Origin: Halomonas sp. TA22
GTDB taxonomy: Bacteria > Pseudomonadota > Gammaproteobacteria > Pseudomonadales > Halomonadaceae
DNA: 64,000 nt
Direction of reading: 5' to 3'
Assembly (NCBI RefSeq): GCF_013009075.1
Contig: NZ_CP053108.1
Location: 3,552,517-3,616,516 of the forward strand
A program made the position numbers and the translations under genes. Shown in pieces: positions 1 through 64,000 of the stretch. The first letter of the stretch is position 1; every line of letters starts with the position of its first letter. Under the pieces are notes generated by a model that made no database searches, was not told the DNA's origin, and saw nothing but the letters and a program-made list of their open reading frames with translations.

Positions 1-485
1 ATCTGCGCGCTTACCTGCTGCTGGGCGAGTGGCTGCGTCACGAGATCGATGTCGATATCACCCGGGAAGTGCTGCCGCATGCCAATCCCTTTCCCAAGGT
101 CTATGCCCTGAAGGTGTTCGATCCCGCCTATCGCCCCGACCTGGACACGCTGATCGGCGACTACATCGAGCACAACCCGACGCGCAACCGCGAGCTGGAC
201 CTGTTCCCGCTCTTCGCCTACCTGCGCCCCGGCTTTCCACATCCGGTCATGCGCAATGCTCTGGTCAAGCCGCGCCCCACCTTCCATTACCGCCTGCCCA
301 ACGCCCAGCTCTCCAACCCCGCCTGGGGGGCAGCCATGGAGTGGAACCTGTGGCTCGAGGTCGAGCGGCTGGCAGCGGACACCCCGCGTCTCGAGGAGCA
401 GGCCAGGCACTATCTCGACCACCATCTCCAATCGCCCCTCACCCGCTGGCTCGACAGGATGCGCGGGTGGATGAAAGAATCCTAA
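1..485 (+). CDS. amidoligase-like protein, C-terminal part (5' end outside window)
   Basis: The reading frame is open from the window edge (first full codon at base 3) and stops at TAA 483-485, leaving about 160 residues. The visible part contains an N-P-F-P-K-V-Y segment, an I-E-H-N-P-T-R-N-R-E-L-D-L-F-P-L stretch, and a W-N-L-W-L-E-V-E-R-L helix near the end. I read it as the C-terminal half of a putative amidoligase of the ATP-grasp/COOH-NH2 ligase type. Those enzymes are often encoded next to a gamma-glutamyl hydrolase-type amidotransferase, and such a gene follows 8 bp downstream. The substrate is unknown. Identification rests on the neighbour and on partial sequence recognition, so the family name is tentative. 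Confidence 0.6.
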   Translation, partial: LRAYLLLGEWLRHEIDVDITREVLPHANPFPKVYALKVFDPAYRPDLDTLIGDYIEHNPTRNRELDLFPLFAYLRPGFPHPVMRNALVKPRPTFHYRLPNAQLSNPAWGAAMEWNLWLEVERLAADTPRLEEQARHYLDHHLQSPLTRWLDRMRGWMKES

Positions 486-493
486 GGAGTGGC

Positions 494-1180
494 ATGTCTC
501 GCCCACTGATCGGCATCACCACCTCGGATCGCAAGAGCTTGATTGCCTGGTTTTTCGACTGGCTGGCGGTGTGGCGCCATGGCGGTCGCCCGCTGCGCCT
601 GTCGCCCTCCCGCGCCAAGCCAGAGTATCTCGACGGACTGATCATCGGCGGCGGCGACGACATCGAAGCGCGGCTCTATGGCGGCGAGGTGCAGCTCGAC
701 GTCCGCGTCGACCCGCAGCGCGACCAGCTGGAGCTCGAGCTGCTTGAGCGCTTCATTCCGCGTGGCTGCCCGGTGCTGGGCATCTGTCGCGGCGCCCAGT
801 TGATCAACGTCTATCTCGGCGGCACTCTGGACAGCGACATCTATACCACGCACCAGGGCCTCAAGCGGCGTCGCACGGTGCTGCCCCGCAAGACCGTGGA
901 TATCGTCGCCGACAGCCAGCTGCACCGTATCCTCGAGGTCAGTTGGTGTCGCATCAACAGCCTGCACCATCAGGCCGTGCAACAGGCGGGGCGCGGGATC
1001 GAGATCGTCGCCCGCGACCGCGATGGGCTGGTGCAGGGAATCGAGTCCCGCGAGCACGCCTTCCTGCTCGGCGTGCAGTGGCACCCCGAGTGGCTGATCT
1101 TCAACCGCCCCCAGCAGCGCCTGATACGTGCGCTGGTCGAGGCCTCTCGCGTCGCCTCGTCGACATCGCGCCAAACGTAA
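494..1180 (+). CDS. class I glutamine amidotransferase-like hydrolase (peptidase C26)
   Basis: This is a 228-residue protein of the gamma-glutamyl-gamma-aminobutyrate hydrolase (PuuD) type. The nucleophile elbow G-I-C-R-G puts the catalytic cysteine at residue 98. The Q-W-H-P-E motif supplies His197 and Glu199, so the Cys-His-Glu triad is complete. The G-G-G-D-D segment near residue 52 is also typical. The ATG at 494 was chosen because AAGGAG lies just upstream (484-489) and the product then starts directly with the conserved beta strand (R-P-L-I-G-I-T). It follows the amidoligase-like gene by 8 bp and is probably cotranscribed. Pairing of a ligase with an isopeptidase suggests making and breaking of amide bonds on a small molecule or peptide; the substrate is not evident. 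Confidence 0.88.
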   Translation: MSRPLIGITTSDRKSLIAWFFDWLAVWRHGGRPLRLSPSRAKPEYLDGLIIGGGDDIEARLYGGEVQLDVRVDPQRDQLELELLERFIPRGCPVLGICRGAQLINVYLGGTLDSDIYTTHQGLKRRRTVLPRKTVDIVADSQLHRILEVSWCRINSLHHQAVQQAGRGIEIVARDRDGLVQGIESREHAFLLGVQWHPEWLIFNRPQQRLIRALVEASRVASSTSRQT

Positions 1181-1203
1181 GCGACCGCCCGAAGGCGGTC
1201 GCT
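1180..1203. terminator. GC-rich hairpin between convergent genes
   Basis: A perfect 10-bp inverted repeat (1180-1189 with 1194-1203) has a CGAA tetraloop. It sits exactly between the convergent C26 hydrolase and OsmC genes. There is no strong U-tract on either strand, so use as a bidirectional terminator is inferred from position. Confidence 0.5.
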
Positions 1204-1227
1204 GATATCGAAGAGGCTGACACCGGC

Positions 1228-1659
1228 TCAGCTCTCCAGCGTGGCATCCAGGGTGATCTCGGCCTTGAACAGCTTGGAGATCGGGCACCCCTCCTTGGCC
1301 TTGTTGGCCGCATCGTCGAATGCCGCCTGGTCGGCGCCGGGGATCTTGACCCGCGTCTCGAGATGGATGGCCGTCACGCTGAATCCCTCGTCACCCTTCT
1401 CCAGGGTGACGCTCGCCTGGGTAACGATGCTCTCGGCGGTCATGCCCGCCTCACCCAGTATCATCGACAGCGCCATGGAGTAGCAGCTGGCGTGAGCCGC
1501 GCCAATCAACTCCTCAGGGTTGGTCCCCGGCTGCCCCTCGAAGCGCGTGTTGAAACCATAGGGATTGGCATCGAGCACTCCGCTCTCGGTGGAGACCGTG
1601 CCCTTGCCTTGCTTAAGATCACCTTCCCAGTGCGCGGAAGCCTTCTTGATGATGCTCAT
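1228..1659 (-). CDS. OsmC/Ohr family peroxiredoxin
   Basis: The 143-residue protein is a full-length OsmC-type peroxidase, which reduces organic hydroperoxides using a redox cysteine pair. The two characteristic cysteines are at residue 59 (H-A-S-C-Y-S-M-A-L) and residue 125 (E-G-C-P-I-S-K-L). The N-P-E-E-L-I-G-A-A-H segment before the first cysteine is a family signature. It looks more like OsmC than Ohr by its start (A-x-W-x-G-D-L-K-x-G-K-G). It lies next to tpx on the same strand, about 90 bp from it, so this corner holds two thiol-based antioxidant genes. Confidence 0.93.
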   Translation of the reverse strand: MSIIKKASAHWEGDLKQGKGTVSTESGVLDANPYGFNTRFEGQPGTNPEELIGAAHASCYSMALSMILGEAGMTAESIVTQASVTLEKGDEGFSVTAIHLETRVKIPGADQAAFDDAANKAKEGCPISKLFKAEITLDATLES

Positions 1660-1752
1660 TGCGTCTCCTTGGGTATTTTCCTGGCAAAACGACGTGTTAC
1701 CACGCCATGATCAATCGAGTCACGACCAATCGAATGAACAGAACGCGAACCG

Positions 1753-2253
1753 TCAGGTTAGCGCGGCCAGCGCCGCATCGTAATCCGGTTCGTGTTTGAT
1801 CTCGTCCACCAATTGACTGTAGATCACTTGATCGTTTTCATCGATGACCACCACCGCCCGCGCCGTCAACCCAGCCATCGGCCCGCTGGAGAGTGCCACG
1901 CCGTAATCGCGATGGAACTCGGGATGGCGGAACGTCGACAGGGTGATCACGTCATCCAGCCCCTCGGCACCGCAGAAGCGCTTGGCCGCAAAGGGCAGGT
2001 CGGCGGAGACGACCAGTACCACGGTATTGGCAAGCGACGAGGCAAGCTCGTTGAACTTGCGCGTCGACATGGCGCAAGTCGGCGTATCGACGCTTGGGAT
2101 GATATTGAGCACCTTGCGCTTGCCGGCGTAGTCGGCAAGGGTCACGTCCTGCAGCTCCTGGTCGGTCAGCGTCAGGGCGGGGGCTTGCGTGTCCGGTGTG
2201 GGAAAATCGCCAGCCACGTCCACCGGGGTGCCGCCACGGGTTACCTGTTTCAT
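1753..2253 (-). CDS. tpx: thiol peroxidase (lipid hydroperoxide reductase)
   Basis: The 166-residue protein has the size and layout of atypical 2-Cys peroxiredoxin Tpx, a periplasmic or cytosolic peroxidase reduced by thioredoxin. The peroxidatic cysteine is Cys60 in P-S-V-D-T-P-T-C and the resolving cysteine is Cys94 in K-R-F-C-G-A. The start at 2253 gives the canonical beginning [11 protein letters not shown]. The frame remains open further upstream, but that extension has no family similarity. It is transcribed away from the DUF1415 gene's end and toward osmC. Confidence 0.95.
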
Positions 2254-2317
2254 GATCGCTCCTGCTGTCGAGGGAACCCCTGTTATGCGGGCGATGACAG
2301 CGTTTGGCAAGGCCCGA

Positions 2318-2869
2318 TCAGCCAAGCATCTTGAGCGTCGCCAAGCGACGCTCCAGTGTTTCCCGGCCCAGCTCATGCATCAGGGCAATGTTTCGCTCAG
2401 GAATGCTTTCCGGATCGGGGTAGTGTTCCAGCACGCGGGTCAGGCTCGCTTCACGCAGCAGATGCAACATCGGCCACGGCGAGCGATTGGTGTAGTGGCT
2501 CTCGTCATCCTCGGCGCCCCCCTCGAAACGATAATCGGGATGGAAGCTCGCCAGCTGGTAGATGCCGTCGTACCCCTGGTCGGCGAGCAGATCCTCGGCC
2601 ACGCCCAATAGGTCAAGGTAGTCATCGAAGTCATCGCTCCCCTCACTCAATACCAGCAGCGTGGTCTCGACCTCGCTATCCTCGTCGAGCCGGCGGCACT
2701 CCTCGAGCAGGGCAAGCAACGTCTCGCTCCAGTCATTGGCCGAGACGGCACGATACCGGATCCGCTGGGCGGCCACTTCGCGAGCGGCGAAGGGGCAGAT
2801 ACCATGCTTCACTACGAAGGTCTCGACCCAAGCCTGGGTAGCGGCAAGACAGCGCATGAGGGGTTCCAT
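2318..2869 (-). CDS. DUF1415 family protein
   Basis: The 183-residue protein belongs to DUF1415, a conserved proteobacterial family without an established function. Recognisable segments are the N-terminal T[17 protein letters not shown], the central [15 protein letters not shown], and Y-Q-L-A-S-F-H-P-x-Y-x-F-E-G with [13 protein letters not shown]. The start at 2869 was chosen over an in-frame ATG at 2923 because AGGAG lies 6 bases upstream of it. It is followed on the same strand by tpx about 65 bp away. Confidence 0.9.
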
Positions 2870-2997
2870 GACAAGCTCCTGGGGGGTGGCCGACAGTATA
2901 GTGGCCTTGCCCGTAAGGCGCATTGCAAAGCGCTCGAGGCTGGTTCAGCATTCATGAAACTCCTTTTCATTATCATCGAAGCACCATGAGGCCATCC

Positions 2998-3900
2998 ATG
3001 TCGTCCGACGCCAGCGCCCCCCTTGCCACCATGGTCACCCTACCTGCTACCGTCAGCCAGCCCGACGTGACCCTACCGGCCATCGGCCAGGGCACCTGGC
3101 ACATGGGCGAGGACATGACGGCTAACCGTGACGAGGTACGCGCCCTGCAGCAGGGGCTCGAGCTTGGCATGAGGCTGATCGACACCGCCGAGATGTATGC
3201 CGAGGGCGGTGCCGAAACGGTGGTTGGCGAGGCGCTTCTTGGCCGCCGCGACCAGGCATTCCTGGTCTCCAAGGTCTACCCGTGGAATGCCGGCCGCACT
3301 AGCGCCATCGAGGCGTGCGAACGCAGCTTGAAGCGGCTGGGCACCGATCATCTCGACCTCTACCTGCTGCACTGGCCGGGCAATATTGCCCTCGAGGAGA
3401 CACTCGAGGCCTTCGAGCGCTTGCAGGAACAGGGTAAGGTCAAGCGCTTCGGTGTCTCCAACTTCGATGCCGACGCCATGGCCGCGCTGCATGCCGTGCC
3501 GGGCGCCAGCGAGTGCGCCACCAACCAGGTGCTTTACCACCTGGGCTCGCGCGGCATCGAGCGGCGCCTGCGCCCCTGGATGCGCGAGCATGGCATGCCG
3601 ATCATGGCCTATAGCCCCATTGCCCAGGGCGGCCGGCTACGCGATGAGCTGATGACCGATGCCGACGTGCTGGAGATGGCATCCAGCCTTGGCATTACCC
3701 CGGCGCAATTGCTGCTCGCCTGGTCGATTCGCCCCGTCGCTGGGCAGCGCGATGTAATCGCGATTCCCAAGGCGGTCAGAAGCGAGCATGTCGAACAGAA
3801 TGCCCGTGCCCTGGATATCGTGCTGGACGACGAGGTGATCGAACGGCTCGAGGCGGCATTCCCCGCCCCGGATCACGACGTGCCGCTCGATATCATCTGA
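2998..3900 (+). CDS. aldo/keto reductase
   Basis: The 300-residue protein is a full-length NAD(P)H-dependent aldo/keto reductase with a TIM-barrel fold. The catalytic tetrad is visible as Asp62, Tyr67 (L-I-D-T-A-E-M-Y), Lys92 (V-S-K-V-Y) and His125 (L-L-H-W-P-G). The C-terminal A-I-P-K-A-V-R-x-E-H-V-E-Q-N segment is the cofactor-binding loop. ATG 2998 has GAGG six bases upstream; the in-frame ATG at 2986 is a close alternative adding four residues. It resembles the bacterial YeaE/MGR branch (methylglyoxal or 2,5-diketogluconate reductase-like), but the substrate cannot be fixed. It is convergent with nfi, with only 9 bp between them. Confidence 0.93.
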   Translation: MSSDASAPLATMVTLPATVSQPDVTLPAIGQGTWHMGEDMTANRDEVRALQQGLELGMRLIDTAEMYAEGGAETVVGEALLGRRDQAFLVSKVYPWNAGRTSAIEACERSLKRLGTDHLDLYLLHWPGNIALEETLEAFERLQEQGKVKRFGVSNFDADAMAALHAVPGASECATNQVLYHLGSRGIERRLRPWMREHGMPIMAYSPIAQGGRLRDELMTDADVLEMASSLGITPAQLLLAWSIRPVAGQRDVIAIPKAVRSEHVEQNARALDIVLDDEVIERLEAAFPAPDHDVPLDII

Positions 3901-3909
3901 CGCGCAGGC

Positions 3910-4620
3910 CTAGGAGAGCGAATCGAAGAGCGAGCCGGCAGGAGCTGCCTTCACTCGCTTCTGGTCGCGCCGCGAGGCAAGCCGATCGGCCAGGCGCGTC
4001 GGTTCGGGCAGCTTGGTCTTGCCCAGGCAGCGCACCACCCATTCGATCGAGCTCTCCAGGCTAATGCGATGCCCCAGCGACACGAACACCGGCTTGACTT
4101 TCTCGCGGCTGCGCAGTGCAACGCCGATGGTCTCGCCGCGGTGACGCAGCGGTGTCCATCCGCCGCGCTGCTCGGGCACCTCGTCATGGCGACCGCACAG
4201 GATCGACTTGGCAACACCAATGGTCGGCAGATCGAGCCACAGCCCCAGGTGCGAGGCCACCCCCAACCGCCGTGGGTGGGCGATGCCCTGGCCGTCGACC
4301 ATCACCAGTTCAGGTGTCATGGAGAGCTTGGCGAACGCGTCGAGCGCGGCGGGAATCTCGCGAAACGACAGCAGCCCGGGGATATAGGGCATCCGCGTCG
4401 GCTCGCGGTGGACCACCTGCTCGAGCGGGGTGAGCGACGGCCAGTCGAGCAGCACCACTGCTGCGCGAGTGATCGTTCCCTCTTCCTCGAAACCGATATC
4501 CACCCCGGCAATGCGCGAGACGTTGCCGATCCGGTCCTCGCGCTCGATGCGCGGGGCCAGCTCGCGTTGCAGGGCAATTGCCGTTTCCGGCGTGGGCGTC
4601 CATTCATGCAGAGGCGTCAT
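3910..4620 (-). CDS. nfi: endonuclease V (deoxyinosine 3'-endonuclease)
   Basis: The 236-residue protein is a DNA repair enzyme that nicks DNA one base 3' of deoxyinosine, which arises by adenine deamination. The expected acidic metal ligands are present: Asp41 in A-G-V-D-I-G-F, Glu in P-Y-I-P-G-L-L-S-F-R-E, and Asp in M-V-D-G-Q-G-I-A-H-P-R-R-L-G. The T-I-G-V-A-K-S motif and the P-V-F-V-S-x-G-H end segment are also typical. It is transcribed divergently from sbcD, so two DNA-repair loci share an intergenic region of about 125 bp. Confidence 0.95.
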   Translation of the reverse strand: MTPLHEWTPTPETAIALQRELAPRIEREDRIGNVSRIAGVDIGFEEEGTITRAAVVLLDWPSLTPLEQVVHREPTRMPYIPGLLSFREIPAALDAFAKLSMTPELVMVDGQGIAHPRRLGVASHLGLWLDLPTIGVAKSILCGRHDEVPEQRGGWTPLRHRGETIGVALRSREKVKPVFVSLGHRISLESSIEWVVRCLGKTKLPEPTRLADRLASRRDQKRVKAAPAGSLFDSLS

Positions 4621-4746
4621 CTAGGCATCCTTGCGTAACGGCTGTGAGCCTCCCAGTTTAGGCCCTCGGACGCGTCATCCCAACCCGGGCCTCTTCCCGG
4701 ATCGTGTATCATCGGCGCAGACATTTTCCGTTGAGCCTTGAACGCC

Positions 4747-6026
<1,280 letters not shown>

Positions 6027-6030
<4 letters not shown>

Positions 6031-9000
6031 AGATCCTTGCCCTGCGCTTGCAGAACCTCGCCTCCCTGCCCGGCCCGCTGGAGCTCGACTTCAGCGCCCC
6101 GCCGCTGCGTGACGTTGGCCTATTCGCCATCACCGGCCCCACCGGAGCCGGCAAGAGCACCCTGCTCGACGCTCTGTGCCTGGCGCTCTACGGCAATACG
6201 CCGCGGCTGCGTCAGGCCCCCGGTCGCGATGCCCCGCTGCCCGATGTGGAAGGCGAGACGGTCAGCACCGCCGATCCGCGCACGCTACTTCGCCGCGGCA
6301 CCGCCCAGGGCCACGCCGAAGTCGACTTCCTGGGCCGCGACGGCCGACGTTATCGGGCCCGCTGGGCCGTGCGTCGCGCTCGCGAGAAGGCCAGTGGGCG
6401 CCTGCAAGCGGTCGAGCAGTCACTCTCCGACCTCGAAGACCAGCGCCTGCTCACCACCCAGAAGCGCGAGTTCGACCGTCTGCTGCCCGAGAGGCTGGGA
6501 CTGAACTTCGAGCAGTTCACCCGCGCCGTACTGCTTGCCCAGAGCGAGTTCGCCGCCTTCCTCAAGGCCGATGACAACGAGCGCAGCGACCTGCTCGAAC
6601 GTCTGACCGGCACTCATGAATACTCGCGGATCTCCATCGCTGCCTATCGCCGCGCCAGCGAGGCGAGAAAGTGCGTCGACGCCCTCGAGACCAAGCTTGC
6701 CGACGGCCTGCCCGCCGAGCCCGAGTCCCGCGCCGGACTGGAGCGTGAGGCCGAGGCCACCCAGCAAGCACTCACTTACCTGAAAACCCGTGAGGAGTCG
6801 CTCAAGACTCAGCAGCGTTGGCACGGCGACGATGCTCGCCTGCAGGCAGCCCACGCCGAAGGGTGCCGGCAACTGAACGAGGCCGAGACACGCTGGCACG
6901 CCCTGGCTTCACTGCGCACCGATCGTGAATATCGCAACCTGATCGCTCCCCAGCGTCATCGGCTGACGCGCCAGACCGAATTACCCGGTGAGATCGTCGC
7001 GCTCGAGACAATCCACGCCAACACGCGTCAGGCACTGGAGGCGGCCAACGCCAAGCAGAAAAGTGTCGAAAAGCATCGGGAGCAGGCGGATCGATGCCTG
7101 GCCGATGCGCAGCAGGCCAGACAGCGCGCCGAGCCTGCGCTGCGCCAGGCGCGCACCCATGACCAGGCGCTCGCCACCTACGAAAAGCAGCTGGCCGAGC
7201 TTATAAAGACCCAGGAAGAACGCCATCAACAAGCCAACAGGGTGGAGCATGAGCGACACCAGGCCCGACAGACCCAGCAGGCACTCGAGCAGCGGCGCGA
7301 CACGCAGCAGGCCGCTTTGCACCAGTTGATGGGCGACCACCACCAGCTCGGCGATGCACGTCAGGCACTGCAGCACGCGCTTGACCAGGCCGCTAGGCGC
7401 AGCCTGGCGCTGAATGAGCTGAGCGCTTGCTGGCGGGAGGCCTGCCGCGCCGAGCAGGCGCATCGACATGTCACTCAGCGGCTGCAAGACGACAAAGCTC
7501 ACCTGGCGCAATTGAAAACCCAAGGCAAGACCGCGCGCCGGCACCACGACGAACAGGAGCGGCGCTATCGCACGCTGAGTGCTTTCATCGAGCGCAATCG
7601 CGCCGCGCGCAGCGAAAGTGTGCTCGAGCTGCGCCAACTGCTGCATGAGGGCGGGCCCTGCCCGGTCTGTGGCGGCCATGACCACCCTTGGCGCCACCAA
7701 CCGCCGCCTTCGCACGAGGCCGCGCAACTCGTTGCCCAGCAGGCCGAGGAGGAGCGTCAGCTGGAACAGACCAAGCAGGCACGCGATCAGGCCCAGCAGA
7801 CACTGAATGCCCTTCTCGGCGAATATCGTGCCGTCACGACCACACTGGCACAGTGCCAGCAGGAGCGCCAGGAGGTCGAACGGCGTCTGGCGGAAGCGAG
7901 GAATACGCTTGCCACTCATGCGCTGCATGCCGAGCTTGCCGCCATCGACACGGCCGAATACGACGCCTGGCTGACACAACAGCGCCAGGCGAGCGATGCC
8001 GAGAGGAGACAAGCCGAGCAGGCGCTACAAACGCTGACCCGCGCCGAAAACGAGCTGGCACCGCTACAGGAGTCGCAGCGCCAGAGTGAACTCACGCTTG
8101 CCCAGCTCGACACTCAGCGTAGCGGGCTCGAACAGGAGCGAGCGCGTCTCGCGGCCCAGTTGCCGCCGCTACGCCAGGCGCATGATGAGGCCAAATATCA
8201 GCTCGCGTCACTGCTCGGCGAGCATCCTTCGGCGGATGCCTGGCAGCAACATCTCGACACGCGCCAAGAAGCCGCTCGCCAGGCGCGGGACAGCGCCATC
8301 GAGCAGTGCCATGCAGCCGAGCGCGACCAGGCCCGGCTCGCTCAACAAGCGATACATGAAGCGCAACGCATCGAGAGCCTCACGCAGGAGCGCGACACGC
8401 TGACGCGTGAGCTCGCCGAGTGGCGCCGCGCCCACCCGCAACTCGACGATGCCGGCCTGGCCCGGCTACTGGCGCAATCGGACGAAGATGCCAGACAGCA
8501 GGAGCGCGAACTGAACGACGCCGACGAGGCACGCCAGCGCAGTGAGGCGAGCCTCGCCGAGCGACGCCAGGCGCTATTGCAGCATCGTCGCGACCAAGGC
8601 CTGGCCGATGAACCAAATGCCGACAACGCAGCGCTGCTGGGCGAGGCAGTCGAGCATGAGATCGAGCGCCGCCGTCAGGGGATGATGGATCAACGGGATG
8701 CCCTCGCCCCGCAACTCGAGGCCACCCAACAGGCTCGCGACGAAGCCGCCCATGCGCTACGCGACGACGACCGCCGCCGGGCGCGCCAGCAACACGGCCA
8801 GGCCGAACTGGAAGCCGCCCGAGCCGAGTACGTGCGCTGGGGGCGTATCAGCGAGCTGATCGGCTCCGCCGACGGCAAGGCGTTTCGCCGCATCGCCCAA
8901 GTCTACAATCTGGAGCAGTTGCTGGAGCACGCCAACCTTCACCTGGCCGGCCTCAGCCGACGCTATCGGCTCGCCCGAGGCGGCACGCCGCTGGGCCTGC

Positions 9001-9335
9001 TGGTGGTCGATCACGACATGGGCGATGAGCGCCGCTCGGTGCACTCGCTCTCCGGCGGCGAGACTTTTCTGGTCTCCCTGGCGCTGGCCCTGGGGCTCGC
9101 CTCCATGGCCTCCGGCGAACTCGTCATCGAATCGCTGTTCATCGACGAAGGCTTCGGCAGCCTGGACCCGCAGTCGCTGGCACTCGCCATGGAAGCGCTG
9201 GATGGCCTGCAGGCTCTGGGCCGTCGCGTTGGGGTGATCTCCCATGTGCAGGAGATGCACGAGCGCATCCCGGTGCAGATCCAGGTGGAACCGCTGGGCA
9301 ACGGGACGAGCCGCGCGCGTATCACCAGCCAATGA
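6027..9335 (+). CDS. sbcC: exonuclease subunit SbcC (SMC-like ATPase)
   Basis: The 1102-residue protein is the ATPase and coiled-coil subunit of SbcCD, related to Rad50. Walker A G-P-T-G-A-G-K-S is at residues 37-44. Two long Gln/Glu/Ala/Arg-rich coiled coils flank a zinc hook C-P-V-C (Cys545 and Cys548). The ABC signature L-S-G-G-E begins at residue 1008, followed by Walker B-like L-F-I-D-E-G-F-G-S-L-D and the switch histidine region V-I-S-H-V. The length is close to that of E. coli SbcC. The start overlaps the sbcD stop by four bases. Confidence 0.96.
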
Positions 9336-9382
9336 GCGCACCGCTCAGGTCATCGGCTGCTTCCGCCGGGAGCAAAGTTTTA

Positions 9383-10702
9383 TCACTCGCGGGCGCTCCC
9401 CGCACTCAGGAAAGAGAGAGCACCGGCCGTCATGGCCTCGATGCCGGTTCTCAGGGTCATGGGGTTGCCCGGGAAGTAATAAGGAGAGTGCGGCATATCC
9501 AAGTGGCGCATCTTCTCGGCAACGCTTGTCCCCGGCGTCTCCACCCAACGTGATTCTGGCGTGGCACCGATGAACCAGTAGACGTAGGGGATGTCCTCGC
9601 CGCCGAAACCAGCGGCTTCTGCATTGCCAAAGAAGGGGAAGTCCTCACTGCCGTTCAGGCGCGGCATCTCATACAAGCACGCCTCGCCGAAGTGCTGGGC
9701 ATGGGCCTGGCGCACATGACTAACTGCCGTAGGATCGTTGTTCAGGGCGATGGTCTCATTGAGCACTCGAAACGCCGGTGGCTTCGGCGAACGCCCGGCC
9801 TCGCACTCGGCGCGGACGATGCGTTCGATGGCGGCCACCACCTGCCGATGCAGAGCGTTGTCGAAGCTGCGAACGTTGATCTCGAGCTCAGCCGAGTGGG
9901 GAATGATATTGGCCTGAGTGCCGGCATGCAGCTTGCCGACAGTGACTACCACGGTCTCTTCCGGCGGTACTTCACGGGAAACGATGGTCTGCAATCGGGT
10001 GACCACATGGGCGGCGATCACCACCGGATCCACCGTCTGGGCGGGCATGGAGCCATGGCCGCCGTCGCCGTGGATGGTCACCGCCAGGTTGGTGCAGGCA
10101 GCCATGGCACGGCCGGCGATATGCCCGACCGTGCCCGCCAGCGCCGGCATGTTGTGCTGTCCCAGCACCACGTCCGGGCGAGCAAAGCGCTCATAGAGTC
10201 CATCGTCGAGCATCGCCCTGGCGCCCCCGAAGATCTCCTCGGCCGGCTGGCACACCAGCATCAAGGTGCCGCTCCAGTGCTCCTTGAGCGCCGACATTAC
10301 ACTGGCGGCTCCGACCACACAGCTGCTGTGCAGGTCGTGGCCACAGGCATGCATCAAGGGTACCGTGCTGCCATCCTCTGCGACGGCGGTTTCCCGGCTG
10401 GCAAAATCGAGCCTGGTCTCCTCCTTGATCGGCAGCGCATCCATGTCACCGCGCAGCATCACGCTGGCCCCCTCGCCGTTTCGCAGCAGAGCGACGACGC
10501 CGGTCCCACCCACGCCGCGAGTCACCTCGTAGCCGAGACGCTCCAGCGCCTCGGCGAGCCGCTCACTGGTCTTAAACTCATGGAAGGGAAGCTCAGGGTA
10601 CTGATGCAGCTGGCGATAAAGCGCCTGAATATCCTCGAAGCTTGCTTCCACCTGGGCGCGAATCGCCCCTGGGAGATCCACTCCATTGGCTACGGTCGTC
10701 AT
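9383..10702 (-). CDS. M20 family amidohydrolase (hippurate / N-acyl-amino-acid hydrolase type)
   Basis: The 439-residue protein is a zinc-dependent M20D amidohydrolase, a family that removes acyl groups from amino acids or indole-amino-acid conjugates. Visible motifs are Y-P-E-L-P-F-H-E near residue 38, L-R-G-D-M-D-A-L-P, H-A-C-G-H-D-L-H and Q-P-A-E-E, which provide the metal and catalytic residues. The start at 10702 was chosen because GGAGG lies five bases upstream; in-frame ATGs at 10714 and 10723 also exist, the latter overlapping the symporter stop. It is the last gene of an operon with a sodium:solute symporter and a DUF3311 protein, implying import of the compound it hydrolyses. The substrate is unknown. 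Confidence 0.9.
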   Translation of the reverse strand: MTTVANGVDLPGAIRAQVEASFEDIQALYRQLHQYPELPFHEFKTSERLAEALERLGYEVTRGVGGTGVVALLRNGEGASVMLRGDMDALPIKEETRLDFASRETAVAEDGSTVPLMHACGHDLHSSCVVGAASVMSALKEHWSGTLMLVCQPAEEIFGGARAMLDDGLYERFARPDVVLGQHNMPALAGTVGHIAGRAMAACTNLAVTIHGDGGHGSMPAQTVDPVVIAAHVVTRLQTIVSREVPPEETVVVTVGKLHAGTQANIIPHSAELEINVRSFDNALHRQVVAAIERIVRAECEAGRSPKPPAFRVLNETIALNNDPTAVSHVRQAHAQHFGEACLYEMPRLNGSEDFPFFGNAEAAGFGGEDIPYVYWFIGATPESRWVETPGTSVAEKMRHLDMPHSPYYFPGNPMTLRTGIEAMTAGALSFLSAGSARE

Positions 10703-10719
10703 CTTTGCCTCCATAGGAA

Positions 10720-12183
10720 TCATTGGCTGGTGCTGCAGGACAGAACCTGTCCATTGCGGGCGGGTTTGAAGAGCCCCTGCCAGGCCGCCACGATGCCTAC
10801 ATTGAGCAACATGGCCCAGACACCGGCATGCCAGCCCAGCGGCGAAGCCCAGAGAAACTCCATCGCCAGGTAGGCAAGGCTTCCCACCAAGGCACCCGCC
10901 ATGACGCTGGCACGACGCAACCGTGGCAGGAACAGGGCACCGAGCACCATGGGGAACAACTGAACGATCAAGCCATAGGCACCCAGCAGCAACAGCACCA
11001 GCGAGGCGGGATTGCCCAGTGCAAACAGGTAGGCCACCAGCGACAGACCCAGCACGCTCCAACGCGTCACGCTCACGGCGGCCTTCTCGCTGGCCCCTTT
11101 CATCACGGTAGGACCGAGCACATCGCGCACCAGTACGATGGCGGCGGTATGGGCCAGGTTGGCACCGGTGGACATGGCCGCCGCCAGTGCACCGGAGAGC
11201 ATCAGGCCGATGACCCACGGCGAGAAATTGGCCACGTCCATGACCATGCGCAGCAGCACGGTATCGGAGCGTGCGAGGGGCTCGTCGGCAAACACCAGGA
11301 TACCGGCGAAACCGATGAACAGCAGCGGCACCAGCAGGTAGGCATAGAGCGGATAGAAGACACTGACCTTGCGCAGCGTTCGGCCACTGTCGGCGGAGTA
11401 GAACTTCATGAACAGATGGGGCCACATGGCGCCGCCAAAGGCGCTGACTAGCACCGCCGTGCTGAAATAGCCCCAGTTCATGCCGGTAGCGCCGGGCATG
11501 GTCAGATACTCGGGCGCAGCCTGCTGCAATTGGGCAAACATCTCGCCCACACCGCCATAGAGGCGCTCGGGGATGGCCAGGCCCAGAAACCAGGCGATGG
11601 CAATCATCATGATGCCTTGAACGAGGTTGGTCCAACCGATGCCGCTCAATCCACTGCAGAAGACGTACGCCGCGACCACCAAGAATGCCAGCAGGGCGCC
11701 GAGCCAGAACGGAATCAGCCCGTCGGTGGCGGCTTGGAACAGCAGGCCGGCCCCGGCGATCTGGATGGTCAGATAAGGCACCAGCGCCAGCACGCCGATC
11801 ACCCCCGCCAGTATGCCCAGCGGCTTGCTCTGGTAGTGGTCGGCGATCATGTCACCCTGGGTCAGGTAGCCCTTTTGACGACCGAGCTCCGCCACCCGCG
11901 GTCCCAGGGTCCAGATGGTGATTGGTATCAAGGCCAGGTAGGCGAGGATATAGAAGGCCGGCGAACCGTGCTGGTAAGCCCAGCCGGGAGCGCCCAAGAA
12001 GGCAAAGGCGGAGAATATCTCGGCGCCGAGGATAAAGAACAGGATCACCACGCCGACGTGACGGCCGCCCGCCACGTAGCCTTCAAGGCTGGAGCTCTGT
12101 TGGCCGCTGGCGCGTAGGCCCACCCAGAGCACTGCGGCGAGATAGGTCAGGGTGATGCCGACCACGATCAATGAATCAGTCAT
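10720..12183 (-). CDS. sodium:solute symporter family protein
   Basis: The 487-residue, strongly hydrophobic protein has the roughly 13 membrane segments of the SSS family (SLC5-like; pantothenate, proline and acetate transporters). Family features include the early G-x-x-x-F-L-G-A-P-G-W-A-Y segment and the A-A-A-M-S-T-G-A-N-L-A-H-T-A segment, which corresponds to the sodium-binding helix. The start at 12183 is supported by GGAGGTGA five bases upstream, and it lies inside the end of the DUF3311 gene (8-bp overlap). The downstream M20 hydrolase suggests a role in uptake of an acylated amino acid or similar amide. Confidence 0.92.
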   Translation of the reverse strand: MTDSLIVVGITLTYLAAVLWVGLRASGQQSSSLEGYVAGGRHVGVVILFFILGAEIFSAFAFLGAPGWAYQHGSPAFYILAYLALIPITIWTLGPRVAELGRQKGYLTQGDMIADHYQSKPLGILAGVIGVLALVPYLTIQIAGAGLLFQAATDGLIPFWLGALLAFLVVAAYVFCSGLSGIGWTNLVQGIMMIAIAWFLGLAIPERLYGGVGEMFAQLQQAAPEYLTMPGATGMNWGYFSTAVLVSAFGGAMWPHLFMKFYSADSGRTLRKVSVFYPLYAYLLVPLLFIGFAGILVFADEPLARSDTVLLRMVMDVANFSPWVIGLMLSGALAAAMSTGANLAHTAAIVLVRDVLGPTVMKGASEKAAVSVTRWSVLGLSLVAYLFALGNPASLVLLLLGAYGLIVQLFPMVLGALFLPRLRRASVMAGALVGSLAYLAMEFLWASPLGWHAGVWAMLLNVGIVAAWQGLFKPARNGQVLSCSTSQ

Positions 12184-12388
12184 GACGGTCACCTCCATGA
12201 CGGATCACGAAGGCCACCCACATGCCGGCAAACAGTACCAGCATCCACAGGATGTACCAGAAGAACAGGAAGGGAAGCCCCAGCACGGTGGGCTCGATGC
12301 GGTTGGCGATCAGGGCGCCAGGCCAGATCATCGCCAGGGTACAGAGCGCGAAGTGCAACCCCGTCAGGAGGTGGTAGGTCTTGGTCAT
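12176..12388 (-). CDS. DUF3311 small membrane protein
   Basis: This 70-residue protein has two predicted membrane helices (about residues 8-28 and 38-62) and a glycine-proline-rich link (P-T-V-L-G-L-P-F-L-F-F-W-Y). Small DUF3311 proteins are known to be encoded directly ahead of sodium:solute symporters and may act as accessory subunits. The gene overlaps the symporter start by 8 bp, which supports tight coupling. It is the first gene of the three-gene operon. Confidence 0.88.
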   Translation of the reverse strand: MTKTYHLLTGLHFALCTLAMIWPGALIANRIEPTVLGLPFLFFWYILWMLVLFAGMWVAFVIRHGGDRHD

Positions 12389-12583
12389 GAGGAAGTCCAG
12401 CTCGCCGAAGCGAGTCTTGTTATGGGTTGTAGCTTGACTATGAAACAGATGCGTCGATCGAAAAAATATGTCTTTTAGATGGCTTCCATATCAGTTCGGT
12501 ATGGGAGAGCATGCTCATTCGTGCACCCTCCGCGGAAACGGAGGGTTGAAAAAAGCAACGTTGCCAGCCTGCATCAATGACGT
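12389..12583. other. intergenic region with an 8-bp hairpin
   Basis: This spacer holds the promoter region of the DUF3311-symporter-amidohydrolase operon and the 3' flank of the D-amino-acid dehydrogenase gene. A perfect 8-bp inverted repeat (12525-12532 with 12539-12546) is followed on the plus strand by an A-run, so it does not have intrinsic-terminator polarity on either strand. No gene was seen. Confidence 0.5.
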
Positions 12584-13834
12584 TCAGGAAGGTCTAGCGA
12601 CAGGCCGCGAATCAGAAGCCGCTTCTGTCATGACGGCATCGGCGACCATTTCCGCCGTGACCGCCGACAATGTCCATCCCAGGTGGCCATGGCCCGTGTT
12701 ATAGAACACGGTAGGGAGGCGCCCGCGCCCTACCCGCGGCATCATGTTCGGCATCATCGGCCTCAGGCCCGCCCAGGGAACGACCCGGCGCGTGCAGACT
12801 CCGGGGAAGCACTGCTCCACCCAATCGATCAACGGCCGGATCCGGTCTTCACGGATATCACGGTTGTTACCATTGAACTCCGCCGTCCCCGCGACTCGGA
12901 AACGCTCATCACCCAGGCGGCTCGTCACCAGCTTCGTCTCGTCATCCAGCAGACTTACCGTCGGCGCTGACTGGCGGCAGGAGGGACGGTCGAGGTGAAC
13001 CGTAATCGAGTACCCTTTGACCGGATAGATGTTGACGCGGTCTCCCAGTCGGGCAGCCAATGCCCGACTGACGACACCGGCACAGATCACGAGGCTATCG
13101 AAGGACTGATGCATCACCTCATTGCCATCATGGGAGGTGATCGTGGCGCCTTCCGAGTCGGCTCTGACATCGCGCACGTCATGCCCGTAGAGCGTGGTGA
13201 CTCCGTGGCGTTCAATGGCTGCTGCCAACCCATGGGTGAATTTGTGGATATCCCCCGTCGAGTCACTTTCGGTGAAGAAGCCACCGTAATAGTGGCCGGC
13301 CAGAGTCGGTTCGATGGCACGCATCTCCTCGGGTGTCACCGCCCGACGCTCAAGGCCACCTGCCGCGAGCAACCGGGACACCCGAGCCGCATGGTCGAAG
13401 CCGGCCTTGTCGCGGTAGATGTGCAAGATGCCCTGCCGCTTCAGATCGAAGTCGATGCTCTCATCCTTGGCCCACTGAAACAGATGGTCACGCGCGGCAA
13501 TCGCAAGCCGTGCCGTCTCGGCAGTGTTTTGCTCATAGCTGGGAATAGCTGCAATGAATTCGGCAAACCAACTGAGCTTGTGCCAGGAGGGCTTGGGATT
13601 GACCAGCAGCGGCGCATCACGACGCAGCATCCACTTGAGGCCCTTGATCACGGTAGGCCAATGCGTCCAGACCTCGGCATTCGAGGCTGACAATTGCCCA
13701 CCGTTGGCATAGGAGGTTTCCATGGCCGCGTAGCGATGCTTTTCGTACAGGGTGACCTGCAAGCCACGCTTGGCCAGGGTGTAGGCGGTGGTGACACCGG
13801 TGATGCCTCCACCGATAACGGCTACTCTTTTCAT
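12584..13834 (-). CDS. dadA: D-amino acid dehydrogenase family FAD oxidoreductase
   Basis: The 416-residue protein matches the DadA family of FAD-dependent dehydrogenases that deaminate D-amino acids to 2-oxo acids at the membrane. The N-terminus has the dinucleotide-binding G-G-G-I-T-G motif, followed by Y-E-K-H and the Y-A-N-G-G-Q-L-S-A-S-N-A segment typical of DadA. The C-terminal P-W-A-G-L-R-P-M-M-P and Y-N-T-G-H-G-H-L-G-W-T motifs complete the FAD site. A tandem glycine riboswitch lies in its 5' leader, which is unusual for dadA and points to glycine or a glycine-linked substrate. No alanine racemase gene is adjacent. The related glycine/sarcosine oxidase role is an alternative. Confidence 0.88.
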   Translation of the reverse strand: MKRVAVIGGGITGVTTAYTLAKRGLQVTLYEKHRYAAMETSYANGGQLSASNAEVWTHWPTVIKGLKWMLRRDAPLLVNPKPSWHKLSWFAEFIAAIPSYEQNTAETARLAIAARDHLFQWAKDESIDFDLKRQGILHIYRDKAGFDHAARVSRLLAAGGLERRAVTPEEMRAIEPTLAGHYYGGFFTESDSTGDIHKFTHGLAAAIERHGVTTLYGHDVRDVRADSEGATITSHDGNEVMHQSFDSLVICAGVVSRALAARLGDRVNIYPVKGYSITVHLDRPSCRQSAPTVSLLDDETKLVTSRLGDERFRVAGTAEFNGNNRDIREDRIRPLIDWVEQCFPGVCTRRVVPWAGLRPMMPNMMPRVGRGRLPTVFYNTGHGHLGWTLSAVTAEMVADAVMTEAASDSRPVARPS

Positions 13835-13888
13835 CGTAATCTCCAGGGACGTCGGGTTCTGCTACCCATCGAGATGACAGGCAGCACC

Positions 13889-14086
13889 CCTTCCGTCATG
13901 GAACCTGAGAGATTCACGTGCTGCCTTGGAGGCGGCCGCTTGCTCCTTCGGTGTGCCGACGGACGCTGACGCCGGCAACTCTTCGGAATGGTCTGGTGAT
14001 AGCGGTCCTTTTGCCTGAGAGGTTCCGGGGCTGTTGCTCCTTCGGCGTCGCTTTCACCGATCGGTGAAACGATCTCTCCCACTATC
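13889..14086 (-). promoter_or_regulatory. tandem glycine riboswitch upstream of dadA-like gene
   Basis: Read on the minus strand, the leader begins GUGGGAGAG near 14085. It then shows the glycine-aptamer core GCCGAAGGAGCAAC and, about 15 nt later, CCUCUCAGGCAAAAGGAC. A second copy follows with ACACCGAAGGAGCAAGC and AAUCUCUCAGGUUCC, ending near 13889. The two cores, each followed by CUCUCAGG, are the hallmark of the tandem glycine riboswitch. It ends about 55 bases before the dadA start. No U-run terminator follows the second aptamer, so control of translation is more likely than attenuation. Confidence 0.9.
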
Positions 14087-14178
14087 ACGTGCAATGGAAC
14101 TACTATCGCGCGCCTAGACATCATAAAGAAAATATCAATAATGAATGGCAGCTATCTAATTCCGGTATCGATCTGCGT

Positions 14179-15066
14179 ATGGAGTTTCGTCAACTCAGCT
14201 ACTTCGTAGCCATCGTGGAGGCAGGCTCCATCTCGGCTGCCAGCCGGCAAGTCCATGTGGCTCAGCCAGCGCTGACGCGACAGATCAAACTGTTGGAAGA
14301 GGATTTGCAGGCCCGGCTGTTTGATCGGCACGCCCGAGGCATGCAATTGACGCTCGCAGGTCGGGCGCTTTATGAAGAGGCCATCGTCCTTCTGGATGCA
14401 CGTACCCAGATCAAGGCTCGTCTGACGGCGCTGGGCAGCGGCCTGACTGGCAAGCTGAGCCTGGGAATTACCGTGACCCATCTCTGGGTACCCCAGGTTG
14501 CCGAACTGCTGGGCAGCTACCGGCAACGCTATCCCCATGTCGCCTTCGAGGTCTTTCCGCTACTTTCCGGCCCTCAACTCGATCGCCTGAGGGAAGACAC
14601 GCTGGATGCCGGCATCCTCTATCTCGATAACGCAGACCAGCCGGGGCTCGAAACCCGACCGCTTCAGCATGATCATTTGATCCTGGCCGTACCGGAGGCA
14701 TCCGTATGGGCGAAAGCACCACCGCGAACGCTCGAAGAAGTGAAGCATGCCGATTTCGTCTGGGGATTTCGTAGCGCCTCTCCCGCCTATTACGACCGTA
14801 TGGTGGCCCACTTCCAGCGTTTGCAGTTCGAGCCTCGTGTCGTCCAGTACGGGGCGGACAACATCACTATCCTCAGCATGGTGGCCGCCGGGCTGGGTAT
14901 CGCCATCGTCCCCTCGGCGAGTAGCTGTCATCCCATGCCTGGCATTCGTTTTTTGCGGATAAAGGCGCTTGACGCATGCGATATGCCGTTATGGATGGCC
15001 TGGCGCAAGACCAATGAGTCCCCCGCTCTCCAGAATCTGATAAAACTGGTTGATAACGTTCTTTAA
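14179..15066 (+). CDS. LysR family transcriptional regulator
   Basis: The 295-residue protein has the usual LysR layout: an N-terminal winged helix-turn-helix (M-E-F-R-Q-L-S-Y-F-V-A-I-V-E-A-G-S-I-S-A-A-S-R-x at the start) and a periplasmic-binding-like effector domain from about residue 90. The ATG at 14179 was chosen because it gives the canonical N-terminus. No good Shine-Dalgarno precedes it, so it may be weakly translated or leaderless. It is divergent from the riboswitch-dadA unit, with the start about 90 bp from the riboswitch 5' end, and may regulate that unit. The C-terminal half resembles NAC/Cbl-type regulators. The effector is unknown. Confidence 0.88.
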   Translation: MEFRQLSYFVAIVEAGSISAASRQVHVAQPALTRQIKLLEEDLQARLFDRHARGMQLTLAGRALYEEAIVLLDARTQIKARLTALGSGLTGKLSLGITVTHLWVPQVAELLGSYRQRYPHVAFEVFPLLSGPQLDRLREDTLDAGILYLDNADQPGLETRPLQHDHLILAVPEASVWAKAPPRTLEEVKHADFVWGFRSASPAYYDRMVAHFQRLQFEPRVVQYGADNITILSMVAAGLGIAIVPSASSCHPMPGIRFLRIKALDACDMPLWMAWRKTNESPALQNLIKLVDNVL

Positions 15067-15187
15067 AAAATCCACCTGTTCATAGGAGCAGCGGGTCAGA
15101 CCTGTAACGGAGATAGAGTGCCCAAGCATCACACCGTGCTTGCCCGGCCATGATAGGCTGTTGAAAAAGCGACCTAAGGAGTGTGCC

Positions 15188-16339
15188 ATGACTGCCGTGG
15201 AACTGCTCGACCGCCTGGTGGGCTTCCCTACCGTATCCCGCGATTCCAACCTTGCGCTGATCGAGTGGGTCGAGGCTTATCTCGACGATCATGGCGTGCC
15301 GCATTGGCGCATCGAGAACGATGACGGCAGCAAGGCCAACCTGCTGGCGCGCATCGGCCCGGCCGTTGAGGGGGGCGTGGTGCTGTCGGGGCACACCGAC
15401 GTGGTGCCGGTGGAGGGCCAGCCGTGGAGGAGCGATCCATTCACGCTGGCCGACAAGGGCGACGGGCGTCTCTACGGCCGTGGCAGTTGCGACATGAAGG
15501 GATTTATCGCCTGCGCCCTGGCCGAAGTGCCGAACTGGGTGAAACAGACGCTGCACCGGCCGATTTTCCTGGCCTTCTCCTACGACGAGGAGATCGGCTG
15601 CCTGGGGGCTCCGCGCATGATCGAGCGGCTGATCGCCGACCAACCGCGCCCGGCGGCGGTGATCGTCGGCGAGCCGACGCTGATGGCGCCGGTGGTGGCC
15701 CAGAAGGGCATCACCAACTTGCGCACCACCGTCACTGGCCGCGCCGCCCATTCGAGCCAGGTCAACCAGGGGGTTTCGGCAATCCACGTTGCGGCGCGGC
15801 TGGTCACCAAGATCGAGGACATCATGGCCGAGCTGAAGGCCGAGGGACGTGTCGCCGAGGCGTTCAATGTCGCTCACTCGAGCCTGCATGTCGGCAAGAT
15901 CCAGGGCGGCACGGCGGTCAACATCATGGCCCGCGAGTGTCAGTTCGATTGGGAGATCCGTCACCTGCCCCAGGACAGCTTCGATGAGCTGATCGGCCGC
16001 TTCACCGCCTATGCCGAAACGCTGGAGGTGGAGTTCAAGGGTCGCGCCCCCGATGCCGGCATCCATACCGAGCAGTTGACCGAGACCGTGCCGGCACTCG
16101 CCGACTACGACAATGCCGCTGCCCTGTCGCTGTGCCACGAGCTGCTTGGCGAGCGCCCTAGCGAGGCGGTGGCCTACGCCACCGAAGCCGGCCAATTCCA
16201 GCGCGCGGGGCTGGCAACAGTGATCTGCGGCCCCGGCAGCATCGGCCAGGCACATCAGCCCGACGAGTACATCGAGATCGATCAGCTCGACGCAGGAAGC
16301 CGTTTCATGCAGGCACTGGGCGAGCGGTTAAAAGACTAA
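15188..16339 (+). CDS. argE: acetylornithine deacetylase
   Basis: The 383-residue M20A enzyme removes acetate from N2-acetylornithine in arginine biosynthesis. The motifs match ArgE: S-G-H-T-D-V-V-P-V (His69 and Asp71), G-R-G-S-C-D-M-K-G-F, Y-D-E-E-I-G-C-L-G and G-E-P-T. The G-R-A-A-H-S-S segment is in the dimerisation lid. AAGGAG seven bases ahead of ATG 15188 decides the start. It is a single-gene unit with no other arg gene nearby, as is common for argE. A few acyl-amino-acid deacylases look similar, but the full motif set favours ArgE. Confidence 0.93.
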   Translation: MTAVELLDRLVGFPTVSRDSNLALIEWVEAYLDDHGVPHWRIENDDGSKANLLARIGPAVEGGVVLSGHTDVVPVEGQPWRSDPFTLADKGDGRLYGRGSCDMKGFIACALAEVPNWVKQTLHRPIFLAFSYDEEIGCLGAPRMIERLIADQPRPAAVIVGEPTLMAPVVAQKGITNLRTTVTGRAAHSSQVNQGVSAIHVAARLVTKIEDIMAELKAEGRVAEAFNVAHSSLHVGKIQGGTAVNIMARECQFDWEIRHLPQDSFDELIGRFTAYAETLEVEFKGRAPDAGIHTEQLTETVPALADYDNAAALSLCHELLGERPSEAVAYATEAGQFQRAGLATVICGPGSIGQAHQPDEYIEIDQLDAGSRFMQALGERLKD

Positions 16340-16430
16340 TCCTCATTGCGTTACTTCCCCGGCCTCCCTACCTTCTAGTAAGCGCTCCCTGCGGGCGCGC
16401 ATGGATGCAGGATCAATCAAGGAGGATGGT

Positions 16431-17402
16431 ATGGCCGCGAAGCGTACCTCGTCGCAGCGACAACATGGTCGCCAGGCGAATCAACCGACACAGATTCCGG
16501 CCAGGGGCTGGTGGGACATCCTGTGGCGCATCAAGGATGCGATGGCCAACGATCACGTGATGCTGGTGGCAGCGGGCGTCGCCTTCTACGGCATGCTGGC
16601 CATCGTGCCGACCATCGTGGCCACCATCTCGTTGTGGGCGCTGCTTTTCGACCCTCAGCAGATCGCCGCACAGATCGAAGAGATAAGTCACCTGCTGCCC
16701 GAGGAGGCGTCGGGAATCATCGTCGAACAGGCACAGCAAGCAAGCGAGGATGCTGCTACCGGCATGAGCCTGGCGGCAATCGGCGGGATCCTGTTCGCGA
16801 TCTATAGCGCTTCCCGGGGCACGCGCAGCCTGATGGAAGGGCTGAACATCATCTATGACGAGGAGGAGAAGCGCGGCGTCGTCAAGAAGACCCTGGTGAT
16901 GCTGGGGCTGACCCTGGGTGCGATCATCATGACGATCGTGGCGCTGGGTACCATCACCGTCATCCCGATGCTGGTCGAGATGCTGGGGCTGGACAACCTC
17001 CTGGGCACGCTCATCAACCTGGCCCGCTGGCCGCTGCTGATGGTCATCGTCATGGTGGCCCTCGCCGTACTGTATCGTTATGCGCCGAGCCGTGACGAAC
17101 CGCGCTGGCAGTGGACCGGCACGGGATCGATCATCGCCGTGGTGATATGGCTCGCAGGCTCGATCGGCTTCTCGATCTACGTACGCAACTTCGCCGACTA
17201 CAACGAGACTTACGGCTCTCTCGGGGCGGTGCTGATCCTGCAGATGTGGTTCTGGCTCTCGGCCTTCATCGTGCTGATGGGCGCCGAGCTCAATAGCGAG
17301 ATGGAGCGCCAGACCCGGCACGACACCACCAAGGGCGAGAAACGGCCGATGGGCGAGCGCGAGGCCCATGCAGCGGATACCTTGGGTGAAGCGAAGGAGT
17401 AA
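16431..17402 (+). CDS. YihY/virulence factor BrkB family inner-membrane protein
   Basis: The 323-residue protein carries the YihY/BrkB domain with about six membrane helices. Typical segments are the first helix with G-V-A-F-Y-G-M-L-A-I-V-P, the S-A-S-R-G-T-R-S-L-M-E-G-L-N-I-I-Y motif, and R-Y-A-P-S-R. It is not a ribonuclease despite old 'ribonuclease BN' labels. A basic N-terminal tail (K-R-T-S-S-Q-R-Q-H-G-R) and an acidic C-terminus flank the domain. AAGGAGG just upstream selects ATG 16431; an in-frame ATG at 16401 lacks a ribosome binding site. The biological role is not established. Confidence 0.92.
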   Translation: MAAKRTSSQRQHGRQANQPTQIPARGWWDILWRIKDAMANDHVMLVAAGVAFYGMLAIVPTIVATISLWALLFDPQQIAAQIEEISHLLPEEASGIIVEQAQQASEDAATGMSLAAIGGILFAIYSASRGTRSLMEGLNIIYDEEEKRGVVKKTLVMLGLTLGAIIMTIVALGTITVIPMLVEMLGLDNLLGTLINLARWPLLMVIVMVALAVLYRYAPSRDEPRWQWTGTGSIIAVVIWLAGSIGFSIYVRNFADYNETYGSLGAVLILQMWFWLSAFIVLMGAELNSEMERQTRHDTTKGEKRPMGEREAHAADTLGEAKE

Positions 17403-17424
17403 GCGCTCTTGGCATAGAGGAAAA

Positions 17425-19170
17425 TCAGTGCGAGTGCCTGGGTACCTCCGCGCCTCGACACCCCACCAGGAAGTCGAAGTCGCAGCCTTCGTCGGCCTGC
17501 AGCACCCGCTCGATATAGAGCTGGCGGTAGCCGCCTTGGCTGGCGACCAGTCGCGACGCCTCGGTGGGGTCGTTTTGTTTCAGGCGCGCCTCGAGCTCCT
17601 CATCGCTGATATCCAGGTGCAGCCGCCCGCCATTGCAGTCGAGCTCGATCCAATCGCCGTCGCGTACCGCGGCAAGCGGCCCCCCGGCGGCGGCTTCCGG
17701 GGCGACATGCAGCACCACCGTTCCGTAGGCGGTACCGCTCATGCGCGCGTCCGAGATACGTACCATGTCGGTGATGCCCTGCTCGAGCAGTTTGGCCGGT
17801 AGCCCCATGTTGCCGACCTCGGCCATGCCGTGATAGCCGCGCGGGCCGCAGTTGCGCAGTACCAGTATGCTTGAGGCATTGACCTCGAGCGCAGGGTCGT
17901 TGATGCGCGTCTTGTAGTGGTCGAAATCGTCGAATACCACCGCACGGCCACGATGCTGCATCAGTTCGGGAGTGGCCGCCGAGGGCTTGAGCACGGCACC
18001 ATTGGGCGCAAGATTGCCGCGCAGGATGCAGATGCCACCATCCTCGCGCAATGGTCTGTCGAGCGGACGGATCACCTCGACGTTGTAGTGCGGGGCGTCC
18101 TTGACATTGTCCCACAGGGTCTGGCCGTTGGCGGTCAGCGCCCCCTTGTGTGGCAGTCGGTCGGCCTCGCCCAGCCGGCGCAACACGGCGGGCAAGCCGC
18201 CGGCGTAGTAGAACTCCTCCATCAGGAAGCGACCCGAGGGCTGCAGGTCGACGATGGTCGGTGTGCCGCGCCCGAGGCTCGTCCAGTCGTCGAGGGAAAG
18301 CTCGACCCCGATGCGCCCGGCAATCGCCTTCAGGTGAATCACCGCATTGGTCGAGCCGCCGATGGCGGCATTGGTGCGGATCGCGTTCTCGAACGCTTCG
18401 CGAGTCAGAATCTTCGATAGCTTCAGGTCTTCATCGACCATCTCGACGATCCGATTGCCAGAGAGATGGGCGAGCACGTAGCGGCGCGAATCGACGGCGG
18501 GGATCGTTGCATTGTGCGGCAGCGAAGTGCCGAGCGCCTCGGCCATGCAGGCCATGGTCGAAGCGGTGCCCATGGTATTGCAGGTGCCGGCGGAGCGTGA
18601 CATGCCCGCCTCGGCGGCCATGAACTCATGCAGGGAAATCTTGCCGGCCTTGACTTGTTCCGAAAGCTGCCAGACTACGGTGCCGGAGCCGATGTCGCGG
18701 CCCTCGTGCTTGCCGTTGAGCATCGGCCCGCCCGTCACCACGATGGTGGGAATGTCGCAGCTCGCCGCCCCCATCAGCAGTGCCGGGGTGGTCTTGTCGC
18801 AGCCCACCAGCAGCACCACGCCATCCATTGGGTTGCCGCGAATCGCCTCCTCGACGTCCATGCTCGCCAGGTTGCGGGTAAACATCGCCGTGGGCCGCAG
18901 GTTGGACTCGCCATTGGAGAACACCGGGAATTCCAGCGGATAGCCGCCCGCCTCGAGGATGCCCTTCTTGACGTGTTCGGCGATCTTGCGGAAGTGGGCA
19001 TTACAAGGGGTGAGCTCCGACCAGGTATTGCAGACGCCGATGATCGGCTTGCCCTGGAATTCATGATCGGGGATGCCCTGATTCTTCATCCAGCTGCGGT
19101 ACATGAAGCCATTCTTGTCGGCGGTGCCGAACCACTGAGCGGAGCGCAACGGACGTTTCTGATCGGGCAT
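17425..19170 (-). CDS. IlvD/Edd family dehydratase, probably L-arabonate or related sugar-acid dehydratase
   Basis: The 581-residue protein belongs to the iron-sulfur IlvD/Edd dehydratases. Cluster cysteines are visible in I-G-V-C-N-T-W (near residue 47), L-V-G-C-D-K-T-T-P-A and A-G-T-C-N-T-M-G-T-A-S. Its start (R-S-A-Q-W-F-G-T-A-D-K-N-G-F-M-Y-R-S-W-M-K-N-Q-G) is the signature of the L-arabonate/D-xylonate/galactonate branch, not of IlvD or Edd. The reaction would be sugar acid to 2-keto-3-deoxy sugar acid. A divergent GbpR-like LysR gene lies about 150 bp away and likely controls it. Assignment to one sugar acid is not possible from sequence alone. Confidence 0.9.
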   Translation of the reverse strand: MPDQKRPLRSAQWFGTADKNGFMYRSWMKNQGIPDHEFQGKPIIGVCNTWSELTPCNAHFRKIAEHVKKGILEAGGYPLEFPVFSNGESNLRPTAMFTRNLASMDVEEAIRGNPMDGVVLLVGCDKTTPALLMGAASCDIPTIVVTGGPMLNGKHEGRDIGSGTVVWQLSEQVKAGKISLHEFMAAEAGMSRSAGTCNTMGTASTMACMAEALGTSLPHNATIPAVDSRRYVLAHLSGNRIVEMVDEDLKLSKILTREAFENAIRTNAAIGGSTNAVIHLKAIAGRIGVELSLDDWTSLGRGTPTIVDLQPSGRFLMEEFYYAGGLPAVLRRLGEADRLPHKGALTANGQTLWDNVKDAPHYNVEVIRPLDRPLREDGGICILRGNLAPNGAVLKPSAATPELMQHRGRAVVFDDFDHYKTRINDPALEVNASSILVLRNCGPRGYHGMAEVGNMGLPAKLLEQGITDMVRISDARMSGTAYGTVVLHVAPEAAAGGPLAAVRDGDWIELDCNGGRLHLDISDEELEARLKQNDPTEASRLVASQGGYRQLYIERVLQADEGCDFDFLVGCRGAEVPRHSH

Positions 19171-19321
19171 GAGACTTCTCCTTGGGCGTCAAGCACACTG
19201 CCGGCAACTCAGCTCAGGCAGAGATCGTTCACCCTAGCCAGCACGGCGATAACCCTCCAATAGCCAATTCCAAGCTTCTTGATATACATTTAGTTATCGA
19301 ACGGAGGGAGACGCTTGCACC

Positions 19322-20287
19322 ATGGGCATGCTGGCCGATGACTGGTTCTTGCACTCGCGACTAAAGTTGCGCCATCTGCAGCTGTTCCTGGCGCTGGAGG
19401 AGCAGCGCAACCTGCATCGCGCCGCCGCCGTGCTGGGCATGAGCCAGCCGGCCGCGTCCAAGTTGCTGGGCGATCTCGAGAGCCAGCTGGGTATCCGGCT
19501 GTTCGATCGCCAGCCGAAGGGGCTCTCGCCCAACTGGTACGGCGAAGTAATGATTCGCCATGCGAAGGGTATGCTTGCGCAGCTACGCCACGCAGGCGAT
19601 GAACTCAATGCCCTGCAGCAGGGCAATACCGGAGTGGTAGCGGTAGGCACGGTAATGGCACCCGCCGTGACGCTGCTGACCAGCGCGATCGAGCGCGTTC
19701 ATCGTGACCACCCGGGGCTCAAGATCAGTGTCGATGTGGATGTCAGCAAGGCCCTGGTACCGCGCCTGCTGGAGGGCGAGTTCGACTTCGCCATCACCCG
19801 CATACCGGCCGGCCTTGCGCCGGAGGCCTTCGTGTTCGAGGAGATCGGCGAGGAGGAGATCTGCTTCGTCTGTCGCGAGGGGCATCCACTCACGGCGTGC
19901 GCCCCGCTATCGCTTGCCGACATGCTCCCCTACCCCTGGTCCCTGCAGCCTCCCGGGGCCCTGATGCGCCAACGGGTCGACTACCTGTTCAACCATCACG
20001 GTCTCGCCGCGCCGCGCCGGATCGTCGATACGCCGGACATCCTAGTCTCCCTGGCGTTAGTCGACAAGTCGGACACCGTCACGGTCACCACCCGCCAGGT
20101 CGCCGAGCTGCTCTGCGCACCCCAGCGCTTTTGCATACTGCCCTTCACCGAACGCCTGAGCGTACAGCCATATGGGCTGGTCAGCCTGCGCCAGCAACGG
20201 CTGTCGCCCGGTGCGGGAATCGTGATGGCGGCCCTGCGCGAGCTGATCGCCGAGCGGCAGCACGAGGAAGCCAGCATCATTCGATGA
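19322..20287 (+). CDS. LysR family regulator, GbpR-like
   Basis: The 321-residue protein has an N-terminal helix-turn-helix (L-R-H-L-Q-L-F-L-A-L-E-E-Q-R-N-L-H-R-A-A) followed by a LysR substrate-binding domain. The L-x-M-S-Q-P-A-A-S-K-L-L segment and the D-V-D-V-S-K-A-L-V-P-R-L-L-E-G-E-F-D-F-A stretch are like the galactose/sugar-acid regulator GbpR group. It is divergent from the sugar-acid dehydratase, a common arrangement for a LysR gene and its target. The start is uncertain by two codons because M-G-M-L offers ATG 19322 or 19328; GGAGGGAGA lies upstream. The effector is probably the sugar acid or its product (inference). Confidence 0.87.
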   Translation: MGMLADDWFLHSRLKLRHLQLFLALEEQRNLHRAAAVLGMSQPAASKLLGDLESQLGIRLFDRQPKGLSPNWYGEVMIRHAKGMLAQLRHAGDELNALQQGNTGVVAVGTVMAPAVTLLTSAIERVHRDHPGLKISVDVDVSKALVPRLLEGEFDFAITRIPAGLAPEAFVFEEIGEEEICFVCREGHPLTACAPLSLADMLPYPWSLQPPGALMRQRVDYLFNHHGLAAPRRIVDTPDILVSLALVDKSDTVTVTTRQVAELLCAPQRFCILPFTERLSVQPYGLVSLRQQRLSPGAGIVMAALRELIAERQHEEASIIR

Positions 20288-20488
20288 AAGCCTCGACCTT
20301 GGTGCGGTGCCCGAGCAGAAAGGCATCCGCCATGTGCCGCAGGGGGACGATGATCGGCGCCTGGCAGTTGCTCGGCATCTGCAGAGGAGCCTCCTTCAGG
20401 AAGAAGGCGTTCGGCAATATCGCGGTGATGATCGATAGCGCTAAACCTCAGCACAAGGATGCCGGGCCAGGCAAGATCATCGGGCACC

Positions 20489-20521
20489 AAAAAGCGGGCC
20501 GGGGATTACTCCCCGGCCCGC
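20489..20521 (-). terminator. intrinsic terminator of DEAD-box helicase gene
   Basis: An 11-bp perfect GC stem (20494-20504 with 20511-20521) has a 6-nt loop. On the minus strand it is followed by five T residues (20489-20493). It lies about 40 bp after the helicase stop codon. Confidence 0.9.
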
Positions 20522-20559
20522 CTTGTCCGCTACCTCACCCGCCTGATGGCGAGTTGCGA

Positions 20560-22263
20560 TCAGGCGCTGGTGCGGCGCCGAATCGGTGCGTCATCGTCGT
20601 TGCGGCGACGCGGCGCACGTTCGGGTGCACCGCTGTCTTCGCTGATCTCCAGCGGACGACCGGCGACGCGCGCGCGCGCCATCTTGGCCAGGATGCTGGC
20701 CGGCAGCGAGCTTGGCAGCTCGACCACGGAGAAGGCGTTGCGGATATCGATACGTCCGATACGCGCACCTTCGATGCCCCCTTCGTTGGCCAGCGCACCA
20801 ACCAGCTGACCCGGCTTGACGCCATCCTTGTGACCGACCGATACGCGATAGCGCGTCATGCCTTCACGCGGCGCGCTGTCGCGACGGCGCGGCTTGTCGT
20901 CACGCGGGGCGCGATCGCTGCTGCGCTCGGCACGCGGTGCCGGCATGCGGCCAATCGGCGCCTCGTCGGCACGCGCCATGGCAGCGAAGGCACAGGCCAG
21001 CTCTATCGGATCGTGACCTTCGGCGACCAGGCGCTCGATCAGCGCACGCTGCTCATCGGCACCGCTGGTCAGGGCACCCACGACCCGCGCATGGAAGGCT
21101 TCATCGCGATGGGCGCGAATGGTCTTCTCGTCGGGCACCGGCATGTCGCTCATGTGCTGGCCGGTGGCCTGCTCCATCCAGCGCAGCTTGCGCGTTTCAC
21201 GCGCACCGGCGAAGGTGATCGCGATGCCAGTACGACCGGCACGACCGGTACGGCCGATGCGGTGCGTGTAGGCTTCGCTGTCCTGCGGCAGGTCGTAGTT
21301 GATGACGTGGGTGATGCGCGCCACATCGAGACCGCGAGCGGCCACGTCGGTGGCGATCAGCACGTCGACCTTGCCACGCTTGAGGCGCGTGATGGTACGC
21401 TCGCGCAGGCTCTGGTCGAGATCGCCCGACAGGCCGGCAGCATTCACGCCGCGTGCGGTGAGCTGCTCGACCAGCGTGGTACAGGCGGCACGGGTACGCA
21501 CGAAGACGATCGCCCCATCCACCGGCTCGACCTCGAGGATGCGTGACAGCGCTTCCAGCTTGGCGCCGCCTTCGACGCGCACCATGCGCTGCTCGATACT
21601 GGCGGCAGTGCCGACGCTCGCCTCGATGACCACCTTGACCGGGTCGACCAGGTAGCGATTGACGATACGCTCGATCTCCGTCGGCAGCGTGGCCGAGAAG
21701 AACACCCGCTGGGCATCCTTGGGGGTATCGGCAACGACGCGCTTGACGTCGTCGATGAAGCCCATGCGCAGCATCTCGTCGGCTTCATCCAGCACCAGGG
21801 CGGAAAGGCCGTCGAGCTTGAGGCTGCCGCGATCGAGGTGATCAATCACCCGACCGGGTGTACCGACTACGACCTGCGCGCCGCGCTTGAGGGCGCCGAG
21901 CTGCTCGCGGTACTCCTGACCGCCGCACAGGGTCGCAACTTCGAGACCCTTGAGGTTCTGGCCATACTTGCTGAACGACACGGCCACCTGCTGGGCCAGC
22001 TCGCGGGTCGGTGCCAGTACCAGCACCTGGGGCTCGCGACGCGAAAGCTCGAGGCGCGAAAGAATCGGCAAGGCAAACGCGGCGGTCTTGCCGGTGCCGG
22101 TCTGGGCCTGGCCCAGCATGTCGCGCCCTTCCATCAGCGCGGGAATGGTCTGCGCCTGGATCGGCGAAGGAGTTTCATAGCCCAGTGTTTCGAGGGCAGA
22201 AAGCACGGCAGGCAGCAGTGCCAGTTCGCCGAAGCTCGGCGAGGCGACAGAAGTCGAGGTCAT
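20560..22263 (-). CDS. deaD: DEAD-box ATP-dependent RNA helicase (DeaD/CsdA-like)
   Basis: The 567-residue RNA helicase has an N-terminal Q motif (P-S-P-I-Q-A-Q-T-I-P), A-Q-T-G-T-G-K-T, P-T-R-E-L-A, T-P-G-R, D-E-A-D, S-A-T, and H-R-I-G-R-T-G-R in order. After the helicase core comes an Arg/Asp-rich linker and a DbpA/CsdA-type RNA-binding domain (Y-R-V-S-V-G-H-K-D-G-V-K-P-G-Q-L-V-G-A-L-A-N-E-G). The C-terminus is basic (R-A-P-R-R-R-N-D-D-D-A-P-I-R-R-R). It likely assists ribosome assembly and mRNA turnover, with a role in cold adaptation known for CsdA. A long leader precedes the gene. The C-terminal linker is shorter than in E. coli DeaD. Confidence 0.92.
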   Translation of the reverse strand: MTSTSVASPSFGELALLPAVLSALETLGYETPSPIQAQTIPALMEGRDMLGQAQTGTGKTAAFALPILSRLELSRREPQVLVLAPTRELAQQVAVSFSKYGQNLKGLEVATLCGGQEYREQLGALKRGAQVVVGTPGRVIDHLDRGSLKLDGLSALVLDEADEMLRMGFIDDVKRVVADTPKDAQRVFFSATLPTEIERIVNRYLVDPVKVVIEASVGTAASIEQRMVRVEGGAKLEALSRILEVEPVDGAIVFVRTRAACTTLVEQLTARGVNAAGLSGDLDQSLRERTITRLKRGKVDVLIATDVAARGLDVARITHVINYDLPQDSEAYTHRIGRTGRAGRTGIAITFAGARETRKLRWMEQATGQHMSDMPVPDEKTIRAHRDEAFHARVVGALTSGADEQRALIERLVAEGHDPIELACAFAAMARADEAPIGRMPAPRAERSSDRAPRDDKPRRRDSAPREGMTRYRVSVGHKDGVKPGQLVGALANEGGIEGARIGRIDIRNAFSVVELPSSLPASILAKMARARVAGRPLEISEDSGAPERAPRRRNDDDAPIRRRTSA

Positions 22264-22734
22264 TAATCACACCTTGGTAGGCCGGTCATTACCGGCAACA
22301 GAGTTTTGTGGCGCCCCTGACGCGAAATACGCGAGTTCGACGGTCATGATCGAAGCTGCCCCTGGGCAGAACCGTCGGCGGAGTCTGGGACGCCGGTCGC
22401 ACCTGGCATCCGGTTCGCGTACTCATCCCCAGCCTGGCTGGGTCGAACCGCGCTATCGGCTGGGCATGAAATGCCCGGATAACGCTCGGCGAACCGCTGT
22501 GGCGACCGTTTGCGCTGTGCTCGTTCGATGAACGTGTGCACTGTAGCGCTCCATCTACATATCCAGACGCGGCAGCAATGCTTGCCTGGCGTCTTGCAAA
22601 GCGTCGTCTGATTTCGCTGTCGGTCATCATGCCGACAACGGGGACGATCCATTACGATGGTGGGGTCAACACATGCGAGGAGCGCGCATGCTACCATCGT
22701 CGACCTACTCTTGCCAACCTTTTCTGGAGCTGCC
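22264..22734. promoter_or_regulatory. long spacer / putative 5' leader of helicase gene
   Basis: No convincing gene was found in this 471-bp region between divergent genes. A 6-bp stem with CATT loop (22280-22295) sits just upstream of the helicase start and could affect its translation. Long structured leaders are known for deaD genes in enterobacteria. The right end carries the promoter and GGAG ribosome binding site of yaiI. Short open frames here lack ribosome sites and family similarity. Confidence 0.4.
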
Positions 22735-23187
22735 ATGCCCACGCTGTGGATCGATGCCGATGCCTGCCCGAAGGTCGCGCGCGACATCATCGTCCGCGCC
22801 GCCGAGCGCACTCGCACCTCGACCTGGTTCGTTGCCAACCATCAAGTGCCGCTGCCCTCCTCGCAGTGGGTCAAGCCGCTGGCGGTGGCCAGCGGCTTCG
22901 ATGCTGCCGACAACGAGATCGTCGCCCGAATAGAAGAAGGAGACCTGCTGATCAGCTCCGACCTGCCGCTGGCCCTGGAGGCCATCGACAAGGGTGCCGA
23001 GGTGATGACCAATCGCGGCGAGATCCTCGACAGGAACAACATTCGCGCACGGGTGCAAATGAGGGATTTCATGGAGACGCTGCGCGCTAGCGGTGAGCAT
23101 ACCGGAGGTCCCAAAGGCTACTCCGATACTGATCGCCGCGAATTCGCCAACGCACTTGATCGGTGGCTGGCTAGACGTAACGCTTAA
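22735..23187 (+). CDS. yaiI: YaiI/YqxD family protein (DUF188)
   Basis: The 150-residue protein belongs to the conserved YaiI/YqxD family (DUF188), which has a PIN-like fold and no settled function. The acidic start W-I-D-A-D-A-C-P-K-V-A-R-D-I-I and the central D-L-L-I-S-S-D-L-P-L-A segment carry the conserved aspartates. The Asn-Arg-Gly motif T-N-R-G-E-I-L-D-R-N-N-I also fits. ATG 22735 has GGAG at a normal distance. The stop overlaps that of the convergent glutathione transferase gene by three bases. Confidence 0.92.
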   Translation: MPTLWIDADACPKVARDIIVRAAERTRTSTWFVANHQVPLPSSQWVKPLAVASGFDAADNEIVARIEEGDLLISSDLPLALEAIDKGAEVMTNRGEILDRNNIRARVQMRDFMETLRASGEHTGGPKGYSDTDRREFANALDRWLARRNA

Positions 23188-24188
23188 TCCTTCTCTCGCA
23201 CACCCCACCCCGGCAGCCGCTCGCGATCGTGCGGGCGAGTGAAATCGAGCTGCGGCCCCTTGGGCACGATGCGGGTGGGATTGATGGAGTCGTGGCTGAA
23301 GTAGTAGTGACGCTTGATGTGATCCAGGTTCACCGTCTCCGCCATACCCGGCCATTGATAGAGTTCGCGCAGGTAGTGAGAGAGGTTGGGATACTCCTCG
23401 ATGCGCCTGAAGTTGCACTTGAAGTGGCCGTAATAGACAGCATCGAAACGCACCAAGGTGGTGAAGAGCCGGATGTCGGCCTCGGTCAGCCACTCCCCCG
23501 CCAGGTAACGCTGCCTGCCCAGACGTACTTCGACCCGATCGAGCGCCTCGAACAGCGCTGTCACGTGCTTCTCATAGACATTCTGATCGGTGGCGAAGCC
23601 GCTCTTGTAGACGCCGTTGTTGATGTTGTCGTAGACATCGGCATTGACCGCATCGATCTCCTCGCGCAGCACCTCGGGGTAGAAGTCGAGGCGATTGCCC
23701 GTCAGTTCGTCGAAGGCGCCGTTGAGCATGCGCAACAGCTCGGCAGATTCGTTGTTGACGATGCGTCCCTGCTGCTTGTCCCATAGCGCGGGTACCGTCA
23801 CGCGCCCGGTGTAGTCGGCATTGGTCAGGGTGTAGAGCTGATGATGAAACTCCACGCCATTGACCGGATCGCCACTCGAGCCCTCGTCCACTTTGTAGCT
23901 CCAGCCCTGATCGAGCATCAAGGGGCTGACATGGGAGACTCCGATCAGATCATCCAACCCCTTGAGCTTGCGCATGATCAGCGTGCGATGCGCCCAGGGA
24001 CAAGCCAGCGAGACATAGAGATGGTAGCGTCCCGCCTCGGCGGGTAGTCCCGGCTGGCCCTGCGGCCCCGGCTGGCCGCCGCGCGTCACCCAATCACGCA
24101 GCTTGGCGGATTCACGCACGAACTCACCGCCATGCTTGCTGGTGTCATACCACTGGTCGTGCCACTGACCGTCGATCAATAGTCCCAT
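23184..24188 (-). CDS. glutathionyl-hydroquinone reductase (GST family, YqjG-like)
   Basis: The 334-residue protein belongs to the xi-class glutathione transferases, which reduce glutathionyl-hydroquinones. The catalytic cysteine is Cys63 in L-A-C-P-W-A-H-R-T. The thioredoxin-fold part ends at I-V-N-N-E-S-A-E-L-L-R-M, and the helical C-terminal domain includes L-T-E-A-D-I-R-L-F-T-T-L-V-R-F-D. A long loop between C-P-W-A-H and the V-P-A-L-W-D segment is typical of this class. AGGAG eight bases upstream fixes the start at 24188. The length agrees with YqjG/EcM. Confidence 0.94.
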   Translation of the reverse strand: MGLLIDGQWHDQWYDTSKHGGEFVRESAKLRDWVTRGGQPGPQGQPGLPAEAGRYHLYVSLACPWAHRTLIMRKLKGLDDLIGVSHVSPLMLDQGWSYKVDEGSSGDPVNGVEFHHQLYTLTNADYTGRVTVPALWDKQQGRIVNNESAELLRMLNGAFDELTGNRLDFYPEVLREEIDAVNADVYDNINNGVYKSGFATDQNVYEKHVTALFEALDRVEVRLGRQRYLAGEWLTEADIRLFTTLVRFDAVYYGHFKCNFRRIEEYPNLSHYLRELYQWPGMAETVNLDHIKRHYYFSHDSINPTRIVPKGPQLDFTRPHDRERLPGWGVREKD

Positions 24189-24262
24189 CGGGTCGCTCCT
24201 GATTCGAGGATATGCGCCTAGCCTAGACCGCCAGGCACATGTCTCAAGCGCAACATTTCCTC

Positions 24263-25183
24263 TCAACCATTCGATTCGCTCGAAGTGCCCACTTGCGGGC
24301 AACAGGCGGTAACCGCCTCGCACAGTGCCGCCGCCATGGCGTGGGTGGCGGGGCCGGCCCGATCACGATCACGAAAGATCAATTGCATCGGCACTTCCCG
24401 CACCCCACCGGCAGAGAGCGGCAATGGCGCCAGGCGGCTCGTCTGCAACGACTCGCGGATCAACGTTTCGGGCACCCAGGCGAACCCCAGGCCACGCTCG
24501 AGCATGCCCACCGACGTGGCCAGGTGGCTCACCGTCCAGCGCTGCTCGGCCTTGAGCCAGCCGGCATCCACTGCCTGTCGCAGCGCGGAATCCCTGACCA
24601 CCAGCTGACGATGTTGCTCCAGGTCGCGCAGATCCAGCTCGCGCCCCAGTCGATGCAGCGCGTGGTCGGAGTGCGCCACGCACAGAAAGCGCACCGTCGC
24701 CAACCCCTCACCCAGAAATCCTTGGGCGGCGAGCCCTGACACCACCAGGTCGGCTCGTCCGTCGTAGAGCATCTCGATACCGCCATTGAGCACCGTCTCG
24801 TGCAGCTGTACGCGAACATGCGGATAGGCATCGGAAAAGGTGCTCAAGGCGTGCGCCAGGGCGTCGGTCGGGAACAGCTGATCGACGGCCAGTACCACTT
24901 CAGCCTCGAGCCCCTCGGCCAGGCTTCCGGCCACATCCTCAAGCGCCGCCGCACTCTCCAGCAGCTGACGAGCACGTCGCAACAGCAGCTCACCCGCTTC
25001 GGTAAGCCGGACCTGACGCCCAACCGGTTCCAGCACCTTGATGCCCAGCTGCTCCTCAAGCTTGTGCACTGCATGATTGAGCGTGGAAGGACTCTTGTGA
25101 ACGACTTCCGAGGCTCGCGCGAAGCCGCCATGATCGACAACGGCGGCCAGCATCTGCCATTGCGCCAGGGTGACACGGGACAT
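24263..25183 (-). CDS. LysR family transcriptional regulator
   Basis: The 306-residue LysR protein begins M-S-R-V-T-L-A-Q-W-Q-M-L-A-A-V-V-D-H-G-G-F-A-R-A-S, the helix-turn-helix region, and continues with a typical effector-binding domain (L-A-V-D-Q-L-F-P-T and L-V-V-S-G-L). The start at 25183 has AGGA upstream. The pirin gene starts about 105 bp away on the opposite strand, so this regulator likely controls it. Close relatives of this LysR type are often divergent to pirin genes in gammaproteobacteria (from general knowledge). Confidence 0.9.
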   Translation of the reverse strand: MSRVTLAQWQMLAAVVDHGGFARASEVVHKSPSTLNHAVHKLEEQLGIKVLEPVGRQVRLTEAGELLLRRARQLLESAAALEDVAGSLAEGLEAEVVLAVDQLFPTDALAHALSTFSDAYPHVRVQLHETVLNGGIEMLYDGRADLVVSGLAAQGFLGEGLATVRFLCVAHSDHALHRLGRELDLRDLEQHRQLVVRDSALRQAVDAGWLKAEQRWTVSHLATSVGMLERGLGFAWVPETLIRESLQTSRLAPLPLSAGGVREVPMQLIFRDRDRAGPATHAMAAALCEAVTACCPQVGTSSESNG

Positions 25184-25289
25184 TTCGATTTCCTCGCATG
25201 ATGAAAGCAAAACTATGCGCTTTCTGCTCACCCCCTGCATCACCGACAATGCCTGGCATCGGCAACGAGCCTTCAACGGAGCAATCGCC

Positions 25290-26135
25290 ATGCCAATCGA
25301 TCAGCCGCTTCGCCGCATCACCTCGGCAATCAAAAGTCAACCCAGCCAGGATGGCGACGGCGTCAAGATCAAGCGGGTCCATGACTTCGCTGGGGGTCTC
25401 GATCCGTTCCTGATGATCGACGAGCTGGGATCGGATCGCCCCGACGACTACCTGGGCGGGTTTCCCAACCATCCGCACCGCGGCATCCAGACGCTCACCT
25501 ATGTGATCCACGGCGGTCTTACCCATGAGGACCATCTTGGCCACTCGAGCACCATCGAGGCCGGCGACGCTCAGTGGATGCACACCGGACGCGGTATCAT
25601 CCATTCGGAAATGCCGCTCACCGATCGCCATGGGTTGCAAGCCTTTCAGCTATGGCTGAACCTGGCAGCCGACGAGAAGCTGAGCGAAGCGCGCTATCGC
25701 GATGTTCGTGCTGCCGAAATGCCGCACCTAGAAACCGATCTTGCTCGCCTGGTGGCGATTGGAGGAGCATGGCGGCTGGGCGATCGGCAGGTGGTCGGGC
25801 CGCTGGATGCGCTGGCAGGCAATGGCGCCGCCGCGCACGTGATGCTAACGCCCAAGGGCGAACTCACCGTTGAGCAGACATCGCCCACGCTGCTGGTGTA
25901 TGTCTTCAAAGGCTCGCTCACCATCGCTGGCGACGACGTAGCCCAGGGCCACCTGGCGCGTCTTGGCGAAGGCGAGACGCTGTATCTGGCTAGTGACGAA
26001 GGCGCCGAGGCACTGCTGCTGGCTGGCCACCCACACCATGAGCCCATCGCGCACTATGGTCCCTTCGTGATGAACAGCCGGGCCGAAATCGAACAGGCAC
26101 TCAACGACTACCGTGAAGGCACGTTCACCGACTGA
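25290..26135 (+). CDS. pirin family protein
   Basis: The 281-residue bicupin protein belongs to the pirin family, some members of which are quercetin dioxygenases or redox sensors. The N-terminal cupin shows the metal-binding set F-P-N-H-P-H-R-G-I-Q-T-L-T-Y-V-x-x-G and H-E-D-H-L-G-H-S. The Q-W-M-H-T-G-R-G-I-I-H-S-E segment is the pirin signature. GGAG at a spacing of eight supports ATG 25290. It is divergent from a LysR gene and is followed by an intrinsic terminator near 26215, so it is a single-gene unit. Confidence 0.93.
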   Translation: MPIDQPLRRITSAIKSQPSQDGDGVKIKRVHDFAGGLDPFLMIDELGSDRPDDYLGGFPNHPHRGIQTLTYVIHGGLTHEDHLGHSSTIEAGDAQWMHTGRGIIHSEMPLTDRHGLQAFQLWLNLAADEKLSEARYRDVRAAEMPHLETDLARLVAIGGAWRLGDRQVVGPLDALAGNGAAAHVMLTPKGELTVEQTSPTLLVYVFKGSLTIAGDDVAQGHLARLGEGETLYLASDEGAEALLLAGHPHHEPIAHYGPFVMNSRAEIEQALNDYREGTFTD

Positions 26136-26214
26136 TGCTCTAGCACCGCTGTTAAAAGCCAAATAACCTTATAAATTACAGCCTATTCGTTTTTTCTTAT
26201 TCTCCGATCGCGCC

Positions 26215-26239
26215 AAAGCCCTGCGCCAGCAGGGTTTTT
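26215..26239 (+). terminator. intrinsic terminator after pirin gene
   Basis: A CCCTGC/GCAGGG stem (26219-26224 with 26229-26234) has a GCCA loop. Five T residues follow on the plus strand (26235-26239). An AAA run on the 5' side could extend the pairing. Confidence 0.8.
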
Positions 26240-26339
26240 GGCCGCTTTCTGTATGGACGTACAGACTAGGCATACCCCTTAGCATGGGTTAAGGTTCGTA
26301 GGCCTTTTCACGTTCATCCTACAAGTACGGCATTTCATC

Positions 26340-28094
26340 ATGTTGCGAATCCTTCATTCGCTACCCCGCACACACAAGTTACTTCTGTTACCGGTCGCCA
26401 CCATGGTTACCGTGCTGGGTACGCAAAAGATTTTTACCTCCCTCGATAATAGCTCTGTCGATAGCGTTGCCTCCGGGTCGAACTCCGTTACGCTCGATAT
26501 CGATGCCAGCGACACTGTTTCGATGGAGTTGATCAAAGACCCCATGGCGGAAGCGGTGCAACTGGCATCAAGGGCGCTGGATGCCACCCGCGAACACGTC
26601 CCGATTGCCGAACTCATCGTGCAGGACCTGATCGATATCCGCCCGATCGCCCTGGCTCATGCCGAGAACTCGCCCCCGGAAGCCTTCGCCGGCGAGGGTG
26701 ACTCGGAACGCGACACCGTACTAGCCTCGACGGAAGCTCTCGAGCCCCCCGCCACCGAGACCGAAGTCGAACTCTCTCCCCGAGCGAAACGCCTGGATGA
26801 CGATGTCCTGCATCTCGTGCTCCAGCTCGCCAATCCTGATGCTCACGACGCCGATTACGACCTGGCCGGCGGCACCTCCTACGACGACTTCTCCTCCGAT
26901 CCGCTACTGCTGTTCGACGATAGCGAAGTCTATTTCGAGGAGGAGTTGTTCGCGAAACGCGAGTTCGTGCCGGAGTGGGAAACCTACACGGTACAGCAGG
27001 GCGACACCTTTGCAGTGACCGCTCAGCAAACCCTGGGGCTGGGTTATAGCGAAGTACTGAGACTGCTCGAGAACATGCCCGACCAGAACGTACTGACGCG
27101 CTGGCGAGCCGGACACAATTTCGACTATCAACTCAACGAGGCGGGCGAGCTGGCGGCACTGCGCGTCATGCGCAATGCCCGCAGCGGTTACCTGATCGAG
27201 CGCACCGAAGGCGACTTCGAGGTCTCCAGCATCGAGAAGGCCGGTGAAGCGACCCAACGCCTATTCGCCGGTACGGTGAGTGGCAGCTTTGGCCGCTCCG
27301 CCGAAGCGACCGGCCTCTCCTCTTCCGAAGTCGCCGAACTCTCCAAGCTGCTCGAGAAGAAGCTCGATTTCCGCCGTGATACGCGGCGTGGCGACCGCTT
27401 CCAGGTACTGATCGAGGCGGATGTCATCGATGGCCAGAATCTCGATTCCCGGGTACTTGCCGTACAGTACGAAGGGGCGCGCATGGATCTGACGGTAGTA
27501 CGCAACAGCGCGGATAACCGTTTCTATACGCCAGATGGCGCCAGCCTCGATCCGGCCTTCAACCGCTATCCGTTCAATGGCAGCTATCGGCAAAGCTCAT
27601 CGTTCAACCTGCGTCGCAAGCATCCGGTCACAGGGCGCGTCAGCCCCCACTACGGTACCGACTTCGCCATGCCCATCGGTACGCCGGTCAACGCCCCCGC
27701 CGATGGCCATATCGAGAAGGTCGGCAACCACCCGCTGGCGGGTCGCTTCGTGGTGATACGCCACGACAATGGCTACCGCACTCGCTACCTGCACCTCTCG
27801 CAGCCCCAGGTCACGCGTGGCGAACGCGTCAGCATGGGCGAGCAGATTGCCCTTTCCGGCAATACCGGGCGCAGCACCGGGCCGCATCTGCACTATGAGG
27901 TGATCGTCAACGATAACCAAGTGGACCCGATGCGCGTCGAACTGCCCGAGAACCAGAGCCTTCAGGGCGATGCCCTGGCCGCGTTCAAGCGTGAGTCGGA
28001 ACGCCTGCTGGCCACGCTCGAGAATGGCGCCGAGAGTGGTACCGTCATCGCAAGCACCGGCAATCGCAACCAAGTGCCGCCACGCCAGCGCTGA
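26340..28094 (+). CDS. M23 family metallopeptidase with OapA/LysM-like region (murein endopeptidase, MepM-like)
   Basis: The 584-residue protein is anchored by one N-terminal membrane helix (about residues 12-30) and acts in the periplasm. Residues 35-205 are acidic and low in order. A LysM/OapA-type segment (E-T-Y-T-V-Q-Q-G-D-T-F) lies at about 215-265, followed by the MepM-type middle domain with K-K-L-D-F-R-R-D-T-R-R-G-D-R-F. The C-terminal LytM domain has the zinc site H-Y-G-T-D-F-A-M-P-I-G-T-P-V and G-P-H-L-H-Y-E-V. It most likely cuts D-Ala-mDAP crosslinks during wall growth. The long acidic N-terminal region is larger than in E. coli MepM. Confidence 0.92.
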   Translation: MLRILHSLPRTHKLLLLPVATMVTVLGTQKIFTSLDNSSVDSVASGSNSVTLDIDASDTVSMELIKDPMAEAVQLASRALDATREHVPIAELIVQDLIDIRPIALAHAENSPPEAFAGEGDSERDTVLASTEALEPPATETEVELSPRAKRLDDDVLHLVLQLANPDAHDADYDLAGGTSYDDFSSDPLLLFDDSEVYFEEELFAKREFVPEWETYTVQQGDTFAVTAQQTLGLGYSEVLRLLENMPDQNVLTRWRAGHNFDYQLNEAGELAALRVMRNARSGYLIERTEGDFEVSSIEKAGEATQRLFAGTVSGSFGRSAEATGLSSSEVAELSKLLEKKLDFRRDTRRGDRFQVLIEADVIDGQNLDSRVLAVQYEGARMDLTVVRNSADNRFYTPDGASLDPAFNRYPFNGSYRQSSSFNLRRKHPVTGRVSPHYGTDFAMPIGTPVNAPADGHIEKVGNHPLAGRFVVIRHDNGYRTRYLHLSQPQVTRGERVSMGEQIALSGNTGRSTGPHLHYEVIVNDNQVDPMRVELPENQSLQGDALAAFKRESERLLATLENGAESGTVIASTGNRNQVPPRQR

Positions 28095-28113
28095 CGCTTG
28101 GTGTGGTATGCCT

Positions 28114-28150
28114 AACGACAATGCACCGCTCATGGCGGTGCATTGTCGTT
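28114..28150. terminator. strong hairpin between convergent genes
   Basis: A perfect 16-bp stem (28114-28129 with 28135-28150) has a 5-nt loop and sits between the convergent M23 peptidase and NCS1 permease genes. Short AA/TT ends flank it, so it can work in both directions. Confidence 0.8.
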
Positions 28151-28182
28151 TCTGCGTTGAGGATTCGACGTTGTAGCGGCGG

Positions 28183-29694
28183 CTACGGCTGCGGCTCGAC
28201 ATCGATCGCCGTCGCCGCCACCATCCCGCTCGATTGTGCCAGAAGGTGACTGGCGATGAAGTAGGTCACCCCGCCCAGGAGGGAGCCGGTAAACCAGCCG
28301 TAATCGTAGAACCAGTTCATGGTGCCGGTCATCAGCGACAGCAGGGTCAATGCCACCGGGAGGCCGAAGGCGATGAAGCCAGCCGGGTTCACGGCGGGAT
28401 AGGCACGGTTGTCCAGATAGAGGCTCGGCACATCCAGCTGCTGACGCTTGATCAGGAAGTAGTCCACCGCCATGATGCCGGCGATCGGGCCAAGCAGGCT
28501 GGAGTAGCCTAGCAGCCAGTTGGAGTACATGCTCTCGAGCGACACGCCGGCGGTGATGATGCCGGCCGTCTGCATCAGGTCGTATGCCATCAGCAGTACG
28601 CCGATCGCTCCAGTGATCAGTACACCACGGGTCTGGTTGATCAGCTTCGGTGCCACGTTCTGGAAGTCGTTGGTGGGCGAGACGATATTGGCCGCGGTAT
28701 TGGTCGACAGGGTCGCCACGATGATCAGGATCATGGCGATACTGACCCAGAACGGGTTGTCGATCAGGCCGATCAGGTTGACCGGATCGGCAACGGTCTG
28801 GCCGACCAGCGAGGCGGAGGCCGCCGTCATCACCACGCCGAGCGCCGCGAAGAAGAACATCGTCAGCGGTAGGCCGATCACCTGCCCGACGATCTGATCC
28901 TTCTGGCTCCTGGCGAAACGGCTGAAGTCGGGAATGTTCAATGAGAGCGTGGCCCAGAATCCCACCATGGCTGTAAGCCCGGCGAAGAAGTAGCCATAGA
29001 CCGGTGCCCCTTCAGGCCGCGACGGCGGCTGCGCCAGCAGCTCGCTCATCGACATGTGCGGCCAGGCCCAGAACATCAGCCCCACTGCCACCGCCAGCAG
29101 CAGCGGTGCAGCCAGCGTCTCCAGCCACTTGATCGACTCCGCGCCACGAATCACCACATAGAGATTCATCGCACCGAACAGGAAGAAGCCGATCACCTCG
29201 CCAACGCCGCCGAGCGCCTGCCAAGGCGGAAAGATCGCTGACATCAGCAGGTGCAGTGCCAGGCCGCCAAACATGGTCTGGATGCCGAACCAGCCGCAGC
29301 CGACCAGCGCACGGATCAGGCACGGCACGTTGGAGCCGAGAATGCCGAACGACGAGCGCAGTACCACCGGGAAGGGAATGCCGAACTTGGTTCCAGGAAA
29401 GGCGTTCAAGGTAAGCGGAATCAACACCACGATATTGGCCAGCAGAATGGCGAACAACGCCTCGCCGACACTCAACCCGAAGTAGGCGGTAAGCACGCCG
29501 CCAAGCGTATAGGTCGGCACGCAGATCGACATGCCCACCCACAGCGCGGCGATATTCCACTTCGTCCAGGTTCGCTCGCTGGCCTTGGTCGGGGCGATGT
29601 CATTATTGAAGCGAGGGCTTTGCCGTACATCCTCCCCCTCCTCCAACTCGATCAGGCCTTGCCTGTTCAACATGCGTGAACTCTTTTCAGTCAT
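28183..29694 (-). CDS. NCS1 family nucleobase:cation symporter
   Basis: The 503-residue membrane protein belongs to the NCS1 family (allantoin, hydantoin, cytosine and uracil permeases), with about 12 helices. The start region P-T-K-A-S-E-R-T-W-T-K-W-N-I-A-A-L-W-V-G-M-S-I is the NCS1 signature, and N-I-P-D-F-S-R-F-A-R-S-Q-K-D-Q is the conserved loop. GAGGAG ahead of ATG 29694 sets the start. It is divergent from a complete reductive pyrimidine pathway, so uracil, thymine or a hydantoin is the likely cargo. A sigma-54-like element lies about 60 bp upstream, suggesting induction under nitrogen limitation. Confidence 0.93.
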   Translation of the reverse strand: MTEKSSRMLNRQGLIELEEGEDVRQSPRFNNDIAPTKASERTWTKWNIAALWVGMSICVPTYTLGGVLTAYFGLSVGEALFAILLANIVVLIPLTLNAFPGTKFGIPFPVVLRSSFGILGSNVPCLIRALVGCGWFGIQTMFGGLALHLLMSAIFPPWQALGGVGEVIGFFLFGAMNLYVVIRGAESIKWLETLAAPLLLAVAVGLMFWAWPHMSMSELLAQPPSRPEGAPVYGYFFAGLTAMVGFWATLSLNIPDFSRFARSQKDQIVGQVIGLPLTMFFFAALGVVMTAASASLVGQTVADPVNLIGLIDNPFWVSIAMILIIVATLSTNTAANIVSPTNDFQNVAPKLINQTRGVLITGAIGVLLMAYDLMQTAGIITAGVSLESMYSNWLLGYSSLLGPIAGIMAVDYFLIKRQQLDVPSLYLDNRAYPAVNPAGFIAFGLPVALTLLSLMTGTMNWFYDYGWFTGSLLGGVTYFIASHLLAQSSGMVAATAIDVEPQP

Positions 29695-29753
29695 TGTTAT
29701 TCTCCTCGTCGATGATGATTCACGACGCCTTTTTTGCGACGTTTCAAATATGA

Positions 29754-29770
29754 CGCAATAAGCATGCCCA
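29754..29770 (-). promoter_or_regulatory. sigma-54-like promoter element of NCS1 permease
   Basis: On the minus strand the sequence TGGGCATGCTTATTGCG has GG and GC exactly 12 bases apart and matches the -24/-12 consensus (YTGGCACGrNNNTTGCW) at most positions. The predicted start is near 29743, giving a leader of about 50 nt before ATG 29694. Confidence 0.5.
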
Positions 29771-30069
29771 TCCACGCACATGCATTGGACGATCAAAGGC
29801 ATCGGTCGCGACAACTTTCCTGATTTATCGACAAGCTCATGATTAATTTTAAAAACTGTCATTCAAGACAGGATACAACAGAAGAATCCTGAAGTTCATG
29901 AGGCGAATAAATCCGGAAATTTTTCGCTAACATGCATCCTAGACTCAAAATAAATTGGTGCAAGATAAACGCTAAAAGGGACTCTAACAGGCCACGATGC
30001 CATCCATAACCAATTATTTTATAAATAAAAATAACCAAACTACCAACGATCACCAATTGAGTGCAGCAT

Positions 30070-30086
30070 CTCACCAAAGTGGTGTA
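30070..30086. promoter_or_regulatory. NtrC-like binding palindrome
   Basis: CTCACCAAAGTGGTGTA has an inverted CACC/GGTG core with five bases between and agrees with the NtrC consensus TGCACC-N5-GGTGCA at 13 of 17 positions when compared with TGCACCAAAATGGTGCA. It lies about 315 bp upstream of the permease's sigma-54 element and about 180 bp upstream of the pyrimidine operon start, a distance at which enhancer action is possible. Confidence 0.5.
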
Positions 30087-30267
30087 ACTACGATTATCTC
30101 AACCATTAGCCTTTCAATTACAATAACTTACTACAGCCAATAAAAAAACTTGCATCAATGATATGAACGGGTCTAGCTTTCAAAAACTGTCTTCAAGGTC
30201 AGCTTTAGGGGCAAGGGATCAAGCCTCCGTGGTCCCGATAACAAACACAACAAACGAGGAAGTCACT

Positions 30268-31134
30268 GTGCAAAAAATGAAGATCGGCCTCATTCAGATG
30301 GGGCTTAAAGCCAGTACCGACATGTCTCCCGAGGCGATACGCGATGCCATGAACGAGGCGCACCTGCCATTGATCCAGCAGGCAGCCGATGCTGGTGTGC
30401 AGGTGCTCTGCTTCCAGGAAGTCTTCAATCAGCCCTACTTCTGCCCTAGCCAGGACGCCAAATGGTATGCCGCCGCCGAACGCGTACCTGAAGGCCCCAC
30501 TTGCCAGTTGATGCAGAAGCTCGCCGTCAAGCATCGCATGGTGGTCATCGTGCCGGTCTATGAAGAGACTGAAACCGGCATCTACTACAACACCGCTGCG
30601 GTGTTCGATGCCGACGGCAGCTACCTCGGCAAGTACCACAAGACGCACATCCCGCAGGTCGCCGGTTTCTGGGAGAAGTTCTTCTTCAAGCCCGGCAAGT
30701 CCGAGTGGCCGGTATTCGATACCGCCTACGGCAAGATCGGCGTCTACATCTGCTACGACCGGCACTTCCCCGAGGGGTGGCGGGCGCTCGCCCTGAATGG
30801 CGCCGAAGTGATCTTCAACCCCTCCGCCACCGTGGCCGGTCTTTCGCAGTATCTGTGGGAGCTCGAGCAACCCGCTTCCGCCGCTGCCAATGGCTGTTTC
30901 ATCGCCGCCATCAACCGGGTTGGCAGCGAGGCGCCGTGGAACATTGGCGAGTTCTACGGCTCCTCTTATATCGTCAATCCCCGCGGCAAGATCGAGGCCC
31001 AGGCCAGCGACAAGGAGGATGAGCTGCTGATCCACGAGATCGACCTGGATATGGTGCGCGAGGTGCGCAACAACTGGCAGTTTTTCCGCGATCGACGCCC
31101 CGAGACCTATACCCGTCTCACCGATGGCGAGTGA
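30268..31134 (+). CDS. beta-ureidopropionase (N-carbamoyl-beta-alanine amidohydrolase), nitrilase superfamily
   Basis: The 288-residue carbon-nitrogen hydrolase likely turns N-carbamoyl-beta-alanine into beta-alanine, CO2 and ammonia, the last step of reductive pyrimidine breakdown. The catalytic triad is Glu51 (F-Q-E-V-F), Lys125 (K-Y-H-K-T-H-I-P) and Cys162 (I-C-Y-D-R-H-F-P-E). The start is the GTG at 30268, preceded by CGAGGAAG; ATG 30277 is also possible. It heads a four-gene operon with dihydropyrimidinase and preTA. An N-carbamoyl-D-amino-acid hydrolase acting on hydantoins is an alternative, but the preTA neighbours favour pyrimidines. Confidence 0.9.
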   Translation: MQKMKIGLIQMGLKASTDMSPEAIRDAMNEAHLPLIQQAADAGVQVLCFQEVFNQPYFCPSQDAKWYAAAERVPEGPTCQLMQKLAVKHRMVVIVPVYEETETGIYYNTAAVFDADGSYLGKYHKTHIPQVAGFWEKFFFKPGKSEWPVFDTAYGKIGVYICYDRHFPEGWRALALNGAEVIFNPSATVAGLSQYLWELEQPASAAANGCFIAAINRVGSEAPWNIGEFYGSSYIVNPRGKIEAQASDKEDELLIHEIDLDMVREVRNNWQFFRDRRPETYTRLTDGE

Positions 31135-31152
31135 CCTCGAGCCAACCCATAA

Positions 31153-32613
<1,461 letters not shown>

Positions 32614-32674
32614 GACGCTCACTGCACGATGTAGAGACACGATAGCGAAAGCCAATAACAACGAGGCGATTACC

Positions 32675-34054
32675 GTGACCCACTCCCTGAATCACCTGCC
32701 CCGGGTCGGGGACGACCCGGCAATCAGCGCAGAGCGCCTGGCCGGCAACTTCAGCGACCTGCATCCGGCGCTCAACTCACGCCAGGCAAGCATCGAGAGC
32801 CAGCGCTGTCTCTATTGCTACGACGCTCCCTGCGTCGAGGCGTGCCCCTCGGATATCAATATACCGCGCTTCATTCGCCAGATCGGCGAGGAGAATATCA
32901 ACGGCGCGGCGCACACCATTCTCGAGGCGAACATCCTGGGCGGCAGTTGCGCCCGGGTCTGCCCCACCGAGATCCTCTGCGAGCAGCGTTGCGTGCGCAA
33001 CCACGACAGCGAATGCCAGCCGGTGCTGATCGGCCTGCTGCAGCGCCATGCCACCGACAACATGCGCTTCAGCGAGCACCCATTCAAACGCGCCCCCAAC
33101 AGCGGACGCCACATCGCGGTGATCGGCGCCGGCCCGGCCGGGCTCTCCTGCGCCCACCGCCTGGCACTGCTCGGCCACCGGGTGACGATCTTCGAGGCCG
33201 AATCCAAGGCGGGCGGCCTCAACGAATACGGGATCGCCCGCTACAAGATGACCGATGACTTCGCCCAGCGCGAGGTCGAGTTCCTGCTGCAGGTCGGCGG
33301 TATCGAGATCCGCCACGGCCGGCACCTTGGCCACGACCTGAGTCTCAAGCAGCTGCATACCGATTATGACAGCGTCTTTTTGGGTCTTGGGCTTGGCGCC
33401 AGCCGCCAGCTAAGCCTGACCGGCGAACAGGCGCCCGGCCTGATGGCTGCCGTGGAGTACATCAAGGAGCTGCGCCAGGCAAGCGATCTGCGCGAGCTGC
33501 CCATGGCCCGACGCTGCGTGGTGATCGGAGCCGGCAACACCGCCATCGACATGGCGACGCAAATAGCCCACCTCGGCGCCGAGGAGGTGACCCTGGTGTA
33601 TCGGCGCGGCGTGGAGGCGATGTCGGCCACCGCCCACGAGCAGGAGATCGCCAGGGCCAATGGGGTACGCATCGTGACCTGGGCACGGCCCCAGGAAGTA
33701 CTGCTCGATGCCCAGGGCCAGGTGGCCGGCATGCGCTTCGAGAAGACTCGTGATGAGCAGGGGCGGCTCGTGGCGACCGGCGAGCAGGTCGAGATCGCAG
33801 CTGATGCCCTCTTCAAGGCGATCGGCCAGACCTTCGACAACGCGAGCCTCGCCGACCCGCTGGCCCGGGACCTTGAACGCATCGGCGACCGGATCGAGGT
33901 CGACGAGCAGTTCCGTACCAGCGTGGCGGGCATCTATGCCGGGGGCGACTGTGTCGCGCCGGGCCAGGATCTCACCGTGCAGGCCGTGCAGCACGGCAAG
34001 CTCGCCGCCCACGCCATTCATCAGGATCTCTTGGCCAAGCAGGAGGCCGCATGA
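32675..34054 (+). CDS. preT: NAD-dependent dihydropyrimidine dehydrogenase subunit PreT
   Basis: The 459-residue subunit corresponds to the N-terminal half of eukaryotic dihydropyrimidine dehydrogenase. It has cysteine clusters for [4Fe-4S] centres (C-L-Y-C-Y-D-A-P-C-V-E-A-C-P and C-A-R-V-C-P-T-E-I-L-C-E-Q-R-C), an FAD motif G-A-G-P-A-G-L-S-C-A and an NAD(P) motif G-A-G-N-T-A-I-D-M-A. Electrons go from NADH to the PreA subunit. The start is the GTG at 32675, eight bases after GAGG, resembling the GTG start of the first operon gene. The 3' end overlaps preA by ATGA. Confidence 0.94.
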   Translation: MTHSLNHLPRVGDDPAISAERLAGNFSDLHPALNSRQASIESQRCLYCYDAPCVEACPSDINIPRFIRQIGEENINGAAHTILEANILGGSCARVCPTEILCEQRCVRNHDSECQPVLIGLLQRHATDNMRFSEHPFKRAPNSGRHIAVIGAGPAGLSCAHRLALLGHRVTIFEAESKAGGLNEYGIARYKMTDDFAQREVEFLLQVGGIEIRHGRHLGHDLSLKQLHTDYDSVFLGLGLGASRQLSLTGEQAPGLMAAVEYIKELRQASDLRELPMARRCVVIGAGNTAIDMATQIAHLGAEEVTLVYRRGVEAMSATAHEQEIARANGVRIVTWARPQEVLLDAQGQVAGMRFEKTRDEQGRLVATGEQVEIAADALFKAIGQTFDNASLADPLARDLERIGDRIEVDEQFRTSVAGIYAGGDCVAPGQDLTVQAVQHGKLAAHAIHQDLLAKQEAA

Positions 34055-35400
34055 CCAATTTTCCCAAAGGACTCGGCGAGACGCTGGTCAACGGCGTCGA
34101 TCTCTCCATCGACTTCGCCGGCATCAAGGCCCCCAACCCCTTCTGGCTGGCCTCCGCTCCGCCCACCGACAAGGCCTACAACGTGGTCCGCGCCTATCAG
34201 GCGGGCTGGGGCGGCGTGGTATGGAAGACGCTTGGCGAGGACCCGCCGGCGGTCAACGTCTCGTCGCGCTACTCGGCGCATTATGGCAAGAACCGCGAGG
34301 TGCTCGGCTTCAACAATATCGAGCTGATCACCGATCGCTCGCTTGAAATCAACCTGCAGGAGATCGCCCAGGTCAAGAAGGAGTGGCCGGATCGCGCCCT
34401 GATCGTGTCGCTCATGGTGCCCTGCGAGGTGGCCTCCTGGAGACACATCCTGCCGCTGGTGGAGGCAACCGGCGCCGATGGCATCGAGCTCAACCTGGGC
34501 TGCCCCCACGGCATGCCGGAGCGCGGCATGGGGGCCGCCGTGGGCCAGAATCCCGACCTGGTCGAGCAGGTCACCCGCTGGTGCAAGCAGTACTACTCCA
34601 AGCCGGTGATCGTCAAACTGACACCCAACATCACCGACATCCGTGTCGCCGCGCAGGCCGCGCTGCGCGGTGGCGCCGATGCGGTATCGCTGATCAACAC
34701 CATCAACTCCATCACCAGCATCGACCTGGACAACATGGTCGCCAAACCCACCGTCGGCAGCCAGAGCACCCATGGCGGCTACTGCGGCAGCGCGGTCAAG
34801 CCCATCGCACTCAACATGGTCGCCGAGATCGCCCGCGACCCGGCAACCCAGGGGCTGCCGATCTCCGGCATCGGCGGCATCTCGAACTGGCGCGACGCGG
34901 CGGAGTTCGTGGCCCTCGGCGCCGGCAGCGTGCAGGTGTGTACCGCCGCCATGCTGCACGGCTTTCGCATCGTCGAGGAGATGAAGGATGGCCTGACGCG
35001 CTGGATGGCCCAGAAGGGCTACCGCTCGATTGCCGAGTTCTCCGGCAAGGCGGTGCCCAACACCACCGACTGGAAGCACCTGGACATCAACTTCAAGACC
35101 ATTGCGCACATCGATCAGGACAAGTGCATTCAGTGCGGGCGCTGCTACATCGCCTGCGAGGACACCTCGCATCAGTCGATCGCCAAGCTGGCGAGTGCCG
35201 AAGCCGCGCGCCGCTACGAGGTGATCGACGAGGAATGCGTGGGATGCAACCTATGCCAGATCACCTGTCCGGTTCAGGATTGCATCACCATGGTGCCCCA
35301 GCATACCGGCAAGCCCTATCTGAGCTGGGACGAGGATCCGCGCAACCCGTTTCGCCGGCTCCCGGCCGAAAGCGGCGCAACGAGTTCCGTCACGTCTTGA
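34051..35400 (+). CDS. preA: NAD-dependent dihydropyrimidine dehydrogenase subunit PreA
   Basis: The 449-residue subunit reduces uracil and thymine to the 5,6-dihydro forms. The N-terminal two thirds is an FMN-binding dihydroorotate dehydrogenase-like barrel (N-P-F-W-L-A-S-A-P-P-T and N-L-G-C-P-H-G-M-P-E-R-G-M-G). The C-terminal part has a double [4Fe-4S] ferredoxin domain (C-I-Q-C-G-R-C-Y-I-A-C-E and C-V-G-C-N-L-C-Q-I-T-C-P). It overlaps preT by four bases and ends the pyrimidine operon, with a strong hairpin following at about 35456. Confidence 0.95.
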   Translation: MTNFPKGLGETLVNGVDLSIDFAGIKAPNPFWLASAPPTDKAYNVVRAYQAGWGGVVWKTLGEDPPAVNVSSRYSAHYGKNREVLGFNNIELITDRSLEINLQEIAQVKKEWPDRALIVSLMVPCEVASWRHILPLVEATGADGIELNLGCPHGMPERGMGAAVGQNPDLVEQVTRWCKQYYSKPVIVKLTPNITDIRVAAQAALRGGADAVSLINTINSITSIDLDNMVAKPTVGSQSTHGGYCGSAVKPIALNMVAEIARDPATQGLPISGIGGISNWRDAAEFVALGAGSVQVCTAAMLHGFRIVEEMKDGLTRWMAQKGYRSIAEFSGKAVPNTTDWKHLDINFKTIAHIDQDKCIQCGRCYIACEDTSHQSIAKLASAEAARRYEVIDEECVGCNLCQITCPVQDCITMVPQHTGKPYLSWDEDPRNPFRRLPAESGATSSVTS

Positions 35401-35455
35401 CCGTAAGGAAACCAGGCAATAAAGAGACTGGGTAATAGCAAGGTGCGACAGATTC

Positions 35456-35492
35456 AAGAAGGCCTCATCGCTGGCAGCGATGAGGCCTTCTT
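35456..35492 (+). terminator. terminator hairpin after preA
   Basis: A 17-bp perfect inverted repeat (35456-35472 with 35476-35492) has a GGC loop. The T-tract is short, but the stem is very stable and it follows the last gene of the pyrimidine operon by about 55 bp. Confidence 0.8.
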
Positions 35493-35556
35493 GGCGTCTT
35501 ATCGAACGCAACGTTCCCTTGCCAGTCGGCGACAACGCTCGTGCGCCATGCAAGAA

Positions 35557-35588
35557 TGAGAAACGCTTGTATATACTAACGATTCTCA
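35557..35588 (+). promoter_or_regulatory. inverted repeat over the promoter of the binding-protein gene, possible Fur site
   Basis: TGAGAA (35557-35562) and TTCTCA (35583-35588) form an inverted repeat around a TATACT element (35572-35577) that could be a -10 box. The half-sites resemble those of Fur boxes, but the 19-bp Fur consensus is not matched as one block. Confidence 0.3.
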
Positions 35589-35602
35589 GACATGGGGACA
35601 CC

Positions 35603-36496
35603 ATGAAATCGACCGCCTTTTTCGCCACCACACTGCTTGCGCTGACCGGGGGCCTGCTCGCCACCGGTAATGCCATCGCCGAAAACGACCGGAGCACTGC
35701 CGAGCGGGTCGCCACCTTCGACTTCGGCAGCCTGGATACGCTGGACGAACTGGGGCTTGATGATCGCGTCGTGGCCCTGCCCAAGCAGTCGCTGCCCGAG
35801 TATCTCGAGCAATACCAAAGTGACGACTATATCGACCTGGGCGGACTCAGGTCGCCAGATTTCGATGCGCTGCGCGATGCAGACCCCTCCCTGATCCTGT
35901 ACACCGGCCGCCAGAACGAGTGGCAGGAGCAGTTCGAGGAGATTGCCGAGGCGATCAACGCCGGTCTGGGCGGCGATGATGGCTATATGGCCGGCTTCGA
36001 TGCCAACGTCACGCGCCTGGCCGAGCGCTTCGCTGCCGGCGAACAGGCTGAACAGGCCCTGCATAGCCTGCATGCGCGTATCGACGAGACCCGCCAAGCG
36101 CTCGACGATGCGCCGCAGGTACTCGTCGCCACGCATAACGAAGGCAACCTGACGCTCAACACTCATCCCGTTGTGCATGAGGTATTGGGGCTGAGCGAAC
36201 CGCAGATCCCGGAAAGCGTGCCCAGCGAGACCCGTGGCACTCGCACTTTCACCCCCCTCTCGGCCGAAACCATCGCCGAGATCGGCCCGGACGTGGTGCT
36301 GGTCATCGACCGCAGCGCCGCCATCGGGGGCGACGTGACCCTCGATCGCGATGCGCTGAGCGAGGCGCTCGAGCAAGCCGGTGCCGAGGATGTGCGCATC
36401 GAGGTGCTGACACCCGAGCTTTGGTATCTCTCCGGTGGTGGCCTGCAGAGCCTGAGCCGTCAGATCGAGGAAGTGGCTACCGCGCTGGAGCGCTGA
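35603..36496 (+). CDS. siderophore ABC transporter substrate-binding protein (FatB/YclQ-like)
   Basis: The 297-residue protein has a signal peptide (M-K-S-T-A-F-F-A-T-T-L-L-A-L-T-G-G-L-L-A, cut near A-I-A-E-N) and the class III periplasmic-binding fold. Characteristic parts are V-A-T-F-D-F-G-S-L-D-T-L-D-E-L-G and the L-x-E-Y-L-E-Q-Y segment, as in catechol-siderophore binding proteins. Only the binding protein is present: no permease or ATPase gene adjoins it, so it must use a transporter encoded elsewhere or be a relic. A possible Fur-type repeat overlaps its promoter. It separates the pyrimidine operon from a RutR-like regulator. Confidence 0.85.
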   Translation: MKSTAFFATTLLALTGGLLATGNAIAENDRSTAERVATFDFGSLDTLDELGLDDRVVALPKQSLPEYLEQYQSDDYIDLGGLRSPDFDALRDADPSLILYTGRQNEWQEQFEEIAEAINAGLGGDDGYMAGFDANVTRLAERFAAGEQAEQALHSLHARIDETRQALDDAPQVLVATHNEGNLTLNTHPVVHEVLGLSEPQIPESVPSETRGTRTFTPLSAETIAEIGPDVVLVIDRSAAIGGDVTLDRDALSEALEQAGAEDVRIEVLTPELWYLSGGGLQSLSRQIEEVATALER

Positions 36497-36514
36497 CAAG
36501 GCCAGGTTTGTCGC

Positions 36515-37135
36515 TCAGGGCGACAGACCGATGCCGCGCAGAATGATACTGGTCACCGACTGCACCGCCCTCTCGAACTGCACCTCGTCGAGAGGGCGGT
36601 CGTCGTTGATCAGGCATATCTGGTAATCGAAGTCGGCATAGTGCTGAGTCGAGGCCCAGATCATGTAGAGCAGGTGCGAGGGCTCCACGGGCAGGATCAG
36701 GCCCGCCTCGATCCAGTCGCGAATCTTGGCCTCCTTGAGTTTCGCCCACTCGTAGAGATTGTCGCGCAACCGCTCCTTGAGGATCGGCGCCCCCTGCATC
36801 ACCTCCGCCGCCCACACCTTGGAGCCATGCGCACGGTTGAGCGAGTGATTCATCTTGGCGCGAATATAGCTCGACAGCACGATGCGCGGGTCGTCATAGA
36901 GCTCGAAGCACAGGGCATCCTGCTTCCACACCTCGAGCAGCCCCAGCAGCACCTCCCGATAGAGCTCCTCCTTGGTCGCGAAGTAGTAGTGCACATTGGA
37001 CTTGGGTATATCGGCCAGCTGGGCGATCTCGCCCATCGAAGCGCCGGCATAGCCCTTCTCGGCGAACACTCGCTCCGCCACCAGCAGAATCTTGTCGATA
37101 TTGCGCTGACGGATCGCACCCTTCTTCTTTGCCAT
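36515..37135 (-). CDS. TetR family regulator, RutR-like
   Basis: The 206-residue protein has a TetR helix-turn-helix (M-G-E-I-A-Q-L-A-D-I-P-K-S-N-V-H-Y-Y-F-A-T-K-E-E-L-Y at about residues 33-58). Its C-terminal domain is of the RutR type (W-A-A-E-V-M-Q-G-A-P and Y-M-I-W-A-S-T-Q-H-Y-A-D-F). RutR senses uracil and controls pyrimidine use in E. coli, and this gene lies near a full pyrimidine degradation set, so a similar role is likely. Only a weak Shine-Dalgarno is seen ahead of ATG 37135. It is divergent from the nitrate transporter gene, with a 343-bp regulatory region between. Confidence 0.87.
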   Translation of the reverse strand: MAKKKGAIRQRNIDKILLVAERVFAEKGYAGASMGEIAQLADIPKSNVHYYFATKEELYREVLLGLLEVWKQDALCFELYDDPRIVLSSYIRAKMNHSLNRAHGSKVWAAEVMQGAPILKERLRDNLYEWAKLKEAKIRDWIEAGLILPVEPSHLLYMIWASTQHYADFDYQICLINDDRPLDEVQFERAVQSVTSIILRGIGLSP

Positions 37136-37255
37136 CTTTCGCTCATTCCCCAAACGGCCGACATCGTCTCTCGCATGCAAGCCTACCACTACGGCACGCT
37201 AAAGCAGGCGATATCTCGAACGCCTGCCCCTTCCTGGCCCACCCGGCGAGCCGCA

Positions 37256-37272
37256 CGCACCAAAGTGTGACG
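37256..37272. promoter_or_regulatory. weak NtrC-like site upstream of narK
   Basis: CGCACCAAAGTGTGACG agrees with the NtrC consensus at about 11 of 17 positions, mainly in its left half (GCACCAAA). It lies about 90 bp upstream of the sigma-54 element, a suitable enhancer distance. It is offered only as a candidate. Confidence 0.3.
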
Positions 37273-37336
37273 ATCTTCTCGGGGCACGCGCCGGAATGAT
37301 TTTCTAGTCAAATGATTTTCTGGAAAAAACCAAGAC

Positions 37337-37353
37337 TTGGCAAGGGAGTTGCT
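37337..37353 (+). promoter_or_regulatory. sigma-54 promoter element of narK
   Basis: TTGGCAAGGGAGTTGCT matches the -24/-12 consensus with GG (37339-37340) and GC (37351-37352) 12 bases apart and a full TTGCT block. The expected transcription start is near 37364, leaving a leader of about 115 nt before the narK ATG. Confidence 0.75.
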
Positions 37354-37419
37354 TATAACCGGTAGTGGTGACTGACGTGGACCAGGCCCCTTCCGGGAGC
37401 ACGAGTGCGTCAGACCAGA

Positions 37420-37435
37420 CCTTCAATGGCGAAGG
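37420..37435 (+). promoter_or_regulatory. hexaloop hairpin in narK leader (candidate NasT/ANTAR target)
   Basis: CCTTC and GAAGG form a perfect 5-bp stem around a six-base loop AATGGC. The same loop sequence occurs in the leader of the flavoprotein-nirB operon. An upstream stem (CTGACG 37372-37377 with CGTCAG 37408-37413) could supply the second hairpin usual for ANTAR targets. No intrinsic terminator follows. Confidence 0.5.
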
Positions 37436-37478
37436 CCCGTGATCGTGAGTTCCATTGTCACTCGACGAGGCTATTCCC

Positions 37479-38834
37479 ATGGAAATCCGCAACAAGGCCA
37501 ACAGGATCCGCCTGTTCAGCTTCAACACCCCGCAGATGCGCGCCTTCCACCTCTCCTGGTTCGCCTTTCACATCTGCTTCTTCGGCTGGTTCGGTATCGC
37601 TCCCCTGATGGCGGTGGTACGCGAAGACCTCAGCCTGACCCAGGCGCAAATCGGCAACACCATCATCGCCTCGGTGCTGATCACCGTCATCGTCCGCCTG
37701 TTGATCGGTGTACTGTGCGACCGCATCGGTCCGCGCCTGGCCTACACCTGGCTGCTCTGCCTCGGTTCGCTGCCGGTGATCAGCATCGCCTTCGTTTCGA
37801 GCTTCGAGGGTTTCTTCCTGGCGCGCCTGGCCATCGGTGCCATCGGCGCCTCCTTCGTCATTACCCAGTATCACACCACCATGATGTTCGCCCCCAATGT
37901 GGTGGGCACCGCCAATGCCACCTCGGCGGGCTGGGGCAACCTGGGCGGGGGCACCACCCAGATCCTGATGCCGCTGATCTTCTCGGGCCTGCTGATGCTC
38001 GGCGTCAATGAAGCGTTCGGCTGGCGGCTGGCCATGGTGGTCCCCGGTGTGGTGCTGTTCCTGACCGGTATCGCCTACTACTTCCTGACCCAGGATGCCC
38101 CCGACGGCAACTTCAGCGAGCTGCGCGCACGCGGCGAGCTACCCCCCGCCGCCAAGGGCAGAGGCAAGGGCTCGGGCAGCTTCATGGATGCCGCCCGCGA
38201 TATCCGCGTCTGGGCGCTGTTCGTGGTCTACGCCATCTGCTTCGGCGTCGAGCTGACCATCAACAACATCGCCGCCATCTACTTCTTCGATCACTTCGAC
38301 CTGACGCTGGCCACCGCTGGCCTGATCGCCGGCCTGTTCGGGATGATGAACCTCTTCGCGCGCACCCTAGGGGGCGTCTTCTCGGATTTGTTCGCCAAGA
38401 ACTGGGGGCTCAAGGGGCGCGTGCGCTGGCTGTTCATCGCCCTAGTGTGCGAAGGCATCGCCCTGATGTTCTTCTCGCAGATGCGCGTGCTGACCATGGC
38501 GATCGGCATCATGCTGGTTTTCAGCCTGTTCGTGCAGATGGCCGAAGGTGCCACCTACGGCGTGGTGCCCTTCATCAACAAGAAGGCGCTGGGCGCCGTG
38601 GCCGGGATCGTCGGGGCCGGCGGTAACGTCGGCGCCGTGGCGGCCGCCTTCCTGTTCCGCTCGGAAGCGATCACCTATCAGCAAGGGCTGTTCTATCTTG
38701 GCTTTACCGTGCTGGTACTCGCCAGTTGTGCGCTACTGGTACGCTTCTCTCCCGAAGAGGAGGCCGAAGAGGCCGCCGCCTTCCAGGAGGCGGTGGGTGA
38801 CGACACCGGTGCCGGAGCCCTCTCGCTACGCTAG
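37479..38834 (+). CDS. narK: nitrate/nitrite MFS transporter (NarK/NasA type)
   Basis: The 451-residue membrane protein is a nitrate/nitrite porter with about 12 helices. Family marks include the first-helix F-H-L-S-W-F-A-F-H-I-C-F-F-G-W-F-G-I-A-P-L (within residues 24-45), a C-D-R-I-G-P-R loop, and the nitrate signature segments N-A-T-S-A-G-W-G-N-L-G-G-G and G-A-G-G-N-V-G-A-V. GAGG eight bases upstream fixes ATG 37479. It probably supplies nitrate to the NasA-NirB pathway encoded about 20 kb away. Its sigma-54 element and hexaloop hairpin suggest it is co-regulated with that cluster. Strong terminator at 38854. Confidence 0.94.
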   Translation: MEIRNKANRIRLFSFNTPQMRAFHLSWFAFHICFFGWFGIAPLMAVVREDLSLTQAQIGNTIIASVLITVIVRLLIGVLCDRIGPRLAYTWLLCLGSLPVISIAFVSSFEGFFLARLAIGAIGASFVITQYHTTMMFAPNVVGTANATSAGWGNLGGGTTQILMPLIFSGLLMLGVNEAFGWRLAMVVPGVVLFLTGIAYYFLTQDAPDGNFSELRARGELPPAAKGRGKGSGSFMDAARDIRVWALFVVYAICFGVELTINNIAAIYFFDHFDLTLATAGLIAGLFGMMNLFARTLGGVFSDLFAKNWGLKGRVRWLFIALVCEGIALMFFSQMRVLTMAIGIMLVFSLFVQMAEGATYGVVPFINKKALGAVAGIVGAGGNVGAVAAAFLFRSEAITYQQGLFYLGFTVLVLASCALLVRFSPEEEAEEAAAFQEAVGDDTGAGALSLR

Positions 38835-38853
38835 CCCCGTGATTCGACATGGT

Positions 38854-38883
38854 AAAAAGCCGCTCCCCGTGGAGCGGCTTTTT
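38854..38883 (+). terminator. intrinsic terminator after narK
   Basis: A 13-bp perfect stem (38854-38866 with 38871-38883) has a CCGT loop, and the arms are A-rich then T-rich (AAAAAG...CTTTTT). It can work in both directions. Confidence 0.93.
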
Positions 38884-38963
38884 CATGGCCTTAGCACGCC
38901 AGGTAAGCCCCATCTGCTGACGCTTGCTACACTACGCCCCAGCTTCGTTATCCAGGATTCTCC

Positions 38964-40817
<1,854 letters not shown>

Positions 40818-41117
40818 CCATTGCTGATAAACGGTTGACGCTTACCCCGGCGATTGGCTAAAAGAGAAGAGTCGCGCCACGTGGCGCGGCACTTACCCTC
40901 AACGAGAATCGTCCCTCATGCTCTGGCTGCAGCCCGTCAATATCACTGGCAACTCACATCGCGTTTTCAATAACGCAATGCGAGCATGCCCGTTGCCGTG
41001 CGCCAGTAGTTAATCGAAGGACGCTGGCCGCGGCACTTGTCGCGGTCAAGCTATCACCTCTCCGGTCATACCCTGTTCGCACAAGTCCCGGCCTCCGAAA
41101 GAAAGGAGACCGAGAAC
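40818..41117. other. 300-bp spacer with promoter-like elements
   Basis: No gene was seen. It holds a 16-bp perfect palindrome (CGCGCCACGTGGCGCG, 40873-40888) and a possible sigma-70 promoter (TTGACG at 40835-40840 and CTAAAA at 40858-40863, spacing 17). Either could belong to the DUF1127 gene. The A-G-rich ribosome site GAAAGGAGACC lies at its right end. Confidence 0.35.
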
Positions 41118-41363
41118 ATGGCAATTCGACTCATCAAGCGACTTTTGCGCGGCATCCGTACTCGCCACACCACCCGCCAGCACTACAATGCGCTTCGGGA
41201 GTATGATCCCCGCATGCTCAAGGACGTCGGGCTGCGCTGGGAGCGCGGCAATCTGGTGGCGATCAACCCGGAGCGCGAGCTGCCGGTAGCCGCTGGCGCC
41301 GAAGCAGCCGCAATGAAGAAACGCCCCGATGCCTGTCCCAGCTGCGGAGTCAGGCTGACGTAG
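41118..41363 (+). CDS. DUF1127 domain small protein with C-terminal CxxC
   Basis: The 81-residue protein has the arginine-rich DUF1127 (YjiS-like) motif, R-Q-H-Y-N-A-L-R-E-Y-D-P-R-M-L-K-D-V-G-L, at residues 21-40. Such small basic proteins have roles in RNA turnover and in phosphate and carbon metabolism in other bacteria. The C-terminal extension ends with C-P-S-C-G-V-R-L, a half zinc-ribbon that is not part of the usual 45-70 residue domain. GAAAGGAGACC upstream is a strong ribosome site. It is a single-gene unit followed by a terminator. Confidence 0.85.
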   Translation: MAIRLIKRLLRGIRTRHTTRQHYNALREYDPRMLKDVGLRWERGNLVAINPERELPVAAGAEAAAMKKRPDACPSCGVRLT

Positions 41364-41365
41364 AC

Positions 41366-41400
41366 AAAGCCCCGGTCACAGGGAGTGACCGGGGCTTTTT
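41366..41400. terminator. bidirectional terminator
   Basis: A 13-bp perfect stem (41366-41378 with 41386-41398) has a 7-nt loop and a TTTTT end on the plus strand. It ends the DUF1127 gene and faces the convergent aldolase gene. Confidence 0.9.
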
Positions 41401-41421
41401 CGCTCCCGCGAGCACGCTGAT

Positions 41422-42222
41422 TCAATACAGCGACGAAGGGTTGGCGGACTCGCCCCCGGCCTTGTAACGCCCAATGGTCTTCAACGCCGCCTGGCGCAGC
41501 AGGCTGACATCGATACCTACCGCAATGAATTGGCAGCCCAGTGCCCGATAGCGACGAGCATCCTCCTCCCGTGGGGCGAGGATACCGGCCGCCTTTCCCG
41601 CTACCTGCACAGCGGCGATGGCATGTTCGATCATCTGTTGTACCTCGGGATGGCCAGGATTGCCGGGATGGCCCAGTCCCGACGAGAGATCGATCGGCCC
41701 GATGAAGACCGCATCGACTCCCTCCACTGCAGCGATCGCCTCGACGTTATCGATCCCCGCACGCGACTCCACCTGGACGATCAGGCACAGCTCCTCGTGA
41801 GCCGTGCTCAGATAATCCGCCACGCCATCCCAGCGGGTAGCGCGCGTCAAGCCACCGCCTACGCCACGTATGCCACGCGGTGGATAGTACATGGCACGCA
41901 CCAACGCCTCGGCCTGCTCGGCGCTCTCCACCATCGGCACCATCAAGGACTGCACCCCGATATCGAGAAGCTGCTTGATCAGCGCGGTGTCATGATTGAC
42001 GGCACGCACCACTGGCGCCGACGAGTAGGCTGCCACTGCCTGCAGCTGGCCGAGAATCGAAGGCACCGTATTGGGAGCATGCTCCCCGTCGATCAGCAGC
42101 CAGTCGAACCCCGTCGTTGCCAGAATCTCGGTGGCATAGGCAGTACCGAAGCCGGCCCAGCAACCATACTGAGCGCCACTCTTAGCCAAAGCCGCCTTGA
42201 AGACGTTGTGAGGCATATGCAT
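41422..42222 (-). CDS. HpcH/HpaI family aldolase (4-hydroxy-2-oxoheptanedioate / 2-dehydro-3-deoxyglucarate aldolase type)
   Basis: The 266-residue class II pyruvate aldolase splits 4-hydroxy-2-oxo acids to pyruvate and an aldehyde. Visible marks are W-L-L-I-D-G-E-H-A-P-N near residue 48, the metal-binding Q-V-E-S-R-A-G-I-D-N and I-G-P-I-D-L-S-S-G-L-G segments, and R-G-V-G-G-G-L. ATG 42222 has AAGGA at a good distance; other close starts are ATG 42216 and TTG 42237. No aromatic-degradation or glucarate genes adjoin, so the substrate is open. The protein resembles HpaI and GarL equally. Confidence 0.9.
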   Translation of the reverse strand: MHMPHNVFKAALAKSGAQYGCWAGFGTAYATEILATTGFDWLLIDGEHAPNTVPSILGQLQAVAAYSSAPVVRAVNHDTALIKQLLDIGVQSLMVPMVESAEQAEALVRAMYYPPRGIRGVGGGLTRATRWDGVADYLSTAHEELCLIVQVESRAGIDNVEAIAAVEGVDAVFIGPIDLSSGLGHPGNPGHPEVQQMIEHAIAAVQVAGKAAGILAPREEDARRYRALGCQFIAVGIDVSLLRQAALKTIGRYKAGGESANPSSLY

Positions 42223-42488
42223 GAACGCATCCTTCAAACGTAGAGAGGTACATAAGACATAGCAGACCAGCCACTCTCGCGGCGAAGAATGTCACACCAG
42301 AGGCTCGGTCCCAGTCGCACTGCCCTTATAGCCCCAACGGCCGACCAAGCGCTGCAAGCAAGGCCGCGTCATCCTCCCTGCTAGGCAACCGTTCATTGCC
42401 GGGTCCTCCTACGTTGATGGGACGACTGGCCATTGCGGCCCGCCAGGCCATAATAAGTGCGTGTCAGCATCCACCCAATAGGCTTCCG

Positions 42489-43217
42489 ATGACATGCTCT
42501 TTTACCTCGACGCTGTCGATCGCATCACTGGCCGGCCTGCTAATGATCGCAGCCCAACCCGGCCATGCCGACGGTTTTTTCTCCCATGTTGCGTACTCCA
42601 CCTCAAGTCATGGACACACCCTCGAGCGTACCCTTAGCCGGCTGGCCCCCGGTGCCGACCCGCAGGTGCTGCAGCTGGCCGCCAGTGCGCTGGCCTGTGC
42701 CGACCCGGATGCCGCACGACTGACGGTGATCGACTACTCGCTACCCTCCAACGAGCCACGACTCTGGGTGTTCGATCTCGAAGCGCAGGCGCTGATGTTC
42801 GAAGAACTGGTCTCCCACGGGCGCGGCTCCGGCGATGCCGAGGCCACGCTCTTCTCCAACATCCCCGAGAGCTACCAGTCGAGCCTGGGGCTGTTCAGGA
42901 CCATGAACAGCTACTATGGTCGCAACGGCTATTCACTGCGCCTGGAAGGACTCGAATCGGGAATCAACGATCTCGCCTATCAGCGCGCCATCGTCATCCA
43001 CGGTGCCGATTATGTCAGCGAATCGTTCATCGAGCAGACCGGCCGGCTGGGACGCAGCCACGGCTGCCCGGCGGTACGCCAGGAGATCACCTATCCGCTG
43101 ATCGACAGCATCAAGGAGGATCAGTACCTGTTCGTCTACTACCCCGACGCCGAGTGGTTCGAAAGCTCCTCTTACCTGAACTGCAGCCGTGATGAGCGAA
43201 CGCTTGCCATACAGTAA
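42489..43217 (+). CDS. murein L,D-transpeptidase catalytic-domain (YkuD_2) family protein
   Basis: The 242-residue protein carries an N-terminal signal peptide (residues 1-27, ending A-Q-P-G-H-A-D). The C-terminal region has the catalytic motif of YkuD_2 proteins: A-I-V-I-H-G-A-D-Y and L-G-R-S-H-G-C-P-A-V-R, with the active cysteine in H-G-C. A W-V-F-D-L motif precedes it. It probably works in the periplasm on peptidoglycan, or anchors it, but such proteins have not been studied much. ATG 42489 lies just before the signal peptide. Confidence 0.88.
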   Translation: MTCSFTSTLSIASLAGLLMIAAQPGHADGFFSHVAYSTSSHGHTLERTLSRLAPGADPQVLQLAASALACADPDAARLTVIDYSLPSNEPRLWVFDLEAQALMFEELVSHGRGSGDAEATLFSNIPESYQSSLGLFRTMNSYYGRNGYSLRLEGLESGINDLAYQRAIVIHGADYVSESFIEQTGRLGRSHGCPAVRQEITYPLIDSIKEDQYLFVYYPDAEWFESSSYLNCSRDERTLAIQ

Positions 43218-43310
43218 AGCAGCACGAATCGCCTAGCGCGGCCATGCCAGTCCTGATTGGCACCGTACTTGCTTCGAAATTGGGCAAGCGGCTTAGGCGG
43301 GAGACAATGC

Positions 43311-43721
43311 ATGACACGAGAGACCCCGGGAATGACGCCTGCAGAACGCCTGCTACTGGCAGCCAAGCGCTGTGAAATCGACAATCTCGAGCACCTTGCC
43401 ACCACCTGCGAGATCGTCGGCGACATCAGCCGCTTCATCCATGCCCTGCAGAAGGAGCGTGGTGCTTCGAACATCTACCTGGCCTCGTGTGGCGAGCGCT
43501 TCGCCACGCGACGCGAGGAGCGAATCGTCGAGAGCCTACGTAACGAGCAGGCCATCCGCCAGCGTCCGCGCAACCGCATCACGCTTGCCGACGATCCGAG
43601 CTACAACCGCTACCGCCAGGAGGTTCTGCGCTTTCTCTACGAGAAGCAGCGCAAGGTGGAGAACATCACCGAGCGGCGCAAGGCAGATTCCGCCAAGGAG
43701 AAGCAGGTGGCTCACGCCTGA
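43311..43721 (+). CDS. small NIT-domain-like protein (N-terminal fragment of a nitrate-sensing regulator?)
   Basis: The 136-residue protein has the start of a NIT (nitrate/nitrite sensing) domain: about residues 8-62 (A-E-R-L-L-L-A-A-K-R-C-E-I-D-N-L ... V-G-D-I-S-R-F-I-H-A-L-Q-K-E-R-G-A-S-N-I-Y-L-A-S) resemble the beginning of NasR-like antiterminators. From about residue 75 on, the sequence turns into an arginine- and glutamate-rich tail (R-F-L-Y-E-K-Q-R-K-V-E-N-I-T-E-R-R-K) with no recognisable domain. No ANTAR part follows in any frame. GGGAGA precedes ATG 43311 and a terminator follows. It could be a truncated regulator or a small sensor; family assignment is tentative. Confidence 0.6.
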   Translation: MTRETPGMTPAERLLLAAKRCEIDNLEHLATTCEIVGDISRFIHALQKERGASNIYLASCGERFATRREERIVESLRNEQAIRQRPRNRITLADDPSYNRYRQEVLRFLYEKQRKVENITERRKADSAKEKQVAHA

Positions 43722-43751
43722 TCGCGTGTACTGAGCAAGACCGACGACTAG

Positions 43752-43772
43752 GCCACCGCAAGGTGGCTTTTT
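43752..43772 (+). terminator. intrinsic terminator
   Basis: A GCCACC/GGTGGC stem (43752-43757 with 43762-43767) with GCAA loop is followed by TTTTT. It ends the small NIT-like gene. Confidence 0.9.
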
Positions 43773-43851
43773 GTTACGGACGCAGCCGCGAAGTCTGAAA
43801 CGATGACTACACTGCAAAGGCGCGAACACGACAACCATGCAGGAGCCCAGC

Positions 43852-44271
43852 ATGACCATCGAATGCCAAGGCAGCTGCCTATGCGGCGCCGTGAGCCTCA
43901 CCGTCACGATCGAGGGCCACAGCGTTGCCGCCTGTCACTGCAGCATGTGTCGCACCTGGTCGGGAGCGCCAATGCTGGCGCTTGAAGGGGTCAAGGAGGT
44001 GCACATCACCGGTGAGGAGAACATCGCGGTTTACGCCTCCTCCGAGTGGGCCGAACGCGGTTTCTGCCGCCAGTGCGGCACTCACCTCTTCTACCGGCTC
44101 AGGGAGAGCGATCACTATGCCCTCCCGATAGGCCTGGTCGACCGTGGCGAGGCGTGGCACTTCGAGACCCAGATCTTCATCGACGAGAAACCGGCCTTCT
44201 ACGCTTTCGCCAACCAGACCCAGGAGTTGACCGGCCAGCAGGCGCTGGAGATGTTCAACGAATCGCGCTGA
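43852..44271 (+). CDS. GFA family (glutathione-dependent formaldehyde-activating-like) protein
   Basis: The 139-residue protein belongs to the Mss4-like GFA family with two zinc-binding cysteine sets: C-L-C-G-A-V, C-H-C-S-M-C-R and F-C-R-Q-C-G-T-H-L. Most members have no shown activity on formaldehyde, so the name describes the fold only. ATG 43852 is preceded by AGGAG, six bases away; an upstream ATG at 43837 has none. It is convergent with the HglS-like gene, 12 bp away. Confidence 0.92.
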   Translation: MTIECQGSCLCGAVSLTVTIEGHSVAACHCSMCRTWSGAPMLALEGVKEVHITGEENIAVYASSEWAERGFCRQCGTHLFYRLRESDHYALPIGLVDRGEAWHFETQIFIDEKPAFYAFANQTQELTGQQALEMFNESR

Positions 44272-44283
44272 GCCTGGCTGAGC

Positions 44284-45648
44284 TCAGCGCGCCAGGCGCG
44301 CAAGCACCGCCTTGCGGCTGCTCTCCTGCATCTCGGCATAGAGCGCGAACTCATCGGTCACCGGGCAGCCCAGGGCCTGTTCGAGTTGTGCCCGGTTGGC
44401 ATTGCCCGCCTGCAGGCCACGCGAATCGTCACCCAGGTTGGACTGGAATATCCCTGCCGCGCTCACCGGCAGGAAATCCTCGTAGACGATCGGCCGAGCC
44501 TCGACCAGCCCCTGAGCGATCAGCGCCTCGATCTCGTTTTCCGCCGCCTCGCCCGTGACCTCGTGCCCCAACGGGGTGAGTTCATAGCGGAAGTAAGCCA
44601 GTGCCTGACGGCGCAGCTCGGCGGCATCATCGGGGAACGCCTCGAAGACGCGGCCAAGCCGAGCCTGGTGCAGCGCATTGTCCTGGCTTGAGGACGGCTC
44701 CTGAGCCTCGGCCAGCAGGCGGTCGTAGAGCGCCCTGCCCTTGGGCGTCAGGGCCACGCCGCGCTGCTCGATCTCGCCGAAGCGAGCGGTATGGGTGCCC
44801 TTCGTCTCACCGACAAAGTGGATCGACTCCTCGAGCGCCTTGAAGCTGGTCTGGCGCAGCAGGATCGGGCACTGACGGCGCGGCGGACCCTCGATAATCG
44901 CCTTGGGGTTGATACCCCGCTTGGGCATGCGCCACTGCACCTCGTCGATGTCCAGCGTGCGCGGCGTGAGATGGTTGATATGCGGCCCGCGGAAGCAGAC
45001 CACGTCGGCAATCAGGCGATGCTCGCCATGCAGTGCTTCATAGGTATCGAGATCCACCGTGGCCTCCTGATGCCAGCGGAAGGTCTCCAGCGCCTCGGCC
45101 ACGAAACGCTCGGCCTGCTCGGCATTGAGCCCACCCTGCCGCTCATGGGTCTCGATCAGCTCGCGGGCACCGGGAGTGAAGATATCGCGCGACGCCAGCA
45201 CCTCCTCGGCACGCGCCCGCAATGCTTCATCCTCGATCAGCTCCAGCCGCAGCAGCGAGGTGAAGACGCGAAACGGGTTGCGCCGCAATGCCGCCTCATC
45301 CACCGGGCGAAACGCGGTAGAGTGCACCGGCACACCGGCCTGGGAGAGGTCGTAATAGCCCACCGGTTGCATGCCCATGACTGCAAACAGCCGACGTAGC
45401 ATGCCAAGCTCCTGTGGCGTGCCGACACGGATCGCCCCATGGCGCTCCACGCTGAGTCGCACCAGCTCATCGGCCGCTTGCATCTTGCTGTGCAGGACTG
45501 GGTCGGCGGTCAGCACCTCGCGGTTCACCTCATCGACCAATTCGAGCAGGGTGGAGTATTGCGGCACTTCCTGCTGGTACATCGCCGACATGGCCGCGGA
45601 GAAGCGATCGCGAATCTCGTCGGAAGTCATCAACGGCGCGGTGTTCAT
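44284..45648 (-). CDS. hglS: 2-oxoadipate dioxygenase/decarboxylase (HglS, DUF1338)
   Basis: The 454-residue protein matches DUF1338/HglS, a VOC-fold iron enzyme that converts 2-oxoadipate to D-2-hydroxyglutarate in lysine breakdown, as shown in Pseudomonas putida. Metal-binding residues are visible in V-P-V-H-S-T-A-F-R-P (histidine), I-N-H-L-T-P (histidine) and V-Y-E-D-F-L-P-V-S-A-A-G-I-F-Q-S-N-L (glutamate). The length is as expected. No other lysine-catabolic gene is close, so in this organism the pathway would be dispersed. Confidence 0.9.
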   Translation of the reverse strand: MNTAPLMTSDEIRDRFSAAMSAMYQQEVPQYSTLLELVDEVNREVLTADPVLHSKMQAADELVRLSVERHGAIRVGTPQELGMLRRLFAVMGMQPVGYYDLSQAGVPVHSTAFRPVDEAALRRNPFRVFTSLLRLELIEDEALRARAEEVLASRDIFTPGARELIETHERQGGLNAEQAERFVAEALETFRWHQEATVDLDTYEALHGEHRLIADVVCFRGPHINHLTPRTLDIDEVQWRMPKRGINPKAIIEGPPRRQCPILLRQTSFKALEESIHFVGETKGTHTARFGEIEQRGVALTPKGRALYDRLLAEAQEPSSSQDNALHQARLGRVFEAFPDDAAELRRQALAYFRYELTPLGHEVTGEAAENEIEALIAQGLVEARPIVYEDFLPVSAAGIFQSNLGDDSRGLQAGNANRAQLEQALGCPVTDEFALYAEMQESSRKAVLARLAR

Positions 45649-45845
45649 GGCGTTTCCTTGTTTTTCGGTTAGAACTGCGATCCTGCAGCATACTCACCCA
45701 GCCCGCCAGGCGCTTGTGCCGGGGGCACGCTTCCCAATGCTCAGGCGTACATGCTAAAGCGCGTCAGGACCGGTTCTCTTTCACTACTTGCCGCGATTGC
45801 TGCTAGGCTCATGTAACGCTCATACGATCAAGGAGGAGAGACTTC

Positions 45846-46322
45846 ATGCCCATCTCGGTAGGCGAGGAAATCCCTGACGTTACCCTCAAGACCAATGGTC
45901 CCGATGGGCCTCAGGACATCTCGACGGGAGAGTTCTTCGCCGACAAGCGCGTGGTCCTGTTTGCGGTCCCCGGTGCCTTCACTCCCGGTTGCTCCAACAA
46001 TCATATGCCAGGTTTCGTCATCCATGCCGATGACATCCTCGCCAAGGGGGTCGGCAAGATCGCCTGCCTGGCCGTCAATGACGCCTTCGTGCTCGGCGCC
46101 TGGCAGAAGCACCAGAATGCCGAAAAGCTGACCATGCTCGCCGACGGTAATGCGCAATTCACCAAGGCCCTGGGACTCGAGATGGATGCCAGCGGCTTCG
46201 GCATGGGCACGCGCTGCAAGCGCTTAGCATTGATCGCCAACAATGGCGTGGTGGAGTATCTCGGCGTGGACGAAAAGGGCGTCCATGAAAGCAGCGCCGA
46301 GACCGTACTCAGCCAGCTGTAA
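45846..46322 (+). CDS. peroxiredoxin (Prx5 type)
   Basis: The 158-residue protein is an atypical peroxiredoxin of the Prx5 group, using glutathione or glutaredoxin to reduce peroxides. The peroxidatic cysteine is Cys49 in V-P-G-A-F-T-P-G-C-S-N-N-H-M-P-G. The central A-V-N-D-A-F-V-L-G-A-W and G-M-G-T-R-C-K-R segments fit the family. GGAGGAG precedes the start. It stands alone between HglS and an MFS gene. Confidence 0.95.
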   Translation: MPISVGEEIPDVTLKTNGPDGPQDISTGEFFADKRVVLFAVPGAFTPGCSNNHMPGFVIHADDILAKGVGKIACLAVNDAFVLGAWQKHQNAEKLTMLADGNAQFTKALGLEMDASGFGMGTRCKRLALIANNGVVEYLGVDEKGVHESSAETVLSQL

Positions 46323-46480
46323 TCAGTCAGGCGTTAATAATAGCCGGTGACCGGATCGGCTTGGCAAGTCACGCCCTCTCTCTGGCCCTTTGTGGCATAT
46401 AACCTATCGAAAACGTTTTTTCCTGGGCACGCCAAGCTGGCACGGTCTCAAGAATCTCATCAGAACCCAGGGAGAATGCG

Positions 46481-47776
46481 ATGCGGGCGTTACTAAGACC
46501 CGTCCGAGCAATACTAGGAAGTGTGGCGTTACTGCTGCTCGGCAATGGTTTGATCAATACTCTACTCACCTTGCGGGGGGCTCACGAAGGCTTCTCGACC
46601 CCGCTGCTGGGCATGATCATGTCCGGCTATTTCGTCGGCTTTGTCTGCGGCACATGGGTCAGTGGCCGACTCATCCGGCGTATCGGCCATATTCGTGCAT
46701 TCGCCTTCTGCGCGGCGATCTGCGCCTCGGGGGCGCTTTTGCACATCATCTTCATCGATCCCTGGGCCTGGCTGGTACTGCGCTTCCTCTATGGCCTTTC
46801 GTTCGTCACGTTGATGACGGTGATCGAAAGCTGGCTCAACAGCCAGGCGGCTGCCCATGAGCGGGGCAAGATCTTTGCCATCTACATGGTGGTCAACCTG
46901 GGCGCCATTGCCCTTGCTCAACAGATCCTGCGCCTGGACACCCCCGACGGCTCGCTGCTGTTCGCCATGACCACCATCCTGATCTGCTGGGCACTGCTGC
47001 CGATCACCATGACCCGGCGCAGCCAACCCACTGTGCCCGACAACCCCAAGAGCACCTTGAAAGCGCTGATCGGCTTTGCCCCCATGGCCGTAGCCGCCGC
47101 GACGCTCTCGGGACTTGCCATGGGCGCGTTCTGGGCAATGACGCCGGTCTACGCCCAGCAGGTGGGTTTCGATACCGCCGGGGTGGGCCTGGTGATGAGT
47201 ATCTCGATACTCGGCGGTGCGCTCTTGCAGATTCCCATCGGGCGCTTTTCCGACAAGCATGACCGCACCGTAGTGTTGATCTGCGTGACCGTGATGGCCG
47301 CCGCCCTTGCTGCCCTGATGCCACTCGCGCCGACCCAGACGATACTGATGGGGATGTTCTTCGTGTGGGGCGGGCTCTCCTTCTCGCTCTATCCACTGGC
47401 GGTGGCGCAACTGGTCGATCAGTTGCGCCCCGAGGAGGTGGTCTCTGGCTCCGCCGACATGCTGGTACTGCATGGCGCAGGCTCTGCCGTCGCTCCGCTG
47501 GCGGTCGGGGTGGTCATGAACGTCTTCGGCGCTCAGGGGCTACCGCTCTACATCGCCTGCGTACTGGCCCTGCTTGCGGCCTATGCGCTCTATCGGCGGC
47601 GCCGTGTCTCGGGAATCATCACTCATACGGCGCACTTCGAACCGATGGTCCAGACCAGCAACCAGGCACTGGCAATGGCCTTCGACGATACCCAGCCCGA
47701 CCTCTTCGACGACCCCAGCTTCTACGAGGAGCACGAGCGGCAACGCATCATCGATGCCGTGACCCAGGGGCGTTGA
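46481..47776 (+). CDS. MFS transporter, copy 1 of a duplicated pair
   Basis: The 431-residue protein is a 12-helix major facilitator of the YcaD-like kind, with unknown cargo. It begins R-P-V-R-A-I-L-G-S-V-A-L-L-L-L-G-N-G-L and has the W-V-S-G-R-L-I-R-R-I-G-H loop and E-S-W-L-N-S-Q motif. It ends with an acidic cytosolic tail (D-D-T-Q-P-D-L-F-D-D-P-S-F-Y-E-E). An equally long, very similar paralogue lies at 49116-50411, two genes away. The preceding gene is a peroxiredoxin, 158 bp upstream. Confidence 0.9.
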   Translation: MRALLRPVRAILGSVALLLLGNGLINTLLTLRGAHEGFSTPLLGMIMSGYFVGFVCGTWVSGRLIRRIGHIRAFAFCAAICASGALLHIIFIDPWAWLVLRFLYGLSFVTLMTVIESWLNSQAAAHERGKIFAIYMVVNLGAIALAQQILRLDTPDGSLLFAMTTILICWALLPITMTRRSQPTVPDNPKSTLKALIGFAPMAVAAATLSGLAMGAFWAMTPVYAQQVGFDTAGVGLVMSISILGGALLQIPIGRFSDKHDRTVVLICVTVMAAALAALMPLAPTQTILMGMFFVWGGLSFSLYPLAVAQLVDQLRPEEVVSGSADMLVLHGAGSAVAPLAVGVVMNVFGAQGLPLYIACVLALLAAYALYRRRRVSGIITHTAHFEPMVQTSNQALAMAFDDTQPDLFDDPSFYEEHERQRIIDAVTQGR

Positions 47777-47783
47777 TCAAGCT

Positions 47784-47824
47784 CGTCACGCTGCCGTCTC
47801 CCCTGCGGTGACGGCAGCGTGACG
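47784..47824 (+). terminator. hairpin after first MFS gene
   Basis: A perfect 15-bp stem (47784-47798 with 47810-47824) with an 11-nt loop begins 8 bp after the stop codon. There is no T-run, so termination is inferred from stem strength and position. Confidence 0.55.
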
Positions 47825-47881
47825 CACTGCGGGGTCAGCGTCGTATAATCCCGAGACTGGTGGACGACACGGGACGACGTG

Positions 47882-48370
47882 ATGGAAATTACCCAGATGA
47901 CCGAGGCCGATTTTCGGCGCTTCTGGCCCACCTTCAAATCGGTCGTTGAGGCTCAGGAAACCTACGCCTTCGACCCGCAGATCGGCTATGAAGAGGCTTA
48001 CCGGCTGTGGTGCGGCGTGCCGCAAGCCACCTTTGTGGCGAAAGAGAACGGCGAGACGCTCGGCTCCTACTACCTCAAGCCCAATGCGGCAGGTCCCGGC
48101 GACCATGTCTGCAACTGCGGCTACATGGTCGCTCCCGAGGCGCGAGGCAAGGGGCTTGCCCGCAGGATGTGCGAACACTCTCAGCAAATGGCGATCGAGT
48201 CGGGATTTAGCGCCATGCAGTTCAATGCCGTGGTCTCCACTAATGAGGTCGCGGCCAGGCTATGGCAATCGCTTGGCTTCGAAATCATCGGCACGGTGCC
48301 AGGCGGCTATCGTCACAAGCGTCATGGATTGGTGGATACCCACATCATGTACAAGGCGCTGCGCGACTAG
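47882..48370 (+). CDS. GNAT family N-acetyltransferase
   Basis: The 162-residue protein has the GNAT acetyl-CoA-binding motif V-A-P-E-A-R-G-K-G-L-A-R-R-M-C (near residue 83) and a later N-E-V-A-A-R-L-W-Q-S-L-G-F-E-I-I-G-T-V-P motif. Its substrate is not known. The first codon could be GTG 47879 or ATG 47882; the ATG was taken. It is a single gene between an MFS gene and a small lipoprotein. Confidence 0.9.
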   Translation: MEITQMTEADFRRFWPTFKSVVEAQETYAFDPQIGYEEAYRLWCGVPQATFVAKENGETLGSYYLKPNAAGPGDHVCNCGYMVAPEARGKGLARRMCEHSQQMAIESGFSAMQFNAVVSTNEVAARLWQSLGFEIIGTVPGGYRHKRHGLVDTHIMYKALRD

Positions 48371-48477
48371 TCGGGATATCATCATGCTTCCCTTTTAAGG
48401 GTGATTGGCCCGGCTCGATAATGGACGCTTGTTATGGCACCTTAGGCTTTCATACTTTTGCCTCAGGGAATTTGCTT

Positions 48478-48960
48478 ATGACACCGAAGCTGTTGAGCTT
48501 GACCGTAGCCTCCTCCCTGCTTGTCGGCTGCGCTGCTCACCAGGCGCCACCCGCCACAGGCGAGGGAGAGCAGGCGCAGGTCTGCAGGGAGACCAGCGAA
48601 GCGGAGATCGCCTCGCTGTTCGAGCGCTGGAATGACTCCCTCCAGACCGGCGAGCCCCGCAACGTGGTCGCAAACTATGCCGAAGATGCGATTCTGCTGC
48701 CCACCGTCTCCAACGTTCCACGCCTGACCGCCGCTGAAAAGCAGGACTATTTCGAGCACTTCCTCAGCGCCCGTCCCTCCGGCGAGATCGACATGAGCCA
48801 CATCCAGATCGGCTGCAACACCGCCGTGGACGCCGGTCTCTATACCTTCACCTTCGCCGAAACCGGTGCTGTGGTCAGCGGTCGCTACAGCTACACCTAC
48901 CGCTGGGATGGCGACGAATGGCTGATCACCAGTCACCACTCCTCCGCGATGCCCGAGTAA
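48478..48960 (+). CDS. lipoprotein with SnoaL/CaMKII-association-like (DUF4440) domain
   Basis: The 160-residue protein has a lipoprotein signal with lipobox L-V-G-C (Cys18), so it is likely anchored in a membrane. The rest resembles NTF2-like proteins of the SgcJ/EcaC/DUF4440 type: L-F-E-R-W-N-D-S-L-Q-T-G-E-P-R-N-V-V-A-N-Y-A-E-D-A-I-L-L-P-T-V and a C-terminal Y-T-Y-R-W-D-G-D-E-W-L-I-T-S-H-H-S-S-A-M-P. Its role is unknown. The Shine-Dalgarno is weak (AGGGA). It sits between the paired MFS genes. Confidence 0.85.
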   Translation: MTPKLLSLTVASSLLVGCAAHQAPPATGEGEQAQVCRETSEAEIASLFERWNDSLQTGEPRNVVANYAEDAILLPTVSNVPRLTAAEKQDYFEHFLSARPSGEIDMSHIQIGCNTAVDAGLYTFTFAETGAVVSGRYSYTYRWDGDEWLITSHHSSAMPE

Positions 48961-49115
48961 GCGCCGCTCATAGAACAGTCATAGACTGACCCATCGGCCT
49001 GCGGTTACCGCGGGCCACTCACCTCCGGGTCCAGAGTTTGGATACCTGAAGCCGACAATGGCCGCTGTGGCACGGTTACTGCTTGTATAAAGCGTACCCG
49101 TCACTAGGAACTGCC

Positions 49116-50411
49116 ATGCGAACACTGCTGCGCCCGATCCGCTCGATTCTCTGGAGTGTGGCACTGCTGCTGCTCGGCAATGGGTTGATGAACACCTTGT
49201 TGACGCTACGCGGTACTGCCGAAGGGTTCTCCTCCACCCTGCTGGGCATGGTCATGTCCGGCTATTTCATTGGCTTCATCTGCGGTACCTGGGTCAGCGG
49301 CCGACTGATACGACGCATGGGCCATATCCGCACCTTCGCCTTCTGTGCGGCGATCTGCGCATCAGCGGCACTGCTGCATGTCATCTTCATCAACCCCTGG
49401 GCCTGGCTTGCCTTGCGCTTTGCCTATGGCCTGTCATTCATCACACTGATCACGGTGATCGAGAGCTGGCTCAACAGCCAGGCAGCCAGCCATGAACGAG
49501 GGCGTATCTTTGCCAGCTACATGGTGGTCAACCTCGGGGCGCTGGCCATCGCGCAACAGATACTGCGACTGGATAGCCCCGAGGGCTTCCTGCTGTTCAT
49601 GTTGATCTCGATCCTGATCAGCTGGGCACTGCTGCCGATCACCATGACCCGCCGTGCCCAACCGAAAATTTCCGAGCGCCCGAAGAGCAGCCTGAAAGCG
49701 CTGTTGGGCTTTGCTCCTCTGGCCGTGGCATCAGCGGCACTGTCGGGCATGGCCATGGGGGCGTTCTGGTCGATGACGCCGGTCTACGCCACGCAGCTTG
49801 GCTACGATACCGGCGGGGTGGGTCTGGTGATGAGTGCCGCCATCGTCGGCGGCGCACTATTGCAGATCCCCATCGGGCGCTTCTCCGACCGACACGATAG
49901 GCCTCGCGTACTCACCTGGGTAGTACTGCTGGCAGCGGCCGTGGCCGCCATGATGCCACTGGCACCAACCCAGGAGGCGTTGCTGGGCCTCTACTTCGTC
50001 TGGGGCGGACTCGCCTTTTCGCTCTACCCGCTCGCCGTGGCGCAACTGATCGACCAACTCCACCCCGACGAAATCGTCGCCGGCTCGGCCGACATGCTGG
50101 TCATGCATGGTGCCGGCTGCGCCGTGGCGCCCATGGCGGCAGGCACGATCATGCACGCCTTCGGCAGCCACGGCCTGCCGATCTACATCGCCTGCGTATT
50201 GAGCCTGCTTGGCATGTTCGCCATCTATCGCCGCCGCCATGTGACCGCGCTCGTCACCCATACGGCACACTTCGAGCCGATGGTGCAGACCAGTACCCAG
50301 GCACTGGAGATGATCTTCGACGACACCCAGCCCGACCTGTTCGATGATCCCAGTTTCTATGAGGAGGACGAGCGGCAGCGCCTGATCAATACCTTCAGGC
50401 AACCTGTATGA
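49116..50411 (+). CDS. MFS transporter, copy 2 of a duplicated pair
   Basis: The 431-residue protein is the close paralogue of the MFS gene at 46481-47776, with the same length and no apparent gaps. Shared parts include L-L-R-P-x-R-x-I-L, G-T-W-V-S-G-R-L-I-R-R, I-E-S-W-L-N-S-Q-A-A and the tail F-D-D-T-Q-P-D-L-F-D-D-P-S-F-Y-E-E. Differences are spread along the whole chain. AGGA precedes ATG 49116. The substrate is unknown. Confidence 0.9.
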   Translation: MRTLLRPIRSILWSVALLLLGNGLMNTLLTLRGTAEGFSSTLLGMVMSGYFIGFICGTWVSGRLIRRMGHIRTFAFCAAICASAALLHVIFINPWAWLALRFAYGLSFITLITVIESWLNSQAASHERGRIFASYMVVNLGALAIAQQILRLDSPEGFLLFMLISILISWALLPITMTRRAQPKISERPKSSLKALLGFAPLAVASAALSGMAMGAFWSMTPVYATQLGYDTGGVGLVMSAAIVGGALLQIPIGRFSDRHDRPRVLTWVVLLAAAVAAMMPLAPTQEALLGLYFVWGGLAFSLYPLAVAQLIDQLHPDEIVAGSADMLVMHGAGCAVAPMAAGTIMHAFGSHGLPIYIACVLSLLGMFAIYRRRHVTALVTHTAHFEPMVQTSTQALEMIFDDTQPDLFDDPSFYEEDERQRLINTFRQPV

Positions 50412-50478
50412 CCCTACAGACGCAAATGACCATGCATACGCTAATATTGGGCTAGCTGATGCGCTCGGAGCTCTTGCC

Positions 50479-51030
50479 ATGCCACGGTACGATCACTACG
50501 CCCCCTCTTGGACGCTGCGCGACGCCCAGATAGCCGATATGGCGGGGGTACAGACGCTCTATACCCATCATGTGCTGTATGGTACCGCCTCGTTCGAGGA
50601 GACGCCTCCCGGCGTGGAGGAGATGCGGGCCCGGTACGAGGCGGTGCTGGCCGCCGGCCTCCCCTACCTGGTGGCGGTCGAGGAGGGCGAGGTGATCGGT
50701 TTCTGCTATGCGACCCCCTACCGGCCCCGTCCCGCCTATCGCTATACCCTCGAGAACTCGATCTACATGGCGGAAGGGGCGGCTGGTCGCGGTATCGGCA
50801 CGGACCTGCTGCGAACCTTGATCGCACGCTGCGAACGGGGCCCGTGGCGACAGATGCTCGCCGTCATCGGCGGCAGCGACAATGCAGGCTCGATCGCCCT
50901 GCATCGCAAGTGCGGCTTTGAGCCTGCCGGCACATTCCGCTCGGTCGGCTTCAAGTTCGGTGCCTGGCGGGACACGGTACTGATGCAGCTTGCACTGGGA
51001 CCCGGGGACCGTACTCACCCCATCACTTGA
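50479..51030 (+). CDS. GNAT family N-acetyltransferase (phosphinothricin acetyltransferase-like)
   Basis: The 183-residue protein resembles the PAT/YncA group that acetylates amino-acid-like compounds such as phosphinothricin or methionine sulfone. Features are Y-T-H-H-V-L-Y-G-T-A-S-F-E-E-T-P-P, an acetyl-CoA site G-R-G-I-G-T-D-L-L-R, and N-A-G-S-I-A-L-H-R-K-C-G-F-E-P-A-G-T-F. The gene follows the second MFS gene by 67 bp. It is followed within about 12 bp by an AT-richer GNAT remnant. Confidence 0.9.
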   Translation: MPRYDHYAPSWTLRDAQIADMAGVQTLYTHHVLYGTASFEETPPGVEEMRARYEAVLAAGLPYLVAVEEGEVIGFCYATPYRPRPAYRYTLENSIYMAEGAAGRGIGTDLLRTLIARCERGPWRQMLAVIGGSDNAGSIALHRKCGFEPAGTFRSVGFKFGAWRDTVLMQLALGPGDRTHPIT

Positions 51031-51042
51031 CATCATCTCGAT

Positions 51043-51303
51043 ATGAAAATACGCAAGTCCGCAAACAAGGATCTGAACAGACTCGTTGAGTTGAATCACC
51101 AAATAGACAGGCTTCACCACGAGAACGCTCCAAATGTCTTTCTACCCCCTTCAGAAGATGAAAGAGCCTTCCTGAGCAGCATGGTCCCGAGAACAGGGGC
51201 AAGCGAAATGCACCTTGAAGTCATGCAGTTCAACGAAAGGGGCCAACGATTCTATGAAAGGCTGGCCTTTGTAACCCAGTCACGGATTCTGGCAAGGCCG
51301 TAG
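51043..51303 (+). pseudogene. GNAT acetyltransferase remnant with internal deletion
   Basis: The 86-residue frame joins the beginning of a GNAT protein (D-L-N-R-L-V-E-L-N-H-Q-I-D-R-L-H-H-E-N-A-P) to its end (L-E-V-M-Q-F-N-E-R-G-Q-R-F-Y-E-R-L-A-F). The central acetyl-CoA-binding part is missing, so the product cannot be an active enzyme. The first half is more AT-rich than neighbouring genes and uses codons such as AAA, ATA and AGA, hinting at foreign origin. It is in frame and ends normally, so the deletion did not break the frame. Confidence 0.6.
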
Positions 51304-51382
51304 CGAGATAGTGAATCACGTTAGGCCATGGTTGTATGAAGAGGTGTGCTACCCTGACGGCCCACTTGCCGTCGGCGCCATT

Positions 51383-51673
51383 ATGAACATCAACGTGACC
51401 ACGCTTCCCGAGCCGGGCATCAGCTGTTCGAACTGCCATGCGTGCTGCTGCCGCCTGGAGGTCATGCTGATCTCGGATACCGGGGTGCCGGAGCACCACA
51501 GCGTCTCCGATGAGTGGGGCGGTGAGGTGATGGCGCGGCTGGCGGATGGATGGTGCTCGGCGCTGGATCGCAGCACGATGATGTGCAGCATCTACGAGAA
51601 CCGCCCCTGGATCTGCCGGGAGTTCGAGATGGGCTCCTATGAGTGCATCACTGAGCGCGAAGCGCACATGTAA
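51383..51673 (+). CDS. YkgJ family cysteine cluster protein
   Basis: The 96-residue protein has the YkgJ pattern of cysteines likely to bind zinc or an iron-sulfur cluster: C-S-N-C-H-A-C-C-C-R-L at the start, then W-C-S-A-L-D, M-M-C-S-I-Y-E-N-R-P-W-I-C-R-E-F and a last Y-E-C. The frame is open to a GTG at 51311, but no ribosome site favours that start; ATG 51383 has no clear site either, so the start is uncertain. Function unknown. Confidence 0.82.
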   Translation: MNINVTTLPEPGISCSNCHACCCRLEVMLISDTGVPEHHSVSDEWGGEVMARLADGWCSALDRSTMMCSIYENRPWICREFEMGSYECITEREAHM

Positions 51674-51839
51674 GGCGCACCACAGCGGCCCCGCCCCGCC
51701 TACCGCTACAGGGCGAAAAAATCCGGTCATATTGGCGATTGATGCCGTACTTGGTCATGCCATCCTTGATCAGCTCAACGCGAAGATGAATCCAGCCAGC
51801 CATCTCGATGACGCCGCAGAAAGGGCGTTCCGCTAGCCG

Positions 51840-52901
51840 TCACTCACCCAATACGTGAACATCGTCTCCCAGTACATCCTCGATATAGAGCATCTGCACG
51901 GCAACCACCACCACCACGGCGATTGGCGCGGCCAGGATCACCCCCGCCAGACCGGCGACGGCACCGCCGGCAAGCTGGACAATCACGGTGTATGCCGGGG
52001 GAAGATGGACTACGCCCTTGGCGGCCAACGGCATGACCACGTTGGCCTCTACCGTTTCGATCACGAAGTAGAAAAGGATGGCGTAAAGCGCCAGTTCCGG
52101 CCCCTCCATCAAGGCTATCAGTGCGGTCGGAATCATCCCCAGTATCGGCCCGAGATAAGGTATGAACGTGAGCAAGCCACCAATCACTCCCAGCGCGATC
52201 GGCATCGGCACGCCAAGAAAGGTCAGCCCTATACTGACACCGACACCGACGAACACCATGGAGATGAGGCGGCTCAATAGCCAGAGCCGCAAGGACCGCC
52301 CCTCCATGGCGAGCACTTCCTGTATCCGTTCACGGTGCGCCTTCGGGAACAGGCTAACCACGTTACCGGCATACATGGCGGGACTGATCACCAGGTAAAT
52401 GCCGATCAGCAGTATGAGAAAGAAGCTGGTAATGGCCCCGAACGTCGTCGAAAACATCCCGGTGAACTGTCCGATCATTTCCTGATTGATGAATTGCGTC
52501 GGCTCCTCCATCTCCTCTATTTCATCCAAGGCCTGCTCGCCGCCCGGCAGCTGCTGCAACACGCTGGCGAATTGCTCAATGGCTGCAGGCAATTGCTGGA
52601 CTAGCTGGGGCAACTGCTCTGCCACCTGGGGACCGATAAGAGCACCAAGTCCCACGATAAACAGCACGATCAGGAAAAAGGCCAGCGACAGTGTCCATTT
52701 GCGTGTCAGCGGCAAGTACCGGCTAATTAAGCGAGCCATCCCATCGATCGCCACGGCAACCAGGATGCCGGCAAATACCAATAGCAGTACATCGATCAAC
52801 TGACCGGCAAAGTAGATCAGCACAGCCACCAGTGCGGCCAGACTGATCACGATCAGTGACCGTTTGGCGAAGCGTGCGGTGTTACCGAAGCCATCTTCCA
52901 T
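51840..52901 (-). CDS. AI-2E family transporter
   Basis: The 353-residue membrane protein belongs to the AI-2E (TqsA/PerM) family with about eight helices. Marks include the P-x-L-V-Q-Q-L-P-A-A region, L-G-V-P-M-P-I-A-L-G-V-I-G-G-L-L-T-F-I-P-Y-L-G-P-I-L-G-M-I-P and a C-terminal A-A-P-I-A-V-V-V-V. The family includes autoinducer-2 exporters and sodium/proton antiporters, so the cargo is open. AAGGAG before ATG 52901 sets the start. Confidence 0.92.
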   Translation of the reverse strand: MEDGFGNTARFAKRSLIVISLAALVAVLIYFAGQLIDVLLLVFAGILVAVAIDGMARLISRYLPLTRKWTLSLAFFLIVLFIVGLGALIGPQVAEQLPQLVQQLPAAIEQFASVLQQLPGGEQALDEIEEMEEPTQFINQEMIGQFTGMFSTTFGAITSFFLILLIGIYLVISPAMYAGNVVSLFPKAHRERIQEVLAMEGRSLRLWLLSRLISMVFVGVGVSIGLTFLGVPMPIALGVIGGLLTFIPYLGPILGMIPTALIALMEGPELALYAILFYFVIETVEANVVMPLAAKGVVHLPPAYTVIVQLAGGAVAGLAGVILAAPIAVVVVVAVQMLYIEDVLGDDVHVLGE

Positions 52902-52976
52902 TACAGCTCCTTGCGTTGGGGATTCTACCGCCGAGTGTAGCTGCCCAGTCCCGCCCCGATAGGATGAATCTCCTTT

Positions 52977-54656
52977 TTATGCCGCGTAGCGGCCGTGACG
53001 CAGCTTTTGGCCAGGTGCCGCAGAGGTAGGCGCCGCGAGCGCCGCGCCATGTGTCATTATCTCCATTTCACCCACGAGTTCATGGCCCGTTGCCCGGGTA
53101 CGGAAAGCCCGGATGGCGTTGACCAACTGGCACGTCTCGCGTTGCAGCTGCTGGGTTGCGACAAAGGTGGATTGCAGTTCGATGGCACTCTGCTGGACGC
53201 CCTGCTCCATCTGGTTGACCGCCTCGCCGATCTGACCGATACCGTTGCGCTGTTCGCGGGAGGCTGAGCTGATCTCCTCCATGATATCGTTGACCCGGCT
53301 GCTGGCGCCCAGCACCCGCTGGATGGAGGCCTCGGTCTGCTTGACGACCTCGGCCCCGGCATCGATCTCGGCGCTGGTCTGGTGAATCAGCTGGTGAATC
53401 TCCTTGGCGGCGGTGGCGGAGCGGCTGGCCAGGTTGCGCACTTCACCGGCGACCACGGCGAACCCCCGCCCCTGATCGCCGGCCCGCGCCGCCTCCACCG
53501 AGGCGTTCAGCGCCAGGATATTGGTCTGGAAGGCGATGCCATCGATCACCGAGACCACCTCGGCCATGCGCCGCGAGCTCTCGATGATCGACTGCATGCG
53601 ACACACCACCTGCGACATGCCCTCCCCGGCACCCTCCACTTCACGCATGTTGGAGACTGCCAGCTGGCTGGCCTGCTGGGCATTGTCGGCATTCTGCTGC
53701 ACGGTGGTGGTCAGCTCCTCCATGCTCGCCGCGGTCTGCTGGATGGAGGCCGCCTGGCCGTCGCTGCGCCGAGAGATCTCCTCGTTACTGGAGCGGATCG
53801 AATCGACCGCCGGCTTGACGCTGCCGATGCCGGCATTGACGTCGGCGACGATGCCGCCAAGGCCCTTCTTCATAGTGGCGAGCGCCTCGACCAGACGCCC
53901 GATGTCGTCGTTACCGTGCGGCGGCACCTGTACCGTGAGATTGCCCGCCGCCACCTGCAGCACGAAACGTCGCGACTCGTCGATACCGCCCGTAATGCTG
54001 CGATGGATGCTGATACCGAGTCCCAGCAGGATCGCCAGCAGGCCAGCACCAAGCACGAGCATCGGCCACGCGGCAAGCACCGAGCCCTCGCGCCAGAGCG
54101 AGGCCATCATGGCTATCAGCGCGCCACAACTGAGCAGCGTCAGTGCCGCGGTGCGCAGGCTCGCCGAGCGCCATTCGGTCGCTCCCAGGCGCGCCAGCAC
54201 GCCCTTCCGGCGAACTTCCCCGCGCTGCAAGCGGTAGCCGCCACCCTTCCCTTCCCGAATCGCACGGTAGGCATCGTCAGCCGCCTGCACATCCTCCCGT
54301 GAGGGGCAGACCCGCAGCGAAGCGTAGCCCACCACCTGGTCCATCTCCTTGACCGGTACCACGCTTGCCCGCACCCAGTAGTGGTCGCCATTCTTGCGCC
54401 GGTTCTTGACCAACCCCGACCATACCTCTCCCTCCTTGAGTGTCTTCCAGAAATTCTCGAACGCCTCGGGCGGCATGTCGGGGTGGCGTACCAGGTTGTG
54501 ATCGGCGCCGATCAGCTCCTCGACCGAGAAGCCACTGGCCTTGACGAAGGCCGGATTGGCATAGGTGATACGCCCCTTGAGATCGGTGCGCGAGATCAGC
54601 AGATCCTCCTCCGACAGCAGGTACTCGTGTTGGGTAACCGGGGTATTCAGACGCAT
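52977..54656 (-). CDS. PAS domain methyl-accepting chemotaxis protein (Aer-like)
   Basis: The 559-residue receptor starts with a PAS domain (residues ~10-120; L-K-G-R-I-T-Y-A-N-P-A-F, H-N-L-V-R-H-P-D-M-P, G-D-H-Y-W-V) like the FAD-binding domain of Aer, so it probably senses redox state or oxygen. Two membrane helices follow (about 165-215), then a HAMP-like section and the MCP signalling domain with the conserved hairpin tip I-D-G-I-A-F-Q-T-N-I-L-A-L-N-A-S-V-E-A-A-R-A-G-D-Q-G-R-G-F-A-V-V-A. AGGGAG supports ATG 54656. No che or flagellar genes are near. Confidence 0.93.
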   Translation of the reverse strand: MRLNTPVTQHEYLLSEEDLLISRTDLKGRITYANPAFVKASGFSVEELIGADHNLVRHPDMPPEAFENFWKTLKEGEVWSGLVKNRRKNGDHYWVRASVVPVKEMDQVVGYASLRVCPSREDVQAADDAYRAIREGKGGGYRLQRGEVRRKGVLARLGATEWRSASLRTAALTLLSCGALIAMMASLWREGSVLAAWPMLVLGAGLLAILLGLGISIHRSITGGIDESRRFVLQVAAGNLTVQVPPHGNDDIGRLVEALATMKKGLGGIVADVNAGIGSVKPAVDSIRSSNEEISRRSDGQAASIQQTAASMEELTTTVQQNADNAQQASQLAVSNMREVEGAGEGMSQVVCRMQSIIESSRRMAEVVSVIDGIAFQTNILALNASVEAARAGDQGRGFAVVAGEVRNLASRSATAAKEIHQLIHQTSAEIDAGAEVVKQTEASIQRVLGASSRVNDIMEEISSASREQRNGIGQIGEAVNQMEQGVQQSAIELQSTFVATQQLQRETCQLVNAIRAFRTRATGHELVGEMEIMTHGAALAAPTSAAPGQKLRHGRYAA

Positions 54657-54853
54657 GTGGCGCTCCCTTCGGGCATGAACCAACCGCGCAGCTCGCCGGG
54701 GTACCTTTATCGAACAGGTATCAAGTCATGGCGAGGCGCGCGGGATGGGAGTGGATGATCGATAGGAGCACTATCGGTTAAGCGAAGGGATTGTTTAGCC
54801 ACAGGCCCGAGAATGCGGGCAATTGAGGACATGGCTTACAAAATGCACAGCGA

Positions 54854-55195
54854 TCAGGCCTTTTTGACGAATTCGGACTTCAGCTTCATCGCGCCCACGC
54901 CATCGATCTTGCAGTCGATATCGTGATCGCCATCGACCAGGCGGATGTTCTTGACCTTGGTACCGACCTTGACCACCAGCGACGAGCCCTTGACCTTGAG
55001 ATCCTTGATCACCGTGACCGTGTCGCCATCCTGCAGGAGGTTGCCGTTGGCATCGCTTACCGCGCGCGCATCGCCCTCCTCGGCGCCCGCCCTCTCCTGC
55101 GGCCACTCATGGGCGCACTCTGGGCAGACGAATAGGGTCAGCTCCTCGTAGGTGAATTCCGAACCGCACTGCGGACAAGGGGGTAGCGAGCTCAT
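54854..55195 (-). CDS. PhnA/YjdM family zinc-ribbon protein
   Basis: The 113-residue protein is of the PhnA (YjdM) family, long named after alkylphosphonate uptake though no such role is clear. The N-terminal zinc ribbon is C-P-Q-C-G ... C-P-E-C; the C-terminal part ([19 protein letters not shown][15 protein letters not shown]) is the SH3-like PhnA domain. Length and pattern are complete. It stands alone with no phosphonate genes around. Confidence 0.94.
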
Positions 55196-55537
55196 GGCAA
55201 GGCCTTCTGGACATGGAAGCGGGAACGCGAGGCTGCGCAGTTTACCGGCTGCGCCCGTGCATTCCCACCCGGCTCGGCAACCCCGAGCTACCTGACCAGC
55301 AGCGCCACGACGCTCAGAGCCAGCAGTCCTCCTCGATGACCTTCGCCGCCTGGTCCAGGCCGTGGGCAGGCGCCGCGATGGCGATGCCCTTGGAGGCCAA
55401 TTGCGGCTAGGTGAAGCCGATCGCCATCAGCAGCGCGACCGTAATGGCGCCCATCAGATACCAGTGAAGACCACGCCTCAGTGCTTCTATTCCCTTGATC
55501 GTCACACCGGGATGCTTGTCGATCCAGGCAAGTGGAG
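55196..55537 (-). other. spacer with possible degraded membrane-protein remnant
   Basis: No intact gene was found in this 342-bp region. On the minus strand, a frame partly overlapping the cobA end reads V-L-T-P-L-A-W-I-D-K-H-P-G-V then [21 protein letters not shown] before a stop at 55407. After the stop the same frame continues with [14 protein letters not shown]. This looks like a decayed small membrane protein, but I could not name a family, so it may also be chance. Confidence 0.3.
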
Positions 55538-56452
55538 TCAGCACGAAGACCCCGGTGGAACCATGCTGGCCTTTTCGGGCGCCTCGGCCATGCGCACCAC
55601 GCTGCCCACCATGATCAGGCACGGCGAGGGCAGCGGGCTCACTGCCAGCTGGCGCGGCATGTCGTCCAAGGTGCCGATCAATGTCTGCTGCTCCGGCAGG
55701 CTGGCGTTGGCGATCAGCATCATCGGCCAGTCGTCGGGAAGCCCCGCGCGGCGCAGCCCGGCGCAGATGGCGTCGACCTTGGAGAGTCCCATGTAGAACA
55801 CCAGGGTCTCGTCGCGTCGCGCCAGGGTCGCCCACTCCGGCTCGCCCCCCTCGCGGCACACCTGGGCGGTGATGAAGCGCAGCTGCTGGGCATGGGCGCG
55901 GTCGGTCAGGGCCATGCCCATCGCCGCAGCAGCGCCGGAAGCGGCGGTGATGCCAGGCACTATCTCGGTGGGAACGCCGGCCTGGGCAAGGGCGGCAAGC
56001 TCTTCGCCCATGCGCCCGAACACGCCGGGGTCGCCACCCTTCAGGCGCACCACCGACTTGCCCTCGCCTGCCAGCTTGACCAGCAGCGCACCGATCTCGG
56101 CCTGCGGCACGCTATGGTGGCCGGCCTCCTTGCCGACATAGTAGCGCTCGCTGCCAGCGGGAATCATCGCCAAGGTGTCATCGCCCACCAGACGATCGTA
56201 GACGACGGCATCGGCCTGCATCAGCAGTCGAGCGGCGCGCAGGGTGAGCAGATCGGCACTGCCGGGACCAGCACCGACCAGGTAGGTCTTGCCCGGCAAA
56301 CACTCGCCCCGTGTGGGTACGGAAACCCTACCGGCATCTCGTGTTGCGCCCAGTGTTTCCGAAAGAGCGCAGGAAACCCCTGCACCCAGCCGGGGCAGGA
56401 AACCCAGCAGATCACTCAGCTTCGGCTTCCAGCTTTTCATTTGTGCCAGCAT
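55538..56452 (-). CDS. cobA: uroporphyrinogen-III C-methyltransferase
   Basis: The 304-residue protein methylates uroporphyrinogen III at C2 and C7 to give precorrin-2, leading to the siroheme needed by nitrite reductase. SUMT motifs are V-G-A-G-P-G-S-A-D-L-L-T, Y-D-R-L-V, R-L-K-G-G-D-P-G-V-F-G-R, V-P-G-I-T-A-A-S-G-A and Y-M-G-L. The N-terminus has a short extension of about 50 residues. The start at 56452 lies 41 bp inside the nasA end, with AGAGGAAA ahead of it, so the two are probably coupled. It lacks the CysG precorrin-2 dehydrogenase part. Confidence 0.94.
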   Translation of the reverse strand: MLAQMKSWKPKLSDLLGFLPRLGAGVSCALSETLGATRDAGRVSVPTRGECLPGKTYLVGAGPGSADLLTLRAARLLMQADAVVYDRLVGDDTLAMIPAGSERYYVGKEAGHHSVPQAEIGALLVKLAGEGKSVVRLKGGDPGVFGRMGEELAALAQAGVPTEIVPGITAASGAAAAMGMALTDRAHAQQLRFITAQVCREGGEPEWATLARRDETLVFYMGLSKVDAICAGLRRAGLPDDWPMMLIANASLPEQQTLIGTLDDMPRQLAVSPLPSPCLIMVGSVVRMAEAPEKASMVPPGSSC

Positions 56453-59156
56453 GGGCGGTTTCCTCTTCGATCAGAGATTTCAATTCGGGAATGCAGGAGC
56501 CGCACTGGGTGCCGCAGGCGAGCCTGGCGCCCAGTGCCTCGATAGTGGTATCGCCGCTGCGAATGGCGGTGACGATGGTCTTGCGACCCACCTGGTGACA
56601 GCTGCATACGGTCGGCCCCGCATCGGCCTCGCCGCTATCGCAGCCGGCCAGCAGTCGGCGGCGATGCTGCGTCTCAAGCGTCTCGCCGCGCAGCGCTTCG
56701 CCGAAGCGCTCGTCAAGCCAGGCAAGGCCGGGCAGCTCGGCGGGCGGGGCCACCATCAGCCACCAGCGCAGACGACCATTCTCGATCCCGGCAGCACGCA
56801 GTCGGCCGCTGCTGGCATCCTCGGCCCACAGCGTCGGCTCGCCCGGCAGGTGGGCAGTGGCCCAGCGCATCCAGTCACGTGAGGTACCATCGCGCTCGCC
56901 GCCCGCCAGTTGCCAGCGCTGGCAGTGCGCCAGAGGAATGCGTGTCCAGTAGTGGGTCTCCTCGCACCAGCTCGGCAGGCCGGTCGGTGGGTCGGCCACC
57001 AGCAGGGTGGCTTCCCAGCCGTGCGCCAGGGCAGCCAGCATGACAGCGCCGTGCTTGGACTCCGGTTGGCCGGAGAGCGGGTCGAGGTGCGCCTCGAGCA
57101 GGCTGCCGGTACGCGCCCTGGCGCTGAAGCGGTCGCTCCAGTGAATGGGAATGAAGACTTCACCGCGGCGCTGTCCCTTGGCCACGCGCACCCGACCGCG
57201 AAACTCGCCGCCGGGGGTGGTCAAGCAGGCAAGCTGCTGATCCTTGAGGCCATGGTGGCTGGCATCATCGGGGTGCACCTCGATAAAGGGCTCGGTGCGG
57301 TGATTCATCAGGCGCGGGGCGCGAGCAGTACGCGTCATGGTGTGCCACTGGTCGCGCACACGACCGGTATTGAGGCGCAGCGGCCGCGACGCGCTGAGCT
57401 GCTGAATCGGCAGTTGCGGGCGCACGGCGATCAACCGGGCCAGGCCATCCGGCGTGGCGAAGCGGCCATTCTCGAACAGCCGCGCGGTACCATGGGGGGC
57501 ACTCGCCGTCACCGGCCACTGGATCGGCGCCAGGGCGTCGTAGGCGGCGCGGTCGAGGCCAGCCAGCCCCGAGATATCGAACATCCGACGGCTATCACTC
57601 GGGTTGTCATCAGCATTCTCGAAGGCGGAAAGGCGCGCATGCTCATCGAATATCTCGCCGGGATGGGTGTAGCCGAAAGCCTCGCCAAAGCCCATGCGCC
57701 GGGCAACCTCGCTCATGATCCACCAGTCGTGGCGCGCCTCGCCGGGCGGCGGCAGCATGCCGCGCTGGCGCGAGATGCGCCGCTCGGAGTTGGTCACGGT
57801 GCCATCCTTCTCCGACCAGCCCGAGGCGGGCAGCACGATGTCGGCATAGGCCAGCATGTCGGTGTCGGCCACGCACTCGGAGACGATCACCAGTGGGCAT
57901 TTTTCGAGTGCCGCACGCACGCGGTTGGCATCGGGCAGGCTCACCGCCGGGTTGGTGGCCATCACCCACAGCGCCTTGATCTCGCCGCGCTCGATCGCCT
58001 CGAAGATCTCCACCGCCTTGTAGCCTGGTCCTTGTGGCAGGCTCGGCGCCAGACTCTCGGTGCTCCAGAAGCGCGCCACCCGGTCGATGGCGCCAGGCGT
58101 GTGGTAGTCCATGTGCGCGGCGAGCTGGTTGGCAAGCCCGCCCACCTCGCGACCGCCCATGGCGTTGGGCTGCCCGGTGATCGAGAAGGGCCCCGCCCCG
58201 GGCAGACCGATCTTGCCGCCGGCCAGATGGCAGTTGATGATCGCGTTGCACTTGTCGGTGCCGCTTGAGGACTGGTTGATGCCCTGCGAATACATCGTCA
58301 CCACGTGCAGCTGGCTGGCGAACCAGTAGTAGAAGGTCTCCAGGCGCTCGGGGTCGACGTCGCAGTCGCCGGCGATCGCCTCGATGCTCGCATCGCCTTC
58401 GCGGGCCGCCGCCAGCGCCTCGTCGAGCCCTTGGGTGTGGCGCTCAAGATAGGGTTGGTCGAGACGCCCGCGGTCGGCCATCCATGCCAACAAGCCGTTG
58501 AACAGCCGCGCATCGCTGCCCGGCTTGAGTCCCAGGTAGAGATCGGCGATCTCGCAGGTATCGGTGACGCGAGGGTCGATCACCACCACGCGCATCAGCG
58601 GGTTGCGCTGCTTGGCGACCCGCAGGCGCTGGTAGAGCACCGGATGGTTCCAGGCCAGGTTGGAGCCGACAAGCACCACCAGCTCGGCCTCCTCGAGATC
58701 CTCGTAGCTGCACGGCACGGCATCGGCGCCGAAGGCGCGCTTGTAGCCGGCCACCGCCGAGGCCATGCACAACCGCGAATTGGTATCCAGGTGCGGCGTG
58801 CCGAGAAAGCCCTTGAACAGCTTGTTGGCGACGTAGTAGTCCTCGGTGAGCAGCTGGCCCGAGAGGTAGGCCGCCACCGCCTGGGTGCCGTCGGCATCGC
58901 GAATCGCCGTGAGCCGCTCGACCACGGCCTCGAGCGCGGCATCCCAGTCGACCTCGACGCCATCGACGCGCGGCCGAATGAGACGGCCCCTGTCGCCCAG
59001 AGTTTCGTGCAGCGCCGCGCCCTTGACGCACAGTCGGCCGTAGTTCGCCGGGTGTTCGGTATCACCGCTCACCTCGGTCATGACGCCCTCTTCCACCGTT
59101 GCCGTCACGCCGCAGCCGACGCCGCAATACGCACATGTCGTTCTGACCTGATGCAT
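56412..59156 (-). CDS. nasA: assimilatory nitrate reductase catalytic subunit with BFD-like C-terminal domain
   Basis: The 914-residue molybdopterin enzyme reduces nitrate to nitrite in the cytoplasm. The N-terminal [4Fe-4S] site is C8-x2-C11-x3-C15-x27-C43. The molybdenum domain follows with G-S-N-L-A-W-N-H-P-V and Y-S-Q-G-I-N-Q-S-S-S-G-T-D-K-C-N-A, and the dinucleotide-binding C-terminal domain with R-L-N-T-G-R-V-R-D-Q-W-H-T-M-T-R. A BFD-like [2Fe-2S] domain ends the protein (C-S-C-H-Q-V-G ... C-G-T-Q-C-G-S-C), as in Klebsiella NasA. GAGGAG seven bases before ATG 59156 decides the start. The leader carries a sigma-54 element and a terminator. Confidence 0.95.
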   Translation of the reverse strand: MHQVRTTCAYCGVGCGVTATVEEGVMTEVSGDTEHPANYGRLCVKGAALHETLGDRGRLIRPRVDGVEVDWDAALEAVVERLTAIRDADGTQAVAAYLSGQLLTEDYYVANKLFKGFLGTPHLDTNSRLCMASAVAGYKRAFGADAVPCSYEDLEEAELVVLVGSNLAWNHPVLYQRLRVAKQRNPLMRVVVIDPRVTDTCEIADLYLGLKPGSDARLFNGLLAWMADRGRLDQPYLERHTQGLDEALAAAREGDASIEAIAGDCDVDPERLETFYYWFASQLHVVTMYSQGINQSSSGTDKCNAIINCHLAGGKIGLPGAGPFSITGQPNAMGGREVGGLANQLAAHMDYHTPGAIDRVARFWSTESLAPSLPQGPGYKAVEIFEAIERGEIKALWVMATNPAVSLPDANRVRAALEKCPLVIVSECVADTDMLAYADIVLPASGWSEKDGTVTNSERRISRQRGMLPPPGEARHDWWIMSEVARRMGFGEAFGYTHPGEIFDEHARLSAFENADDNPSDSRRMFDISGLAGLDRAAYDALAPIQWPVTASAPHGTARLFENGRFATPDGLARLIAVRPQLPIQQLSASRPLRLNTGRVRDQWHTMTRTARAPRLMNHRTEPFIEVHPDDASHHGLKDQQLACLTTPGGEFRGRVRVAKGQRRGEVFIPIHWSDRFSARARTGSLLEAHLDPLSGQPESKHGAVMLAALAHGWEATLLVADPPTGLPSWCEETHYWTRIPLAHCQRWQLAGGERDGTSRDWMRWATAHLPGEPTLWAEDASSGRLRAAGIENGRLRWWLMVAPPAELPGLAWLDERFGEALRGETLETQHRRRLLAGCDSGEADAGPTVCSCHQVGRKTIVTAIRSGDTTIEALGARLACGTQCGSCIPELKSLIEEETAHAGTNEKLEAEAE

Positions 59157-59200
59157 GGCGTGCTCCTCTCGCCACGAGCCCAGAATGAAAAACGAGCCCC

Positions 59201-59253
59201 GAAATAAAAGACGTCCAGCCTCTGCTCCCCTATCGGGGGCGAGGCTGGACGTC
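59201..59253 (-). terminator. leader terminator (attenuator) upstream of nasA
   Basis: Read on the minus strand, a 13-bp perfect GC-rich stem (arms 59241-59253 and 59210-59222) encloses a smaller CCCC/GGGG stem. It is followed by TTTTATTT (59202-59209). It lies about 45 bp ahead of nasA inside its leader, so it would stop transcription unless antitermination occurs. Confidence 0.88.
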
Positions 59254-59291
59254 GCTGTCTGGAGCGAAGTCGGCGTTGACTCCGCAATGCC
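59252..59291 (-). promoter_or_regulatory. paired hexaloop hairpins in nasA leader (candidate NasT target)
   Basis: Two small hairpins are predicted on the minus strand. The first (59291-59272) pairs GGC-A-UUG with CAA-C-GCC around hexaloop CGGAGU, with one A/C mismatch. The second (59267-59252) pairs UCGCU with AGCGA around hexaloop CCAGAC. The second overlaps the terminator stem by two bases. Two hexaloop hairpins before a terminator is the layout described for ANTAR-protein targets; neither loop fits the reported A1/G4 rule fully. Confidence 0.5.
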
Positions 59292-59298
59292 TTGCTTA

Positions 59299-59315
59299 AG
59301 CAAGCGCCATGCCAC
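59299..59315 (-). promoter_or_regulatory. sigma-54 promoter element of nasA
   Basis: GTGGCATGGCGCTTGCT on the minus strand matches the -24/-12 consensus with GG and GC 12 bases apart, TGGCA and TTGCT blocks intact. Transcription should begin near 59288, exactly ahead of the hexaloop hairpins and terminator. Confidence 0.8.
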
Positions 59316-59412
59316 TTTTACCGCCAGCGGGACGAAAGGCCCAGCGGGTGGGCAGCAAGCCATAGCAGAATCCACCATGGAGAGGCCGAAAACTCAGCCG
59401 CGAAACGAAAAG

Positions 59413-59460
59413 TGCACCACGAAATAGCAACACAGGGGTATTTCGCACTACATCAATGCA
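59413..59460. promoter_or_regulatory. paired NtrC-like sites upstream of nasA
   Basis: TGCACCACGAAATAGCA (59413-59429) and CGCACTACATCAATGCA (59444-59460) both resemble the NtrC site TGCACY-N5-GGTGCA, with the best match in the outer GCAC/TGCA parts. Their spacing of 31 bp puts them on the same DNA face, and they lie about 115-160 bp upstream of the sigma-54 element, the usual enhancer distance. Confidence 0.6.
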
Positions 59461-59597
59461 CCGCTTCCACACGCGTCCTTTTACCAAGGCGCCATGAGCC
59501 GACGGCATCTGAGGGCAGGCATTGACGCCTGGCGCTGCGTGTCGCCCAATGGCCCATCCCTTGCTAAGGTAAGCCAAACGAACACCGCGAGTTAGCC

Positions 59598-60191
59598 ATG
59601 CCCTCACCGCTGAAAGTTCTTCTGGTCGACGACGAGCCCGTGCGTGCCGCCATGGTCGAAGAGGCGCTGATGAGCGAAGGCCATCAGGTGATCTGCCATC
59701 TGACCACTCCCGCCAGCCTCAACGCCATGGTCGCCCGGCATCAGCCCGACGTGGTGATCATTGACATGGAATCCCCCGACCGCGACACGCTGGACAGCAT
59801 GGCGCTGCTCAATCGCGAGAACCCGCGCCCGGTGGTGTTCTTCGCCGACCAGCACGACCCCGACACCATGCAGGCGGCGCTCAAGGCCGGCGTCAGCGCC
59901 TATGTGGTCGATGGCCTGATACAGGGCCGGGTCAAGGCGATCATCGAGGTCGCCATCGCGCGTTTCGATTCGTTCCAGTCGATGCGCAGCGAACTCGACA
60001 AGGCACGCAACCAGCTCACCGAGCGCAAGCGCATCGAACGTGCCAAGGGGCTGTTGATGAAGCACCAGAGCTGCGACGAAGAGCAGGCCTACCGGATGCT
60101 GCGCAAGATCGCCATGGACCGCGGCCAACGCATTTCCGAGGTCGCCGAAAGCGTCATCGATATTCTCGAACGTCTGGAGAAAGGTATATGA
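59598..60191 (+). CDS. nasT: ANTAR domain response regulator NasT
   Basis: The 197-residue protein has an N-terminal receiver-like domain (D11-D12 and D56 in V-V-I-I-D-M-E-S) and a C-terminal ANTAR RNA-binding domain (from about residue 135: R-K-R-I-E-R-A-K-G-L-L-M-K-H-Q-S-C-D-E-E-Q-A-Y-R). NasT binds leader hairpins and prevents transcription termination of nitrate assimilation genes when nitrate releases it from NasS. It is divergent from nasA and overlaps nasS by ATGA. The order nasT-nasS is the reverse of the commonly described nasS-nasT. Confidence 0.95.
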   Translation: MPSPLKVLLVDDEPVRAAMVEEALMSEGHQVICHLTTPASLNAMVARHQPDVVIIDMESPDRDTLDSMALLNRENPRPVVFFADQHDPDTMQAALKAGVSAYVVDGLIQGRVKAIIEVAIARFDSFQSMRSELDKARNQLTERKRIERAKGLLMKHQSCDEEQAYRMLRKIAMDRGQRISEVAESVIDILERLEKGI

Positions 60192-61210
60192 AAGCCCTGC
60201 CACCCCCCGAGCTTCAGCGCGTGCAACTAGGCTTCGTGCCACTGCTCGACTGTGCCCTGCTGGTAATTGCCCGCGAACAGGGCTTCTTCGCCGAGCAGGG
60301 GCTGGATGTGGTGCTGTGCCGACAGAACGCCTGGTCGACGCTGCGCGACAAGGTCGCCGCCGGCCTGCTCGATGGCGGCCAGATGCTCGCCCCCCTGCCA
60401 CTGGCCATGACCCTGGGGCTCGGCAGCGAGCCCTGCAAGACCCTGGCGGCGCTCAACCTGAGCCGCAACGGCAACGCCATCGTGCTCAGCCAGGCCCTGG
60501 CCGAGCGCGCGAATGCCGGCTACTCGGACGAGCCCGCCGCCAGCGCCCGTGCGCTGGGTGGCTACCTGCTGCGCGGGACACCCGAGCGCCCTCCGCGCCT
60601 GGCGATGGTGCACCCGCACTCCTGCCAGCACTATCAATTGCGCCAGTGGCTGGACCTGGGCGAGATCGATCCACAGCGCGACGTGGAGCTCGCGGTCATG
60701 CCGCCGCCGCGCATGGTCGAGGCGATGCAGCGCGGTGAGATCGACGGCTTCTGCGTGGGCGAGCCCTGGGGTACCCTGGCCGAGGCGCGCCACACCGGGC
60801 GGATCGTCGCGACCGGCGCCCAGCTGTGGCCCGACCATCCCGAGAAGGTGCTGGGCGTGACACGCCGCTGGGCCGAGCGCTACCCGGCCACGCTCTGCCA
60901 CCTGATCCGCGCACTGCACTACGCAAGCCAATGGCTTGCGCTCGACCCAAGCCACCTGCGTCAGGCGCGTGACTGGCTGGCCCTGCCCCCCTATCTCGAC
61001 CGCTCGGTAGAGCATCTCGATCACCTGCCACTGGGCGAGGCGCCACTGCTGCAGCGCATGTGCGGCACCGACATGCTGCGCCCCGAGGCCAGCGCCATGC
61101 AGCGCTTCGCCACACAGATGCTGTCCGCCGCATCGCCGACCCTGGCCGAGCATGACACGCTTGAGACCTGCTACAGTCCCGTGCATTACGACACCGCCAC
61201 GCACCACTAA
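60188..61210 (+). CDS. nasS: nitrate sensor protein NasS
   Basis: The 340-residue protein resembles the nitrate-binding NrtA/NasS group but has no signal peptide, so it is cytoplasmic. Typical parts are L-G-F-V-P-L-L-D-C-A-L-L-V-I-A-R-E-Q-G-F-F, the W-S-T-L-R-D-K-V-A-A-G-L-L-D-G-G-Q-M-L-A segment and G-F-C-V-G-E-P-W-G. NasS holds NasT inactive until nitrate is bound. The 4-bp overlap with nasT suggests matched production. Its last codons contain the NtrC-like site for the next operon. Confidence 0.94.
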   Translation: MKALPPPELQRVQLGFVPLLDCALLVIAREQGFFAEQGLDVVLCRQNAWSTLRDKVAAGLLDGGQMLAPLPLAMTLGLGSEPCKTLAALNLSRNGNAIVLSQALAERANAGYSDEPAASARALGGYLLRGTPERPPRLAMVHPHSCQHYQLRQWLDLGEIDPQRDVELAVMPPPRMVEAMQRGEIDGFCVGEPWGTLAEARHTGRIVATGAQLWPDHPEKVLGVTRRWAERYPATLCHLIRALHYASQWLALDPSHLRQARDWLALPPYLDRSVEHLDHLPLGEAPLLQRMCGTDMLRPEASAMQRFATQMLSAASPTLAEHDTLETCYSPVHYDTATHH

Positions 61211-61216
61211 TGTGCA
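61200..61216. promoter_or_regulatory. NtrC-like site upstream of the flavoprotein-nirB operon
   Basis: CGCACCACTAATGTGCA carries the inverted halves GCAC and GTGC and fits TGCACC-N5-GGTGCA well, especially in the outer bases. It overlaps the nasS stop codon and lies about 100 bp upstream of the sigma-54 element. Confidence 0.55.
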
Positions 61217-61303
61217 ACAACCAGGAGGCTGCCCGTTTTCCCACGCCATCTCCCGCCCTTCAAACTATTGAAAAACAAGCTAAATAACGCCTACTGGCAT
61301 GCT

Positions 61304-61320
61304 CTGGTCAGGCTATTGCA
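61304..61320 (+). promoter_or_regulatory. sigma-54 promoter element of the flavoprotein-nirB operon
   Basis: CTGGTCAGGCTATTGCA has CTGG and TTGCA blocks with GG (61306-61307) and GC (61318-61319) 12 bases apart. The start of transcription should be near 61331. Confidence 0.65.
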
Positions 61321-61337
61321 ACACTAGCCTACCATGG

Positions 61338-61353
61338 CGATCAATGGCGATCG
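61338..61353 (+). promoter_or_regulatory. hexaloop hairpin in leader (candidate NasT target)
   Basis: CGATC pairs with GATCG around the hexaloop AATGGC, which has A at position 1 and G at position 4 as reported for ANTAR targets. The same loop occurs upstream of narK. A weaker stem TCGTC/GACGA (61351-61368) follows and would overlap it by three bases. Confidence 0.6.
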
Positions 61354-61368
61354 TCCTAGACATGACGA

Positions 61369-61419
61369 AGACGTCTCACACTTCCCGGACAAGCGGGAAG
61401 TGGCGAGGCGTCTTTTTTT
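61369..61419 (+). terminator. leader terminator (attenuator) upstream of the flavoprotein-nirB operon
   Basis: AGACGTCTC (61369-61377) pairs with GAGGCGTCT (61405-61413), and inside it ACTTCCCG pairs with CGGGAAGT. Seven T residues follow (61413-61419). It lies about 30 bp before the first gene, in its leader. Confidence 0.92.
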
Positions 61420-61447
61420 ATGCGTCATTTTTGTCAGGAGTAGCGGC

Positions 61448-62797
61448 ATGACCTCTCGACACGCTTCGCAAACCGCTGGCAAGCAAGATCGCCTGCTGAT
61501 CATCGGCAACGGCATGGCCGGCCACCGGCTGCTCGAGAAACTGCTCGAGCAGCCGGGGCGTCCGGCACGCATTACCGTGATTGGCGACGAGCGTGTGCCG
61601 GCCTACAACCGCATCCTGCTCTCGCCCCTGCTGGCCGGCGAGATGGAGCGCGAGGCGCTGACCCTGCGCGATGCCCAGTGGTATGCCGAGCAGGGCATCG
61701 AGCTGATCCTCGGCGAGCGGGTCTCCCATATCGACCGCCAGGCACGTCGCGTCACCACCTCCGGCGGCCGCGAGCTCGATTATCGACGCCTGGTGCTGGC
61801 AACCGGCTCGCGCCCGATGATGCCCGAAGTGCCGGGCATCGCCCTTGCCGGCGTGCATGGCTTTCGCGACCTTAGCGACGCCGCGTCCTTGGCCCAGACC
61901 TCGCAGCAAGGCCACCGCGCGGTGGTGATCGGCGGCGGCCTGCTCGGGCTCGAGGCGGCCGAAGGGCTGCGCAAGCGCGGCATGGTAGTCAGCGTGGTGC
62001 AGCGTGCCGACCGGTTGATGAATCGCCAGCTCGACGCGACCGCCGCCGAACTGCTCGAGCGCGAACTCAGCGCACGCGGCCTGGAGGTGATCACCGCGGG
62101 CCGCCTGGCATCGCTGGAGGACAACGGGCAGGGCCAGGTGGCGGGCATCACCCTCGAGGATGGCCGCTTCCTGCCCGCCGATTGCGTGGTGGTCGCCGCC
62201 GGCATCGTTCCCAATGCCGAGCTTGGCCGCCAGGCCGGTCTCGCGTGCCAGCGTGCGATCAACGTCGACTCCACCCTGACCACCTCCGACCCGGCCATCC
62301 ATGCCCTCGGCGAGTGCTGCGAGCACCTGGGCCAGACCTATGGCCTGGTCGAGCCGATCTGGCAGCAGGCCGAGGTGCTGGCTGCACATCTATCTCAGGA
62401 GTTAGGCCAGGAGCGCGGCGCCTCGGTCGAGGGCTACGTCGAACGGCCCTGCGCCACCAAGCTCAAGATCAGCGGCGTGTCGCTCTACTCCTTCGGCCCC
62501 ATCGAGGCCGACGCAGAGCACGACGTGCTGACCTACCACGACCCCGAACATGGCGACTACCGGCGCCTGCTGCTGCGCGCAGGCCGCCTCGAAGGTGCCG
62601 TCCTGTATGGCGATACCAGCATGGGCCCCTGGTACTTCCAGCAGGCCCTGGCCGAGCGCGACCTGAGCGCCTGCCGCCAGGCGCTATTGTTCGGTGCCGG
62701 CGACGCCACCTCTCTTCTCGAAAGCCATCTCGAATCCCAGCGTCTCGAATCCCAGCTTATCGCTACCGACACCCCCTTGCAGGAGGAAGCGGCATGA
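61448..62797 (+). CDS. NAD(P)/FAD-dependent oxidoreductase, electron-transfer subunit for nitrate assimilation (NirB N-terminal-like)
   Basis: The 449-residue flavoprotein resembles the N-terminal FAD/NAD domain of NirB and Klebsiella NasC, which passes electrons from NAD(P)H to NasA. FAD motif G-N-G-M-A-G near residue 21 and NAD motif G-G-G-L-L-G-L-E-A-A are visible. The family-typical P-A-Y-N-R-I-L-L-S-P-L-L-A segment is also present. AGGAG eight bases before ATG 61448 sets the start, and the end overlaps nirB by ATGA. It is close in sequence to the nirB beginning, suggesting an old duplication. Confidence 0.9.
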   Translation: MTSRHASQTAGKQDRLLIIGNGMAGHRLLEKLLEQPGRPARITVIGDERVPAYNRILLSPLLAGEMEREALTLRDAQWYAEQGIELILGERVSHIDRQARRVTTSGGRELDYRRLVLATGSRPMMPEVPGIALAGVHGFRDLSDAASLAQTSQQGHRAVVIGGGLLGLEAAEGLRKRGMVVSVVQRADRLMNRQLDATAAELLERELSARGLEVITAGRLASLEDNGQGQVAGITLEDGRFLPADCVVVAAGIVPNAELGRQAGLACQRAINVDSTLTTSDPAIHALGECCEHLGQTYGLVEPIWQQAEVLAAHLSQELGQERGASVEGYVERPCATKLKISGVSLYSFGPIEADAEHDVLTYHDPEHGDYRRLLLRAGRLEGAVLYGDTSMGPWYFQQALAERDLSACRQALLFGAGDATSLLESHLESQRLESQLIATDTPLQEEAA

Positions 62798-64000
62798 ACA
62801 CCTCGAATTCAGCCAAACAGCGTCTCATCATCATCGGCAACGGCATGGTCGGTCACCACTTGGTCGAGCAGCTCGTCGAGACCGGCGCCACCGAGCGCTT
62901 CGTCATCACCGTGTTCGGTGAAGAGCGCCACCCGGCCTACGACCGCGTCCACCTCTCGGAGTACTTCACCGGACGCGACGCCGTGTCGCTTGCAATGTGC
63001 GAGGCGGACTACTACGCCGCCAATGGCATCGAGCTGCGCCTCAACGAGACGATCACCGGCATCGATCGCGATCACCAGGAAGTGGTCACCGATGCGGCGC
63101 GCCATGGCTATGACCGCGTGGTGCTGGCCACCGGCTCCTTCCCCTTCGTGCCGCCGATTCCCGGCAACGACCGCGCCAACTGCCTGGTCTACCGTACCCT
63201 GGACGACCTCGACGCGATCCGCGCCGCCGCCGAGAACGCCACTACCGGCGTGGTGGTAGGCGGCGGCCTGCTCGGCCTGGAGGCGGCCAATGCCCTGCGC
63301 GGTCTCAACCTGGATACCGCCGTGGTCGAGTTCGCCCCTAGGCTGATGCCGATGCAGGTCGATGCCGAAGGCGGCGAGCTGCTGCGCGAGAAGATCGAGG
63401 CCCTCGGCGTGCAGGTGCTCACCGGACGCGCCACTCAGGAGATCATCGATGGCGAGGCGAGCTTCCACCGCATGGTGTTCCAGGATGGCAAGGTGCTGGA
63501 GACCGACCTGATCGTCTTCTCCGCCGGCATCCGCCCGCGCGACGAACTGGCCCGCGATTGCGGCCTGGAGATCGGCGAGCGCGGCGGCGTGGTGGTGGAC
63601 GACCACTGCCTGACCAGCGACCCGGCGATTCTCGCCGTCGGCGAAGTGGCGGTGTGGAACGGCTCCTGCTTCGGCCTGGTCGCCCCCGGCTATCAGATGG
63701 CCAAGGCGGCCGCCGCCACCCTCACCGGGGGCGATCTGAGCTTTGCCGGTGCCGACATGAGCACCAAGCTCAAGCTGCTCGGCGTGGACGTCGGCTCGAT
63801 CGGCGATGCCCATGGCGAACGCTCCGGCGCGCGCACCTACCGCTATCTGGACCAGATCAAGCAGCAGTACCGCAAGCTGGTCGTCTCCAGCGACGGCAAG
63901 AAGCTGCTCGGTGCGATGCTGGTGGGCGACAACAGCTACTACGACACGCTGATGCAGTACTACAGCAACGGCCTGGAGCTGCCCACCCAGCCCGAGAGCC
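62794..64000 (+). CDS. nirB: nitrite reductase large subunit NirB, N-terminal part (3' end outside window)
   Basis: The first 402 codons of NADH-dependent assimilatory nitrite reductase are present and run past the window end. The part seen is the FAD/NAD-binding flavoprotein domain: G-N-G-M-V-G-H, P-A-Y-D-R-V-H-L-S-E-Y-F, A-T-G-S-F-P-F-V-P-P, G-G-G-L-L-G-L-E-A-A, and L-K-L-L-G-V-D-V-G-S-I-G-D-A-H. The siroheme and BFD-like parts would follow. AGGAGG lies a few bases ahead of ATG 62794, and the overlap with the previous gene is ATGA. Siroheme is supplied via cobA nearby. Confidence 0.95.
   Translation, partial: MNTSNSAKQRLIIIGNGMVGHHLVEQLVETGATERFVITVFGEERHPAYDRVHLSEYFTGRDAVSLAMCEADYYAANGIELRLNETITGIDRDHQEVVTDAARHGYDRVVLATGSFPFVPPIPGNDRANCLVYRTLDDLDAIRAAAENATTGVVVGGGLLGLEAANALRGLNLDTAVVEFAPRLMPMQVDAEGGELLREKIEALGVQVLTGRATQEIIDGEASFHRMVFQDGKVLETDLIVFSAGIRPRDELARDCGLEIGERGGVVVDDHCLTSDPAILAVGEVAVWNGSCFGLVAPGYQMAKAAAATLTGGDLSFAGADMSTKLKLLGVDVGSIGDAHGERSGARTYRYLDQIKQQYRKLVVSSDGKKLLGAMLVGDNSYYDTLMQYYSNGLELPTQPES

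Follow-up and report, generated by a model that had tools for sequence, protein, structure and literature searches.

A terminator-free narK leader in Halomonadaceae that carries a conserved structured RNA element and a single ANTAR-type hexaloop hairpin

ANTAR proteins are mainly known as terminator antagonists that act on two hexaloops, and in the nirBD leader of Pseudomonas aeruginosa transcription driven by sigma-54 and NtrC is joined to antitermination by NasT. As far as the available parts of the following sources go, SELEX with NasR gave a signature of A1 and G4 in a loop closed by a C:G pair, and binding by NasR was some twelve times weaker with a single hairpin than with a pair (PMC7496416). 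A structural study of EutV and its RNA redefined the minimal ANTAR target as one hexaloop, and EutV bound isolated single hexaloops (PMC8934654); by that account, one hexaloop would be sufficient in principle for the leader described here. The paper that defined the motif foresaw outputs other than termination, e.g., translation initiation (PMC3369931), and translational control by ANTAR proteins has since been described in actinobacteria (PMC8164766). For Bradyrhizobium, the accessible sections of one study predicted a hairpin recognisable by NasT before narK; in a nasT mutant narK was raised under denitrifying conditions, and a fall under nitrate assimilation was found in another group's study (PMC6759348). 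Across Halomonas, the available part of one study described NasR and NasST as almost mutually exclusive, with some species having both (PMC8014003).

The window analysed here, a stretch of 64,000 nucleotides from Halomonas sp. TA22, contains a narK gene with a leader of approximately 115 nt, given a transcription start predicted near position 37364 from the sigma-54 element (Table 1). The product scored 305.2 bits against TIGR00886, slightly under the cut-off of 311.7. The element TTGGCAAGGGAGTTGCT matched the sigma-54 consensus at 11 of 12 scored positions; a -24/-12 element with a score of at least 9 was found upstream of 82 of 100 narK orthologues, compared with 2 of 100 shuffled stretches, and the promoter is presumably under nitrogen control. 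The sigma-54 element and the hairpin CCTTC-AATGGC-GAAGG (hereafter P3) had both been reported in a first-pass annotation of the window, and were read directly at exactly the positions claimed. That annotation had also reported the lack of a terminator before narK, which was confirmed: no intrinsic terminator or terminator-like site was found between 37200 and 37600, and a T run longer than four between domain 1 (see below) and the start codon occurred in none of 81 related narK leaders. The hairpin had been put forward as the feature of this leader; it is real and conserved, but it is only one part, and a separate 5' domain, the most conserved component, had been overlooked. Half-sites resembling those of NtrC (GCRCCA/TGGYGC) were enriched in the 220-nt stretches upstream of the 100 narK genes (1.66 per stretch compared with 0.36 expected).

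Table 1. Features of the narK locus and of the nasT-nasS region in the window
Feature	Position	Strand	Basis or remark
Sigma-54 (-24/-12) promoter element TTGGCAAGGGAGTTGCT	37337-37353	+	Direct reading; element recurs before orthologues
Domain 1, structured RNA element near the transcript 5' end	37374-37411	+	Conservation, covariation, covariance model
Domain 1, P1 helix	37374-37379 with 37406-37411	+	
Domain 1, P2 hairpin	37386-37400	+	Bulged here: only 2 consecutive pairs from the base
P3, ANTAR-type hairpin CCUUC-AAUGGC-GAAGG (C:G closing pair, A1, G4)	37420-37435	+	
CACTCG, complement of domain 1 CGAGUG	37459-37464	+	Short counterpart of the pre-Shine-Dalgarno strand
Shine-Dalgarno sequence of narK (GAGG), 8 nt upstream of its ATG	37467-37470	+	Predicted mostly paired in the default fold
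narK, MFS nitrate/nitrite transporter	37479-38834	+	MFS_1 domain; TIGR00886 match
nasT, response-regulator ANTAR protein, candidate trans-acting factor	59598-60191	+	
nasS, NMT1-type binding protein, presumed NasT partner	60188-61210	+	
Second AATGGC hairpin, CGATC-AATGGC-GATCG, in the flavoprotein/NirB-like leader	61338-61353	+	
Intrinsic terminator of the flavoprotein/NirB-like leader	61367-61419	+	Counterpart missing from the narK leader

A search for narK in 151 Halomonadaceae genomes yielded matches at E <= 0.001 in 123 of them; the 100 leaders considered were those of all orthologues among these, the remaining matches being distant transporters (G136, with a broken narK, was excluded and G081, a fragment, was included). 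As a sequence pattern, domain 1 consisted of GRCGURGACCAG, a short hairpin and ACGAGUGCGYC, and was present upstream of narK in 81 of the 100 orthologues. A covariance model (R1), built from 27 narK leaders, matched 86 of the 151 genomes at E <= 0.1 and 81 at E <= 3.4e-4; the latter were identical to the 81 genomes identified by the pattern, spanned 14 genera, and in every one the match lay just upstream of narK. Four further weak matches in the family were situated elsewhere, of which two were the copies in genus g17 and two look like chance. The window's leader scored 75.9 bits (E = 8e-13) and was the sole credible match in its genome; the next matches there (24.2 and 14.8 bits) read as coding and were rejected as further copies. 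Domain 1 began 16-25 nt past the best -12 match in 70 of the 81 leaders, i.e., near the 5' end of the transcript.

A pattern scan of genome contigs returned at least 80 loci, after which 19 were judged to be chance and removed before cores and named copies were counted (14 following inspection of the sequence, and L149, L152, L162, L164 and L221 on title and match length alone); viral contigs gave two matches. Named records with the element included Halomonas, Vreelandella, Billgrantia, Chromohalobacter, Cobetia, Litchfieldella, Onishia and Modicisalibacter, which identifies the family as Halomonadaceae. Halomonas elongata was among the species represented (L220). Among the matches listed, 51 of 62 named copies passed an automatic test for narK; the other 11 comprised seven that were narK by eye, three that the script had read in the wrong frame, and one at the end of its locus. 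In Halomonas ramblicola (L197), tandem narK paralogues each had their own domain 1 and A1/G4 hairpin (motif copies at 3987 and 5630).

Outside the Halomonadaceae, the element preceded narK in Arhodomonas aquaeolei and Ectothiorhodospiraceae bacterium WFHF3C12, and was adjoined in both by a divergent nasT, confirmed by its domain in WFHF3C12 and by eye in A. aquaeolei. In two genomes without this narK (G016 and G036), domain 1 stood before a NarU/NarK-type transporter divergent from nasT, with nasS downstream of nasT in G016. Under stricter filters, which lose weak matches, R1 matched 8 of 293 genomes in an order-level sample, all of them Halomonadaceae, of which that sample held few. Under similarly strict filters, with the same loss of weak matches, it matched 8 of 369 in a class-level sample; two of these were Halomonadaceae and G631, an Arhodomonas sequence, was real, and five weak matches were rejected because they read as coding. 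No Rfam 15 family matched positions 37200-37500 at E values up to 10, and six related leaders gave only chance-level Rfam matches, all under the gathering scores. The literature searched, whose coverage leaves most subscription journals outside, contained no description of the narK element.

The 3' strand of domain 1 together with the linker that follows (ACGAGUGCGUC-GAAC in the most frequent version) is complementary, in order, to a strand ahead of the Shine-Dalgarno sequence, GUUCGA...CACUCG. This pre-Shine-Dalgarno strand was longer in most related leaders and weak in that of the window. Pairing of the GUUCGA element alone with the linker was seen in many genera but was weak (13 of 84 at 10 or fewer of 200 shuffles), and the longer helix was therefore examined. 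Its duplex energy, when compared with shuffled tails, gave a mean z of -1.23 (standard error 0.23, 14 genera), against z values of 0.31 and -0.04, i.e., no gain, for two control strands; the partner of CGAGUG was present in 56 of 81 tails, against 17.9 expected. When at most four leaders per genus were folded without constraints, 13 of 14 genera showed approximately 8-14 expected pairs in the helix between the domain 1 3' strand and the pre-Shine-Dalgarno strand, more than with shuffled tails (p = 0.0001); in 12 of 14, the domain 1 5' strand paired with the Shine-Dalgarno/start region above shuffled strands (p = 0.0003). On average, the default fold and the domain 1 state differed by 9.1 kcal/mol, compared with 5.0 kcal/mol when the pre-Shine-Dalgarno strand was shuffled (p = 0.0002; at most three leaders per genus, with AGACC-linker leaders left out). 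In both the fold-pairing and the energy-gap tests the shuffles preserve base composition only, and the genus-level tests treat genera as independent samples, which they are not fully.

Comparison of own with swapped partners across 27 representatives gave p = 0.0015 for the strand plus linker and p = 0.0066 for a shorter version; for the linker alone the value was 0.097 and for a control strand 0.22. By raw rank, a leader's own tail was only slightly better than the tails of other species (mean rank fraction 0.43). The linker was other than GRAC in 14 of the 27. For six of these, few tails from other leaders, or none, equalled the leader's own tail in pairing (L169, 0 of 26; G149, 0 of 23; L190, 1 of 26; G141, 1 of 23; G096 and G108, 3 of 25 each), three were intermediate (G031, 7 of 25; G012, 10 of 26; G090, 12 of 25) and five were poor (G000, 19 of 26; G010, 20 of 23; G009, 23 of 26; G062, 23 of 24; G016, 24 of 26). 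These computations support a bistable narK leader, in which the two halves of domain 1 would pair alternatively with the pre-Shine-Dalgarno strand and the start region.

The reading preferred here, for which a probability of roughly 0.45 seems appropriate, is that narK has a composite leader with a ribosome-site mask in its default fold, and that NasT, acting on P3, opens narK translation. Comparison of the leaders shows, downstream of the sigma-54 promoter, a conserved 5' domain (P1, an internal loop and P2), a single P3 and a pre-Shine-Dalgarno strand, with no terminator. By default, the 3' half of domain 1 and the linker would in most relatives pair with the pre-Shine-Dalgarno strand to form a long nested hairpin, and the 5' half thus freed would pair with the Shine-Dalgarno/start region; in the alternative state, domain 1 and P3 would fold on themselves and release the ribosome region. 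The binding of NasT, like the sign and output of narK control, is something that we infer: nitrate or nitrite would free NasT from NasS, and NasT would bind P3, perhaps along with domain 1, during transcription, such that the open state is held and narK is translated. Since P3 can form in both states in most relatives, its stabilisation alone would not select a state. What the leader suggests is a switch for nitrate uptake that works by uncovering the start of the message and not by halting transcription.

The leader in the window departs from the majority switch, and its modelled accessibility barely rises (from 0.19 to 0.22). It is one of nine leaders with an AGACC linker (the window and eight other species), in which the long hairpin is not formed and the ribosome site has P3 sequence as its partner (2-10 expected pairs, with 10 in the window); forcing P1 of domain 1 to form in these leaders takes just 0.6-2.5 kcal/mol. 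G146 behaves in the same way despite a GGACC linker. Domain 1 would here be cheap to form, the mask being supplied by P3 instead, and holding P3 closed would compete directly with that mask, which would be the closest analogue of classical ANTAR action. Masking of the Shine-Dalgarno sequence by P3 as a universal arrangement was rejected, being confined to the nine AGACC-linker leaders and G146 among the 81.

All but one (G090) of the 81 genomes with domain 1 were found to have an ANTAR gene. Three kinds were distinguished: a NasT like that of the window, located 5-49 kb from narK in the 32 genomes that had both on one contig; a more distant NasT, approximately 40% identical, mostly directly beside narK; and NasR-like proteins of approximately 420-500 residues near narK, of which one (in L032) was verified as NasR by its NIT and ANTAR domains and the others were named from ORF length and an ANTAR match. 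Domain 1 was missing from 19 narK leaders; 15 of them combined an ANTAR gene with a terminator-like leader, and four, all of genus g16, had neither leader type nor a detected ANTAR gene. At least two A1/G4 hexaloop hairpins were present in 14 of the 15, the fifteenth (G119) having a run of N at that place. The terminator-like end was GCCGTT, which on inspection looks like a hairpin's 3' arm, and the T run was interrupted in three g16 leaders. Such leaders occurred in genera g4, g8 and part of g16 (e.g., G003, G007 and G015), with the ANTAR gene mostly just upstream of narK. Within g16 all states were represented: domain 1 with a NasT-like gene (two), a hexaloop/terminator-like leader with a longer ANTAR gene (three), and neither (four). 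Therefore, two architectures serve narK within the Halomonadaceae.

When the transcribed narK leader of the window was scanned for a tandem second hexaloop (from 400 nt upstream, with stems of at least 4 bp), P3 alone qualified; two other 4-bp hexaloop matches both lay upstream of the predicted start. A second A1/G4 hexaloop hidden in domain 1 was considered and rejected, the candidate loops having A at position 4. No hexaloop hairpin overlapping an intrinsic terminator was found in the window's leader or in the 81 leaders. With tandem hexaloops and an overlapping terminator both absent, the narK leader is not a member of the classical dual-hexaloop class of attenuators; in its manner of working it is probably like one, in that the action would resemble ANTAR antitermination but the structure excluded would be a ribosome-site mask, not a terminator.

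Like the NasR-nasF and EutV-eutP leaders, that of narK precedes a nitrogen gene, has an A1/G4 hexaloop with a C:G closing pair, and is accompanied in the genome by an ANTAR protein whose gene often adjoins it; whereas those leaders combine a dual hexaloop with an overlapping terminator, narK has one hexaloop, no terminator and an extra 5' domain facing the predicted mask. NasS-NasT of Paracoccus and Bradyrhizobium, in the accessible portions of those accounts, is similarly encoded in the same genome as its nitrogen-gene targets, but is discussed as an antitermination system, and domain 1 is not mentioned in those portions. The actinobacterial target RNAs share translation as the proposed output, but, according to the available part of the description, have a dual stem-loop overlapping the ribosome site and are repressed by the activated ANTAR protein (PMC8164766), whereas in narK one distant hexaloop and activation are proposed. 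The P3 hexaloop ends at least 31 nt before the start codon across the leaders (43 nt in the window). The attenuator of the sister genera concerns the same gene, bacterial family and kind of regulator, but has at least two A1/G4 hexaloops and a terminator-like hairpin, and no domain 1.

The first-pass annotation had suggested a dispersed ANTAR regulon with an unusual output. A dispersed regulon whose output is not read-through is still the best reading, because the hexaloop is conserved (69 of 81 leaders), ANTAR genes are present (80 of 81 genomes) and there is no terminator, although the hairpin accounts for only part of the leader. A site with one hexaloop is less odd than had been claimed, since a single hexaloop is the minimal target in the sections available of PMC8934654, and non-terminator outputs had been proposed or reported in those of PMC3369931 and PMC8164766. 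A conserved, single-hexaloop, terminator-free leader with a structured RNA would show that the same regulator can be wired to another output in Gram-negative bacteria; the sister genera with the hexaloop/terminator version, and the species without hexaloop or regulator, would be its natural controls. A broader proposal is offered tentatively, as somewhat doubtful: domain 1 would be an undescribed RNA sensor (a candidate new one in nitrate metabolism) or a new ANTAR recognition module that, with one hexaloop, gates narK translation by strand exchange. Nitrogen status through sigma-54, nitrate through NasST or NasR, and an RNA switch would then be joined in a leader of approximately 115 nt, one that is swapped with a hexaloop/terminator attenuator in the same family.

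In genomes that do have an ANTAR gene, domain 1 occurred without an A1/G4 hexaloop in 12 of the 81 leaders (nine in g2, one in g10 and two in g16), and likewise in both g17 leaders, which precede another NarK-type transporter. Domain 1 must therefore matter without the hexaloop, and it might be a metabolite aptamer, i.e., a riboswitch that senses nitrate, nitrite or a compound reporting nitrogen status and acts on its own through the pre-Shine-Dalgarno strand, with NasT and P3 as a separate, optional layer. The leader of G090, without a detected ANTAR gene, is consistent with this, as is the likeness of the strand-exchange layout to a riboswitch expression platform. As in the definition of translational riboswitches, domain 1 is a conserved domain with covarying helices. 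By the predicted folds, one of its strands could be claimed by an alternative helix near the Shine-Dalgarno sequence, although the gain in accessibility does not exceed that of controls and this pairing is absent from the window's own leader; the narK element differs in including a candidate protein-binding hairpin, and no ligand is known. As in aptamers, P2 covaries but the internal loop is invariant on either strand (GACCAG and ACGAG), but this invariance is partly built in by the search pattern, though pattern and covariance model chose the same 81 genomes. An aptamer is nonetheless considered unlikely: wherever checked, domain 1 stands before narK or a NarU/NarK-type transporter, an ANTAR-independent sensor would render the almost universal ANTAR gene superfluous, and the hexaloop is kept in most lineages, the distant Ectothiorhodospiraceae included. 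In g2 leaders (L129, L124, L116 and others), the P3 stem CCTTC/GAAGG was kept and the loop had shrunk to 3-5 nt of varying sequence; this stem may serve some purpose other than binding an ANTAR protein.

Translation is also not the sole output to be considered for a strand exchange. The leader could govern Rho-dependent termination or mRNA decay, with the long hairpin and the free strands setting the access of Rho or RNase E and NasT tipping the balance, which would accord with the lack of an intrinsic terminator. In g11, g2 and similar genera, pairing stopped well upstream of the start codon. For 10 of 13 genera the open state was predicted to make the ribosome site more accessible, but the gain was not above that with shuffled pre-Shine-Dalgarno strands (0.102 compared with 0.085, p = 0.27), and accessibility of the Shine-Dalgarno sequence alone was mixed, changing by more than 0.1 upwards in 20 and downwards in 33 of the 81 leaders. 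Against this, 12 of 14 genera have a domain 1 5' strand that pairs with the Shine-Dalgarno/start region above shuffled strands, a result that points to translation, and control through Rho or decay is regarded as improbable.

The significance of P3 derives from its conservation. In the window it has the hexanucleotide loop, A1, G4 and C:G closing pair of ANTAR hairpins, but A1/G4 hexaloop hairpins with stems of at least 5 bp numbered 14 in the window on both strands together, and thus the narK hairpin alone is not beyond chance. The earlier annotation had allowed that the shared loop was coincidental, and had proposed conservation in related species as a check; when this was carried out the hairpin proved to be conserved, and chance was not borne out, A1 and G4 with the C:G closing pair being kept in the 69 leaders while positions 3, 5 and 6 vary. 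Different stems also retained the loop, i.e., CCTC/GAGG in g7 and TTCCTC/GAGGAA in one of the Ectothiorhodospiraceae. A plain conserved leader without ANTAR function, in which the AATGGC loop is coincidental and selection acts on domain 1 or the promoter only, could appeal to the frequency of such hairpins and to a P3 stem that varies little, such that pairing there is weakly tested; given the constancy of the loop, and the two or more A1/G4 hexaloops in 14 of the 19 leaders without domain 1, it is very improbable.

Covariation was observed in both P1 and P2, the inner helix. Over 82 distinct cores among the matches listed, the pairs from the base of P2 were G-U/G-C/A-U, then C-G/U-A, U-A/C-G/U-G and C-G/U-A/U-G, the third and fourth positions being paired in 81 and 78 cores respectively. 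An alignment of 58 sequences, fitted to the very structure under test, had six pairs in which both partners changed, where the figure for shuffles was 2.9 and 2 of 500 reached six; 99.5% of cells were paired, against at most 52.9% with slid partners. In an unfitted alignment of 27 sequences, 99.0% of cells were paired and the covariation score was above all 500 shuffles, with no excess of doubly changed pairs (2 against 1.7 in shuffles). In 28 of 81 leaders the P2 insert had a length not divisible by three; it follows that the stretch is not coding, and a leader peptide was rejected on this ground. Judged from the aligned sequences, domain 1 acts as RNA, and a DNA-level operator or coding leader peptide, suggested only by the closeness of the stretch downstream of the promoter, is contradicted by the compensatory changes in P2 as well as by these insert lengths and scarcely deserves credence.

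The same AATGGC loop had been reported in the leader of a flavoprotein/NirB-like gene, and it was indeed found there, followed by a strong terminator (fold of -58.7 kcal/mol compared with a shuffled mean of -34.9); these were the only two AATGGC hairpins in the window with stems of at least 5 bp. In the predicted fold of that leader (61336-61419), hairpin and terminator did not overlap, being 5 nt apart, and the hairpin preceding the AATGGC hairpin was without a hexanucleotide loop; therefore, dual-hexaloop antitermination is not obvious there. The second ANTAR protein of the genome (L002, G000:C1:235717-235872, minus strand) had neighbours resembling substrate-binding proteins, as in AmiC/AmiR (a label given by eye). 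Elsewhere in the window, tandem glycine riboswitch aptamers (RF00504, 63.9 and 51 bits) were identified at 13883-14091 on the minus strand, upstream of an ORF at 12584-13834 on the same strand.
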